Assembly: GCA_025056965.1 (NCBI GenBank)
Contig: JANWVF010000003.1
Span: 1 to 50,485, forward strand
DNA: 50,485 nucleotides
Reading direction: 5' to 3'
From: Thermoflexales bacterium
GTDB lineage: Bacteria; Chloroflexota; Anaerolineae; J036; Brachytrichaceae
How positions within the stretch are numbered: the first letter of the stretch is position 1; each line of letters begins with the position of its first letter. The notes under the pieces were generated by a model. It was not told the origin of the DNA. It ran no database searches and saw nothing but the letters and a program-made list of their open reading frames with translations. This document shows, in pieces, positions 1 through 50,485 of the stretch. Position numbers and translations under genes: made by a program.

Positions 1-2
1 TG

Positions 3-1046
3 CCCGAACCGTTGCGGGTATGGGGCAAGCGCATCACGGAGCGCGAATTCGTCTTCGTCCGTGCACACGCCGGCGGACAGGTGGGCGTCGGCTATGGGCT
101 TGGCCGCATCGCCGGGGTGATCGAGATCGTCGAGCGTCACCTCAAGCCACTGGTCATCAGCCGGCCGGCGCACGCCATCCGTTCGATCTGGGATGCGGCG
201 CGGCGCGCCATGCGCATGGTCGGTGAAAGCGGCGCCTTCGCCCGCGCGCTGTCGGTCGTAGATCTCGCCTTATGGGACTTGCACGCCAAGCTGTTGGGCG
301 CGCCGATTTGGAAGCTGCTCGGCGGAGACCGGTGCGACATCCCTTGCATCGCCATTGCCGGTTACTATCGCCCCGACGATCCGGTCGGCAAAGTGCGGCG
401 CGACGCCGAGGCGCTCACCGCAGCCGGTTATACGCGCTTCAAGCTGCCCATCGGCGAAGATCGCGACCTAGATGTGCAACGGGTGCGCGCCATGCGCGAG
501 GTTGTAGGCAAGGACGCGCTGATCGGCGTAGATGCTTCCGGCGCGTTCGACTCGATCAAGCAAGCGCTGGCGACGTGGCGGGAGATCGAGCGCTTCGACG
601 TGGCATTTCTCGAAGATCCCTTCCCCGCGAGTCAAGCGCGGCTGGCCGTCGCGCTGGCCCGGCGCGGCGATGTGCGGGTCGCCTTCGGCGAATCGCTCTC
701 CACACCCGACCTGCTCCAGGCGCTTGGCTCGCCCGGCGGCGTAGACATCCTGCGGCCCGATGCGACGCATCAGATGGGCTTGACCGGCTACTTGCAGGCC
801 ACTGCGCCGGCACTAGAGCACCGCACGACGATCTTCCCGCACTACTTTCCCGACATCCATGCGCCGCTGGTTGCCGCGCTGGGCGGCGCATGGGTTGAAG
901 AGTCGCCGGCAGAGGCGGATACGGTGGGCTTTCGCCTGCTGCGCGCCGAGCAGCCGGCCATCCGATCGGGGATGTGGCCGATCAACGAACGCCCCGGCTT
1001 TGGGATCGCCTGGGACGAAGAGGCACTGCAACGGTTTCGCTGCTGA
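3..1046 (+). CDS. Enolase-superfamily (mandelate racemase/muconate lactonizing-like) protein, 5' end cut by window
   Basis: The reading frame is open to the left edge (codons Pro-Glu-Pro precede the TTG at 12), so the true start lies outside. Numbering from the TTG, the metal ligands of the superfamily barrel are present: D174 in VDASG, E201 in FLEDP and E227 in FGES, with D250 and H277 in the positions of the usual Asp-His dyad. The KxK motif that normally carries the catalytic base reads K144-L-P146, so the second lysine is missing. The protein is therefore probably an acid-sugar dehydratase or racemase relative, but the substrate cannot be named and the chemistry may differ from the mandelate racemase subgroup. 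It converges with the aldehyde dehydrogenase on the other strand, with 12 bases between them. Family assignment is firm; specific function is unknown. Confidence 0.8.
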   Translation, partial: PEPLRVWGKRITEREFVFVRAHAGGQVGVGYGLGRIAGVIEIVERHLKPLVISRPAHAIRSIWDAARRAMRMVGESGAFARALSVVDLALWDLHAKLLGAPIWKLLGGDRCDIPCIAIAGYYRPDDPVGKVRRDAEALTAAGYTRFKLPIGEDRDLDVQRVRAMREVVGKDALIGVDASGAFDSIKQALATWREIERFDVAFLEDPFPASQARLAVALARRGDVRVAFGESLSTPDLLQALGSPGGVDILRPDATHQMGLTGYLQATAPALEHRTTIFPHYFPDIHAPLVAALGGAWVEESPAEADTVGFRLLRAEQPAIRSGMWPINERPGFGIAWDEEALQRFRC

Positions 1047-1058
1047 CGTGACGTCGCC

Positions 1059-2486
1059 TCACGCGTTCAAGTTGATCACCATTAACTTCGGCTCAGTCAT
1101 CTCCTCGATCGCGTATTTGACGCCCTCGCGCCCCATGCCGCTGGCCTTCACGCCGCCGTAGGGCATGTGATCCACACGGAAGGTGGATACATCGTTCACC
1201 TGTAGGCCGCCGACCTCGATCTCGTCGTAGGCCTTCATGATGCGCCCCACGTCGCGGGTGAACACGCCGCCCTGCAGACCGTAATCAGTGCTGTTGGCCA
1301 GCGCGATGGCTTCCTCGAAGGTATCGTAAGGGCTGACGGTGAGCACCGGCGCGAACACCTCCTGACAGCTCACCTTCATCTCGCGGTTCACGTCGCCCAG
1401 CACGGTAGGATGCAGCAGGGCGCCTTGGCGGCCGTTGCCCAGCAGCTTGCGCGCGCCCTGCGCCAGCGCCTCGTTCACCCAGGCTTCGGCCTGCATCGCC
1501 GCGCGCTCGGTGATCATCGGACCGACGTCGGTCTCTTCCAAGCGCGGGTCGCCCACTTTCAGCGCGTTAATCTCATCGAGCAGCGCCTCCAGAGCTTCGT
1601 TGTAGATCGGGCGATGGATGAGCACGCGCTGCACGCTGATGCAATTCTGGCCGGCGTTGGTAAAGCCGCCGAAGGCGATGCGCTTGGCGGCATAGCCGAT
1701 GTTGGCATCTTCATGCACGATGGCTGCCGCGTTGCCGCCCAGTTCCAGCGCGCTCCGCTTGCGCCCGCATATGCGCTTGAGGTGCCAGCCGACCTCGCTG
1801 CTTCCGGTGAAAGAAAACATGGCGATGCGCTCATCGCGCACCAGGGTTTCGGCCTGCGCGCCACCGCACGTCACCACGTTGACGGCCTCGGGTGGCGCGC
1901 CGGCCTCCAGCAGCATCTCGCCCAGCAACAGCGCCGAGAGCGGCGTGGCGCTGGCCGGCTTGAGGATGAAGGCATTGCCGGCCGCTAGCGCCGGCGCAAC
2001 CTTATGGCAGGCTAGGTTGAGCGGATAGTTGAACGGCGCGATGCATAGGATGACGCCGAGCGGAAAGCGCCGCACGATGCCGATGCGGTTCTCGCCGTCC
2101 TTCGTCCAGTCCATGTTGATGACCTCGCCGGGAATGCGGCGGGCTTCCTCGGACGCCACGAAGACAGTCTGTTTGGCGCGTGCCACTTCGGCGCGGGCAG
2201 CCTTCTTGGTCTTACCGCCCTCCATCACCAGGACGTTCACCAATTCCTCGGTACGATCCTCCATCTGCGCGTGCAGCCGCCGCAGAATGGCCGAACGCTC
2301 ATGCGCCGGCAACTTGCGCATGACCCGTGCGCCGCGCTGCGCCGCTTGCACGGCAGACTCAAGATCATCGTCGTCCGGCGCGTAGATCGTGGCGACCAAC
2401 TCGCCGGTGTAGGGGAATCTCACCTCGAACGTCTTTTGTCCGGCGCGCCACTGGCCGCCGATGAGGAACTTCTTTGGGTCGCTCAT
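1059..2486 (-). CDS. NAD(P)-dependent aldehyde dehydrogenase
   Basis: A full-length, 475-residue ALDH-superfamily enzyme that oxidises an aldehyde to the acid using NAD(P)+ in the cytoplasm. The catalytic set is complete: N153 (PFNYP), K176 (LKPAS), E248 (ELGGN) and C282 (GQNC). The overall style resembles the non-phosphorylating glyceraldehyde-3-phosphate, lactaldehyde or phosphonoacetaldehyde dehydrogenase branch, but the substrate cannot be fixed from sequence alone. It lies 45 bases downstream of the HtrA-like gene on the same strand and could be co-transcribed with it. The ATG at 2486 directly precedes the usual short N-terminus of the family. Confidence 0.9.
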   Translation of the reverse strand: MSDPKKFLIGGQWRAGQKTFEVRFPYTGELVATIYAPDDDDLESAVQAAQRGARVMRKLPAHERSAILRRLHAQMEDRTEELVNVLVMEGGKTKKAARAEVARAKQTVFVASEEARRIPGEVINMDWTKDGENRIGIVRRFPLGVILCIAPFNYPLNLACHKVAPALAAGNAFILKPASATPLSALLLGEMLLEAGAPPEAVNVVTCGGAQAETLVRDERIAMFSFTGSSEVGWHLKRICGRKRSALELGGNAAAIVHEDANIGYAAKRIAFGGFTNAGQNCISVQRVLIHRPIYNEALEALLDEINALKVGDPRLEETDVGPMITERAAMQAEAWVNEALAQGARKLLGNGRQGALLHPTVLGDVNREMKVSCQEVFAPVLTVSPYDTFEEAIALANSTDYGLQGGVFTRDVGRIMKAYDEIEVGGLQVNDVSTFRVDHMPYGGVKASGMGREGVKYAIEEMTEPKLMVINLNA

Positions 2487-2531
2487 GATGATTTGACTTC
2501 GTGATGCTTGGCCGGCAGCAGCCAGCGCGCT

Positions 2532-3686
2532 CTAGGGTCGAGCGGTGAGCGTCGCTGTCAGCGTGATCGGCTGTCCGTCACGGATGAGCGAGAGCTTGAC
2601 CGTGTCACCCACCCGCTTATTGTTCTCCAGATAGATGGTCAACTGGTCGCGCGTCGCGATCGGGCGGTCGTCTACGGCCACCAGGATATCGCCGCCGATC
2701 AACAGATAGCCGCCGCGCACCCGCAACTGCTGGGTCGCGCCGCGCACTCCGGCGCGGTCGGCAGCAGCGCCGGGCTGCAACTGTGCGATCAGCAGACCAC
2801 GCTCCACCGGCAACTGCAACGCGCGCGCCAGGTCCGGCGTGATCTCATAGGCGGTCAGCCCTAGCCAGGGATGGTCATAACGCCCCTTGGCGATCAGCTC
2901 CGGGACGACGCGCTTGACCGTGTCGGCGGGCACGGCGAAACCGATGCCGACCGATCCACCGGTGGGGCTACGAATGCTGGTGTTCACGCCGATCACCTCG
3001 CCGCGCAGGTTGAGCAGCGGCCCGCCGGAGTTGCCGGGGTTGATCGCGGCGTCGGTCTGGATCACTTCGCCCAGCGCGGCTTGATCTTCGCGCTCGATGG
3101 TGCGGCCGAGCGCGCTGATGACGCCGGTGGTCAACGTGCGATCGAGGCCGAAGGGATTGCCGATGGCCAACACGCGCATGCCTACCTTCAAGTTCTTCGT
3201 CGTGCCCATCGGCAGCGGCCTAATCTGCTCCGGCGAGAGGTTATCGGCGCGCAGCACTGCCAGGTCGGAGTAGGCATCCGCGCCGATCACACGGGCGCTG
3301 GTGCGCGTGCCGTCGGCCAAGACGATCTCAATCTCATCCGCGCCTTCCACCACGTGATGGTTGGTGACGATATGCCCTTGATCGTCGAAGAAGAAGCCAG
3401 AACCGGTGCCCTCGTTTGGCACAACCCCGCGGAAGAAGTCGAACACCTGCGTGCGGGTCGTGATGTGCACGACCGAGGGGCTGGCGCGCTCGTAGAGCTC
3501 GACGAAGAGCTGCTCGGCCAGCAGCTCGATCGAGCCTAGCTCGGAGAGCGACGGGAGCGCGGCGGGGGTCGCCGTGGGCGCCGGCGTCGCCGTGATCACG
3601 ACAACGCGCGGCGGCGCGGCACACCCCGCCGACAACGCAATCATCACTACAGGCAGAGCAAGGCGTCGGATGACCGAATCAATCAT
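2532..3686 (-). CDS. HtrA/DegP-type serine protease, lipoprotein, with PDZ domain
   Basis: This is a 384-residue S1C-family protease for quality control of exported proteins. Residues 1-22 form a lipoprotein signal with lipobox Ser-Ala-Gly-Cys22. A Thr/Pro/Ala-rich linker (about 30-45) follows. The trypsin-like domain carries the triad H111 (NHHV), D141 (YSDLAV) and S220 (NPGNSGGP). One PDZ domain occupies about residues 275-384. A good ribosome binding site (GAGGTGAT) lies six bases before the ATG. The 170-base spacer upstream separates it from the ALDH16-type gene, so it probably has its own promoter. It is expected to be anchored on the outer face of the cytoplasmic membrane. Confidence 0.93.
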   Translation of the reverse strand: MIDSVIRRLALPVVMIALSAGCAAPPRVVVITATPAPTATPAALPSLSELGSIELLAEQLFVELYERASPSVVHITTRTQVFDFFRGVVPNEGTGSGFFFDDQGHIVTNHHVVEGADEIEIVLADGTRTSARVIGADAYSDLAVLRADNLSPEQIRPLPMGTTKNLKVGMRVLAIGNPFGLDRTLTTGVISALGRTIEREDQAALGEVIQTDAAINPGNSGGPLLNLRGEVIGVNTSIRSPTGGSVGIGFAVPADTVKRVVPELIAKGRYDHPWLGLTAYEITPDLARALQLPVERGLLIAQLQPGAAADRAGVRGATQQLRVRGGYLLIGGDILVAVDDRPIATRDQLTIYLENNKRVGDTVKLSLIRDGQPITLTATLTARP

Positions 3687-3804
3687 GGATCACCTCATCG
3701 GGAACGAGCCTAGCGAACCCGCATTAGCGAGAAGTTAGCACCGCCTCATGCTTCATGCAGCGAGTGACATTCGCCTCACCTGCGGATGCGCGGCAACGGC
3801 TCGA

Positions 3805-3821
3805 TGCCGTACCGCACGGCA
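3805..3821 (-). terminator. Weak stem-loop after the ALDH16-type gene
   Basis: A 6-bp inverted repeat (TGCCGT/ACGGCA) with a 5-base loop lies 35 bases beyond the stop codon at 3857. No T-run follows it on the minus strand, so it is at best a poor intrinsic terminator. The remaining spacer up to the HtrA-like start at 3686 holds no convincing gene. Confidence 0.2.
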
Positions 3822-3856
3822 CGCCCATCGCTTGAAGTTGCAGCGCAGCGCACCGC

Positions 3857-6274
3857 TCACGCGCCATATGGCACCCAGACATTCTTCACCTGCGTCGCCT
3901 GGCGCAGCATCTCGGCCTGCTCGGCTGCGTCGAGCATCAACCAGTCGCGCGGCCGGCCGTAGCTCACCCAGGTGCGTTTCAGGTTGTTCACGGAAGCGCG
4001 CTCGACCATCGCGCTGCCGTCAGCACTTCCAAAGTACCACATCGCATCCACGTCGGCATGCTCGGCCAATACCTTCGCTAACTCGTCGCGCATGCCGGTG
4101 ACGATGTTCACGACGCCGCCGGGCAGGTCGCTGGTGTCGAGCACTTGATACAGATCGGTCGCCGAGAGCGGATGCAGGGGCGAGGGGATCAGGACGATCG
4201 TGTTGCCCATGCTGATGGCGGCAGCCATGAGCGTGATCGGCGCCAACAGCGGCGCTTCGTCCGGACAGGCGATGCCGATGACGCCGATCGGTTCGTGCAG
4301 CGCCAGCGTGATGGCGCGGAACGGCGTGCGATGCAGAGCGCCATCGTATTTGTCCGCCCACGCGGCGAAGGTGAAGAGCCGCTCAAGCGCTGCGTCCACC
4401 TCGCGCTCGGCCGCAGATTCATCGCAGGCAGTCTGCTGCGCCAAGCGCGCGGCAAACTCGGCCCGCCGCGCGTTCAGGTTCTCCGCGATGTAATACAGGA
4501 TCTGGGCACGGTTATGCGCCGTTTGCTCGCCCCAGGCCGAAGCGGCACGCGCTGCCTCGACTGCGTTCCGAATGTCTTTGCGATTGCCCGCGCCCACCTC
4601 GCCGATCGGACGCCCATCGGCAGCGTAGATCACCTGGCTGTAGCCCGAATCGGGGCGCATTTGTCTGCCGCCGATGTAGAGCTTAGGCGTGCGATCAATG
4701 TCGCACGACCGCAAGTCGGCGCTCGGCGCCTTGGCGTCACGGTATGCCCTGGCTGCTCGCCGGTCGCCGTTGGCATTTGAAACGGCGATCCGCGCTTGCA
4801 CCGCCTGCCTCGGCTGCACATACTCGAAGAGCCCCTCTAAGCCGCCTTCGCGACCGAAGCCACTCTCGCGGTAGCCTCCAAAGCCGGATGCAGCGTCGAA
4901 CAGGTTGGTACTGTTGATCCACACCACGCCGGCTTTGATCTTGCCGGCCACGTCCAGCGCCAAGTTGATGTCCTCGCTCCATACGCTCGCCGCCAGGCCG
5001 TAGCGCGTGTTGTTGGCCAGGGCGACGGCCTCAGGCGGCGTGCGGAAGGTCATCGCCACCAACACCGGCCCGAAGATTTCCACCTGCGCGATAGTCGCCG
5101 CCGGCGAGACGTCGGTGAACAGCGTAGGAGGATAGAAGTAACCTTCGGTTGGGCAGGCCCAGGCAGGCTGCCACATCGTCGCGCCTTCGGCTTTGCCCTG
5201 CTCAACCAGGCGGGTGATTTTTTGCAACTGCGCAGGCGCGATGATCGCCCCGATGTCTATCGCTTTGTCCAACGGATCGCCGACTCTCAGCTTCTCCATG
5301 CGCGCGCGCAGCTTGTCATAGAACTTAGGCGCGACACCCTCTTGCACGAGCAAGCGCGAGCCGGCGCAGCACACCTGGCCCTGGTTGAACCAAATGGCGT
5401 CCACCACCCCTTCAATAGCGCTATCCAAGTCGGCATCGTCAAACACGATGAAAGGCGACTTGCCGCCCAGCTCCAGCGATAGCCTCTTGCCGCTGCCGGC
5501 TGTCGCGGCGCGAATTTGCTTGCCGACTTCCGTCGAGCCGGTGAAAGCGATCTTGTCCACATCGGGGTGGTTGACGATCATCTCGCCCACCCGACCGTCG
5601 CCGGTGACGATGTTGACGACGCCGGGCGGCAGGCCGATCGCCTCGCAGATTTCGGCAAAGCGCAGCGCCGTGAGTGGCGTCCACTCGGCAGGCTTGAGCA
5701 CCACCGTGTTGCCCGTCGCCAGCGCCGGTGCGATCTTCCAGGCCAGCATCAGCAGCGGGAAGTTCCACGGGATGATTTGCCCGATCACACCGAGCGGGGC
5801 ATAGTCGGCCAGGGCGGTCTCCATCAACTGCGCCCAGCCGGCATGATGATAAAAATGCCGCGCGACGAGCGGCACGTCAATATCGCGCGTCTCGCGAATC
5901 GGCTTGCCGTTGTCCAGCGATTCAAGCACGGCGAACAGACGGGCATGCTTCTGAACTTGGCGCGCCATTGCGTAGAGGTAGCGCGCGCGCACGTGGCCAG
6001 GCGTCCGCGACCACGACTCGAAAGCTCGACGCGCCGCGGCCACGGCGGCATCTACTTCATCCTGCGTCGCCTGGGTAACCCGAGCGAGAGGCCGGCCGGT
6101 CGCCGGGTTCAGGCTGTCGAACAAGCGCTGCGGGTCAGGCGGCGTCCATCGGCCGGCGATGAACTGGCCGAAGGTGCGCCCGCGTTCGTCTAGCCAGGCC
6201 AGCGCTGGCTTGGCGCTCTCCGGCGCCGGGCCGTAGGCCATGGTGTGGAATATCTCCGCGACCGAAGCGGTCAT
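3857..6274 (-). CDS. ALDH16-type two-domain aldehyde dehydrogenase
   Basis: At 805 residues this is much longer than a normal ALDH (about 480-500). Residues 1-490 form a complete ALDH domain with N171 (PWNFP), K194 (LKPAE), E268 (ELGGK) and C302 (GQVCC). Residues about 525-805 are a second, shortened ALDH-like domain: the Asn position reads CPDEAP, the Lys position reads LIPSP, and the part that would hold the Glu and Cys is absent. The C-terminus (KNVWVPYGA) resembles bacterial ALDH16 proteins, whose second domain is structural and helps dimerisation. It therefore probably oxidises medium- or long-chain aldehydes with the first domain only. The flavin monooxygenase gene lies 13 bases upstream, so the two are likely co-transcribed. 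Substrate is not known. Confidence 0.9.
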   Translation of the reverse strand: MTASVAEIFHTMAYGPAPESAKPALAWLDERGRTFGQFIAGRWTPPDPQRLFDSLNPATGRPLARVTQATQDEVDAAVAAARRAFESWSRTPGHVRARYLYAMARQVQKHARLFAVLESLDNGKPIRETRDIDVPLVARHFYHHAGWAQLMETALADYAPLGVIGQIIPWNFPLLMLAWKIAPALATGNTVVLKPAEWTPLTALRFAEICEAIGLPPGVVNIVTGDGRVGEMIVNHPDVDKIAFTGSTEVGKQIRAATAGSGKRLSLELGGKSPFIVFDDADLDSAIEGVVDAIWFNQGQVCCAGSRLLVQEGVAPKFYDKLRARMEKLRVGDPLDKAIDIGAIIAPAQLQKITRLVEQGKAEGATMWQPAWACPTEGYFYPPTLFTDVSPAATIAQVEIFGPVLVAMTFRTPPEAVALANNTRYGLAASVWSEDINLALDVAGKIKAGVVWINSTNLFDAASGFGGYRESGFGREGGLEGLFEYVQPRQAVQARIAVSNANGDRRAARAYRDAKAPSADLRSCDIDRTPKLYIGGRQMRPDSGYSQVIYAADGRPIGEVGAGNRKDIRNAVEAARAASAWGEQTAHNRAQILYYIAENLNARRAEFAARLAQQTACDESAAEREVDAALERLFTFAAWADKYDGALHRTPFRAITLALHEPIGVIGIACPDEAPLLAPITLMAAAISMGNTIVLIPSPLHPLSATDLYQVLDTSDLPGGVVNIVTGMRDELAKVLAEHADVDAMWYFGSADGSAMVERASVNNLKRTWVSYGRPRDWLMLDAAEQAEMLRQATQVKNVWVPYGA

Positions 6275-6287
6275 AGTCGCGCGCCTC

Positions 6288-7595
6288 CTACGCCATCTTC
6301 CTGATCAGCTTCTTAAGGTGTTCGCGATAGCTGAAGTGTTCCACCTCGACGTAGTGCCGCGTGGAATCTTTGTACTTGATGCCGCGATTGTGCGGCTGCT
6401 CGGCCGTGGCTTTCAGCCTGCGCATCACTTCGGCCTTGGCCGGGTTATTGCGCTGTGCGCAGATGAACTTGGCCACCGCTTGCGATTGATAGTCCACCAA
6501 GCCCCACTGCCCGCTGTCCGGTTGGATCAGGCCGATGACGAATAGGTTGTCGTAGTGGGGGTGGAAGATGTGCCAGTAGAGCAGCGGTTTGCCGTCTTTC
6601 CAGTTCAGATAGCGCTTCTCGATGAAAGGAAAGGTGATGTTGAAGCCGGTGGAGTAGATGATCACATCAACCTGTTCTTCGCTGCCGTCCTTGAAGCGCA
6701 CGCGATCACCGCACAGTTCGGCCACGTCAGGTTTAACTTTGATATCACCCTGGCCGACGTAGTAAAGGATCAGCTGATTGACGATCGGGTGTGTTTCAAA
6801 GAACTTGTGATCGGGCTTGGGCAGCCCATAGTCCTGCGGCAGGCCAATCAACAGCTTCAAGATGATCGAGTAAAGCCAGCGCTGGAGGGTGAGCGGCACG
6901 CGCAAGCGCAACAGCAGCTCGTTCACCTGATCGGAGGGCTTGCCGAACGTATATTTCGGGTTGTAGTAGTAGCCCCGGCGGACGCTGTGAAAGGTGACCT
7001 TCGCGTTTTGCGCGCTCTCCACGGCGATGTCGCAGCCGCTATTGCCGGCGCCGACCACAAGCACGCGCTTATCCACCAGCACGTCGGGCGTCTTGTATTG
7101 GCACGAGTGCAGCACCAGGCCGTCGAACTTGCCGGGATAGTTCGGCCACTTCGGATCCCAGTTGTGCCCGTTGCAGATGATCACGCCGCCGTAGCGTCGC
7201 GTCTCACCCGTGCTCAGCGTCACATCCCAGAGCGGGCTGGTCGCATTCTCATCGGTCGGGACGATGCGCTCGACGCTGGTGTTGAAAGTAATCAGCTCGT
7301 ACAAGCCAAAGTGCCGCGCGTAGCTCTTGATGTACTCATGCGCCTGCCAGTGGCTGGGGTAGTCCGGATACTCCTTCGGCATCGGGAAGTCGGTGTATTC
7401 CGTGCCGGGCTTGGACGAGATCAGATGGGTGGACTTATAGACGCTGCTGCCCGGTTTGCCGTAATACCAGTTGCCGCCCACGTCGTCGAGCTTCTCGAAC
7501 ACGTCGCAGGGGATGCCATGTTGTTTGAGGTTCTTGGCTGCAGCTAAGCCGGATGTGCCGGCGCCAACGATGCAGTAGCGATTCGAGTAGTCCAT
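6288..7595 (-). CDS. Flavin-containing monooxygenase (FMO-like)
   Basis: A 435-residue class B flavoprotein monooxygenase. The FAD-binding Rossmann motif GAGTSG lies at residues 11-16. The FMO signature FxGxxxHxxxY is present (FDG, then H and Y in the HSCQY stretch). A second NADPH-binding GAGNSG motif lies near residue 190. The protein would oxygenate a soft nucleophile or ketone with O2 and NADPH; the substrate cannot be told. It is sandwiched between the LutC-like gene (4 bases upstream) and the ALDH16-type gene (13 bases downstream), which points to one transcript and perhaps a shared oxidative catabolic role. Confidence 0.88.
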   Translation of the reverse strand: MDYSNRYCIVGAGTSGLAAAKNLKQHGIPCDVFEKLDDVGGNWYYGKPGSSVYKSTHLISSKPGTEYTDFPMPKEYPDYPSHWQAHEYIKSYARHFGLYELITFNTSVERIVPTDENATSPLWDVTLSTGETRRYGGVIICNGHNWDPKWPNYPGKFDGLVLHSCQYKTPDVLVDKRVLVVGAGNSGCDIAVESAQNAKVTFHSVRRGYYYNPKYTFGKPSDQVNELLLRLRVPLTLQRWLYSIILKLLIGLPQDYGLPKPDHKFFETHPIVNQLILYYVGQGDIKVKPDVAELCGDRVRFKDGSEEQVDVIIYSTGFNITFPFIEKRYLNWKDGKPLLYWHIFHPHYDNLFVIGLIQPDSGQWGLVDYQSQAVAKFICAQRNNPAKAEVMRRLKATAEQPHNRGIKYKDSTRHYVEVEHFSYREHLKKLIRKMA

Positions 7596-7599
7596 CTCG

Positions 7600-8262
7600 T
7601 TAATTCTCTATCAAAATCACGTGCAGTTCCAATGGCCCGTGCACGCCGAAGACCGGGTGCATTTCGATGTCGCTGGTGCGGCTGCTGCCGGTGATCAGCG
7701 TAACGTTGCTGCTGCGGCGGAAGACGTCGAGCCGTTGGGCGCGCTGCGCGGCAATATAGTCCTCCAAACGCGGCAGAATTCGATCCTCGGTCAGGATGGC
7801 GATGTGCACGGGGGGAAGCAACGAGGCCATGCGCGGCTTGCCCGGTCCGGACGACAGGATCAGCGTGCCGGTCGCCGCGATTGCCCAGTCGGCGCCAGTC
7901 AGCCCTGCCTCGGCCGTCGCTACTGTGGCGTTATCCCCTTGGACGCGCGCGATGCCCAACTCATCGAGCAGCGCTACGACGCCCGACAGCGGGATGTGGG
8001 GCTCGTCCCACATCGTGATGCGCCGCACATTGCGACTGATCAGTAGGTCGCGCAGCGCGCGCCGAGCAGCTGACTCATCAGGCATAACCTGCACGTTGCC
8101 TTTGACGCGCTCGGCTTCGGCGACGAAGCGCGCTTTCAAATCTTCATCCGGCGACAGGCGAGTGACCGGCAGATATTGCGTCGGCGGATGGTCGGGAAAG
8201 GGTGACCGTTGGGCGATGGCCTGGCGTAGCCGGCTAAGGATGTCCTCGCGGGCGGACGACAT
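7600..8262 (-). CDS. LutC/YkgG-family (LUD domain) protein
   Basis: A 220-residue protein of the LUD family, which includes LutC of the LutABC lactate-oxidising complex. The N-terminus (REDILSRLRQAI) and the central Gly-rich stretch (TGADWAIAATGTLIL), followed by an S-G-P-G-K-P turn, are typical of the family. LutA and LutB partners are not next to it; the neighbour is a flavin monooxygenase, so a true lactate-utilisation role is uncertain. The ATG at 8262 is the natural start. Family assignment is good and function is only inferred. Confidence 0.85.
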   Translation of the reverse strand: MSSAREDILSRLRQAIAQRSPFPDHPPTQYLPVTRLSPDEDLKARFVAEAERVKGNVQVMPDESAARRALRDLLISRNVRRITMWDEPHIPLSGVVALLDELGIARVQGDNATVATAEAGLTGADWAIAATGTLILSSGPGKPRMASLLPPVHIAILTEDRILPRLEDYIAAQRAQRLDVFRRSSNVTLITGSSRTSDIEMHPVFGVHGPLELHVILIEN

Positions 8263-8300
8263 AGGCGAATTTTATGCGCTCACGCCGCACTGGCGACCGC

Positions 8301-9050
8301 TCAGATCAATCCGAAGAACAAGAGCAGGGTGCGCAAGCTCAGCAGCACCACCAACGCGCCGACGAGCACCATGAAAGGTCTGACCGGAATATGCTTCGCC
8401 ACCCAGGCCGCGAGAGGAGCGGCCAAGACGCCGCCCAGGGCAAGCGCCAGGATGATCGGCCAGTTCGATAGACCCAGCGTCACGAGAAAGGTCGCCGATG
8501 CGGCCAAAGTGACGAAAAACTCAACGACATTGACGCTGCCGATCGTCTTGCGGATGTCGTTTCCCCGAACGATCAGGTTCGAGGCCACGATCGGTCCCCA
8601 TCCACCGCTGCCCACGGCGTCAACGAAAGCACCGATGAAACCGAGCGGGATGAGGTGGCTGGTGACCTGCTGGGGTGGAAACTGGCGAAAGGCCTTAAAA
8701 ACGATGATAAAGCCCATGAGCATCAAGTAGGCAGCAACATAAGGACGCAAAGCATCGCCTGGGAAGTGCGAGAGCACATAGGCGCCGAGCACGGCACCGA
8801 TCACGCCCGGCAGCAGCAGCCTGCGCACCAGCGCGCCGTCCACGTTGCCGAAGGTGCGATGAGACAGCGCCGAAGCGCCGGTGGTGAAGCACTCGGCTGC
8901 GTGGACGGTAGCGCTCGTCACTGCCGGCGGCACGCCCAGGGAGATCAGCAACGACGAGGCAGTTACCCCATAGGCCATGCCCAGCGCCCCATCTACGATC
9001 TGCGCGATGAAGCCGGCCAGGACGAACAACAAAAACTCGGTTAGGGACAT
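8301..9050 (-). CDS. TauE/SafE-family permease (probable sulfite or organosulfonate exporter)
   Basis: A 249-residue integral membrane protein with about eight hydrophobic segments and two related halves. Typical TauE/SafE features are the N-terminal stretch with IDGALGMAYG and the second-half FVDAVGSGGWGP motif. Members export sulfite, sulfoacetate or other anions; the substrate here is not shown. It is followed by the LutC-like gene after 38 bases. A small hairpin sits just ahead of its start. Confidence 0.88.
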   Translation of the reverse strand: MSLTEFLLFVLAGFIAQIVDGALGMAYGVTASSLLISLGVPPAVTSATVHAAECFTTGASALSHRTFGNVDGALVRRLLLPGVIGAVLGAYVLSHFPGDALRPYVAAYLMLMGFIIVFKAFRQFPPQQVTSHLIPLGFIGAFVDAVGSGGWGPIVASNLIVRGNDIRKTIGSVNVVEFFVTLAASATFLVTLGLSNWPIILALALGGVLAAPLAAWVAKHIPVRPFMVLVGALVVLLSLRTLLLFFGLI

Positions 9051-9058
9051 TCTCTAGC

Positions 9059-9075
9059 AGGCAGAAACTCTGCCT
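9059..9075 (-). terminator. Small hairpin between the secreted-protein gene and the permease
   Basis: A perfect 7-bp inverted repeat (AGGCAGA/TCTGCCT) with a 3-base loop ends 8 bases before the permease ATG and lies about 55 bases after the preceding stop codon. There is no T-run, so it may be a weak terminator or a structure that masks the ribosome binding region of the permease. Confidence 0.3.
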
Positions 9076-9129
9076 TAACCGGGCAGAGCTCGGCGGCCGG
9101 AGACGAAATAGGGCTGTAGACAAGGCACG

Positions 9130-10413
9130 CTAGGGCAACGCCCAAACGCTGATGTCACGCACGTGCCAATCCGCACCCCACCAAAGGTCGCCGCGGAACT
9201 CGACCTGGGTCACGCCGGCTGGGATTGGCATCCAGAAACTGCGAAAGTGCTCATCTTTGAAGTAACGCGCATCGTGCGCTTGGAGCTGAGCCGGCTGCCA
9301 AGCCCCGCCGTTAAAGCGCACCTGAAGATTTGGCCCAATGCCCGCGAAGCGCAGCCGGGCGTTTGCCGGCGTCGGCGCCGCCAACGTCACGGCTGGGTTG
9401 GCGCGATCTGCGAATCGCCGGCTGGCGGGGATCATCGTGAACGGGCGAGCAGGGCTGATGGTGATGTTATCCCAGTGCCACGTGCCCGCTCGGCAGCTCG
9501 TGCAATCCTTCAAGGGGTTATAGGAATGATGGCCGAACTGGACGACGCCCTGCCCCCATCCCAGATCGGGGATCGCGGTGTCTATCCAGTAGAAATTGTA
9601 AGCCGGCATTCCGAACTTGATGCGCGTCCGCGAAATCTGCAGCTCGAACGTATCGCGGCGTCTAGGGCTCGGCGTGAGGAATTGATCGTAGGGTATCGGC
9701 GGGCCATCAATCACGGTGGCTTGGAAGTCGCGATAGATCACCAAGTCGAAGTAGTTGCCGCTCAAGTCCATGCGCACTTGCACCGCGCGGCGCGGCGGAC
9801 CGCTCAGGTCAACCTCCATGTCAAGCGGCAGTTGGAGATGATCATCATATGGGCTAATCCACAGGTCTATCCAATCGCGCATGCTGGTGCGCAAAGTCGA
9901 GACGTCAAAGCGAATCGTCGCCGTGCCCTGGCTAAAATCAACCATGTGGTTCGGCGTGAGATAGATCACGCCATAGCCGGCGGCCTGGATGGCCGTCATG
10001 AGGTGGTTGCGACACAGGTAAACAGCATCCTCGTAGCTGCTGATGATGTGTTCGGCCGGCGGCGGCGCGCAGTCAGGGCCATGATTGGTCGGCATCGCCT
10101 CGAGCTGATACCAGGTATTCACGTCGCGCGAGTGGACGGTTACGTCCCAGTGCGCCGGTTCCCATGGCTGGGGCTGGAGCGGCTCGCCCGTGAACGGCTC
10201 TACGAACGTAAGTGCAGCGGTCGGCGGTCGCGAGGCGAATGGGATGAACAAGCGGTAGTCGCCCTGTGCGACGCTCTGCAGCGGGCCACACCCGCAACAG
10301 TCCTCGGTCGCCCAAGGTCGGCCGACGGCCAACGCCGTCGGAGACGATCTTCTGGCCGGGCCGATCAAAGTAGCCAGCAAGGCAACGAAGGGTATCCAGC
10401 AACGCCAATGCAT
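9130..10413 (-). CDS. Secreted beta-rich protein of unknown function
   Basis: A 427-residue protein with a short N-terminal hydrophobic signal (about residues 5-18). It is followed by a Cys-rich patch (DCCGCG) and a mature part full of alternating hydrophobic residues and aromatic side chains. Central repeats of the kind VDLSG...VRMDLSG and the WHWDNI motif suggest a concanavalin/lectin-like beta-sandwich, but no named family was recognised. It starts 14 bases after the stop of the ICMT-like gene, so it may be the tail of the bacteriochlorophyll operon or simply downstream of it. Function is unknown. Confidence 0.75.
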   Translation of the reverse strand: MHWRCWIPFVALLATLIGPARRSSPTALAVGRPWATEDCCGCGPLQSVAQGDYRLFIPFASRPPTAALTFVEPFTGEPLQPQPWEPAHWDVTVHSRDVNTWYQLEAMPTNHGPDCAPPPAEHIISSYEDAVYLCRNHLMTAIQAAGYGVIYLTPNHMVDFSQGTATIRFDVSTLRTSMRDWIDLWISPYDDHLQLPLDMEVDLSGPPRRAVQVRMDLSGNYFDLVIYRDFQATVIDGPPIPYDQFLTPSPRRRDTFELQISRTRIKFGMPAYNFYWIDTAIPDLGWGQGVVQFGHHSYNPLKDCTSCRAGTWHWDNITISPARPFTMIPASRRFADRANPAVTLAAPTPANARLRFAGIGPNLQVRFNGGAWQPAQLQAHDARYFKDEHFRSFWMPIPAGVTQVEFRGDLWWGADWHVRDISVWALP

Positions 10414-10427
10414 TTGATGGGCGAATT

Positions 10428-11036
10428 TTAGAACACGAACGGCACGAAGCGCTTGGTGCGCGCCATGTAGTCGCGGTAGGCATCGCCCAGCTCTTGGGCC
10501 AGCAGCGCTTCTTCACGCGGCACGCGCACGGCATATGCCCAGACGAGCATCGCCGCGCTGATGAGCGCCCCCAGCCAAGTGCTGAGCATGAGGGCGAAGC
10601 CGATGCTGCTCAACAGGCCACCGGCATAGGCCGGATGACGCACCCAACGATAGGGCCCGTCGCGCACCACGATCTGGCCGGGTTGCACGGCCACCTCACC
10701 TATGAAATAGCGCCCTAGCGCGCGCTGCGACCACAGGCGCATCCCCCACCCCAGCGCAACCATGAGCACGCCGCCCCACACGATGGGATCCCGCACTTCC
10801 CCGCGAATGACGCCGATCTTCAGGAAGCCACACGTCAACCGCGCGGTCAGCCCGATCAACAGCGCCAACCACAGCGGCGGGAACAAGCCGACCACGCGCA
10901 CGGCGCGCACGTCGCCTTTGCGCCTCCGCCGCGACTCGGTCGCCATGAAGCCGAGCTGCATGAGCAGGAACAGCGCGGCGACGGTTGGCGATGGAAACAC
11001 GCCATCCGGACCGATGAAGTAGGCGTCGAGCGTCAT
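10428..11036 (-). CDS. Isoprenylcysteine carboxyl methyltransferase-like membrane protein
   Basis: A membrane methyltransferase of the ICMT/PEMT fold, about 202 residues from the ATG at 11036. A TTG at 11069 in the same frame would overlap bchZ by 11 bases; neither start has a good ribosome binding site. About five hydrophobic segments are visible. The hallmark SAM-binding region GPYRWVRHPAYAGG is intact, as is the C-terminal E(E/D)-A-YRDYM-RTKRF pattern. Bacterial members methylate small lipids, isoprenoid-linked or aromatic compounds; the substrate here is unknown. Its place directly after bchZ makes a role in pigment or quinone metabolism possible but unproven. Confidence 0.8.
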   Translation of the reverse strand: MTLDAYFIGPDGVFPSPTVAALFLLMQLGFMATESRRRRKGDVRAVRVVGLFPPLWLALLIGLTARLTCGFLKIGVIRGEVRDPIVWGGVLMVALGWGMRLWSQRALGRYFIGEVAVQPGQIVVRDGPYRWVRHPAYAGGLLSSIGFALMLSTWLGALISAAMLVWAYAVRVPREEALLAQELGDAYRDYMARTKRFVPFVF

Positions 11037-11058
11037 GGGTAGGTGCGATGCAAGCGGC

Positions 11059-12588
11059 TTATCCGGCAAGCGCGCGCTCGACCACCTCAGGCGTGACCTC
11101 GCGCAGGTTGTGCTTGACGGCGTAGATCTCCACCTGTGCGCGCAGCTCGCGGCTGGCGCTAATGCGGCTGATCCAGGGGATGCTTTCCAGTTGCTGATCC
11201 AGCCGTGAGCGTGCTGCCTCGCTCCAAACCAGCCGACTCGCAGATGTCAGCGGGTTGGCCACCTCCTTGAGCTGTCCGGCAGCCGCGACGTTGTCGAAGG
11301 GCAAGAAGTTGAACACCAGGTCGTAGTAGCGGTTGACCATCTCTTGCACGATATAGATGACGCCGCTGTAGCCCATAAACGGCGTGCCCAGCGCCCGGCG
11401 CACCACCGCGCCGGGAAAGGCCGCCGGAACGAAATGCATCGCTTTAGCCTGCGCTTCGGTCAGGTAAATCTTCTCGTTCAGGCTGCCGAACATGAAGGCC
11501 GGTTGCTTCTTATGCAGGGCCTCGCGGATTTGGATGTTGTTCATCTCGCCGGGCAAGCGCGGACGGCCGCTGGCGAATTGCAGCTTCATGCCCAACTCAT
11601 CGGCCAGCAGGCGCACCAACCCCTCGGTGTAGGTGCGGCCGGCGACGACGGCGAACTCGGTGGTGGCAAACCAGTCCCCCTGTGGGCCGCGCCATAGGTC
11701 CCACAGCGGCGCAAGCGTCGTTTGCTTCTCGCGCGCGATGAACGCATCGGCCTGCTCAGATGTGCCGAGCCAGTCGCCCAGCTGCCGAATGAAGTCGGTC
11801 GTCTCGCGGATGCCGATGGGCGCGAACAGGTAAGGCTTGCCCAGTTCCTTCGCCAATGCTTCGCCGAACTCACGATACATCACGACGTTGACGGCGCTCT
11901 CGGCCAACCGCGGCGTGTCCTTCAGCGTCGCCTCCATCGGATACACCAGGTTGACCTTGCCGCCAGCGCCCTCGATAAGTCGCTTGACCTCGTGCAGGTC
12001 GGACGGCGAGTTAAAGCAGCCGTAGGTCGGGCCGATGATGTTGACAGCCACGCTCGAGCGTTCGGACGCCCGAACGTCGGCGCGCCTGCCGAAGTTCTGC
12101 CACAACCAAAGAAGCACCCGATCGCGGCCTTCCCATTCGTCGCCTTCCAGCGACCGGCTCCAGAAGAACGGCACGGGCGGATCCAGCTTGCTCAACCAGT
12201 CGCCATGATCGGCGGAGATCATCTCGCTCTCGGCCGTGCTCACGACGATGAGCTGCTTATCGGGATGTCGTTGGCGCAGCGCCTCAACGGCTTTGCGCAC
12301 CGCCCCGGCGGTGCCCAGCATCGTCACCTCTTGCTCGCGCATCACGCTCGGCGTGATGTTATGAATGTGCGGGATGGCGTCGGTGTAATCGGGCACAGCG
12401 GTGGCGACCAAGTTGAAACAGCCGATGGGAGCATCGCAGATGAGATGCACATCGGGCAGGGCACACATCGTCCACACCGCGGCCCAGTAGCCGCTGGTGC
12501 TCTCCAGGTCGCGAATCAGTTCGATGGGCGCATGCGGCTTACCGCCGGCAGGCACAGGGTTGGTGAGATCGGTCACGTCGGTCATCAT
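11059..12588 (-). CDS. bchZ: Chlorophyllide a reductase subunit Z
   Basis: 509 residues, homologous to the beta-like subunit of the nitrogenase-like chlorophyllide oxidoreductase. With BchY it forms the catalytic component that reduces the C7=C8 bond of ring B, a step specific to bacteriochlorophylls. The N-terminal region (ESTSGYWAAVW, then DAPIGCFNL, YTDAIPH and a GTAGAVRKA stretch) follows BchZ rather than BchB. C57 is the single conserved cluster ligand expected in BchZ. Later SAEMISADH- and DRVLLWLWQ-like motifs agree. The gene follows bchY after 21 bases. Two tandem ATG codons (12588, 12585) are possible starts. Confidence 0.95.
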   Translation of the reverse strand: MMTDVTDLTNPVPAGGKPHAPIELIRDLESTSGYWAAVWTMCALPDVHLICDAPIGCFNLVATAVPDYTDAIPHIHNITPSVMREQEVTMLGTAGAVRKAVEALRQRHPDKQLIVVSTAESEMISADHGDWLSKLDPPVPFFWSRSLEGDEWEGRDRVLLWLWQNFGRRADVRASERSSVAVNIIGPTYGCFNSPSDLHEVKRLIEGAGGKVNLVYPMEATLKDTPRLAESAVNVVMYREFGEALAKELGKPYLFAPIGIRETTDFIRQLGDWLGTSEQADAFIAREKQTTLAPLWDLWRGPQGDWFATTEFAVVAGRTYTEGLVRLLADELGMKLQFASGRPRLPGEMNNIQIREALHKKQPAFMFGSLNEKIYLTEAQAKAMHFVPAAFPGAVVRRALGTPFMGYSGVIYIVQEMVNRYYDLVFNFLPFDNVAAAGQLKEVANPLTSASRLVWSEAARSRLDQQLESIPWISRISASRELRAQVEIYAVKHNLREVTPEVVERALAG

Positions 12589-12609
12589 CGGTCAGTGCGA
12601 GGCAATCGT

Positions 12610-14058
12610 TCAATCCATTGTGTTGATCGGCGCGGCGGGCGCTTGGGCTTGGCGCGGCCCCACGAAGAACTCGCGCATCCATTCATAGCGTGGGGCGCGC
12701 TCCAGGGCATCGCGGATCAGTTGGATGGTGCCGGCCAGGCCGGCGCTGAGGAACAGCGGGCGCACGCTGAGCATGTTGGTGTAGTACATGCCGGGGATGC
12801 CGCGCTGCTTCGCCTCGGCGCTGAGCGGCGTGGTGCCCAGCACCAAATCGGGGCGGTAGACGTCGAGCGCGCGCACGTCTTGCTCCAGCGTCTTCTGATA
12901 GATGATCTCGCGCGTCCCATGCGCTTTCAGCCATGCCTCGTCGGCAGCGGTGTAAAGCGACTTCTGTATGCTGGTGCTGATGTAGGGCACCTCAGCGCCG
13001 GCTTCCACCAACAAGCGCGCGTAGAGCAGCTCGTTGCCCTCGTAGCCGCACACCATGATCCGGCCGCGAAGCGGGAATTGGCTAATGATGGCCTTGCACT
13101 TATCGCGCTCCTCGGCGGCAACCTGTTCGGCCAATGCGGGATCGAGCTTGAGCGCTGCAGCGACCGCCTTGATCCAGTTGTAGCTGGCCTCCGGGCCAAC
13201 CGGTGCGCCGCTGATGATCGGCACGCCGGCAGCGCGCAGTGTGGCCACGCTGCCGCCATAGAACGGATGCACTGCCGCGATCGCACCCACCCGCCGCGCT
13301 AGCTTGTAGTCATCCAGGTTGCGCGAAGGGAGCGTCGCCGCCAGCCCGCTGCCCAGACGCTTGAGCACGGCATCTACGGAGATCGGATCTGCCGGGAAGA
13401 CCTCGCCAAGCATGATGACCTTGCGACGGAGCGCTTCTTCCTCTTCATTGCTGCCGTCGTAGGTCAGCGGTTTCTCGACCCCATCCGCCGTGACCTCCAT
13501 GCGGGGCGGCGCATACTTCTTCAAGATGGCGTTGATGGCTACATCTTTGGCCTCCGGATGCGAATGAATGGCGTAAGCCGGCACCCGCACCAGGATCACA
13601 TCAATCCCGTTGATCTGCGCGGGCAGCATCTCTTCGGTCAAGCCGGCCGTCTCAGCCACGCACAAAGAGATGGCGGCGATGAGCTTCGTGCCGGGCATCT
13701 TGCTGGCCTCGACGCACGACGCGATGGCCGCCTCGGCTACGTTCCCGGCTACCAATTCCTTGGTGCCGAAGGCCGGCGCAGCGATGCTTTTGCGCGAGGC
13801 ATAGAAGTGGGTGACGAAGGTCAACCCATACAGGCAGCCGGTATCGGTCACCATCGCCGTCTGCACGCCGTCAATGCGAGTGAGCACGCGCAGGCTGCCG
13901 AAGGCCGGGCACATCGTCTGCGGCGTCAGGTTGTGGTCCGGTGAGACGCTATGCCCGGCAGGCAAGGCAGCGCTCTGGGCGCTGGGTTTGGCACGGTCGC
14001 GTGTTTCGATGATCTCAGGGGTAATCAAGTTCCCCTCTGGAACGGTCATCGTGGACAT
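12610..14058 (-). CDS. bchY: Chlorophyllide a reductase subunit Y
   Basis: About 482 residues, the alpha-like subunit of chlorophyllide oxidoreductase. The three cysteines that BchY gives to the [4Fe-4S] cluster are present: C50 (MCPAFGSLR), C75 (TGCLYGLTF) and C133 (SLCVAETAG). The HSHPEAKDV segment is also typical. The frame stays open to 14127, but the ATG at 14058 is the better start: it follows a strong ribosome binding site by seven bases, while the longer form would overlap the preceding membrane protein gene. The N-terminal 45 residues are poorly conserved in style and contain a short palindromic sequence (13969-13983). Confidence 0.95.
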   Translation of the reverse strand: MSTMTVPEGNLITPEIIETRDRAKPSAQSAALPAGHSVSPDHNLTPQTMCPAFGSLRVLTRIDGVQTAMVTDTGCLYGLTFVTHFYASRKSIAAPAFGTKELVAGNVAEAAIASCVEASKMPGTKLIAAISLCVAETAGLTEEMLPAQINGIDVILVRVPAYAIHSHPEAKDVAINAILKKYAPPRMEVTADGVEKPLTYDGSNEEEEALRRKVIMLGEVFPADPISVDAVLKRLGSGLAATLPSRNLDDYKLARRVGAIAAVHPFYGGSVATLRAAGVPIISGAPVGPEASYNWIKAVAAALKLDPALAEQVAAEERDKCKAIISQFPLRGRIMVCGYEGNELLYARLLVEAGAEVPYISTSIQKSLYTAADEAWLKAHGTREIIYQKTLEQDVRALDVYRPDLVLGTTPLSAEAKQRGIPGMYYTNMLSVRPLFLSAGLAGTIQLIRDALERAPRYEWMREFFVGPRQAQAPAAPINTMD

Positions 14059-14065
14059 CGAAGGT

Positions 14066-14072
14066 CTCCTTT
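14066..14072 (-). promoter_or_regulatory. Ribosome binding site that fixes the bchY start
   Basis: AAAGGAG on the minus strand, seven bases ahead of the ATG at 14058. It lies in the short gap after the stop codon (14076-14078) of the upstream membrane protein gene. Confidence 0.85.
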
Positions 14073-14075
14073 CGT

Positions 14076-14765
14076 TTAGGTCAGGCGAGGTTGAAGCGCA
14101 GCCGGCCTGGGATGGCCGAGCATCCACGCTGCCCAGGCGAAGCCGGCATTGGAGATCGTGCTAATGATTTGCTCAACCCAGTGTACTTCGAGCGACTTGT
14201 TGGGCATACCGGCGATGCCGCTCAGGGCGAACGTGATGACCAAGTTCAGCGCGAACAGCCCGGCCGCCAGCCCATTGCGTTGCTGTAGCGCGCTATGGAT
14301 TAGCAAGGACGCCAGCACGACATTCGCCACCGTCGCGACGCCGATCAGGACAAAGACCCAAGTGCGATCCGGACGGGTGACTGCCAGCGCGAGCGCAAAC
14401 AGGAGCGCCGCCGCACCGACCAAAACCGGCGGCAGCCAGACGACGGCACCCTGACCGTTCCGAGCGCGCATCTGCTTGCTCAGGAAGAGCGCCCAAGCGA
14501 CGCACGTGAAGCCGGGCGCGATAAGCGGGAAGAGCGATTGGCTCAGCAGCGGTAGATCCTGGCGAACGAGGGACATGACCAGCTTCCAAGTCGCTTTGAG
14601 CGTCCCGGCCAGGATGATCAGCGCCGCGCCGGCAAACGCCAGGCGTCCGGCTGCGGCATGCGTCGCGCGAATCATCTGAGCGATCCAGATCAGCCCTAGC
14701 GCCGAGAGCGCTACCGGCATGTAGTTCTGGAGCGCCATCACAAGGGGGAAGTCGGGATGGTTCAT
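14076..14765 (-). CDS. Unknown polytopic membrane protein inside the bchX-bchY interval
   Basis: A 229-residue protein with about seven hydrophobic segments, short loops and few charged residues. No family was recognised. Codon use (high GC at third positions) matches the neighbouring genes, so it is a real gene. A weak AGGTG site precedes the ATG at 14765. The gene lies between bchX (75 bases upstream) and bchY (17 bases downstream), which are normally adjacent and encode partners of one enzyme. Co-transcription suggests a role in chlorophyllide reduction, pigment handling or membrane docking of the reductase, but this is an inference from position only. Confidence 0.8.
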   Translation of the reverse strand: MNHPDFPLVMALQNYMPVALSALGLIWIAQMIRATHAAAGRLAFAGAALIILAGTLKATWKLVMSLVRQDLPLLSQSLFPLIAPGFTCVAWALFLSKQMRARNGQGAVVWLPPVLVGAAALLFALALAVTRPDRTWVFVLIGVATVANVVLASLLIHSALQQRNGLAAGLFALNLVITFALSGIAGMPNKSLEVHWVEQIISTISNAGFAWAAWMLGHPRPAALQPRLT

Positions 14766-14840
14766 CTCAACACCTGTTAGATGCGAATGCCGGCGTCCGA
14801 CGAGCCCAGCGCGGGCATCCGAACGCCGGCGCGTGATCTC

Positions 14841-16007
14841 TCACTCGTAGAACGGCGCTGCGGTATAGCGGAGGTCGGCCAGGCGGAACTTTTCACCGCT
14901 GTGGCCGAGCGCAGACAGGATGGCAATCTTGGCGTCTATCTCCTCACACGGGTCGCCGAAGATGGCTTCCCAGCCGGCCTCGGTCGTCACCACGACACCA
15001 CGTTCCGGATCTTCGACCAAGTGGGTCACCTTCAACCCCATCTCCTGCATGATGCGCCGCACCAGGATCTTGCTGTCCTGGCTATATTCCGGGCTGCTCA
15101 GGTCAATGCCAGCGACGGCAGCGCCATCGCGCCCCATCAGATCATCGAGCGTCGCGCCCTCGGGCAGGTCCGGCGGTTCGCTGGCGCCGAACACGGCCAG
15201 GAACTCGTCGTATTCCAGCGGGGTGACCTTTTCGGGCGGCGCATACTCGCGGCGATGGATCTTATTAACGAAGGCGTCGAAGATCGCGTCCATCTCCGGC
15301 AGCTCGAAGAGCAACTTGCAGCGGTCACTCAGCGCGCGCGCCGCCGGGCTAAACGGAATCTTGGCCAGGATGGGCAAGCCAACGCGCTCGGCGAAGCGCT
15401 CGGCCACGCCGCTGCCGTCGTCGCGGTTCAGCACCATGCCGATCATGCGCGTGCTGCCCCCCATTGACTGGAAGTAATTGACGGCGCGCGCGATGTTGTT
15501 CGCCGCATACAAGCTCATGCGATCGTGGCTGGCCACGATGATGATCTCCTCGGCCAAACTCTTGGCAATAGGCGTGGCAAAGCCGCCGCAGACCACGTCG
15601 CCGAGGAAGTCCATGATGATGTAATCCAGCGCCCAGTTGGCCATGCCGCGCTCCTCTAGCAGGCCGAAGCCAAAGGAGATGCCGCGCCCGCCGCATCCCC
15701 GACCCACCTCAGGTCCGCCCAGCTCCGCGCCGAAGAGCTGCGCGCCGCGCCCCAGGTCAGTCTTGAAGATCAAATGGCGCACGTCCAGCTCCTTCTCGCG
15801 GCCGGCGTCTTTGAAGAGCCGCCACTGGTCGCCGATGGTGGGCAAGCTGCGCCCATCGAACAGCGCGTTGCAACTATCGTGCTTCGGGTCACAACCCAGT
15901 TGCAACACGCGCAGCCCTTTCAGCGCCATCTTGGCGCTCAGGTTGGCGGTGAAGAAACTCTTCCCGATGCCGCCTTTGCCGTAGATTGCGATCATCCTAG
16001 GTGCCAT
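14841..16007 (-). CDS. bchX: Chlorophyllide a reductase iron protein BchX with C-terminal extension
   Basis: 388 residues. Residues 1-294 are a standard BchX, the ATP-dependent electron donor to BchYZ. The P-loop GKGGIGKS is at 11-17 with adjoining residues, and the cluster cysteines are C105 (GRGCGGRG) and C140 (DVVCGGF). The ELGGPEVGRGCGG segment is diagnostic of BchX against BchL. Unlike the Rhodobacter protein it lacks an N-terminal extension. Residues 295-388 are extra: the pattern DPERGVVV, GWEAIFGDP, a K-A-I-L helix and a final DLRYTAAPFYE resembles the C-terminal domain of the division protein FtsQ. The ATG at 16007 overlaps the end of bchC by 11 bases, and a GGAG site precedes it. 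Confidence 0.95.
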   Translation of the reverse strand: MAPRMIAIYGKGGIGKSFFTANLSAKMALKGLRVLQLGCDPKHDSCNALFDGRSLPTIGDQWRLFKDAGREKELDVRHLIFKTDLGRGAQLFGAELGGPEVGRGCGGRGISFGFGLLEERGMANWALDYIIMDFLGDVVCGGFATPIAKSLAEEIIIVASHDRMSLYAANNIARAVNYFQSMGGSTRMIGMVLNRDDGSGVAERFAERVGLPILAKIPFSPAARALSDRCKLLFELPEMDAIFDAFVNKIHRREYAPPEKVTPLEYDEFLAVFGASEPPDLPEGATLDDLMGRDGAAVAGIDLSSPEYSQDSKILVRRIMQEMGLKVTHLVEDPERGVVVTTEAGWEAIFGDPCEEIDAKIAILSALGHSGEKFRLADLRYTAAPFYE

Positions 16008-17016
16008 GGTCGTCTCCGTCGTTCCACTTCAGGATCATCTTTACGCAGTCAGGGTCGTTGAAAGCGAGGTCGAAGGCCTTGGGAGCGTCGTCGGCAGGCA
16101 GGCAATGCGTAATCAGCGAGTGCACCTCGATTTGTCCGGCGGCGATGGCATCGCGGGCGCGCGCCAGGTCGCCTGGCGCCCACTCCTTGCTCACGGCGAA
16201 GGTCAGTTCGCGCAGGAAAGCCGGCATGTAAGGCAGGTCAATCTTCTCGTAGTAGCCGAGCAGCACGACGCGCCCGCCTTTCTGAACATTCATCAGGCGC
16301 GGCGCAATCGCGTCCATCTTGCCGGTCGCGTCTATCAAGACCGAGAACGGCGAGTTGAGCGCAGAAGCCGAAGACGGGTCATCTTCGGCCTTCAACTCGC
16401 CATCTTCGACCCTCAACTTCGCATCAGCCAGCGATAACCTTAACCGCGACGCTATCTTGTCGGTCACCGTCACGTGCGCGCCGCGCACCTTTGCAAAGCG
16501 CGCCGCCAACTGGCCGACGATGCCTTGACCCAAGATCAGCACAGAAGGCGCAGGCGATGAAGCGTCCTGTTGCGCGTGGACCGGCGCAGCGAAGGCGATA
16601 TCCACCCCGTGCAGCGCCGTGGCCGCCAACGCCAACATCACGCCCTGTTCATCGGTTAGCGATTGCAAATCGGTGAGGTGCGACTGCGGCGCGACGATGT
16701 AGGCGCTTTGCCCGCCAAAAGCCGGGTTCACTCCGATGAAGCCGTAGTTGCCGCCCACATATACGCGCTTGCCTAGCCACGCGCGGGCATGAGCACCGGC
16801 CTCGATGACGCGGCCCACGGTCTCATAGCCAGGCACCACCGGGAATTGCAGCATCGGGTGCGGCATCACGCCGCGCAGCAGCATGCGCTCCGTGCCGGCG
16901 CTGATGCTGGTCAGCGTAGTCCGGATCAGCACATCGTCCGCGCCAAGCGGCTTCAACTCAACTTCGCGCAGCTCCACGGTATGCGGCGCGGGAATGACGA
17001 TTGCCTTCGTCTTCAT
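15997..17016 (-). CDS. bchC: 3-hydroxyethyl bacteriochlorophyllide a dehydrogenase
   Basis: 339 residues, an MDR-superfamily dehydrogenase that oxidises the C3 1-hydroxyethyl group to acetyl in the last part of bacteriochlorophyllide a synthesis. BchC features include SISAGTERMLL near residue 40, VPGYETVGRV, YVGGNYGF and the Rossmann motif GQGIVG. The product is about 25 residues longer than expected. The extra part (about residues 200-225) is encoded by two tandem 21-base units and an inverted partial copy, giving the heptads LRVEDGE and LKAEDDP. It sits at a surface loop just before the VLIDATGK strand, so activity is probably kept. It starts 35 bases after bchH. Confidence 0.93.
   Translation of the reverse strand: MKTKAIVIPAPHTVELREVELKPLGADDVLIRTTLTSISAGTERMLLRGVMPHPMLQFPVVPGYETVGRVIEAGAHARAWLGKRVYVGGNYGFIGVNPAFGGQSAYIVAPQSHLTDLQSLTDEQGVMLALAATALHGVDIAFAAPVHAQQDASSPAPSVLILGQGIVGQLAARFAKVRGAHVTVTDKIASRLRLSLADAKLRVEDGELKAEDDPSSASALNSPFSVLIDATGKMDAIAPRLMNVQKGGRVVLLGYYEKIDLPYMPAFLRELTFAVSKEWAPGDLARARDAIAAGQIEVHSLITHCLPADDAPKAFDLAFNDPDCVKMILKWNDGDDHGT
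16351..16418 (-). repeat. In-frame tandem and inverted repeat inside bchC
   Basis: On the minus strand two 21-base units (16418-16398 and 16397-16377) match at about 16 of 21 positions. They are followed by an inverted partial copy (16377-16351) that can pair with the second unit through GCCGAAGA and a CGAGTTGA arm. The element keeps the frame open and adds about 25 residues to BchC. Confidence 0.7.
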
Positions 17017-17051
17017 GATCGTTTACCCCACATTTCGACGCTCAACCTTCT

Positions 17052-20000
17052 TCATGCGTATGCCACACCCTCCAACCGATCCTCCAGGTCGGCGTACAAC
17101 GCTTTGAGTTGCTCAATCGTGTCCTCATCAGCCTTCCATAGGCCGCGCCCGCTGGCCTCCAGCAGCCGGCCGACGATGTTGCGCATGGCCTGGGGATTCG
17201 CTTTCGCCAGGCGCTCCCGCATCGCTGGGTCGAGCGCGTAGGTCTTGGCCGCGTCGGCATACACCCAGTCGTCCACGCAGTCGCTCACGGCGTCCCAGCC
17301 CAGCATGTAGGTGAAGCGATTGCTGATCTCGGCGGCGCCGCTGTGGCCGTGTTGCAACATCCCTTCGTACCAGCGCGGGTTGAGCAGCTTGGTGCGGTAC
17401 TCCGCGCGCAGCACGCGGTCCAGGTCGTCAATGCGCGTGTCGGCGGTGAAACTCTCGATGTAGTTCAGCTTCACCGGCGCGCGGCTGCGCTTGCGGGCGG
17501 CCAGATGCAACGCGCCGGACGACGAGAAGTAATGGTCTATGTCGGCCACTCCGAACTCCACCGAGTCAATCTCTTGGGCGACGCGGCCAACCGTGCCGAG
17601 CATGCGCTGCAAGACTTCAGGCGCGTGCTGACCGTTGCGGCCACCGCCGTAGGCATAGGCGTTGCGGCGCACGAACAACCGGTCGAGGTCATCCTGCGAC
17701 TGCCAAGCCGAGTCCTCCACCATGTCGTCCACGTAGGTGCCGTAATGCCCCGGCTGCTGGGTGAACAAACGCGCCGTCGCCTGCTCAAAGGTCATGCCGT
17801 CGCGCAGCGCCTCCTCCACGTGCTTCTTGATGAAGTTCATCTCGACCGGCTCATCGGCGCGCGCGGCATCCTTCACCAGCCGATCGAGGTGGTCCATCAG
17901 CAGCTCGAACGTGTCGCGGAAGATCGGGCTCAGGTTCATCAGCACGTCAATCCGCGGTCGGCCTAGCTCCTCCAGCGGAATCAGCTCGTAGTGGCTGATC
18001 TTGCCCTGGCCATCGTGGTGCGGGCGCGCGCCGATCAGCCGCAGCACCGTGCCGATGGCTTCACCTTTAGTCTTGATGGTGTCCAGGCCCCAGAGCACCT
18101 GAGCGATGGTCTCCGGATACTGGCCGCCGTTCTCGGCCAGATGCTTTTCGAGCAACGCCTCGGCGATCTTGGCGCCGCGGGCGTAGGCCAGCTCGGTTGG
18201 GATGCGCCACGGGTCTATCGCGTGGATGTTGCGTCCGGTCGGCAACACGCCCAGCCCGTCGCGGATCAGATCGCCGCCCGGCGCAGGCGGGATGTAACGC
18301 CCGGCCAGGCCGCGCACGACGGCCTCTAACTCGGCGCGATTGTCGCCGAGCAAGCGCGCCATCGTTCGTCCCGCCCAGGCGATCTCCGTGAGTGCGGCAG
18401 CGTCATCAGCAGCGATCGAGGCGCCGTTGTGGGTGGCTTGGTGCAGCGCCGCAGCCGGCGATTCACTGCGAAAGACCGCGCGCTCGACGAACGCGCGGCA
18501 GGCTTCATCCACCTGCTCGCGCGCCCGCAGCGCCCGTGGGTCTCCATGCCGCGCCAACGCCGCCAACTCGCCGTAGGTGGCCGCCGGCGCCGCCGCACCC
18601 AACGTCTCACGCAACATCACCTCGGCCAGCGAGCGATGGCCGCCGCGCACCTTGAGCGCTTCGGTGACCGTGACGATTTGCGACTCGGTCGGCGCCGCCT
18701 CACCGAAGACGTGCAGCGAGGTCGTGATCAAGCGCTGCTCCAAGTCGCGTAGGTAGGCGTAGAGCCGTGCGGCGTAGTCGGCAAACGGCTCACCTTGCAA
18801 GCGCGGACAGTCGGCGTCCAGGTTGGCCAGCGCAACTTTGTTCAGCACGGCCTCCTCCAAGGCATCATCGCCGCCCTGGCCGCGCCGCTCGATCTGCCGC
18901 TCGCGGTAGTCCTGCAGCATATCTTTGAGCGCAGCCAGCTCCTTGTATAGGCCGGCGCGCGCCATCGGTGGCACAGCGTGCGAGACCATCACGGCATAAC
19001 CGCGGCGCTTGGCGATGTTGGCCTCGCTGGGGTTGTTCATCGGGTAGAGGTAGAGCTGCGGCAGCTCACCCAGCAGCGCGTCTGGCCAACAACTGCGCGT
19101 CATGCCGAGTTGTAGGCCCGGCATCCACTCCGCCGAGCCGTGCATGCCAACGTGAACCAGGGCATGCGCGCCGAACCCGCGGCTGATCCATCGGTAGAAG
19201 GCCAAATACTGGTGGTGCGGCGTGTTCTCCTTGTCGAACAACAAACGCATCGGGTCGCCGGTCACGCCCAGGCGCGGCTGCACGCCAATATAGATGTTGC
19301 CAAGGCGCAATCCACCGATGAACACAGCGTCGCGCCCTGCCGGTGCGATGTCACCCGGCCACGGCCCCCAGCGCTCCTCGACGCGCTCGCGCTCGCGCGG
19401 CGTCGTCCACTCCTTGAACTGCGCCTGCGAGACAGTCAGGCCGTCGGCGCTTGGCGTAGTTGCCTCCTCTAATTGCTGCAACAGCGCCTCCGGCGTCTCC
19501 GGCAACCGACCGACGTCATAGCCTTCGGCCTGCAAGCGCCGCAGGATGTTGAGCAGCGAGCGCGGCACGTCCAACAGCGCCGCCGTGGCCTTCTTGCCCA
19601 GGCCCGGCGGATAGTCATACACGACGAAGGCGATCCTTTTCTCGCGGTTGGGCGTGTGGCGCAGCGCCGCCCAGCGCGTGACCAGCGTCGTCAGGCGCTG
19701 GAGGCGATCCGGCGCAGTCTGGAAACGGCCGTTGTTGATCGCACCCAGGATGACCGGATCAATCGCGCCGTCCATCTCCGGCAAGGCGTAGGTGGCCGCC
19801 GCCTGCATCGGCCCGACGCCGATCTTCTGCCACGAGACGAAATCCTGGACGTATAGCGGCTGCGTAACGATGTAGGGCGCATCAATGCGCTCCAGGATTT
19901 CGATCGCAGCGTCGCGGTGTACGCCGGGCGAGGTGGAGCCGGCCGGCCCACCGACCAGCGCGAAGCCGATCGTGCTTACCAGCACGTCAATATGCGCTTT

Positions 20001-20882
20001 GGCCAGCCAGTCACGCACGACTACGTGACCTTCCACGCCGGTGACGAAAATCGGCAGCACGTCCAGGCCGGCATCCTCCATCGCTCGGATGGTCTCATCT
20101 ATGTATCCGCGATCCTGCATCAAGTGCTTGCGGAAGAAGAGCAAGCCTACTGTGTAGGGTTGACGGTGGGCACTTGCCGATTGGCGTGCCGCCTTGTCTC
20201 GCCGTTTCCGCCAGTCGCGATATGCCTTGATGTCTTTGAAGAAGCCGGCTGCATCGGGGTGATACAGGCCCATCATCGGCACTTCGACCACCGGCGGAAC
20301 TTCGATCGGTCGCCCGAAGTACTCGCGCAGGATGAACTTGAACATGCTGCTCACGTTGACGGCGAGCGGCTGGTTCCAGTAGATGTTCACCTGCATCCAG
20401 TTTTTAAAGTCGCGCGCCTTGGCCGGCATAAAGCGCATCATGGTCTGCATCAGCTTCATCAGCTTGGTGTAGCCGTAGAGCGTGTCCTCGTCGCGGCCGT
20501 GCACCAACATGCGCGCGATCTTCTTCACCGGCTCAGGCATGCCCCCTTTGCCGCCGGGCTTATTGGCGACCACGTAATCCCCCACCCGGTTCAAGGCCAT
20601 CACCTCGGGCATGGACTCGTAGGCGAAGACGACGCTCGCGCGCGACTGTTCCACCTGCGCGCGCAGCCAGTCCGCCTGATCTTTAAAATTGATCATGCTG
20701 ACGAACAAACAGTCCGCCTCGCGGATGGCGCGCGCTGCCTCCGGCGAGCGCGACTCCAGCTCCCATTCGGTGAATTGCTCGAGGTGGGCCTCGCCGGACA
20801 GGTCGGCCTTCACTTCGTCCCACACACGCTTGTTGAAGTGCTCCAGGCCGACGATGGCAACGATATTGGGTTTGTCACTCAT
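17052..20882 (-). CDS. bchH: Magnesium chelatase large subunit BchH
   Basis: 1276 residues, normal length for BchH of the CobN/Mg-chelatase family. It binds protoporphyrin IX and is the catalytic subunit that inserts Mg2+ with ATP-driven help from BchI and BchD. Recognisable segments are the N-terminal VAIVGLEHFNKRVW, the GMHGSAEWMPG block, the NNPSEANIAKRRGYAV block, and the C-terminal HGHSGAAEISNRFTYMLGW. A GAAGGAG site precedes the ATG at 20882, and pucC-like 1 ends 21 bases upstream. It differs from CobN by its chelatase-type ends and its operon with bchI and bchD. Confidence 0.97.
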   Translation of the reverse strand: MSDKPNIVAIVGLEHFNKRVWDEVKADLSGEAHLEQFTEWELESRSPEAARAIREADCLFVSMINFKDQADWLRAQVEQSRASVVFAYESMPEVMALNRVGDYVVANKPGGKGGMPEPVKKIARMLVHGRDEDTLYGYTKLMKLMQTMMRFMPAKARDFKNWMQVNIYWNQPLAVNVSSMFKFILREYFGRPIEVPPVVEVPMMGLYHPDAAGFFKDIKAYRDWRKRRDKAARQSASAHRQPYTVGLLFFRKHLMQDRGYIDETIRAMEDAGLDVLPIFVTGVEGHVVVRDWLAKAHIDVLVSTIGFALVGGPAGSTSPGVHRDAAIEILERIDAPYIVTQPLYVQDFVSWQKIGVGPMQAAATYALPEMDGAIDPVILGAINNGRFQTAPDRLQRLTTLVTRWAALRHTPNREKRIAFVVYDYPPGLGKKATAALLDVPRSLLNILRRLQAEGYDVGRLPETPEALLQQLEEATTPSADGLTVSQAQFKEWTTPRERERVEERWGPWPGDIAPAGRDAVFIGGLRLGNIYIGVQPRLGVTGDPMRLLFDKENTPHHQYLAFYRWISRGFGAHALVHVGMHGSAEWMPGLQLGMTRSCWPDALLGELPQLYLYPMNNPSEANIAKRRGYAVMVSHAVPPMARAGLYKELAALKDMLQDYRERQIERRGQGGDDALEEAVLNKVALANLDADCPRLQGEPFADYAARLYAYLRDLEQRLITTSLHVFGEAAPTESQIVTVTEALKVRGGHRSLAEVMLRETLGAAAPAATYGELAALARHGDPRALRAREQVDEACRAFVERAVFRSESPAAALHQATHNGASIAADDAAALTEIAWAGRTMARLLGDNRAELEAVVRGLAGRYIPPAPGGDLIRDGLGVLPTGRNIHAIDPWRIPTELAYARGAKIAEALLEKHLAENGGQYPETIAQVLWGLDTIKTKGEAIGTVLRLIGARPHHDGQGKISHYELIPLEELGRPRIDVLMNLSPIFRDTFELLMDHLDRLVKDAARADEPVEMNFIKKHVEEALRDGMTFEQATARLFTQQPGHYGTYVDDMVEDSAWQSQDDLDRLFVRRNAYAYGGGRNGQHAPEVLQRMLGTVGRVAQEIDSVEFGVADIDHYFSSSGALHLAARKRSRAPVKLNYIESFTADTRIDDLDRVLRAEYRTKLLNPRWYEGMLQHGHSGAAEISNRFTYMLGWDAVSDCVDDWVYADAAKTYALDPAMRERLAKANPQAMRNIVGRLLEASGRGLWKADEDTIEQLKALYADLEDRLEGVAYA

Positions 20883-20903
20883 AGCTGCCTACGCTCCTTC
20901 AAG

Positions 20904-22271
20904 TTACGCCGCAACGGCGCTCGTCGTCGGCGCGAAGCGATGAGCGTCGCGCCGCAACCCTTCCACGCCCACACCCCGCAACATCAACACGCATCCGGCC
21001 ATGAATAAAGCCTCAACCAGGAAGATCGCGGCATAGCCCGCCGGTGCGGGGAGCAGGCCGATCTCAACTATCGCCGCGCGAAGCGCGCCGCCGACGATGA
21101 ACGACGCGCCCAAGCCAAGCGCCTGCGCGATGCTCCACAAGCCGAGGTATGAAGCCGTCTGCCCTTCTACTGTCATGTCGCTCATCATGGTCACGGCGGC
21201 GAACGTGAACACGCCGACGGCGAATCCCACGACGGCGAAGGCTAGGTTGGCCAACGCCATATGTGCCACGAGCGACGAGGCGGCCAGCAAGACGAAGCCA
21301 AGCGTCGCCGCTGCGCCGCCAAATGCTGCAATTCTTTTCTTGGCATCCATCGGCAGCGCGTCAGTGCGCACCTCCTTCGCGCGCAGTGCTCGCGCACCCA
21401 GCGCCGCCGTCATGCCCATCCCCACCGTGACCATGCCGTTGAAGATCTGTTGGAAGATGGTGGATTCACCCACATTCAGGCGGAAAACGTCACCGGCCCA
21501 CACCTCCTGCACTAAGTCCTGTGTGAAGATGCCGAGGAAGGTAAAGACGATGAAGACAAAGAACATCCGCGCAGTGGGATTCGTGCGCGTCAGCAACAGC
21601 GAGCTGCGAATCGAGTTCATCGTATTGGCAATCGGATCCACCGTTGCCGTGCGCAAGCGAGCGATCTCCTCCGGCGACAACCGGCGCTCCAGCTTCCACA
21701 CGCTGGCGACGGCCAGCGCTGCAACGACGAATGGCGTAAGGGTGTAGAGCGTCTGCATCTGCGCCGCCGAGTAATCCGGCATGAACAGGCGGAACACCAG
21801 CGCCCAGACCACGATGATGGCCGTCTGGCCGGTCCAGGCCGCTGCGAACACGCTCCCGCGCTCGTCTTCCCGCGTGCACTCGGCGATCAAGTCGAGATAC
21901 GTGTTGGCCATCAGCGCAATCATCGCGCCGAAGGCGAAGAACAGCACGAAGCCGGCGACGACCGCGAGCGCCGAACCGGTCGCCATCGCTTCGGCCGTCG
22001 TCGGCAGGAAGGGAAAGACCAGGCTGCCGGCCACCATGCCGATCACGAGGTAAGGCGAGCGTCGGTAGCCCAGGATAGGATAGCGATCGGTCAATCGGCG
22101 GAACATCGGCTGGAACGGGCCGAAGAAGGGGTAGAGCCCGATCATCACACCGATCAGCAGCGCCGAGATGCCCAGCTCATAGATCGTCACTCGGTTGAAG
22201 TTAACCGTCACCAAAGCGAACATCCAAGCGATGCCCAGCTTGGAGAGTGTGAATTGCAGTTTGGTCTTCAT
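20904..22271 (-). CDS. PucC/LhaA-family (BCD) major facilitator protein 1
   Basis: About 455 residues with twelve predicted membrane segments. It belongs to the bacteriochlorophyll-delivery family of the major facilitator superfamily. The start LGIAWMFALVTVNFNRVTIYELG and the SPYLVIGM region are typical of PucC and LhaA, which help assemble light-harvesting complexes. A GGGAG site serves either the ATG at 22271 or the GTG at 22274. It lies between the methyltransferase and bchH with almost no gaps. Its paralogue at 26666-28108 opens the operon; which pigment or protein each one handles cannot be told. Confidence 0.9.
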   Translation of the reverse strand: MKTKLQFTLSKLGIAWMFALVTVNFNRVTIYELGISALLIGVMIGLYPFFGPFQPMFRRLTDRYPILGYRRSPYLVIGMVAGSLVFPFLPTTAEAMATGSALAVVAGFVLFFAFGAMIALMANTYLDLIAECTREDERGSVFAAAWTGQTAIIVVWALVFRLFMPDYSAAQMQTLYTLTPFVVAALAVASVWKLERRLSPEEIARLRTATVDPIANTMNSIRSSLLLTRTNPTARMFFVFIVFTFLGIFTQDLVQEVWAGDVFRLNVGESTIFQQIFNGMVTVGMGMTAALGARALRAKEVRTDALPMDAKKRIAAFGGAAATLGFVLLAASSLVAHMALANLAFAVVGFAVGVFTFAAVTMMSDMTVEGQTASYLGLWSIAQALGLGASFIVGGALRAAIVEIGLLPAPAGYAAIFLVEALFMAGCVLMLRGVGVEGLRRDAHRFAPTTSAVAA

Positions 22272-22277
22272 CACGCA

Positions 22278-23084
22278 TCAGCTCCCATCGCCCTTGAGCC
22301 CATAGGTCATAGTCATCATGAAACGCCAGACAACTTCTTCTTCGGCATGGATGTCGTCGAACGTCTGGCGCACCCAGGGCTCGAACAGGTCTAGACCGGC
22401 TTCGAGCAATTCGTCGTCCAAGGCCCATGTCTCGTTGTGCATGCGCTGGCGCATGCGGTGTAGGACGCGGGCGGGACTCAGGCATTCCGTCCACTCGGCA
22501 GCCGAGATTTCGGCCTCGACCCGGCCGCCCATCCGCGCCAAGGTCTGGAAGAGCACCGGGCCGGCAGCGGCCGTCGGGCGCATTTGCGGTCGCAGCATCG
22601 CGATGACCTCGCGCCATTTCGCGCGCATGCGGCCGGCGCACGATTGCGGATCGAGCCAGTCGCGGCCCTGGATCAAGACCCCGCCGGGGCGCATCACGCG
22701 CACTGCCTCGACCAGCACGGCCTCCCACTGCGGCACAAGGTGCAGCAGGTTGTTGATCATCACCGCGTCAAAGCTGTTGTCGCACAGCGGCAAGCGCACG
22801 GCATCGGCCTGCACCGAGGGCAAGTCCACAGCTTGCAAGCTCGCCTCGCGCCAGCCGGCGCGCAGCATCGCCAACTCCAAGTCGAGCGCGACGACGCGGC
22901 AGCCGGCTAACGCCGCCGGGATAGCCAGCCGTCCCGCGCCCGCGCCTAGGTCGAGCAGCATTTCGCCGCGCGCATAGCGCGCGATGGCGCTGCCCACTTG
23001 TAGTGCGGCGCGTGGCGGCAGCGCGTTGATCGCGTTGTAGCGCGAGGCGATCTCGCGATAGGACATCGCGGTGTATGCATTCAC
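22278..23084 (-). CDS. SAM-dependent methyltransferase in the bch operon
   Basis: About 268 residues from the GTG at 23084. This start overlaps the bchD stop in a GTGA tetranucleotide and has a GAAGGTG ribosome site, so translation is probably coupled to BchD. The class I SAM motif LDLGAGAGR lies near residues 43-51, followed by an acidic end of strand 2 (VALDLE) and a NNLLHLVP post-motif region. It resembles type-11/UbiE-like methyltransferases more than the known BchM family. Because Mg-protoporphyrin O-methylation is the next step after the chelatase encoded around it, it is a candidate for that job, or for another pigment or quinone methylation. Confidence 0.85.
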   Translation of the reverse strand: MNAYTAMSYREIASRYNAINALPPRAALQVGSAIARYARGEMLLDLGAGAGRLAIPAALAGCRVVALDLELAMLRAGWREASLQAVDLPSVQADAVRLPLCDNSFDAVMINNLLHLVPQWEAVLVEAVRVMRPGGVLIQGRDWLDPQSCAGRMRAKWREVIAMLRPQMRPTAAAGPVLFQTLARMGGRVEAEISAAEWTECLSPARVLHRMRQRMHNETWALDDELLEAGLDLFEPWVRQTFDDIHAEEEVVWRFMMTMTYGLKGDGS

Positions 23085-24976
23085 GTCAGCACCTTCGTAA
23101 TTTGCTCTGCTCGCGCGTTGGGCAGATACACGTATCGTCCACCCAGCCACTCGGCCAGCTTTGATGCTTCGCCGCGCGAGAGGTAATTCGCCTGCGTGTC
23201 AATCACGATCGTCTGCATGCCATCGGCGCGCAGGAGCGCCGCCAGCCTCTGCAGCTCCGCTTGCAACTGGGCCTTCTGCGATCGTGGATCGGAAGGTGGC
23301 AGTTGAGCATCGCTTCGATCCGAGTCACTGCCCTCCAGCCCGACGTTCGCTCGTCCGTCGGTCATTAGCACGAGCGTCGCCTGGGGGATGCCGCGTCCGC
23401 GCGCCTGCCGCGCCAATTGCCAGGCCGTGAGCAAAGCCGAAGCAAGCGGCGTGCCACCGCCGGTGGGCAATACATCCAGCTCGCGTTTGGCGCGCTCCAC
23501 GCTCTGGGAAGGTTGCAGCAGCACCTGAGCGCGCCGGCCGCGAAAGGCAACCAGCGCCACTTGGTCGCGATGCACGTATGCGTCTTGCAACAGTCGAATC
23601 GCCGCGCCTTTGGCCTCGCGCATGCGGTTAATAGCCATCGAACCGCTGGCATCTACGGCAAAGATGTAAAGCATGCCGGCTTTATCGCGGAAGCGCTTGA
23701 CGCGCAGGTCTTCTTTGCGGATGCAGACCCGTGGCGCAGCATGAGGAATTGCCCGTGACGATTGGCCGTCGCGCGCCTCGCGCCTCCGCACTGCCTGCCA
23801 CGGCGCCGCCGCCATGAGCGTTTGCAGCAGGGCAATGCGATTGCCCTGCGGAGCGCCCTCCACTGCGCGCACGAAGCGACCCCGTTGGCTGTTCAGCGTT
23901 GCACCTCGGCCACCGCTGCGCCCACGCCGCTGCACGGCAAAGGGCAAGTTCAACACGTCCTTGGGCAATTCAGCGCTCGCCGCGCTCAGCAGCAGTTCTT
24001 CGATCTGTTCAGGCTGGGTCTGAAGCGCCTCGTTCGACGCTTCTTGTCCTTCGTGATTCTGGTTGCTCCGATTTGGTAGAGACGCTGCATCGTCCTCGGT
24101 CTTACGCCTGTCGTCCGCCTCCGGCAGGCGCGTCGCCCGCGGCAGCAGCACCAGCCGCAGCGCCAATCGCAGATCGTCATCGTCCACGCTATTGCGCCCG
24201 TCGAGCGCTGCTTTGGCGAGCGCGGCCTGCACGGCGAAAACGTCGGCGCGGTTGCCCTCCACCCCCAAGCTCAGCGATGCATGGATCAGCGCCTCGACCT
24301 GCTCATCTTGAATGTGCACTTGGGATAGGCGCGCGCGCGCATCGGCGATCATCGCGCGTAGCATGTGCACCTCGTCCGAAGCAGCCTCACTGAGGCAGCC
24401 GGCCGCATCGCTGCGCCGCCGCAGGTGGTTGCGGCGCACGACCTCGGCGCGCAGATCGGCGTCGGTCTGCAGCGCAAATGGCACGATCAAGCCGATGCGG
24501 TCGAGCAGGCCGCGCGGCACTTCGCCATCGCTGGGATCGTACGTGCCGACCAGCACGAAGCGCGCCGGATGAACCGCGCTCAAGCCCTCGCGTTCCACAT
24601 GCACCGCGCCGCGCGTCATCACCTCGATCAGGTAGGCCATGACGCTGTGGTCAAGCAGATTCAACCCGTCCACATACAGCACGCCGCCGTGCGCGCGCGC
24701 CAGCAGCCCGCGTTCGATCACGCGCGTGCCGCTCGCCAATGTGGCTTCTAGGTCCAAGCCGCCGAGCAGGCGATCCTCGGTGACGTTCACAGGCAGCTCG
24801 ACGAAGGGCGCATCGTCCGGCAACAAGGCGGCAAACGCGCGCGCCAGGGTGGACTTGCCGCTGCCGACCGTCGCTGCGAAGGTGACCCCGGCCAGCGCAG
24901 GATTGACCGCCAGCAGCAGCAGCGCCTGCTTAGCTGTGTCGAGTCCCACGATGTCCGCGAAGGTCAGCATGGACAT
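23081..24976 (-). CDS. bchD: Magnesium chelatase subunit BchD
   Basis: About 631 residues from the ATG at 24976; the frame is open to 25054, but that would overlap bchI. Residues 1-280 form an AAA+ domain with a near-intact P-loop (ATVGSGKS, 35-42, first Gly replaced by Ala). The Walker B reads YVDG, with the catalytic Glu replaced by Gly at 104, so it is probably a poor ATPase, as expected for D subunits. A Gln/Asn/Glu-rich linker (about 283-330) and an Arg/Gly-rich stretch follow. The C-terminal integrin-I (vWA) domain has MIDAS DASGS at 442-446 and a later MTDGRAN. It forms the ring with BchI and activates BchH. Confidence 0.96.
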   Translation of the reverse strand: MSMLTFADIVGLDTAKQALLLLAVNPALAGVTFAATVGSGKSTLARAFAALLPDDAPFVELPVNVTEDRLLGGLDLEATLASGTRVIERGLLARAHGGVLYVDGLNLLDHSVMAYLIEVMTRGAVHVEREGLSAVHPARFVLVGTYDPSDGEVPRGLLDRIGLIVPFALQTDADLRAEVVRRNHLRRRSDAAGCLSEAASDEVHMLRAMIADARARLSQVHIQDEQVEALIHASLSLGVEGNRADVFAVQAALAKAALDGRNSVDDDDLRLALRLVLLPRATRLPEADDRRKTEDDAASLPNRSNQNHEGQEASNEALQTQPEQIEELLLSAASAELPKDVLNLPFAVQRRGRSGGRGATLNSQRGRFVRAVEGAPQGNRIALLQTLMAAAPWQAVRRREARDGQSSRAIPHAAPRVCIRKEDLRVKRFRDKAGMLYIFAVDASGSMAINRMREAKGAAIRLLQDAYVHRDQVALVAFRGRRAQVLLQPSQSVERAKRELDVLPTGGGTPLASALLTAWQLARQARGRGIPQATLVLMTDGRANVGLEGSDSDRSDAQLPPSDPRSQKAQLQAELQRLAALLRADGMQTIVIDTQANYLSRGEASKLAEWLGGRYVYLPNARAEQITKVLT

Positions 24977-25001
24977 ATGCCGTCGGGTAGGCGGGCGCGT
25001 T

Positions 25002-26105
25002 TCACGTGCGCGCCTCCAGCTCAGCCAGCGCGCGCTCGATGCGCTCGCCAGCATCGGTCGTCTCCAGCGGGTCGCGGCGCAGGCGGTGGCGCAGCGCGGG
25101 CAGAGCCACGCGCTTCACATCCTCACGCGCGGCGCATCGGCGGCCCTCGAAGGCAGCCAGGGCGCACGCTGCGCGGGCTAGCGTCAATTCGCCGCGGTGG
25201 CCATCAATCCCCAGGCGCATGCACAGCTCGGCGGCGAACATCAGCGCGTCGTCCGGCATCTCCACATCGGCGACGTGTTTCTGCGCCGCAGTGATGCGTC
25301 GGCGCAGCGCTTTCTGTTGCGGCTCCCACGCTGCGACGAAGGCCTGCGGGTCGGCGTCGAAGGCGCGCCGCCGACGCACGATCTCCATGCGCTGCGCAAC
25401 GTCGGTGATGGTGGTGATGCGCGCATGCAGGCCGAAACGGTCGAGTAACTGCGGACGCAGCTCGCCCTCTTCGGGATTGCCCGAGCCGACCAAGACAAAG
25501 CGGGCCGGATGGCGCACGCTGATGCCCTCGCGCTCGACGACGTTCCAGCCACTGGCCGCTACGTCCAACAGCACGTCCACCAGGTGATCGTCCAGCAAGT
25601 TGACCTCGTCAATGTAGAGGAAGCCGCGGTTAGCGCGCGCCAGCAGCCCCGGCTCGAAGCGCTTCACGCCTTGCGTCAGCGCCGCCTCGATGTCAATCGT
25701 GCCGCACACCCGATCCTCGGTCGCACCGAGCGGCAGATCAACGACGGGCACGGGGATGCGCTCGGTCTTGAGCTTAGCGCTTTGGGCGCTGCCGTTGGCT
25801 GCTGCTTTCGCCGCGTTCGGCTCATCGAGCAAGACTTCTTCGGGGGAACGGTTGAAAGGGTCGCCCTTCACGCGGGTGAGCATCGGCAGAACGTCGGCCA
25901 AGGCGCGCACGGCGGTGCTCTTGCCGGTGCCGCGATGACCCATGATCATCACGCCGCCGATGCGCGGGTCAATCACGTTCAGCAGCAAGCACAGCTTCAT
26001 CTCGTCCTGGCCGACGATGGCCGTGAATGGGTAGTTCACCGCCGTCCGTGCCATGACGCCGTTGCGCTCGGAGCTGCGCGCATGAGTCACCTCAACAGCT
26101 GTCAT
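25002..26105 (-). CDS. bchI: Magnesium chelatase ATPase subunit BchI
   Basis: 367 residues. This AAA+ motor of Mg-chelatase has Walker A GHRGTGKS at 56-63, Walker B FLYIDE ending in D166-E167, and an intact sensor region (GSGNPEEGELRPQLLDRFGL). The first 20 residues and the segment 95-118 are variable; the latter contains a short palindrome also seen in bchY. The ATG at 26105 follows the bchF stop by three bases and has a GGGAGA site. Together with bchD and bchH in the same operon it supplies all three chelatase subunits. Confidence 0.97.
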   Translation of the reverse strand: MTAVEVTHARSSERNGVMARTAVNYPFTAIVGQDEMKLCLLLNVIDPRIGGVMIMGHRGTGKSTAVRALADVLPMLTRVKGDPFNRSPEEVLLDEPNAAKAAANGSAQSAKLKTERIPVPVVDLPLGATEDRVCGTIDIEAALTQGVKRFEPGLLARANRGFLYIDEVNLLDDHLVDVLLDVAASGWNVVEREGISVRHPARFVLVGSGNPEEGELRPQLLDRFGLHARITTITDVAQRMEIVRRRRAFDADPQAFVAAWEPQQKALRRRITAAQKHVADVEMPDDALMFAAELCMRLGIDGHRGELTLARAACALAAFEGRRCAAREDVKRVALPALRHRLRRDPLETTDAGERIERALAELEART

Positions 26106-26108
26106 CCA

Positions 26109-26582
26109 TCATCTCCCGCCGGCAGCGGGCGCCAGGGCCTGTGCGCGCTTCTGCCGGGCCGACCGCACGCCGCGCGCGGCAAACTGGATGAAGTTGACGA
26201 CGTAGGTGGCCAGCGCGACGCACATCACCAGCATCTGCGTCCGCTGATCTGCGCCGGCAAATAAGGCGACAAGATAGGCCGTGTTGCCGGCCAGCGACAG
26301 GAGGTTACCGGCGTCTTCCCAGAAGAACTCCTTCGCCATGAACATCCGGCCGAACACCTCGTCTTCCCAGGCCATGCCGGTGACGGTCATGAAGTAGAGC
26401 ATCAGCACCTTGGCGACGTTCGCCACGGTGGTGATCTCGTAGCCCTGGCCAGTGGTCAGAAATCGAACGACCAAGAAGAGGCTGGCCAGAAAGGTCAAGA
26501 ACTGGGCTAGCGCACCGACGGCCTGAACCGGCGTCCAAAACGACCGATTGCGGCGCTCAAGCTGCTCAGGGGTGTAGTCCAT
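26109..26582 (-). CDS. bchF: 3-vinyl bacteriochlorophyllide hydratase
   Basis: 157 residues, a small membrane protein with about four hydrophobic segments. It matches BchF in order and content: an N-terminal E-RR-...-W-PVQ stretch, ASLFLVVRFLTTG, VTGMAWEDEVFG, AKEFFWEDAGNLL and ATYVVNFIQF. BchF hydrates the C3 vinyl group of chlorophyllide to hydroxyethyl, the substrate for BchC. Its presence together with bchC and bchXYZ shows that the product is bacteriochlorophyll a. It is the gene directly before bchI. Confidence 0.93.
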   Translation of the reverse strand: MDYTPEQLERRNRSFWTPVQAVGALAQFLTFLASLFLVVRFLTTGQGYEITTVANVAKVLMLYFMTVTGMAWEDEVFGRMFMAKEFFWEDAGNLLSLAGNTAYLVALFAGADQRTQMLVMCVALATYVVNFIQFAARGVRSARQKRAQALAPAAGGR

Positions 26583-26665
26583 AGCCGAGTCTGCCGAGTC
26601 GGCCGACTCCTATCGAGGCGGCAGATTTGACCAGCCCCGAAGGACTCGACCGACTCGACGCGGAT
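26583..26665. repeat. Short GCCGAGTC direct repeats and palindrome between pucC-like 2 and bchF
   Basis: An 83-base spacer, one of the larger gaps inside the operon. It holds two GCCGAGTC copies (26584-26591 and 26593-26600), a perfect 14-bp palindrome GAGTCGGCCGACTC (26596-26609) and two GACTCGAC copies (26643-26650 and 26652-26659). It might be an mRNA processing or stability element, or a remnant of a dispersed repeat. Confidence 0.6.
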
Positions 26666-28108
26666 TTATGCTGCTTCCATCGTCATCACCATTTGCTCGC
26701 GGGTGAGCTTGCGGAACTGCTCCACGTTCACGCGAGCCATCAGGTTCATGGCGACGAAGCACATCGCGATCGCCACGATGAAGACGAAGCCGTAAGAGGC
26801 AGCATGGCTGCCGGTGGCCTGGATGCCGATGTCGCGCATCGCGCCGCCGGCGAACTGCGCGAAGCCGTTCGACAGCGCTTGCGCCATGCCCCACGCGCCC
26901 ATCAATGAGCCGGTCTCGCCCGGCACGGTCATATCCATCATCATCGAGAGCGCGCCTACGTTGAACACGCCCATGCCGACGCCCAGAACGGCGATGCCGG
27001 CATACATCAGCGGCAGCAGGTGCGCCATGGCCGAGACAAACAGCAGGGCGAAGCCGACGCCGGACACGACCAAGCCCCAGTCGGCGATGCGGCGCTTAGG
27101 GATGGGCCACTTGCTGGCCACGATGCCCATTACCAACATAGCGATGATCGTGCCCATGCCCATAATCGGCTGGAATTGCGCCGTCTGGCGCGGGGCGAGC
27201 TTGAACACGTCTGCCCCAAACGGCTCAAGGATGCTATCCTGCACAAACAGGGCGAAGATCGCGATTACGATGAAGAAGAAGAACACGCGCGCCTGTGGGT
27301 TGGTGAAGATGCGCGCATACGCCTCGCCGAGCCGCAACGGCGGGCGCTTCTCTACAGCCGCGATCTCCTCCGCCGTCAGCCGCCGCTCCAGGCCGATCAG
27401 CGGGAGCAACCCGATCAGCGACACAACTGGCCCGGCCAGGAAGAACTTGGGCATCATCTGCACGGCCACTTGGCCGCGAATGGCGGCGCAGGCCTCCGTG
27501 GTGCATGCCGGCGGCGCACCGGCCTGCGTGTCGGCGATCTGCAAGATGATCGAGCTGACAATGCCGGTGATCACGATGAACACGATCTGGAACAGCCAGA
27601 CAGTAGCAACCACGGCCGGGCGATTCTTCTTGCCCTCGGTCATCTCCGCGATCAGAGTGTTGTGTGCGTCGCCGTTCGCTGCAAAGCCAAAGCCGAAGCC
27701 CATCAGGCTCAGCAGCATCAGCAGCAGATAGATCGTCTCGCCCTCCGCGTAGCGCACGGCAAAGAACGGCAGCGGCACCAACGAGATCGCCGCGAACATC
27801 AACCCGAAGGCCATCACCGGCGTGCGGCGCAGCCCGAAGAACGCGCGGCGATCGGCGTAGCGGCCGGCCGACACCTGGAAGACGTTCATCAGACGATAGG
27901 CGAAATACAGGCCGCCGATGACGGCAGCGGCGATGGCCAGCTCGTTGATCATCACGCGGTTGAACACGCTGAGCAGCATCGTGAATAGATAGGCCACACC
28001 CAGCTTGGGCAGCGTCAGGCGCGCGATGGCCAACACCGGCAGGCGATCTGCCGCTCCTTGCGCACGGGGGCGCGTCTCCTTGAACGATCGAGCAGGTGAT
28101 GATGACAT
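26666..28108 (-). CDS. PucC/LhaA-family (BCD) major facilitator protein 2
   Basis: 480 residues with twelve predicted membrane segments, paralogous to the protein at 20904-22271 (shared LTLPKLG/LSKLGI start, N-F-N-R-V motif, LERRLxxEEIA loop and a VQ(D/E) motif in the second half). An insertion of about 20 residues with two Cys (PACTTEAC) lies between segments 6 and 7. It is expected to act in pigment or light-harvesting complex assembly. A near-perfect ribosome site (AGGAGG) lies eight bases before the ATG. It is the first unambiguous gene of the superoperon. Confidence 0.9.
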   Translation of the reverse strand: MSSSPARSFKETRPRAQGAADRLPVLAIARLTLPKLGVAYLFTMLLSVFNRVMINELAIAAAVIGGLYFAYRLMNVFQVSAGRYADRRAFFGLRRTPVMAFGLMFAAISLVPLPFFAVRYAEGETIYLLLMLLSLMGFGFGFAANGDAHNTLIAEMTEGKKNRPAVVATVWLFQIVFIVITGIVSSIILQIADTQAGAPPACTTEACAAIRGQVAVQMMPKFFLAGPVVSLIGLLPLIGLERRLTAEEIAAVEKRPPLRLGEAYARIFTNPQARVFFFFIVIAIFALFVQDSILEPFGADVFKLAPRQTAQFQPIMGMGTIIAMLVMGIVASKWPIPKRRIADWGLVVSGVGFALLFVSAMAHLLPLMYAGIAVLGVGMGVFNVGALSMMMDMTVPGETGSLMGAWGMAQALSNGFAQFAGGAMRDIGIQATGSHAASYGFVFIVAIAMCFVAMNLMARVNVEQFRKLTREQMVMTMEAA

Positions 28109-28112
28109 TGAA

Positions 28113-28586
28113 TTAACCTCCTAAAAGTGAAATTGAAAAGGCGAGGGCTCGACACGCAATGTCGCGCATCGAACCCTCACCTTGTGGGAACGAGTGATTT
28201 GGCTCTAGGCACGGTGGCGCACCGCAGGATAGGTGCGCGCGGCGGATGAACTCAAGCAGCTCGCGCAACGCCCAGGCGCGGCGCATCCGGCGCAGGAGAT
28301 GAACGATCAACGCATCCGGCTGCGGTGATACCCGAAAAGTCTGACGTCCTGCGCGGCCGGCCAGCCCGATGAATATGAGCGCCAGCAACACGCTCAGGGC
28401 AAACGCCACGTGCAGGCCTTGCAACGGGTCGCGCCAGTCGCCCAGCAGCGCCACCAAGCCGAACGTGATCACCGCGAAGTGCGCCACGAACAAGCGATCC
28501 GGATATGCCGTGCTGGACCAATATCTGGAGAGACATCGCGCGTTCCAGATCACCAGGTGCAATCGGCGAACCCGATGCGTGATCAC
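28113..28586 (-). CDS. Possible small membrane protein at the head of the operon
   Basis: A 157-codon frame with GTG start at 28586. Roughly from 28500 to 28260 it has strong third-position GC and encodes two hydrophobic segments (around DRLFVAHFAVITFGLVALLG and LHVAFALSVLLALIFIGL) and a basic tail (LLRRMRRAW), so this part looks truly coding. The last 45 or so codons run through the terminator hairpin and the next gene's ribosome site and lose coding bias, suggesting a frameshifted or eroded 3' end. No ribosome site is visible at the GTG, so translation would be near leaderless. No family was recognised; it could be a decaying gene. Confidence 0.4.
   Translation of the reverse strand: MITHRVRRLHLVIWNARCLSRYWSSTAYPDRLFVAHFAVITFGLVALLGDWRDPLQGLHVAFALSVLLALIFIGLAGRAGRQTFRVSPQPDALIVHLLRRMRRAWALRELLEFIRRAHLSCGAPPCLEPNHSFPQGEGSMRDIACRALAFSISLLGG
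28117..28122 (-). promoter_or_regulatory. Strong ribosome binding site of pucC-like 2
   Basis: AGGAGG on the minus strand, eight bases before the ATG at 28108. It lies immediately after the terminator-like hairpin and T-run. Confidence 0.85.
28136..28181 (-). terminator. Intrinsic terminator or attenuator ahead of the bacteriochlorophyll superoperon
   Basis: On the minus strand GGTGAGGGTTCGATGCGC (from 28181) pairs along 18 positions with GCGTGTCGAGCCCTCGCC (to 28140) around the loop GACATT. Four of the pairs are G-U, so the structure is an RNA hairpin rather than a DNA palindrome. TTTT follows directly (28139-28136). It lies between the candidate promoter near 28600 and the first pucC-like gene, so it would stop or limit transcription into the operon. 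It may be constitutive, partial, or controlled by the leader. Confidence 0.8.
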
Positions 28587-28594
28587 ATTCTTAG

Positions 28595-28622
28595 AGTATG
28601 TTTAACATTCGAGCGCCTACAA
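28595..28622 (-). promoter_or_regulatory. Candidate promoter of the bacteriochlorophyll superoperon
   Basis: On the minus strand TTGTAG (28622-28617) and CATACT (28600-28595) are separated by 16 bases, a moderate match to the -35/-10 pattern. It is directly downstream of an 8-7-8 palindrome and in the only sizeable non-coding gap before the operon. The score is modest; the position gives most of the support. Confidence 0.35.
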
Positions 28623-28630
28623 TCAGGCGT

Positions 28631-28653
28631 ATGTCATGTTTCCAGCATGACAT
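28631..28653. promoter_or_regulatory. Operator-like palindrome upstream of the superoperon
   Basis: ATGTCATG and CATGACAT are perfect inverted 8-base arms around a 7-base spacer. The site ends about 8 bases upstream of the candidate -35. Such a dyad is typical for a dimeric transcription factor. The inner TGTC-N13-GACA is close to, but not the same spacing as, the TGT-N12-ACA site of PpsR/CrtJ. Confidence 0.5.
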
Positions 28654-28806
28654 TCGTCGGCTAAACAAAGCTACTGCAGGGTAGCCACAACAGCTATGCA
28701 AAGCCGGCGCATAGAACACGTCAAAGGATCGCATGATGTTTGTATGCGGGGTGCAAAGCGGACAATCAGCCTGTACGCAGGCCGCGCCGAATGTCGAGCA
28801 GCGTCG

Positions 28807-31800
28807 TCAGTGCTTCCGAACGATCGGCATAAACGCTGCCGGCGCAATGGCGCGGGCGCTCAGGACGGCCTGGGCCGGCGCACCGCTGCCTTGCGCCTGA
28901 ATCAGCGCCACGTCAGTCTGGCCCGGCGTCGCCGTCAGAGGCACGGTCACGCTGATGATCGAGGTGCCCACGCCGTTGGGGGCGATCGTTTGACCGGCCG
29001 GCACAATCACCGTAGGCCAGCCGGCGTTGGCCCGCATGAGCGTGACGGTATCGGCAACATTGCTGGTGTTCGTATAGTGCGCAGTGTAGGTCAGCACCTG
29101 GCCGACTAGGCCGCTGCGCGTAGCCGGAGCGATGGAGAGCGTCACGCTATAGGAGGCTTGCGCAGTGGTGGTGAGACGCGCCGTCGCCGAGGCCGGCGGG
29201 GTGCGTGGGTCGCCGAGCGCCTGCGCGCGCACCTGTCCAGCGCTCTGGCTGCCGCTCGGCGCGCCGCTTGGAACGCTGACCGTCACCTGCACGGTCTGCC
29301 CTTGTCCAGGAGGCAGCACAACACTCGATAGGCTCAGGGTCGTCGGCCAGCTGTGGCCGATGAGCGAGAGCGCAAACGCGGCGCTGAGCGTGCCAGTGTT
29401 GGTCAGACCGAGCGAGTAAACGGCCGTTTGGCCCGGCATCGCAGATAGAGAGGCCGTCACCGGCTGCCAGGCCACAGCGTAATCTTCAACGACCACTGTC
29501 TGGCTGAACACGTCCGTATCGCACGCATGCGCCGCCGTGAGTATCACGGTGTAGGCGCCGGTAGTGGTGTACGCGTGGGTCGGCGCGCCAATTGTGCTGG
29601 TCACGCCATCGCCGAAGCTCCACTGGTAAGTCGTCGCGTCCTGGCTCTGGTTGACGAATGCCAACGGGAATTGCACCAGCGCCGGGGCAGGATATGTGAA
29701 AGCAGCCGTCGCGGACACCTCACTGAGCGTGGCGGTCAACGGCAGGCCGACGAGCGGCGTGGGCCAACCCGAGGCGGTCACCGTATACGCATTGTTCACA
29801 ATCAGCGTGCCGGAGGGGACGCAGGCCGGCAGCACCGTCAGCGTCACGCTCAGGGCGCCATTGGCAGGGATGCTCAATCCGGTCCAGACGACTTGATCGC
29901 CCTGCAGGGATGCGCCATGCGAGGCCGTCACAAACGTCGTGTTGGCCGGTAACGTATCGGTTAGCCTCACCTGCGAGGCCGGCCCGCCGCTGTTCGACAC
30001 AACCAGGGTGTAGGTGGCCGGCAAGCCGGCGCGCAAGGCGCTGACCGCCTTTGACAAGCCGCTTAATGCCGGCGGCGGAGGCAGCACGGTCATCGTCACC
30101 GGATACATGCGCACCGGCTGATTAGCCGGGTCGTTGTTCAGGAGGGTTACCCAGCCGGTATACACGCCGGCTGCGGATACTGCCGACGCGTCGAAGGTGA
30201 ACGTGACGCTCGCTGCGTCGCCCGGCGCGACAGCTGCGCTCGTCGGCGCGAGCGTCAACCATGGGATGTCGGTCGGGTCGCAATCGGGCGCGCCGGGATA
30301 GCGGAAACAGATCGCCATGCTGTTGGTCAGCACCGCTTGGTTGTGAGAATACTGCAAGTAATTCGCGTTGTTCCGGCGAATACCGACCGTGGCGCTGGCG
30401 CCGCGATCGAAGGACGCATTGCCGAAGAAGACGTCCTGATACTGGAACTTCAGGTTGTTGGAGCCTTCATACAAGACCATTTGCGCCGTCATCGCGCCGA
30501 TGTTGTTGTAGCGCGGTCGGTTGTGCCACTGCACGACGAAGCGGCGGTTGGGAGCAACGCCCACCGTCTTGTAGTAGACCGCGCCGGTCTCGTCATCCAG
30601 GTCGTCCCAGAACGGCGCGATCAGGTTGTTGATGCTTGTCGTCGCCAGCGGCTCATTGGCAAAGGGCACGTCCCCGCTCGTGGCGTTGAACAAGGCAGCC
30701 CCATTATTGCCGAGGCGCAGGCTGGTCGCGCTGATGCCGTAGAACGTGAACGCAAACGGTAGCGTGACGTTCGCCTCGGCGTCGTCACTCAGCGCTAGCG
30801 CCGTGCCATCGGTCGCGTCAATCCACTGATACTGGGCGTTGCCGGTCAAGCTGTCGGCATAGGTGTAGCCGAAGGCATCCGAGCCGCTCGAGCTGAGCTG
30901 CCCTTCCGACAAAGTGACCTGCAGTGCGCCTGTGCCGGCGTTGCTGATGACTAGCGTCTGCGTGGCCTGCTGACCCAGGTGCAGCGTCACGCTCAGACCA
31001 TGCGCAGGGGTAAGCGTCATGCTGGCCGAACCCAGCGCAAAGTCCTGGCGCGCCAGGTTGCTGGGCGGGACGACCACAGTTGCCGTCGCCGGGCTATAGA
31101 GCGAGGCAGAAGCCGTCACCACATATGCGCCGGGCGGCAGTGTGAGCTCGTAGTAGCCGTCCCCGTCGGTCAGCGTGCCGGTCAGGCCGGGGGCGACCTG
31201 TACCTGTGCGCCGGCGATTGGGTTGCCGTTGACCAAGCTGGTCACATAGCCCCACAGCAGCCCGTTTGTCGTCAGGGGACTAAGGGCAAAGTTCTGCGCC
31301 TGGTTGCCGGTCAGGTTCACCAAAGCCGTGCCGGGCTGGTGCAGCGGCGCCTGCGCCGTCACAGTATATATGCCACCTGGCAGCGTCAGCGTGTAGAAGC
31401 CACCGGGCAGGACGGTGCTCGTCTGGGTGATCCACGCACCGGGCGGGCCATACACCTGCACGGTGGCCGAGAGCGGCGCGCTGGTGAAGGCGCTGGTGAC
31501 CTGGCCGGTCAGCGTGTAAAGCGCCGTCTGGGTCAGCGTGAACGCCAGGGTGGTCACGGCATCGGTGATCACCTGCACGGGAGACTGCGTCTGGAGCGTG
31601 TAGCCGTACTTCCAGGCATTGACCGTATATGCCCCCGGCGGGATGGTGGCGCTGAAGTAGCCGGCAGCGTTAGTCGTCAACGACGGCCTACTGTTCGGCC
31701 AGACCGTCGCGCCGGCCAGCGGCACATTCAGCGTAGCGTCGTGTACGGTGCCGTCCAGGTAGCCCCGCGCTTGCACGGCGTTGTATACCAGCAGCGCGAA

Positions 31801-33984
31801 ATCTTGATCGGTAGGGTCACCGTTGCCCGGCACGCCATCGCCGGCGATGTTGGTAGCCGTGACGATTACAGTGAACGGCCCGCTGAGGCCGGCAGGCAGG
31901 AAGACGCTTTCTACGTTATTGCGCGGATCGGGGCTGCCGCCGGTGACCGACTGCGCGCCGGAGAAGACGTTGCCGCGGTAGGTCTGCCCACCGACGACGA
32001 CGGCTAGGTCGAGGTTGTTGACATAGCTGTTGCCGATAGTCGGGCCGGGCGCGTCCGTCCAGGCCAGCGTGACGCGGAACGGCTTGGACGAATCGGCTAC
32101 TTGGCCCTGCAACTGGAAGACCTGGCCGGTCGCGCCGAGCAGGTGAGACTGATCCACCACCAGGCGCGATGCATCGTCGAAGGCGCGGCTGAGCAGCGTC
32201 TCACCGTAACCTTGGCTGTTCGACGGCAAATTGCCGCCGGCGCCGGTGCCAGTCAGATAGCGCGTGGCGTTGATCAGCCAGGCTTTGGTCATGGCCGGGC
32301 TAGGCGGCTGGCCGCCGAAATGCGTGCGATACCAGTAATGCACCAGCGAGGCCGCGCCGGCGACGGCCGGCGTAGAGTGACTGGTGCCGGACGACGCGGC
32401 ATACAGCGTCTGACCGGTCGGCATGTACTGATCGCATACACCGGAGCCATCGTAGCCGCTGACCTGCGACGCGGCTCCTTGGATGTGCGTGCCGGGCGCC
32501 ACCAAATCGGGCTTGACGCGCTGATCGTCGGTCGGACCTCGGCTGGAGAAGCTCGCCATGTCCTGCGCGTTGTCGCTGCCGGTGGGGCCGATCCCACATC
32601 CGTCGGTCCACGTGGGGCGAACGCTCTCCGCCGCGCCGACGGTGATCACGTTCTTGGCGTTGCCCGGCGAGCCGGTAGTGTTGCTGCCGCTGCCGGAGTT
32701 GCCGGCAGCAAACAGGATGGTGATCTCCTGATTGCCGGCGAACGCGCCGCCGCCCGGCTGCGCGTCGCGCACCAGCGCATCGTAAGCTTGGTCATCGCTG
32801 GTGTAAGCGCCGCCGGTGTTCGCTCCCCACGAGTTCGTGCTGATGCGACCGCCCAGGGCATAAGTCCGGCTGATCAGGCCCGTGAAATTGTCTCCGGGCA
32901 GGTCCCAGAAGCCGGCGTTGTTGAAGACCTTCGAGCCGGCTACTCGGCCGAACGGATTGACGCCGAGGCCGTAGTTATAGCCCGCGCCGTCCTCGTAGGG
33001 AAAACCGGCACGGGCGTTGTAGCCGGCCACGATCGAGGCGTTGATGGTGCCGTGCCCTCCTCGGCCGTCGGCGCTCGGGTCACTGGTCCAGTTGGTGTTA
33101 TAGACCAAGCGATCGGTCTGGGTGATTTGGCCGAACAAATAGAAGTCGGCGTGGATCGGTGTGGCCGCGCCGTTGTCAATGCCGTCGTCGGTCACGTCCA
33201 CGATTGGATAATCGGCCGGGTTGGTGGAGAAGCCGCGCGATAGCAGCCAGGCCAGATAGCCCGGGCCGGTCGGCTGTGTTCCGGACGGGTTGAGCGCGCC
33301 GGCCATGATCTGGTTTTGCAGTTCATCGCGCTTGCGCATCACCGGGCGCGGCTCGATGTTCACTACGTCCGGGTAGGCGGCGATCTCGGCCAGCGCCGCA
33401 GCCGGCAGCCGCACGGCTAGGTTGCGATAGCTCAGCAGCTCATAGGGCGGACGCACCACGGCAGTAGCGTGCTTTAAGATTTGCTCAACCGTCCGGTCGG
33501 CCAGCGGGTGGTCGAACACCTGAACGATCACTTCGACTTCGCTAATCGCTTCTTTATCGGATTCGCTCGCGCCAAGCATCGCAGCCAAATCAGGGTGGAG
33601 GGCATAGGTCGGCTGAAAAGCTCCGCTCCAACGCAGCGGCGCTTTCGTCGCCAGCCGGGCCAGCGCTGCGCCGTTCCCCCACACCAGATACGCGCCTTCC
33701 GGCACGTAGGTGACCACCTGCAAGCCGGCGTCGAGCATGGCTTGATGCCATTCCTCTTGGATCGGGCCGCCGAACTGAACAAGCTGCAGGCCGGCCTGGT
33801 CGGCAGCGACGAGCCGACTCGGCAACTTCGGCAAGGTCGGCGACGCTTCTTTGAGCGGGTCAAACGCGCCGACGCGCAGATGAATGCGCCACGGCTCAGA
33901 GGGCTGACGAGGAGCTTGGCCGGCGACGGGCTGTGGCGCCACCAAAGCAGCCAACAGTGGGACGAGTGCGACCAGCAAGCGCAT
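28807..33984 (-). CDS. Large secreted subtilisin-family (S8) protease with repeat, PKD-like and DUF11-like domains
   Basis: About 1725 residues from the ATG at 33984 (a GTG at 33990 is in frame). A signal peptide spans residues 1-23 (ends AGQA). After a propeptide-like region the S8 domain has triad D266 (VTDDGID), H311 (GHGT) and S535 (GTSHS). Further on are several carboxypeptidase-regulatory-like repeats (about 740-1000), a stretch with AYQW-like aromatic repeats, a DUF11-like beta domain, a PKD-like domain (YQWSFGDGVTS) and two NEW3-like beta domains. The C-terminus ends in AFMPIVRKH. The protein is probably exported for degradation of external proteins and held at the surface. It lies after the second protease on the same strand with its own hairpin-rich spacer. 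Confidence 0.92.
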   Translation of the reverse strand: MRLLVALVPLLAALVAPQPVAGQAPRQPSEPWRIHLRVGAFDPLKEASPTLPKLPSRLVAADQAGLQLVQFGGPIQEEWHQAMLDAGLQVVTYVPEGAYLVWGNGAALARLATKAPLRWSGAFQPTYALHPDLAAMLGASESDKEAISEVEVIVQVFDHPLADRTVEQILKHATAVVRPPYELLSYRNLAVRLPAAALAEIAAYPDVVNIEPRPVMRKRDELQNQIMAGALNPSGTQPTGPGYLAWLLSRGFSTNPADYPIVDVTDDGIDNGAATPIHADFYLFGQITQTDRLVYNTNWTSDPSADGRGGHGTINASIVAGYNARAGFPYEDGAGYNYGLGVNPFGRVAGSKVFNNAGFWDLPGDNFTGLISRTYALGGRISTNSWGANTGGAYTSDDQAYDALVRDAQPGGGAFAGNQEITILFAAGNSGSGSNTTGSPGNAKNVITVGAAESVRPTWTDGCGIGPTGSDNAQDMASFSSRGPTDDQRVKPDLVAPGTHIQGAASQVSGYDGSGVCDQYMPTGQTLYAASSGTSHSTPAVAGAASLVHYWYRTHFGGQPPSPAMTKAWLINATRYLTGTGAGGNLPSNSQGYGETLLSRAFDDASRLVVDQSHLLGATGQVFQLQGQVADSSKPFRVTLAWTDAPGPTIGNSYVNNLDLAVVVGGQTYRGNVFSGAQSVTGGSPDPRNNVESVFLPAGLSGPFTVIVTATNIAGDGVPGNGDPTDQDFALLVYNAVQARGYLDGTVHDATLNVPLAGATVWPNSRPSLTTNAAGYFSATIPPGAYTVNAWKYGYTLQTQSPVQVITDAVTTLAFTLTQTALYTLTGQVTSAFTSAPLSATVQVYGPPGAWITQTSTVLPGGFYTLTLPGGIYTVTAQAPLHQPGTALVNLTGNQAQNFALSPLTTNGLLWGYVTSLVNGNPIAGAQVQVAPGLTGTLTDGDGYYELTLPPGAYVVTASASLYSPATATVVVPPSNLARQDFALGSASMTLTPAHGLSVTLHLGQQATQTLVISNAGTGALQVTLSEGQLSSSGSDAFGYTYADSLTGNAQYQWIDATDGTALALSDDAEANVTLPFAFTFYGISATSLRLGNNGAALFNATSGDVPFANEPLATTSINNLIAPFWDDLDDETGAVYYKTVGVAPNRRFVVQWHNRPRYNNIGAMTAQMVLYEGSNNLKFQYQDVFFGNASFDRGASATVGIRRNNANYLQYSHNQAVLTNSMAICFRYPGAPDCDPTDIPWLTLAPTSAAVAPGDAASVTFTFDASAVSAAGVYTGWVTLLNNDPANQPVRMYPVTMTVLPPPPALSGLSKAVSALRAGLPATYTLVVSNSGGPASQVRLTDTLPANTTFVTASHGASLQGDQVVWTGLSIPANGALSVTLTVLPACVPSGTLIVNNAYTVTASGWPTPLVGLPLTATLSEVSATAAFTYPAPALVQFPLAFVNQSQDATTYQWSFGDGVTSTIGAPTHAYTTTGAYTVILTAAHACDTDVFSQTVVVEDYAVAWQPVTASLSAMPGQTAVYSLGLTNTGTLSAAFALSLIGHSWPTTLSLSSVVLPPGQGQTVQVTVSVPSGAPSGSQSAGQVRAQALGDPRTPPASATARLTTTAQASYSVTLSIAPATRSGLVGQVLTYTAHYTNTSNVADTVTLMRANAGWPTVIVPAGQTIAPNGVGTSIISVTVPLTATPGQTDVALIQAQGSGAPAQAVLSARAIAPAAFMPIVRKH

Positions 33985-34014
33985 CGTCACAATTATCGCT
34001 GCTTAAGTGGGAAT

Positions 34015-34029
34015 CCGGCCTTTGCCGGA
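34015..34029 (-). terminator. Second hairpin in the spacer between the two proteases
   Basis: CCGGC and GCCGG arms, extended by one T-A pair, enclose a 4-base loop on the minus strand, followed by a short T-containing stretch. It may support termination of the upstream protease gene. Confidence 0.3.
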
Positions 34030-34061
34030 AGCCTAGCCCATGCCGAGGAGCAGGCACAAAG

Positions 34062-34101
34062 GTGCCGGCAGCCGCCGGCCTCACCGGTCGGCTGCCGGCA
34101 C
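34062..34101 (-). terminator. Long hairpin terminator after the 2072-residue protease
   Basis: Perfect 12-base arms (GTGCCGGCAGCC/GGCTGCCGGCAC) enclose a 16-base loop that itself contains CCGG dyads. It begins 14 bases after the stop codon at 34116 and is followed on the minus strand by CTTTGTG, a weak T-run. It is the best termination signal between the two protease genes. Confidence 0.65.
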
Positions 34102-34115
34102 TCGATCTCAACCTG

Positions 34116-37100
34116 CTACGGGCGCCGCGCGATCGGGACAAAGGCTCGCTTAGGCGCATGCACCAACGTCGTCGCCGTGCGCGTCAGAACATTGTTGCCC
34201 CAGGTGACATAAACCGTGTTGGTGATCGTCTTGTTCCACAACGATGGGCCAGCAGGGACTTGCACGGTGAATTGGAACGTGCGCGTCAGACCGGGCGCCA
34301 GATTACCCGTCCACTGCACGCGGTTCAGCGCGCTGTTGTAGCTGAAGGTGTGGTTGGGCGGCGTGTTGTCCAGGCTGACGAACGTTGTGCTGGTTGGGAT
34401 CGTGTCGGTCAGCGTGACGTTCACCAGTTGCGAGCCGCTGTTCACCAACTGGATCGTGTAGGTCAACAACGAGCCGGCGACCAAGGTGGTCGGCGCCGAC
34501 TTGGTCGAGCTGCTCAGGTTCGGCGCGCCGATCACGGTGACCGCGCTGGCCTGGTGCATCGGTTCGACCTCCAGACCCTGCGGCCGAGAGTGAGTGACGG
34601 TGAGCATAGCCGTGTTGGTAATTGCACCGGCGGCCGTGTTGGTGATCTGCACGGTGACGGTGATCAGGCGAGACGGCAAATGCTGGGGTGTGCCGGGCAG
34701 GAAGATGTCATCCAGGCCGACATCTGCTCCATCATCCCCGAAATACTGGAAGCCGATGCGCAATGAGCCGGCCGGCAGGCTGGCCGGCAGCGTGTAGACG
34801 CTCTGCTGCCACGTCCAGCTGGCCGTCCACTCGTTATCAGGCTGGCCCAGCAACACATCATCGCCGCCGCCGACGGCATTCGCCACCAGCCACACGCGCA
34901 GATCACAGTTGTCGTTTGGCGTGCGGCACCAGTACACGCTGCCCTGCGACCACAGGCTGACGGTCATGCCGCCGCTCAAGCCAAGCAGTGGCGGGCTGAG
35001 CAGCCACTCGTCTTGGCTGTAATTCCACGGCACGTATGCGCCGTATGTGCCTGTGCGCTTATACAGCGTGCTGATCGCCCAGTTGTAAGAAGCGTTGGAG
35101 ATCTGTTCGCCCCAGCCGGCAGGAGGCACGGCGCCTCCCTCAAAGCCCTCAGCCTTGGGCGGGGCTGCGCCCAGCGGCAGGGTGCCGCTATACACGATCG
35201 CATTGGCCAGGCTGTCGTAGCTGGCGTTGGTTACCGTGACGAAGGTCGTCTGGGCCGGGATCGGATCGTATAGCTGGAAGGTGGCCGACACATCGTCGAA
35301 GTTATACAGCCGGATCACGTATTGCAACGAGTCGCCGGGGAAGGCGATGTTGTAGTTGACCGACTTTTCGACCCGGCCACTGTTGGCGAGGCGATAAATC
35401 GTCACCGGCATGGGCGCCAGGAGCGGTGCTTCGGGGGGGCCAGCGAACACAAAGCCGCTGTATACGCCGCCGGCTTGCATCGGGTAGCTGTAGTGAATGG
35501 TGAACGTAACCGGCGTGCCGGCCGGCACTGCACTGCTCGGCGCGCCGGCAAAGCTCAAGCCACCTACCTTGTTGCCCACTTGCATAGTTAGATTGAACGT
35601 GCCGGCCGGGCCGGAGTAGTTATCAACCCCGATCAGCCATGTGCCGTTCGGCGGCTCAATCAGGGTAATACTCTCGTTCGAGGTAGTGCCTGCAGAGGCA
35701 GCAACCATCTGCCAGGCCGAGCCGGTCCAACGGAACAGATACAGGTCAATATCGGCCAGGGCCGAGCTGGTGTTGAGCTGCAAGCTGTATGCGCCGGAGA
35801 GGTTGAACGTGTAGGTCCACTCGATCGTGCTGCTGCCGACGAAGCCCAGCGGTTCGTTCGTCCAGGTCTGCACCGTCGGGCTGACCAAGAATCCGGTGGT
35901 GGTCACGCCGTTCAAGGCGATGCCGGCGGTGAGCGTGGCCGTGCCGACCAGGCCGCTATTCACGTAAGTCGTGATGACGAACGAAGCCGGCGCAGAGCGC
36001 AGCGTGCCCAGCGTCTTGGTGAACACCACGTCATGCCGTGTGCCTTCGAACAACACGTTGTGCTGCAGCACGGCATGCAGACCGCCGCGGTCCGGCCGCC
36101 AATCGGGGAAGGGCGCCGCCACCCAGTCCTGGTTAGCGCCGCTGGAAGTGTCGAAGCGCCACACGCCGGCGCTGGTGTTGCGGTTGGGGCTCTTCGCCAC
36201 CGTGTCCAGCACGTACGGACCGTAGTAGGTTGGCTCCGGCACATCATATAAGCCACTGCCCAGGCTGGTGGGCGTCGAGCCAAGCACGATTGTGTCTATG
36301 TCGGTGTTCGGCGCCGGAGCCTGCCACTCGTCCTTCACCAGCATCTTGGTGCCGACAGGATACGCACAGGTGACATCGTGAACGCCGACATCATCCAGAT
36401 GGACATCGTTGCCGAACGCACTGATGCCGAGCAAGGCGATGCGCACGTCGGGCTGGCCGGCAAAGGCCGCCAGCGAGACGGTGTGCAGCTTCCAGCCGGT
36501 AGAACCGTCGTAGCGCGGCACCGGCGCGCCCACGTTCTGCCAGGTCAGGCCACCGTTTGTGGACACCTGCACCTGCACGCGGTCATTGTTGATGTATTCG
36601 GTGTCGTGATACATCTGGAAGCGCAGCTCTGGCGCGACGGCTGTGCTGAAGTCTAGGCCGCTGGTGCGATACAGGCGCGTGGCGTGGCCGGCGGACGCAT
36701 CGTAAGAGTTGAAATACACCAGATTAGGTGCGCTGACCGGCGGCTGGCCGGATGGGTTGACGGTTGCCGTTGACGTGCCCCACAGGCCGCTTGTGCCGGT
36801 GACCGTCTGCGTGGCCCAGCCAGGGGGCAGGGCCGGCGCGCTTACCGAGTCGAAGTTCTCGGTGAAGACAGTGTTGAGCGTACAGTTCTGCAGGTCGAAG
36901 AAGAAGAAGCGCCAGTCGCCGGACTCGGCGCGCCACGTCCAGTCAAACAAGCCGCGCACGGCGCCGTTGTTATACGGGCGATTGGCGTCGTAGACGTAGC
37001 TGGCCTGACCACCGAAGGTCAATCCATTGGTAAAGACGGCGGCCACGTTCAGCACCACGGGCACGACCGAAGTGTGCGTCCCGTCGTTGAAATACAGGCC

Positions 37101-40100
37101 GGCCTGGTACACACCGGGCGGCATGTTGGCAGGCACGTTGACCGTGGCCTGCACGGCCGCCGATCCGGTTGCCGGCACGGATACGCTGCCGCTGCTCAGG
37201 CTCAGCCAAGGCACGTCGCTCTTCTTGTAGAACTCGATGCGATAGCGCAGCGTAGTGGTCAGCGTCGCAGCGTTCGGCCGATATAGATGACGGATGCCGA
37301 TGAACATGCCGTCATCCATGCGTTGCACGGGATTCTGAATCCAAACTTCGTTGCGGTTGCCGCCGGGGCGGTGGTAGGCAAAACGCACGTACTCCCAGCG
37401 ATCTAGTTCGGTGCGCGGGTCGTTCCAGACCAGCTCTTCTGCACCGTCAATCTGGCTGACCACGCCGGAGTTAATGAAGTTGACCACGCCGTTGCCGTCG
37501 CGGTCTTCCCATAGGTTGCCGTCGTTGTTCTCGTCGCTCCAGTTGTAGACGTTCAGCACGAAGCGTTGATCCCACTGGTAATCGCCGTTCACGTCAAAGC
37601 GGGTGAAGGGGAAGGTCTGGCGGATGATCATCAAGTCGGTGTCGGGTGGGATCGGCACGTTGTACCACTGCGTCGCAAAGCCGATGTCGGCCGTGATCGG
37701 GATGAAGAAGTTGAAGGCTTTGTAGAAGTTATCGCGATTGGCCGCACCATAGGCGCTTTGTGCGGCGATCATCGCCGGCGTGACGGTGTAGGTCAATTCG
37801 CGCGAGCCGATCAGCAACAGCTCGGCATCAGTGATGCTCACGTTCACCGACGCCGTGGTCGGATTGGTAACGGTGATCGGCGTTGTGAATATATTGCCCG
37901 GATAAACGATGTGCGCAAAGCCGGGCCAATCCTGGCCGCGATAGTTGCCGGGCACCCACTCATCGGGCGTGACATAGAAGCCTTGTAGTCCGGATGCCAC
38001 GGCTGTGCCGCGATCGGCGTTGACCGAGCCAGAGCCCTGCGTCAAGGTGTCATACTCCAGATCGGTAGCCGAGGCTTTGAGCAAAGCCCGCGCCACGTCA
38101 TAGGTTGGCCATTCGCCGGTGCGATCGCGATAGGCCTGATAGATCAGCGCAAGCACGCCCCCGGCGACCGGCGCCGAGCGGCTAGTGCCGCCCCAGGAAG
38201 CCCACGAGAGATCGCCATTCGGCGCGCCCCAAGTCGAGATGCTGTAGTAGTTCAACTCTTCCGCCCCGGCCGCGAACGCGCCGCCGGCCACGACATCCAC
38301 GCCGTTCGTGCCGCGCGCGCCCGGGCCGCGATTGGAGAAGGGGATGACGTCGCCGTATACGATCTGATCGGTGCGCGTGATCGAGTCCCAGCCGGTCGAA
38401 CCGAACTCGGTGGACGCACCGACGCCGATGCCGCTGGCCGGTGTGGGCGGCGCTACCGTACCATAGGCCGACGCCCCGTTGCCCGTGCTGAACAGCATTT
38501 GCAGATTTGGGCCGTACAGACGTTGCACCTGCGAGGCCACCTGGCCTTCGTATTCCCAACCGTCGTTGTCCACGTCGCTCGTGCCGTAAGAGTTCGTGCT
38601 GATCTGGATAGCGTCGGAGTCGTCTGGATCGGTTTGGTCGAGGCCGTCGTAGCCGATCGCAGTGAAGATGTAGGCGTCGAGGATCGAAGAATCGAAGTTG
38701 TAATAGATATCCGAGACGTTGACTACCTTGGCGTCGGGAGCCATGCCGTAGACGGCTGCAGGTGGTTTGCCCGTGCCGGGCAAATCGCTGAAGGTAGGCA
38801 ACAGACCCTTCGATACGCCTTGCCCCACGATGTTCGAGGCGCACTGCGTGCCGTGGCTGTAGCTGCGGTCAAATGTGCTGCCGGAGAAGGCCACGAGGTC
38901 AGCATTGCCCGGCGTCAAGCCACCATACATCCAGTCCGAGACGGGAATCGGCGTCACGCCGTCGGCAATGAAGTAGAGCATGCCGCCGGAAATGTCGGCC
39001 AAACCGTCGTTGTTCAGGTCGCGGTAGGCCACCATGTCGTTATAGGTCGCCGGGTTGTTGACGTTGGCGCGGCGCAGCGGTTTCTCATCGCGAAAGTCGT
39101 AGTCGGCGTCCAAGTCCACATATACCGTGTCATATACGCCGGCCGTATTGGGGTCAGTGAGCAGGACAGCTACCTTCTCACCCCACAGGAAGTCGCGCAA
39201 GTCGTTGTCCGGGTGCGTGCCGACGCGCACCACGCCGCTCTTGCTCATCGTGCTGGAGATGACGTAGGTGTAGCCGCCGGGCGGCGCATACGGATTCAGC
39301 GTGCCGTAATCAATGAGGGGGGTGTATTGGAAGCAGCGGATGCCTGGCCCACAAGGCGCGGGCGTACGCGCCGTGCGGGTGTCCACATAGTGCGCGCCGG
39401 GGAAGCCATCGGCGATGTAGGTGGTGCCGAAGAAATCGTCGAAGGCGTATAACAGCATTGAGATCGGGCTGAACACATACGGCCAGCCGTTGTACTGAGG
39501 CGCCTCGGTGCTGGAGTAAATCTTGTGCGTGCCCAGCAGGTCGGGATGCGCGGGATCAATCCCATCGTCCAGCACAGCAACGGTCACGCCCTCGCCGGTG
39601 TAGCCGCGCGCCCAAGCAGCTTCAGCCTTGTGCGGACCGGCCGGCCTCACTTCAAACCAGTCTTGAGGCCGAAAGGAGGGGCGGCCATCGCCGAAGGCGC
39701 GTGCCTGCTGCCAGGGCAAGCTGCCGGCGCGCACCTTCTCGGCATCCGCACGCAATTTCGCCCATTGCTCTGGGCCTGGTTTAGGCGCAGCCGGCTGCGT
39801 GTCATCGGCAGGATACGGTTCCGGCTCGTTGGTGCGCTCCAGGACGATCGGCAGAATGGCCTGCACTGCCGGCAGCGTCGCTATCTTGAGCAGCATCCAG
39901 GGCTCGGCATAGCCGAAGAACATCTGGTTGCGCGCCTCGCCTTTGCCGAACGGTGGGCGGGCCAGCACTTTGCCATCTTTGAAGTAGGCGCTGAGGTCTG
40001 TTCCTTCGCGTGCGATGACTTGAATCAATACAGGCTCGCTGGCAGCAGCCGTTGCGCCCAAGCGGGCCGGCAGAGCCGGCGCTGCCGCGCGCGCTACGTC

Positions 40101-40331
40101 ACGCAGGCGAGGATGAATCTTCCGCAGCGCTACTTCGGGGTCTACGGAGGATTGAGCCGGTGGCACACCTTTCTCCGCACTGGCCAGAGGCGGCAGTTTA
40201 GTTGCGACGGCAGATTTATTAGCGTTGTCTGTTTGCGCCGAGGCAGGCGTCCCTGCGTTGCTGAAGATCAACGCACACACAGTTAAAGCAACGATTGGAT
40301 GAAGGGTTGCTTTCTGCTTTTTGATGTTCAT
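34116..40331 (-). CDS. Very large secreted subtilisin-family (S8) protease with adhesion-type beta domains
   Basis: About 2071 residues from the ATG at 40331; the frame extends to 40391 but the later ATG begins a clear signal peptide (basic start NIKKQK, hydrophobic core, cut near ASA-Q). Triad: D255 (VLDDGIDP), H493 (SHGT) and S717 (GTSRS). The Asp-His spacing of 238 residues is far larger than usual and holds an inserted beta region with Asp-rich DLDADYDFRDE and DLNNDGLAD turns, as in pyrolysin-like enzymes. Downstream are adhesin-like jelly-roll modules (FTENFD...PPGW, twice), a PPC-like domain and a DUF11-like repeat. The end is AFVPIARRP. It is probably a surface or released protease. 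Confidence 0.92.
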   Translation of the reverse strand: MNIKKQKATLHPIVALTVCALIFSNAGTPASAQTDNANKSAVATKLPPLASAEKGVPPAQSSVDPEVALRKIHPRLRDVARAAAPALPARLGATAAASEPVLIQVIAREGTDLSAYFKDGKVLARPPFGKGEARNQMFFGYAEPWMLLKIATLPAVQAILPIVLERTNEPEPYPADDTQPAAPKPGPEQWAKLRADAEKVRAGSLPWQQARAFGDGRPSFRPQDWFEVRPAGPHKAEAAWARGYTGEGVTVAVLDDGIDPAHPDLLGTHKIYSSTEAPQYNGWPYVFSPISMLLYAFDDFFGTTYIADGFPGAHYVDTRTARTPAPCGPGIRCFQYTPLIDYGTLNPYAPPGGYTYVISSTMSKSGVVRVGTHPDNDLRDFLWGEKVAVLLTDPNTAGVYDTVYVDLDADYDFRDEKPLRRANVNNPATYNDMVAYRDLNNDGLADISGGMLYFIADGVTPIPVSDWMYGGLTPGNADLVAFSGSTFDRSYSHGTQCASNIVGQGVSKGLLPTFSDLPGTGKPPAAVYGMAPDAKVVNVSDIYYNFDSSILDAYIFTAIGYDGLDQTDPDDSDAIQISTNSYGTSDVDNDGWEYEGQVASQVQRLYGPNLQMLFSTGNGASAYGTVAPPTPASGIGVGASTEFGSTGWDSITRTDQIVYGDVIPFSNRGPGARGTNGVDVVAGGAFAAGAEELNYYSISTWGAPNGDLSWASWGGTSRSAPVAGGVLALIYQAYRDRTGEWPTYDVARALLKASATDLEYDTLTQGSGSVNADRGTAVASGLQGFYVTPDEWVPGNYRGQDWPGFAHIVYPGNIFTTPITVTNPTTASVNVSITDAELLLIGSRELTYTVTPAMIAAQSAYGAANRDNFYKAFNFFIPITADIGFATQWYNVPIPPDTDLMIIRQTFPFTRFDVNGDYQWDQRFVLNVYNWSDENNDGNLWEDRDGNGVVNFINSGVVSQIDGAEELVWNDPRTELDRWEYVRFAYHRPGGNRNEVWIQNPVQRMDDGMFIGIRHLYRPNAATLTTTLRYRIEFYKKSDVPWLSLSSGSVSVPATGSAAVQATVNVPANMPPGVYQAGLYFNDGTHTSVVPVVLNVAAVFTNGLTFGGQASYVYDANRPYNNGAVRGLFDWTWRAESGDWRFFFFDLQNCTLNTVFTENFDSVSAPALPPGWATQTVTGTSGLWGTSTATVNPSGQPPVSAPNLVYFNSYDASAGHATRLYRTSGLDFSTAVAPELRFQMYHDTEYINNDRVQVQVSTNGGLTWQNVGAPVPRYDGSTGWKLHTVSLAAFAGQPDVRIALLGISAFGNDVHLDDVGVHDVTCAYPVGTKMLVKDEWQAPAPNTDIDTIVLGSTPTSLGSGLYDVPEPTYYGPYVLDTVAKSPNRNTSAGVWRFDTSSGANQDWVAAPFPDWRPDRGGLHAVLQHNVLFEGTRHDVVFTKTLGTLRSAPASFVITTYVNSGLVGTATLTAGIALNGVTTTGFLVSPTVQTWTNEPLGFVGSSTIEWTYTFNLSGAYSLQLNTSSALADIDLYLFRWTGSAWQMVAASAGTTSNESITLIEPPNGTWLIGVDNYSGPAGTFNLTMQVGNKVGGLSFAGAPSSAVPAGTPVTFTIHYSYPMQAGGVYSGFVFAGPPEAPLLAPMPVTIYRLANSGRVEKSVNYNIAFPGDSLQYVIRLYNFDDVSATFQLYDPIPAQTTFVTVTNASYDSLANAIVYSGTLPLGAAPPKAEGFEGGAVPPAGWGEQISNASYNWAISTLYKRTGTYGAYVPWNYSQDEWLLSPPLLGLSGGMTVSLWSQGSVYWCRTPNDNCDLRVWLVANAVGGGDDVLLGQPDNEWTASWTWQQSVYTLPASLPAGSLRIGFQYFGDDGADVGLDDIFLPGTPQHLPSRLITVTVQITNTAAGAITNTAMLTVTHSRPQGLEVEPMHQASAVTVIGAPNLSSSTKSAPTTLVAGSLLTYTIQLVNSGSQLVNVTLTDTIPTSTTFVSLDNTPPNHTFSYNSALNRVQWTGNLAPGLTRTFQFTVQVPAGPSLWNKTITNTVYVTWGNNVLTRTATTLVHAPKRAFVPIARRP

Positions 40332-40547
40332 AATAGATGGATCATTACCCCCATAATGACCTCTGAGGCACTGCGCAGTAGCGCGCAGCACACCGGAAAT
40401 CTACTACCTGACCACAAGATTGCAAGCGAGCCGAAACCCAACGGACTCCGGACTTCCCGCAGAAAAGATGAGCCCGCTCACCGCCCATGCTACTGCGCCT
40501 TTCAGCTGCGCCCGCCTGAGCGCGTCTACCTGTAACAATCCAAGAAG

Positions 40548-41210
40548 CTAACCGGCGTCGGCAAACAGGCGCGGGCGATCCGCCGGTCCGGCATCCGGCG
40601 CGTTCACAACCTCGACGATCTTGTTCTTCGCCTCCGGCTGCAGCAATGCCTGAACCATCACTTCGGCCACGTCGTCGCGCGAGATCATACCGAAGCCGTG
40701 CAGCGTCCGCGCGATGGCAACGCCATTCCCGCCCGGTTCGTCGGTCAAGCCGCCCGGCCGCACGATGGTGAACGGCACGCCGCTGTTCTCCAGCGCCAGT
40801 TCGCCGCGCCGCTTCTGGCGCAAAATCGGCGCCAGCGGTGGAATCATGTCGGGAATTTCTACGCCCATCGAGGAGCACAACACGAAATGACGCACGCCGG
40901 CTTCCTGCGCTAACTGGGCCAATTCGGCTATAGTCGTATACTCGATCAGCTCGATATGGGCGGCGTCGGTCACGCCCTTGCTGCCCAGCGCGCTCACCAC
41001 ATAGGCTACGCCGTCCAGCGCTTGGCGCACATCCTCTTCGCGCGTCACGTCGCCGACGAACACATCCACGCCCTCAGCCGCGACCAGGTCACGCTTCGAC
41101 GCATCGCGAATCATGGCGCGCACCCGAAAGCCATGCCGACGCAGCGCTTTGACGACGCGCTGGCCGGTGCGCCCCGATGCGCCTACAACCAGCACCAAAT
41201 CATTCTCCAT
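40548..41210 (-). CDS. NmrA/atypical SDR-like NAD(P)-binding protein
   Basis: About 220 residues from the ATG at 41210 (an in-frame ATG at 41222 is also possible; neither has a good ribosome site). The nucleotide motif GASGRTG lies near residues 10-16, followed by MIRDASK and a GDVTRE segment. The protein lacks a clear YxxxK pair, as in NmrA and Tic62-type members, which act as redox sensors or atypical reductases. The C-terminal part carries an IVRPGGLTDEP motif. Substrate and role are unknown. It diverges from the SEDS-PBP gene across about 110 bases. Confidence 0.85.
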   Translation of the reverse strand: MENDLVLVVGASGRTGQRVVKALRRHGFRVRAMIRDASKRDLVAAEGVDVFVGDVTREEDVRQALDGVAYVVSALGSKGVTDAAHIELIEYTTIAELAQLAQEAGVRHFVLCSSMGVEIPDMIPPLAPILRQKRRGELALENSGVPFTIVRPGGLTDEPGGNGVAIARTLHGFGMISRDDVAEVMVQALLQPEAKNKIVEVVNAPDAGPADRPRLFADAG

Positions 41211-41312
41211 ACCGCTGCGCATGCTAACGGGAAGGGTGAACGCGTGTCAAGCGCCGCCAACCGCTCTGCCTACCGCACCCGGCACGCAACGGTCGAAAGG
41301 CATGACAAGGCA

Positions 41313-41318
41313 TAGAAT
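41313..41318 (+). promoter_or_regulatory. Candidate -10 box for the SEDS-PBP gene
   Basis: TAGAAT matches the -10 consensus in five of six positions and lies seven bases before the GTG start at 41325. No ribosome site is visible, so transcription starting near 41325 would give a leaderless message. No good -35 is seen. Confidence 0.3.
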
Positions 41319-41324
41319 GAGCGC

Positions 41325-43766
41325 GTGCGCGAGCGACTGATCTCGCCGTTGGCGCTGCTCGCCTTAGCGCTGCTGCCGGGCTGGATCGGCGCTACCTCGC
41401 TCACGTTGCAGCGTGGCGATCCTGCACCGCTGCTCGCCCTGAGCGTGCTGAGCGCGCTCGCCGGGATCGCCCATCTATGGCTCGATCGCGTCGCGCCGGA
41501 GCGCGATCCTTTCATCCTGCCGGCGGCCGTGATGCTGACCGGCCTCGGCCTGCTGGCTATCGCGCGCACGGCGCCCAACTTTCTCCAGCGCCAGGCCATC
41601 GCGCTGGTCATCGCGTTCGCGGTTGCGCTCGCCATCGCCGGCCGACGCGACCGGCTGCGCTGGTTGCGCCGCTTCAAATACACCTGGCTAATCGCTGCGC
41701 TGGCGCTGCTGCTCATATCGCTGGCGTTCGGCGTCAATCCATCCGGCGTCGGAGCGCGCCTGTGGTTGAACATCGGCAGCTTCTTCATCCAGCCCTCAGA
41801 GCTGCTGCGGCTGCTGATCATTGCCTTTCTCGCCGCCTACTTCGCCGAACGCACGGCGGAGGAAGCGCTGCCGTGGAGATACGGCGCAGCACCTCGCGCT
41901 GCCGCCTTAGACCCACGATCACTCGCCCCCACCTTGGTGATGAGCGTGATCGCGCTGCTCATGCTCGTCATCCAGCAAGACCTGGGCGCTGCCTCGCTGT
42001 TGTTGGCGACGTTTGCCTTCATGCTCTATCTGGCTACCGGTGATGCGCGGTTGCCGTTCGGGTTAGCCGGCGCATTGACGGTCGCTGCAATTGCCGGTTA
42101 CTTCGTCTCGGCACGCGTGGCGCAAAGGCTGAACATCTGGTTGAACCCATGGGCCGACCCGCAAGGCAGCGCGTTCCAGATCGTCCAATCGTTGATTGCC
42201 TTGGCCAGCGGCGGCATCCTAGGTCAAGGCATCAACCAGGGTCGGCCGGGCTATGTGCCGGCCGTGCATACGGACTTCCCGTTCGTGATGATCGGCGAGG
42301 AACTGGGGCTGGCCGGCGCGCTGGCCGTGTTGGCCGTCTTCGCCGTGCTCATCCTGCGCGGTTGGCGCATCGGCTTGAGCAGCGGCGACTCCTACGGGCT
42401 GTTGCTGGCCGGTGGTGTCGCGGCAGGCCTGACGATTCAGGTATTCGTCATCGTCGGCGGCAACATCGGGCTATTGCCGCTCACCGGCGTCACTCTGCCC
42501 TTCATCAGCTACGGCGGCACTTCGCTGGTCGTGAGTTACTTCACCATCGGCCTGCTCATCCGCCTGTCCGCCGATGCAGCCGCCACAAGGCGCACGCCGG
42601 ATGCGCATGCCTGGCTGCCCGCACGGCGCGCGATGCGCCTCAGCGCCGTCATGCTGGGGACGCTGGCGTTGGGGACGGGCTACTGGAGCTTCGTGCGCGG
42701 CGCCGAGCTGGTCGCGCGCGCCGATAACCCGCGCCTCGTAGAAGCGGAGCTGGCCACCTTCCGAGGAGCGATCTTTGCGCGGGACGGGGAACTGCTGGCT
42801 TACTCGTCCTGCGCCGGCGCGCCGCAGCCGCTGATGCCCTGTGAACAGCCCTGGGCGACACGGAACGTCGCGGTAGGTGTCTCGTCCCGTTCAACGGTGA
42901 TGCGCTATGAGCGGCGCTATGTGCTGCCGGAAGCCGCGCCGGTCGTCGGCTATTACAGCCAGCGTTACGGCGTAGGCGGGCTAGAAGCGTTCGGCGACGC
43001 GACGCTGCGCGGCAGCCGGACATGGCTGGACGACTTCCTGCACCGCCCGCGCATCGGCCGCGCGATCACTTCCACGCTCGACGCGGACTGGCAGCGCCGC
43101 GCCGCCGCTGCGTTGCGCGCCGGCCCGGCGCTGACCGACGCGCGCGGCGCGGCCATCGTCATGAACTGGCGCACCGGCGAGGTGCTGGCGCTGGCCAGCG
43201 CGCCTACGTTTGATCCCCACCGGCTGGAGCAGGACTGGGATCACCTGCGCGCCGACCCGGCCGCCCCGCTGGTCAACCGCGCCACCCAGGGTTTGTATCA
43301 GCCGGGCATGCTGCTGCAATGGCTCATCGCGGCGCGCCGGCCGTCCCATTCTTCCCAGTCGTTGATCTCCACGCTCGCTTCCCTCAAATTGCACGAGCCG
43401 GTGCCGTTCGAGCTGCCGAACGAAGCCACGCCGCTGCCGATCACGGCAACCTACAGCGAGACCATCGGCCAGGGACAGTTGCGCGTCACGCCGCTGCGCG
43501 TCGCGACTACCCTTGCCGGCCTGGTCGCAGGGCAGCCGGTGACGCCGACGTTGATCGCCAATCCACCCGTCAGGCAGGACGCACCGCCTGTCGCCGAGCG
43601 CGCCTCGATTCGCCCGTTTAGCGGCTTCGCGCAGATAGCCGATAATCGGTTTGTGGGGTGGCACGCGCGCGTCGTCGGCGACCTGGTGATCGTCCTGGCA
43701 CTCGAAACGCCGGCGCGCGAGCATCCCGCACTGGGGAGAGCCATCGCAGCCTTAGAGGGAGAATAG
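41325..43766 (+). CDS. SEDS (FtsW/RodA-like) glycosyltransferase fused to a degenerate class B PBP domain
   Basis: 813 residues from a GTG. Residues 1-440 are a polytopic SEDS peptidoglycan polymerase with E159 in QPSELLR and the catalytic D317 in TDFPFVMIGEE, plus the conserved SYGGTS near 390. After a further hydrophobic segment (about 440-460), residues 465-813 resemble the PBP pedestal and transpeptidase fold: the FRGAIFARDG start, YVLPEAAPVVGYYS and IGQGQLRVTPLR are clear. The active-site SxxK, normally in YxPGSTFK, reads M662-L-L-Q665, and no SxN or KTG motif is seen. The PBP part therefore looks inactive and may only regulate the polymerase. It heads a plus-strand gene group. Confidence 0.92.
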   Translation: MRERLISPLALLALALLPGWIGATSLTLQRGDPAPLLALSVLSALAGIAHLWLDRVAPERDPFILPAAVMLTGLGLLAIARTAPNFLQRQAIALVIAFAVALAIAGRRDRLRWLRRFKYTWLIAALALLLISLAFGVNPSGVGARLWLNIGSFFIQPSELLRLLIIAFLAAYFAERTAEEALPWRYGAAPRAAALDPRSLAPTLVMSVIALLMLVIQQDLGAASLLLATFAFMLYLATGDARLPFGLAGALTVAAIAGYFVSARVAQRLNIWLNPWADPQGSAFQIVQSLIALASGGILGQGINQGRPGYVPAVHTDFPFVMIGEELGLAGALAVLAVFAVLILRGWRIGLSSGDSYGLLLAGGVAAGLTIQVFVIVGGNIGLLPLTGVTLPFISYGGTSLVVSYFTIGLLIRLSADAAATRRTPDAHAWLPARRAMRLSAVMLGTLALGTGYWSFVRGAELVARADNPRLVEAELATFRGAIFARDGELLAYSSCAGAPQPLMPCEQPWATRNVAVGVSSRSTVMRYERRYVLPEAAPVVGYYSQRYGVGGLEAFGDATLRGSRTWLDDFLHRPRIGRAITSTLDADWQRRAAAALRAGPALTDARGAAIVMNWRTGEVLALASAPTFDPHRLEQDWDHLRADPAAPLVNRATQGLYQPGMLLQWLIAARRPSHSSQSLISTLASLKLHEPVPFELPNEATPLPITATYSETIGQGQLRVTPLRVATTLAGLVAGQPVTPTLIANPPVRQDAPPVAERASIRPFSGFAQIADNRFVGWHARVVGDLVIVLALETPAREHPALGRAIAALEGE

Positions 43767-43772
43767 GACCCG

Positions 43773-44552
43773 ATGCGATTCAAGGATCAAGTCGCGGTGA
43801 TCACCGGCGGCGCCCAAGGACTAGGCGAAGCCTTTGCGCGGCGATTCGCCAGCGAAGGCGCGCGAGTGGTGATCATTGACCTGCAATGTGAGAAATGCGA
43901 ACAGCTTGCGGCGCAGCTCAGGCAGACGTATGCGATTGAGACGCTGGCAATTAGCGCGAACGTCGCCAACCCGGAAGCGATGCAGCACGCAGTGGACGGC
44001 ATCTGTCACGCATTCGGCCGGGTGGACATCTGGGTGAACAACGCCGGCATCTATCGCGGCACCCCTCTCGAGTGGCTCGACATGGACGAATGGAACTTAA
44101 TGATCGAGGTCAACTATACCGGCGTCTTTGTGTGCACTAAGGCCATCGCGCCGGTGATGAAGCGACAGCGCTACGGCCGCATCATCAACATGAGCAGCAT
44201 CGCTGGGCGCACCGGCTTTAAGAACAGCGTGGCCTATTGCAGCAACAAGGCCGCCGTGATCGGCCTGACCCGCGCGACGGCCATGGACTTGGCGCCGTTC
44301 GGCGTGACGGTGAACGCGGTCTGTCCCGGCTCGATCCTCACCGACATGCTGCGCCGAGTGGACGCCGAGATCTGTCGCAACGAAGGCTGGCCGATCGGCA
44401 CACACATCGCCCGCAAGGCAGAGCAAATCCCCATGGGCCGGCTGGGGACGCCCGAAGAGGTAGCCAGCGTCGTGGCCTTCTTGGCTTCGCCCGATGCCAG
44501 CTACGTCACCGGCCAGTCCATCGAGGTGGACGGTGGCGAGATCGTCGTTTGA
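43773..44552 (+). CDS. Classical short-chain dehydrogenase/reductase
   Basis: 259 residues. The cofactor motif TGGAQGLG is at 11-18, D36 at the end of strand 2 points to NAD(H) preference, NNAG begins at 89 and the catalytic residues S141/S142, Y155 and K159 (YCSNK) are intact. The C-terminal [13 protein letters not shown] is typical. It is similar in style to 3-oxoacyl-ACP reductase and glucose or sorbitol dehydrogenase members, but the substrate is unknown. It starts six bases after the SEDS-PBP gene. Confidence 0.93.
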
Positions 44553-44559
44553 TTCATCG

Positions 44560-46923
44560 GTGATCGCGACGCAGACCGCACGACTACGCCGCCGCGACTT
44601 GGCGGCGCTGCTCCTTCTGGTCGCCATCGGGCTACTGCTCGGCGCGCTCAGCCGTAACATCCGCTTCGACGATCCTTTCATTACCTACCGCTTCGCTGCT
44701 AATTTGGCGCGCGGCCTAGGCTTCACGTTCAATCCCGGCGCCGCCGAGAATGCGCTGATCACGACCGCGCCGCTCTATGCGCTGTTGCTGGCCTTGCCGG
44801 CGGCGCTGGGGATGGACATCCCGACGGTCGGCCATGCGCTTGGCGTCGGAGGGTTAATCGGCGCAGCCTGCGCGCTATACATCATGGGCCGGCAGCACCG
44901 CGAGGATGCACTCGGCTTCGCCGCGGGCCTGATGTGCCTGACCTTCCCGCTGCTGTGGTTGACGGTCGGGTTCGAGACGCCGCTGTTCATCGCCGCTGCT
45001 CTGTGGTCGTTTGTGTGCGTGGACGCGCGCAAGCCGGCGTTGGCTGGGCTATTGGCCGGGATCGGCATCGGGCTGCGCGGCGATGGCACGATCGTCGCCG
45101 GACTGTGCGCGCTGTTCGCGCTGAAGCTCAACAACAGGCATAGCCTGCTCGAAACGATTCGACCGGCTGCTGCCTTGCTCACGGCCGCGGTGCTGGCCTA
45201 TGCGCCCTTAGCAGTCTTCCTGATCGCGCAATTCGGCTCGCCGATCCCTGCCACATTGCAGGTGAAGTCGGCGCAAGGCGCCTCGGGGCTGACCGGCTTC
45301 TATCCCGGCACGACCTTCGCCGAAGGTGCGTTGCTGTTAATCCAGGCCTATCTGCAACAGTCGGCGCTGTTCATCCTCATCCCCATCCTCGCCGGTTTGG
45401 GCGCATACCGCGCCGTCTGGCTGGGCATCGAGGCGGCGCACAAGCACGGCCTCGGCTGGCTTCGTGAACTGCCGTTCGGCATGCCGATCGCTTGGGCAAT
45501 CCTTCATTTCATCGGCTACTCCCTGCTGGGTGTAGCGCCGTATGGGTGGTATTACGCGCCGATCACCCCCGGCTTGGCCGGGCTGGTTGCGATCGGCATC
45601 GCCTGGGTCGCCTCGACGACGACGCATCCGCGGCGAACGGCGCAAGCGCTGGTTGCGCTGGCTGTCATCCCGTTGCTCATCGGCGACGTCAACATCATCC
45701 GTGTGCTGCAGGGCATGACCCCGCCCGATCCATCCGAAGTCGCGTCCAAGGCATTGCCGGAGACGAAGGTGGAAATCTACGAGCGCGTGGGGCGCTGGCT
45801 GAAGGCCAACACGCCGTCCGGCGCAACGATCGGTGTGACCGAGCTGGGTGTGATGAGCTACTATGCCGATCGGCCGGCGGATGATTTTCTAGGGCTAACG
45901 CAACCCTCCCGCTCGAGTGCCATTCGTCGCGGCGACTTCATCGGCGGCCTGCTGCGCACGCAGCCTGACTATCTGGCGCTGACGCACTTCAACGCGCTCT
46001 ACGACGCCAACCCGCAGGCGGACGACTGGTTTCGCGCCATTTACACACCGGTCGCCACTTTCAGCGATGCGCGCTTCTGGGGTTCGCCGATGACGGTATG
46101 GCGGCGCGTCGTCGCGCCGATCACGCCGGCGCTGATGATCGCCGAAGGCGCTTATGACCTCGGCCAGGGCTGGCAAGTGACGGGGATCGCCGTTAGCGCA
46201 CGTGAGGTGGTGACCACGACGCCGCTGATCGTGAGCGTGCGCCTAAAGGCCGGCTCACCAATGGGCAAGCGTGAGCTGCGCGTGCAGCCCATCGTCGTCC
46301 AACGCGGCGACGGCCTGCCGGTGCGCTCGCGCGTCATTCATACCGACTTGTTCTACCCGGGCGAAGAAGCTTGGTACGACTTCCCGATCATGCCCTACCC
46401 CGACGCGCGCAAAGGCGCCTACGATATCAGTGTGCGATGGCTGGACGGCGAGACAGAAGTAATCGCCGGGCGAATCAAGGTGCCGCTCGGCGAGACGCCG
46501 AGTGAGGATGCTCGCGTCATGCCGCTGAGCGGCGGCCTTGGCGTTGAGCTGCTCGACCGACTACCTGAAGCGTGCATCGGCGCAATCACGACCATTACGG
46601 TTCACTGGCGGGGAGGCAACCCACTCGCGACGGACTACAGCGCCTTCGTTCACCTGCGCGATGCTGCCGGCAACGTCGTTGCGCAACACGACGGCCAACC
46701 GCGCAACGGCAGCTATCCGACATCGGTCTGGTCACTCGGCGAGGTGATCCCCGACGGCCATGCAGTCGCCATCCCAGAGGGGATCGTGGCAGGCACATAC
46801 GTTATCGCAGTTGGCCTATACGATCCGCACACAGGTGAACGCCTGCGGGTGGATGAATCCCCGGCGCGCACGCCGGACGGCGCGGTGAGAATAGGCGAGA
46901 TCGCACTGAGGCGCTGTCCATGA
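44560..46923 (+). CDS. GT-C-like polytopic glycosyltransferase with C-terminal beta domain
   Basis: About 787 residues from a GTG seven bases after the SDR stop; the frame is open further upstream inside the SDR. The first membrane segment is followed by D37-D38 in FDDPFITYRFA and the FNPG stretch, a pattern seen in lipid-linked arabinofuranosyl/mannosyl transferases of the GT-C type. About ten hydrophobic segments reach to residue 390. The remainder is a soluble region with a periplasmic beta domain (about 530-787). It probably transfers a sugar from a polyprenyl phosphate donor at the outer face of the membrane. Donor and acceptor are unknown. Confidence 0.8.
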   Translation: MIATQTARLRRRDLAALLLLVAIGLLLGALSRNIRFDDPFITYRFAANLARGLGFTFNPGAAENALITTAPLYALLLALPAALGMDIPTVGHALGVGGLIGAACALYIMGRQHREDALGFAAGLMCLTFPLLWLTVGFETPLFIAAALWSFVCVDARKPALAGLLAGIGIGLRGDGTIVAGLCALFALKLNNRHSLLETIRPAAALLTAAVLAYAPLAVFLIAQFGSPIPATLQVKSAQGASGLTGFYPGTTFAEGALLLIQAYLQQSALFILIPILAGLGAYRAVWLGIEAAHKHGLGWLRELPFGMPIAWAILHFIGYSLLGVAPYGWYYAPITPGLAGLVAIGIAWVASTTTHPRRTAQALVALAVIPLLIGDVNIIRVLQGMTPPDPSEVASKALPETKVEIYERVGRWLKANTPSGATIGVTELGVMSYYADRPADDFLGLTQPSRSSAIRRGDFIGGLLRTQPDYLALTHFNALYDANPQADDWFRAIYTPVATFSDARFWGSPMTVWRRVVAPITPALMIAEGAYDLGQGWQVTGIAVSAREVVTTTPLIVSVRLKAGSPMGKRELRVQPIVVQRGDGLPVRSRVIHTDLFYPGEEAWYDFPIMPYPDARKGAYDISVRWLDGETEVIAGRIKVPLGETPSEDARVMPLSGGLGVELLDRLPEACIGAITTITVHWRGGNPLATDYSAFVHLRDAAGNVVAQHDGQPRNGSYPTSVWSLGEVIPDGHAVAIPEGIVAGTYVIAVGLYDPHTGERLRVDESPARTPDGAVRIGEIALRRCP

Positions 46924-47165
46924 CGGACTACCTGAGGAGGCCGCGCCGAGATCCACAGGCGGCGCGCCCATCGAACAACCCAAGCGCGGGCGAATCGCTG
47001 CCTATCACTTGTCGGGAGCAAAGGCACCCTTTAGCTTTCGGTCGCGCACTCCCAGACAGCACTGCATCCAAAATACCCGCGCATCGTGCATCCAAACCCG
47101 TCGCCTCGCCGGGACAAGAGATGTCCAGACCGGCAGGAAGCACACATAGCCCGTTTCGCTAGCCC
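46924..47165. other. Spacer between GT-C-like gene and TIM-barrel gene
   Basis: A 242-base stretch. An 80-codon frame starting in an ATGA overlap fills it almost exactly, but it lacks recognisable features, is rich in Arg, Pro and Ser, and looks like translated spacer. No strong hairpin or promoter was seen. Confidence 0.4.
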
Positions 47166-47990
47166 ATGGCAGTGATCTACACCGGCTACGCCGATTTCTG
47201 GTTCCTGGACTCACCGCTGCCCGAACGCGCGGCGCGGTTCGCCGCGCTGGGCATCCGTCACCTGGACGTGTGGGCCTGGCGCAGCAAAGGCACGTTGATG
47301 GATGAGTTGGCCGACGCTTGCCGAATGCATGGCTGTATCATCAACTCGACCTTCGACGAAGCCGGCGGCTCGCTGACCGATGCGCACGACCTGCCGCTGT
47401 GCCTAGACGCCTGGGCTGAGTCGCTGGAGCGCGCGCAGCGCTGGGGTGTGCAACACCTGTTCATGTTCAGCGAGCAGATCAACCCAGCGTCCGATACTCG
47501 GCTGCCGCACCTCCAAGGCCGCGTGAAGCCGCCTGCGCGCGACTACACGCCGCAGCAGAAATACGCCAACCTGTTGAACGGCGCGGCGCGGGTGATGGAA
47601 CTAGTTGAGAAGACGCCCGTCGTCGTGTGGTTCGAGGCGCTGAACACATACCATCTACACGGCGGAATCACCGTCAGCACGCACGAGCTGGCTGCCGACG
47701 TCGTGCGGCGGATCGGCCACCCGCAGCTCCGGCTGGCGTTCGACTGCTACCACCAGCAACGCACGGCCGGCAACCTCATCGCGGGGCTGCGCGATTGCTG
47801 GGGGCTATACGACAGCGTGCACATCGGCGACGTGCCGACGCGCCAAGAGCCGGGCACGGGCGAGATCAACTTTGCCGCCATCGCGCACGAGTTACGTCGG
47901 TTGGGCTTCGACGGCAAGATCGGCCTGGAGTTCTACCCTTCCTCCGGCGAAGCCAAGGCGCTGGCGATCGTGCGCGCCTTGTTCGGCTAA
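47166..47990 (+). CDS. Hydroxypyruvate isomerase-like TIM-barrel protein
   Basis: 274 residues of the xylose isomerase-like sugar isomerase/epimerase family. Metal-binding candidates are E in VVWFEALN, D in LAFDCYHQQ, H in VHIGDVPTRQEPGTGEINF and E in GLEFYPS. The RxEPGTGEI stretch matches hydroxypyruvate isomerases, though the true substrate may be another keto acid or sugar. The 242-base spacer before it holds no convincing gene. Its stop is followed within about 60 bases by the permease start. Confidence 0.88.
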   Translation: MAVIYTGYADFWFLDSPLPERAARFAALGIRHLDVWAWRSKGTLMDELADACRMHGCIINSTFDEAGGSLTDAHDLPLCLDAWAESLERAQRWGVQHLFMFSEQINPASDTRLPHLQGRVKPPARDYTPQQKYANLLNGAARVMELVEKTPVVVWFEALNTYHLHGGITVSTHELAADVVRRIGHPQLRLAFDCYHQQRTAGNLIAGLRDCWGLYDSVHIGDVPTRQEPGTGEINFAAIAHELRRLGFDGKIGLEFYPSSGEAKALAIVRALFG

Positions 47991-48048
47991 TGGACGGCGG
48001 GTCGCGAGCGCCCGCGTTCATTTGGCTTTCAGGAAGGCGGAGATAATC

Positions 48049-50481
48049 TTGGCAGTGTTTGCCCCCCGCTGGCGCAAGGTGATGCGCGACTTATGGCTGA
48101 ATAAGACGCGCACCCTGCTTGTCATCCTGTCCATCGCCGTCGGCGTGTTTGCCGTGGGCGCAGTGATCGGCGCGCGCACGATTCTGGCCCGCGACCTACA
48201 AGCGCAATACGCCGCTACGAACGAGGCCAGCATGAGCATCTCGGCGTCGGACTTGGACGAGCAATTCGTGCGCTCGATCGCGCGCATGCCGGAGGTGGCC
48301 GACGCACAAGGGCGCGCCATCTACGTCTTGCGCGTGCGGCTGGGGGAGTCGCGGAGCAATTTGATCCTCTACACCCACTGGGACTTCGACGACATCCGCC
48401 TGGATCGCTTCCGACATGAACAGGGCGCGCGCACGCCGCCGCGCCGCGAGATGCTGCTGGAGCGCAGCTCGCTGCGGCTTTTTAACAAGCAGATCGGGGA
48501 TACGTTGACCGTGGAGCTGCCGGACGGCAAGACGCGCGACATTCGCATCGCCGGCACGGTCTTCGACGTGAACGCGCCGCCGGTGAGCTTCGCCAATTTC
48601 GGCAGCGCCTACATTACGCCCGACACGTTGGAATGGCTGGGCTTCCCGCGCGCCTACACTCAGGTGCGCGTGCGTGTGGCCGAGAATCCTACCGACCGCG
48701 AGCACATCCAGCGCGTAGCCGACGCGATCAAGAAGCGCGTAGAAGACAGTGGGCGCACCTTCTTCGGCGCGAGCATCCCCCAATTGCCCGGCCAACACTA
48801 CGCTCATGACCAGATCCAGTCCTTGTCGCTCATCTTGGCAGCGCTTGGCGTGCTGGCGCTCTTCCTCAGCGCCTTCCTCGTCATCAACACGACCACCGCC
48901 ATCCTAGCCCAGCAGATCAAGCAGATCGGCATCATGAAGTCCATTGGCGCGCGCACGTCCCAGCTCACCGGCATGTATCTCACCAACGTCGCGGCATTCG
49001 GCGTGATCTCGTTGGTCGTCGCCATGCCGCTGGGTTCATTGGGCGCAGTCGGGCTGGTGAATTTCGTGGCCGGCTTGCTGAACTTCGACGTATTGACGCT
49101 CGTCCCGCCGCCCGATGTGTTGCTGGCGCAAGTCGCCGTAGGCATCGTGCTGCCGTTGCTGGCCTCGCTCGCACCCATCTCGACCGGCGTGCGGATCACC
49201 GTGCGCGAGGCGATCACCTCGACCGGCATCAGCGACGACACACCCGGCCACCATAACCCGCGCATAGACGCGCTCAAACAATGGCTGGCCAGCTTCGTCT
49301 TCATCGAGCGCTGGCTGTCGCGGCCGTTCCTGCTCTCGATCCGCAACACCTTTCGGCGCAAGGGCCGGCTGATGCTCACGCTGAGCACGCTCACCTTGGC
49401 CAGCGCCATCTTCGTCTCCGTGTTTACGGTGCGCGACTCGCTCAATCGCACGCTGGCCACTTCGCTGCGCTACTGGCAATACGACATCGAGGTCAACCTG
49501 CGCAACACCCATGGCGAGGACAAGGTGCTGAGCCAGATACGCCAGGTGCCTGGCGTCGTCTACGCGGAAGCATGGAGCACCGGCAGCGCGCGTCGGGTGC
49601 GCGAAGACGGCAGCGAGAGCCGCACCATCAGCGTAATCGCGCCACCGGCCGACAGTCGGCTGATCCAGCCGGTGATGATCCAGGGACGCTGGCTGTTGCC
49701 CGAAGACACGAATGCCGCCGTAATCAACGCCGACGTGCTGGCCGACGAGCCGGACATCCGCATCGGCGACACGATTGTGCTGAAATTCGGCACGCGCCGA
49801 GTGCCGGTGCAGGTCGTCGGCGTGACGCAGAGCGTGCTCACCGGCCAAATTCGCAACCCGCGCGTGCTGTATATGAACCTATCGGGGTATCGCAACGCGC
49901 TCATCACCGGCCGGCAAGTGAGCAACCTAGTCGTAGTCACCGAGAGGCACGACGCCGACTTCCAGCTGGAAGTCGCCCAGGCGATCGAGTCGCACTTCCG
50001 CGCCGTCAACATGCCGGTGGACACCACCGAGACGCTGAGCGAGCGGCGCGAGCAGATCACCTTCCAGTTCAACATCCTCATCATCTTCCTGCTGATCATG
50101 GCTGCCCTGCTGGCCGTTGTCGGTGGGCTGGGGCTGGCCGGCACGATGAGCATCAACGTGCTCGAGCGCACGCGCGAGATCGGGGTGATGCGCGCGATCG
50201 GCGCGAGCGACGGCGCCATCCGGCGCATCATCATCGGCGAAGGCATGGTGATCGGCGCGCTGAGCTGGGCGATCGGCATCGTGTTGGCATTGCCGATCGG
50301 CAAGCTATTGTGCGACGCGGTGGGCGAAGCCCTGCTACGCCGCACGCTGGACTTCGCCTACTCGCTGGAGGGCGTGGGGATCTGGCTGGTTGCGGTGCTG
50401 GCCGTAGCGGCTGCCTCCAGCTTTTTGCCGGCCTGGCGCGCCTCACGGCTCACCGTGCGCGAAGTGTTAGCTTACGAGTAG
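48049..50481 (+). CDS. ABC transporter permease with two FtsX domains
   Basis: About 810 residues. The best start is the TTG at 48049, six bases after GGCGGAG; the frame stays open further upstream over the TIM-barrel gene. Membrane helix 1 (about 20-40) is followed by an extracellular MacB-type domain, three helices of a first FtsX domain (about 255-400), a second helix and extracellular domain, and a second FtsX domain ending with LPAWRASRLTVREVLAYE. This double-FtsX architecture belongs to type VII ABC transporters that move lipoproteins, peptides or lipids, or transmit force across the membrane. The ATPase partner is not in the window and may lie just downstream. The stop lies four bases before the window end. 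Confidence 0.9.
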   Translation: MAVFAPRWRKVMRDLWLNKTRTLLVILSIAVGVFAVGAVIGARTILARDLQAQYAATNEASMSISASDLDEQFVRSIARMPEVADAQGRAIYVLRVRLGESRSNLILYTHWDFDDIRLDRFRHEQGARTPPRREMLLERSSLRLFNKQIGDTLTVELPDGKTRDIRIAGTVFDVNAPPVSFANFGSAYITPDTLEWLGFPRAYTQVRVRVAENPTDREHIQRVADAIKKRVEDSGRTFFGASIPQLPGQHYAHDQIQSLSLILAALGVLALFLSAFLVINTTTAILAQQIKQIGIMKSIGARTSQLTGMYLTNVAAFGVISLVVAMPLGSLGAVGLVNFVAGLLNFDVLTLVPPPDVLLAQVAVGIVLPLLASLAPISTGVRITVREAITSTGISDDTPGHHNPRIDALKQWLASFVFIERWLSRPFLLSIRNTFRRKGRLMLTLSTLTLASAIFVSVFTVRDSLNRTLATSLRYWQYDIEVNLRNTHGEDKVLSQIRQVPGVVYAEAWSTGSARRVREDGSESRTISVIAPPADSRLIQPVMIQGRWLLPEDTNAAVINADVLADEPDIRIGDTIVLKFGTRRVPVQVVGVTQSVLTGQIRNPRVLYMNLSGYRNALITGRQVSNLVVVTERHDADFQLEVAQAIESHFRAVNMPVDTTETLSERREQITFQFNILIIFLLIMAALLAVVGGLGLAGTMSINVLERTREIGVMRAIGASDGAIRRIIIGEGMVIGALSWAIGIVLALPIGKLLCDAVGEALLRRTLDFAYSLEGVGIWLVAVLAVAAASSFLPAWRASRLTVREVLAYE

Positions 50482-50485
50482 GCGC

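Follow-up and report, generated by a model that had tools for sequence, protein, structure and literature searches.

A SEDS polymerase and a class B PBP in one reading frame

The window analyzed here, the whole stretch of 50,485 nucleotides from the Thermoflexales bacterium assembly GCA_025056965.1 (contig JANWVF010000003.1, positions 1 to 50,485), carries at 41325-43766 on the plus strand a single open reading frame of 813 amino acids with a predicted GTG start and a stop codon at 43764-43766. It encodes a SEDS polymerase in its N-terminal part and a PbpA-type class B penicillin-binding protein (PBP) in its C-terminal part, and the uninterrupted frame bears out the covalent SEDS-PBP linkage described in the initial annotation of this DNA. 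A minus-strand gene near the fusion gene, at 34116-40391, encodes a subtilase-family protein of 2091 aa that has a DUF11 domain.

The SEDS (FtsW/RodA) domain spans approximately residues 60-420 (41502-42584, plus strand, as are all features of the fusion) and matches the Pfam family FTSW_RODA_SPOVE (PF01098) at residues 85-417 with an E-value of 8e-77 and 259 bits against a cut-off of 26.4, and Foldseek relates it to the structures 8p1u, 8tj3 and 6pl5. The residues E159 (41799-41801) and D317 (42273-42275), the latter being the equivalent of the catalytic aspartate D262 of E. coli RodA, are both present as annotated, and so are D219 and R268. A D262A substitution abolishes the activity of RodA (PMC10449877). 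With a PF01098 match above the gathering score and conserved catalytic residues, this part of the protein is, judged by its sequence, a member of the SEDS glycosyltransferase family.

The PBP part begins with a predicted transmembrane helix (approximately residues 427-457; 42603-42695), followed by a juxtamembrane segment (residues 459-495; 42699-42809) that carries the motif RADNPRLVEAE...RG, in which D467, N468, P469 and R470 are invariant. The pedestal (approximately residues 523-600; 42891-43124) matches the PbpA dimerization domain PBP_dimer_2 (PF21922) at residues 523-566 with an E-value of 1.3e-8. It precedes a transpeptidase-fold remnant (residues 605-811; 43137-43757) that lacks the SxN subdomain. 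The Transpeptidase family (PF00905) is matched with an E-value of 3.4e-10, the best stretch (residues 608-661) covering only positions 1-43 of the 299 in the profile. The transmembrane helix, the pedestal and the transpeptidase fold make this part a class B PBP, one from which the active-site motifs of such proteins are missing.

Loss of the catalytic motifs

The former SxxK position reads M662-L-L-Q665 (43308-43319) and the former KTG position reads F765-S-G-F768 (43617-43628). The initial annotation had reported a lost active-site serine and no visible KTG, and both statements hold: the residues after G661 are MLLQ, and a motif scan of the PBP half finds no S..K, S.N or K[TS]G anywhere after residue 430, which also rules out an intact SxxK elsewhere in the domain. 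In profile alignments the YPPGSTFK of M. tuberculosis PbpA aligns with the YQPGxLLxW of the family, and the KTGT of PbpA falls opposite a degenerate segment. Compared with live relatives, meaning those in which the active-site serine and lysine are intact, about 100 amino acids from the SxxK to the KTG region, SxN included, are deleted. In longer PBPs that have lost the serine (termed dead below), sequences such as AxLE/Q, ACP and HLGT stand where SxxK, SxN and KTG would be. The pseudo-motif QPGxLLxW is conserved, and in close relatives the former serine position is occupied by M, L, E, P, A, R or S and the former lysine position by Q, R, A, S or E.

The predicted fold is retained in both halves. 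The AlphaFold model of the whole protein (pLDDT 80.6, a value that comes with no inter-domain confidence figure) has the FtsW/RodA fold, and that of the PBP half (pLDDT 83.4, pTM 0.82) has the PbpA fold, superimposing on M. tuberculosis PbpA with a VIA Z of 28.4 over 294 aligned residues at 3.0 Å.

The fusion is maintained in the genus

Since the same open, stop-free fusion is present, at 66-80% identity, in every one of the nine genomes sampled from the genus (that of the window and eight others), an assembly or frameshift error is ruled out as its source; one of these nine genomes is a single contig. The nearest named match belongs to a Ca. Roseilinea sp. (78% identity), the organism being a member of the Ca. 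Roseilinea group within Anaerolineae. Another 10 genomes of the family have the fusion, cut by contig ends in two of them. Within the genus, dN/dS lies mostly between 0.05 and 0.37 across the SEDS domain, linker, pedestal and transpeptidase core, with a few higher values from small samples.

State of the PBP partner across Chloroflexota

With the PBP half as query, a search across 84,980 species genomes returned 332 relatives, of which 80 were fetched; these 80 are labelled Chloroflexota or a taxon within it, apart from one labelled only 'uncultured bacterium'. Among 84 distinct aligned PBPs, SxxK and KTG are both kept only in L081 and L110. Because a PBP-half query could favor dead copies, a second survey used a SEDS-weighted profile on 200 genomes of the class and 201 of the phylum, with 100 loci fetched and the partner read wherever one was found. 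After duplicate removal the data comprised 141 SEDS-PBP pairs and 142 SEDS sequences. Small genomes such as G214, G224 and G232 (family f54) have no match to the SEDS-PBP profile and are presumably wall-less, making them a useful negative control.

Of the 141 pairs, 116 have lost the PBP serine. All 71 fused pairs are dead, as are 45 split pairs, and the remaining 25 are split pairs with serine and lysine intact, 24 of which also have KTG. The survey of fused genes with intact or lost SxxK that had been proposed for the phylum finds the SxxK lost in every fusion. Fusion is rejected as the general cause of motif loss, because unfused pairs are dead as well. The state follows taxonomy: the partner is dead in 115 of the 121 pairs in or grouping with Anaerolineae, the membership of some of which is given only by the label 'Chloroflexi bacterium' and their tree position. 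In the other classes of the phylum it is dead in one of 20 and live in 19, counts that leave out the SEDS sequences of about a dozen loci with no PBP in the fetched stretch. On the polymerase side, none of the 142 SEDS sequences deviates at D317, E159, D219 or R268.

Order of loss and fusion

On a tree built from the SEDS part only, the dead or live state requires a minimum of three changes and the fusion at least nine. Placement of all fused proteins in one clade is rejected (AU p 1e-7), and with it a single origin of the fusion. Apart from two separate cases, the dead sequences form one side of a branch with modest support (88). The first of these cases (L157, in genome G218 from another class of the phylum) is a fused SEDS-PBP with PLAQ at the SxxK position and no KTG, apparently an independent loss and fusion outside Anaerolineae. 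The second (L031) is a dead PBP with a live sister, L081, from which it scarcely differs outside the SxxK-SxN stretch. Comparison of L031:363-1487 (the same locus as L071) with L081:5983-7401 shows this stretch converted to a low-complexity GELEELG-type sequence, with KTGT and the reading frame kept, apparently reflecting a second and recent loss or a misassembly.

Because the SEDS-only tree groups the dead sequences while the fusion has several origins, a single loss in the ancestor of most of the class probably preceded the fusions, which then arose repeatedly. The observation that every fused pair is dead amounts to one or two informative pairs on the tree, with no independent replication, and a rule that fusion implies a dead partner lies beyond a statistical test because the losses are so few.

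Conserved and released parts of the PBP

The juxtamembrane segment and the pedestal are as conserved in dead PBPs as in live ones, with mean pairwise identities (dead/live) of 0.47/0.42 and 0.43/0.39, respectively, in a comparison that sets one clade (dead) against a paraphyletic group (live). The SxxK helix (0.27/0.67) and the last strand (0.32/0.59) are conserved in live PBPs only. The segments through which the PBP contacts and activates the SEDS protein in studied complexes have been retained, and the catalytic ones let go.

These retained parts have documented functions elsewhere. PBP partners stimulate SEDS polymerases through a contact between the pedestal and extracellular loop 4 (PMC8078798, PMC6207328), and mutations affecting activation cluster where the PBP pedestal meets this SEDS loop (PMC8078798). 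In E. coli the transmembrane helix of PBP2 suffices to stimulate RodA (PMC10449877). In the T. thermophilus RodA-PBP2 complex, a periplasmic interface II represses polymerization and its opening activates it (PMC10257715).

Relation to known SEDS-PBP systems

By descent the fusion is a RodA-PbpA pair: the split relatives are adjacent genes with SEDS first and PBP second, and M. tuberculosis PbpA (3un7, 3upn, 3upp) is the nearest solved relative by both profile (E 3e-41) and fold (Z 28.4). The M. tuberculosis protein differs in that it is a catalytically active transpeptidase, can be acylated and has SxxK, SxN and KTG, all three of which are absent from the fusion, and in that its gene is separate from rodA. 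The actinobacterial cluster has the order fhaA-fhaB-rodA-pbpA, and some split relatives resemble it in that their SEDS gene has FHA genes on its upstream side, namely FhaA_N plus a small FHA protein (L072:2490-3735 and L075:2501-3752) or a small FHA protein (L081:581-1024); within the window, FHA genes are absent beside the fusion gene. In several relatives the SEDS gene is preceded by a phosphorylase-superfamily gene, the cluster being read as a remnant of the actinobacterial type.

The RodA-PBP2 (8tj3, 6pl5) and FtsW-FtsI (8p1u, 8bh1) complexes share the SEDS fold, the catalytic aspartate and the architecture of pedestal and transmembrane helix, but their PBP partners, unlike that of the fusion, are separate active enzymes. 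SEDS-PBP fusions have been noted before, in that PMC10449877 cites one from the Rhodococcus RHA1 genome; like the engineered E. coli RodA-PBP2 fusion, it is a single open reading frame with SEDS first and PBP second. The engineered protein binds Bocillin, indicating an intact transpeptidase (PMC10449877), whereas all 71 surveyed fusions are dead. Dead partners are likewise known from the laboratory. In B. subtilis, division is supported by a catalytically dead PBP2B, with crosslinking probably performed by PBP3 (PMC8078798), and in S. aureus the regulatory functions of PBP1 survive the loss of its activity, although the activity is essential there (PMC9426605). The B. subtilis case is a parallel in that a SEDS partner works without its own catalysis while another class B PBP probably makes the crosslinks, but dead PBP2B is a laboratory mutant, whereas in Chloroflexota the dead partner occurs naturally and has become fixed throughout a clade. 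The open-licence PMC literature searched yielded no earlier report of a natural, clade-wide dead class B PBP partner that has been repeatedly fused.

Other wall enzymes and candidates for crosslinking

The genome encodes an intact FtsI, three class A PBPs, a MecA-type class B PBP and six YkuD proteins of the LD-transpeptidase fold, as well as FtsW. It also has a PBP2 with an intact SxxK, whose gene is cut by the end of contig C62 (L005). In relatives from the genus RodA adjoins PBP2, and the canonical RodA of this genome probably sits in an assembly gap beside it, because C62 ends inside the PBP2 gene. The search for active class B PBPs suggested at the outset yields FtsI, the MecA-type protein and the truncated PBP2 as candidates.

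The MecA_N-type class B PBP lies at C50:14124-16106 (L002) and has SxxK and KSG intact, with a MecA_N score near threshold (E 1.3e-4). MecA_N is found in 78 of 84 genomes of the class that have this SEDS protein and in 43 of 113 that lack it, a contrast confounded by ancestry, and two genomes with live pairs (G120 and G104) have MecA_N too. This association with the dead SEDS-PBP pair is a lead that falls short of proof.

A pseudoenzyme partner as a probable polymerase switch

The observations to be explained are that the SEDS residues are intact and all three PBP motifs lost, that this state is class-wide, that fusion recurred, and that the SEDS-contacting parts remain under constraint. They are probably best accounted for by a SEDS-bPBP pair of the RodA-PbpA type whose PBP is a pseudo-transpeptidase that activates or positions the polymerase, with crosslinks made in trans, most plausibly by the MecA-type PBP. 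The SEDS part would polymerize lipid II into glycan, the PBP part would serve as its activator and positioner, and the strands would be crosslinked in trans by the MecA-type class B PBP (C50:15096) or otherwise by the class A PBPs. The retained transmembrane helix, juxtamembrane segment and pedestal would be the parts that bind and activate the polymerase, as they do in studied SEDS-bPBP complexes. With catalytic coupling gone, the two chains would be free to fuse and the transpeptidase lobe free to shrink, both being possible because no such coupling is left to preserve. The initial annotation had offered two proposals, a PBP part limited to activating or positioning the polymerase or, alternatively, crosslinking by a different enzyme; comparison of the sequences supports both, because the SEDS residues are invariant, the PBP site is lost class-wide, the contact segments are conserved and other PBPs are intact.

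The pair might instead make a deliberately uncrosslinked glycan, such as a primer, a repair strand or an envelope layer, which would call for no transpeptidase, either in cis or in trans. A partner that is dead in many families of the class fits this idea, and with FtsW and FtsI in the genome and RodA-PBP2 in the genus, bulk wall synthesis may not need the pair. The ancestry of the pair, however, includes live PbpA partners, MecA-type bPBPs occur alongside it, and export or sheath genes were not seen beside the fusion gene within the window, leaving this alternative unlikely.

Somewhat more doubtful is a PBP part acting as an inhibitory or sensor lobe that keeps the polymerase shut and releases it on binding a ligand, for example nascent peptidoglycan or a regulator. 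Repression through interface II in T. thermophilus RodA-PBP2 (PMC10257715) provides a precedent, and the segment NRATQGLYQPG is highly conserved in dead PBPs (identity 0.67). Live PBPs conserve this segment too (0.58), so it may be structural, and inhibition and activation are not exclusive. That the PBP part is merely decaying, the SEDS protein needing just the transmembrane helix, is very improbable: the lobe is truncated in the family of the fusion and the helix alone stimulates E. coli RodA (PMC10449877), but purifying selection acts within the genus on the pedestal and the transpeptidase remnant, the frames are open across species, QPGxLLxW is conserved and the fold is retained. An enzyme with a non-canonical nucleophile is scarcely credible and was rejected, as nothing was found in its favor, the former serine and lysine positions vary freely in close relatives, and SxN and KTG are lost.

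The class-wide loss suggests that evolution retained the partner for switching the SEDS polymerase and not for any catalysis of its own. A broader and more tentative proposal, somewhat short of an even chance, is that the whole class has fixed a pseudoenzyme PBP as the regulatory subunit of a third SEDS polymerase, with a MecA/PBP3-type enzyme crosslinking in trans and with repeated fusion of the two chains. Dozens of natural partners in which catalysis is lost and the contact parts are kept amount to an evolutionary experiment on the PBP residues needed for activation only, and they bear on the relative weight of the enzyme and activator roles of the transpeptidase partner of a SEDS protein. 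A SEDS-bPBP complex whose partner should not bind beta-lactams would also be a clean system for the study of allosteric activation. For these Chloroflexota, the pair may represent a natural division of labor in which a SEDS synthase polymerizes and a separate PBP crosslinks, and if this is true, polymerization and crosslinking would be separated at the level of the synthase.
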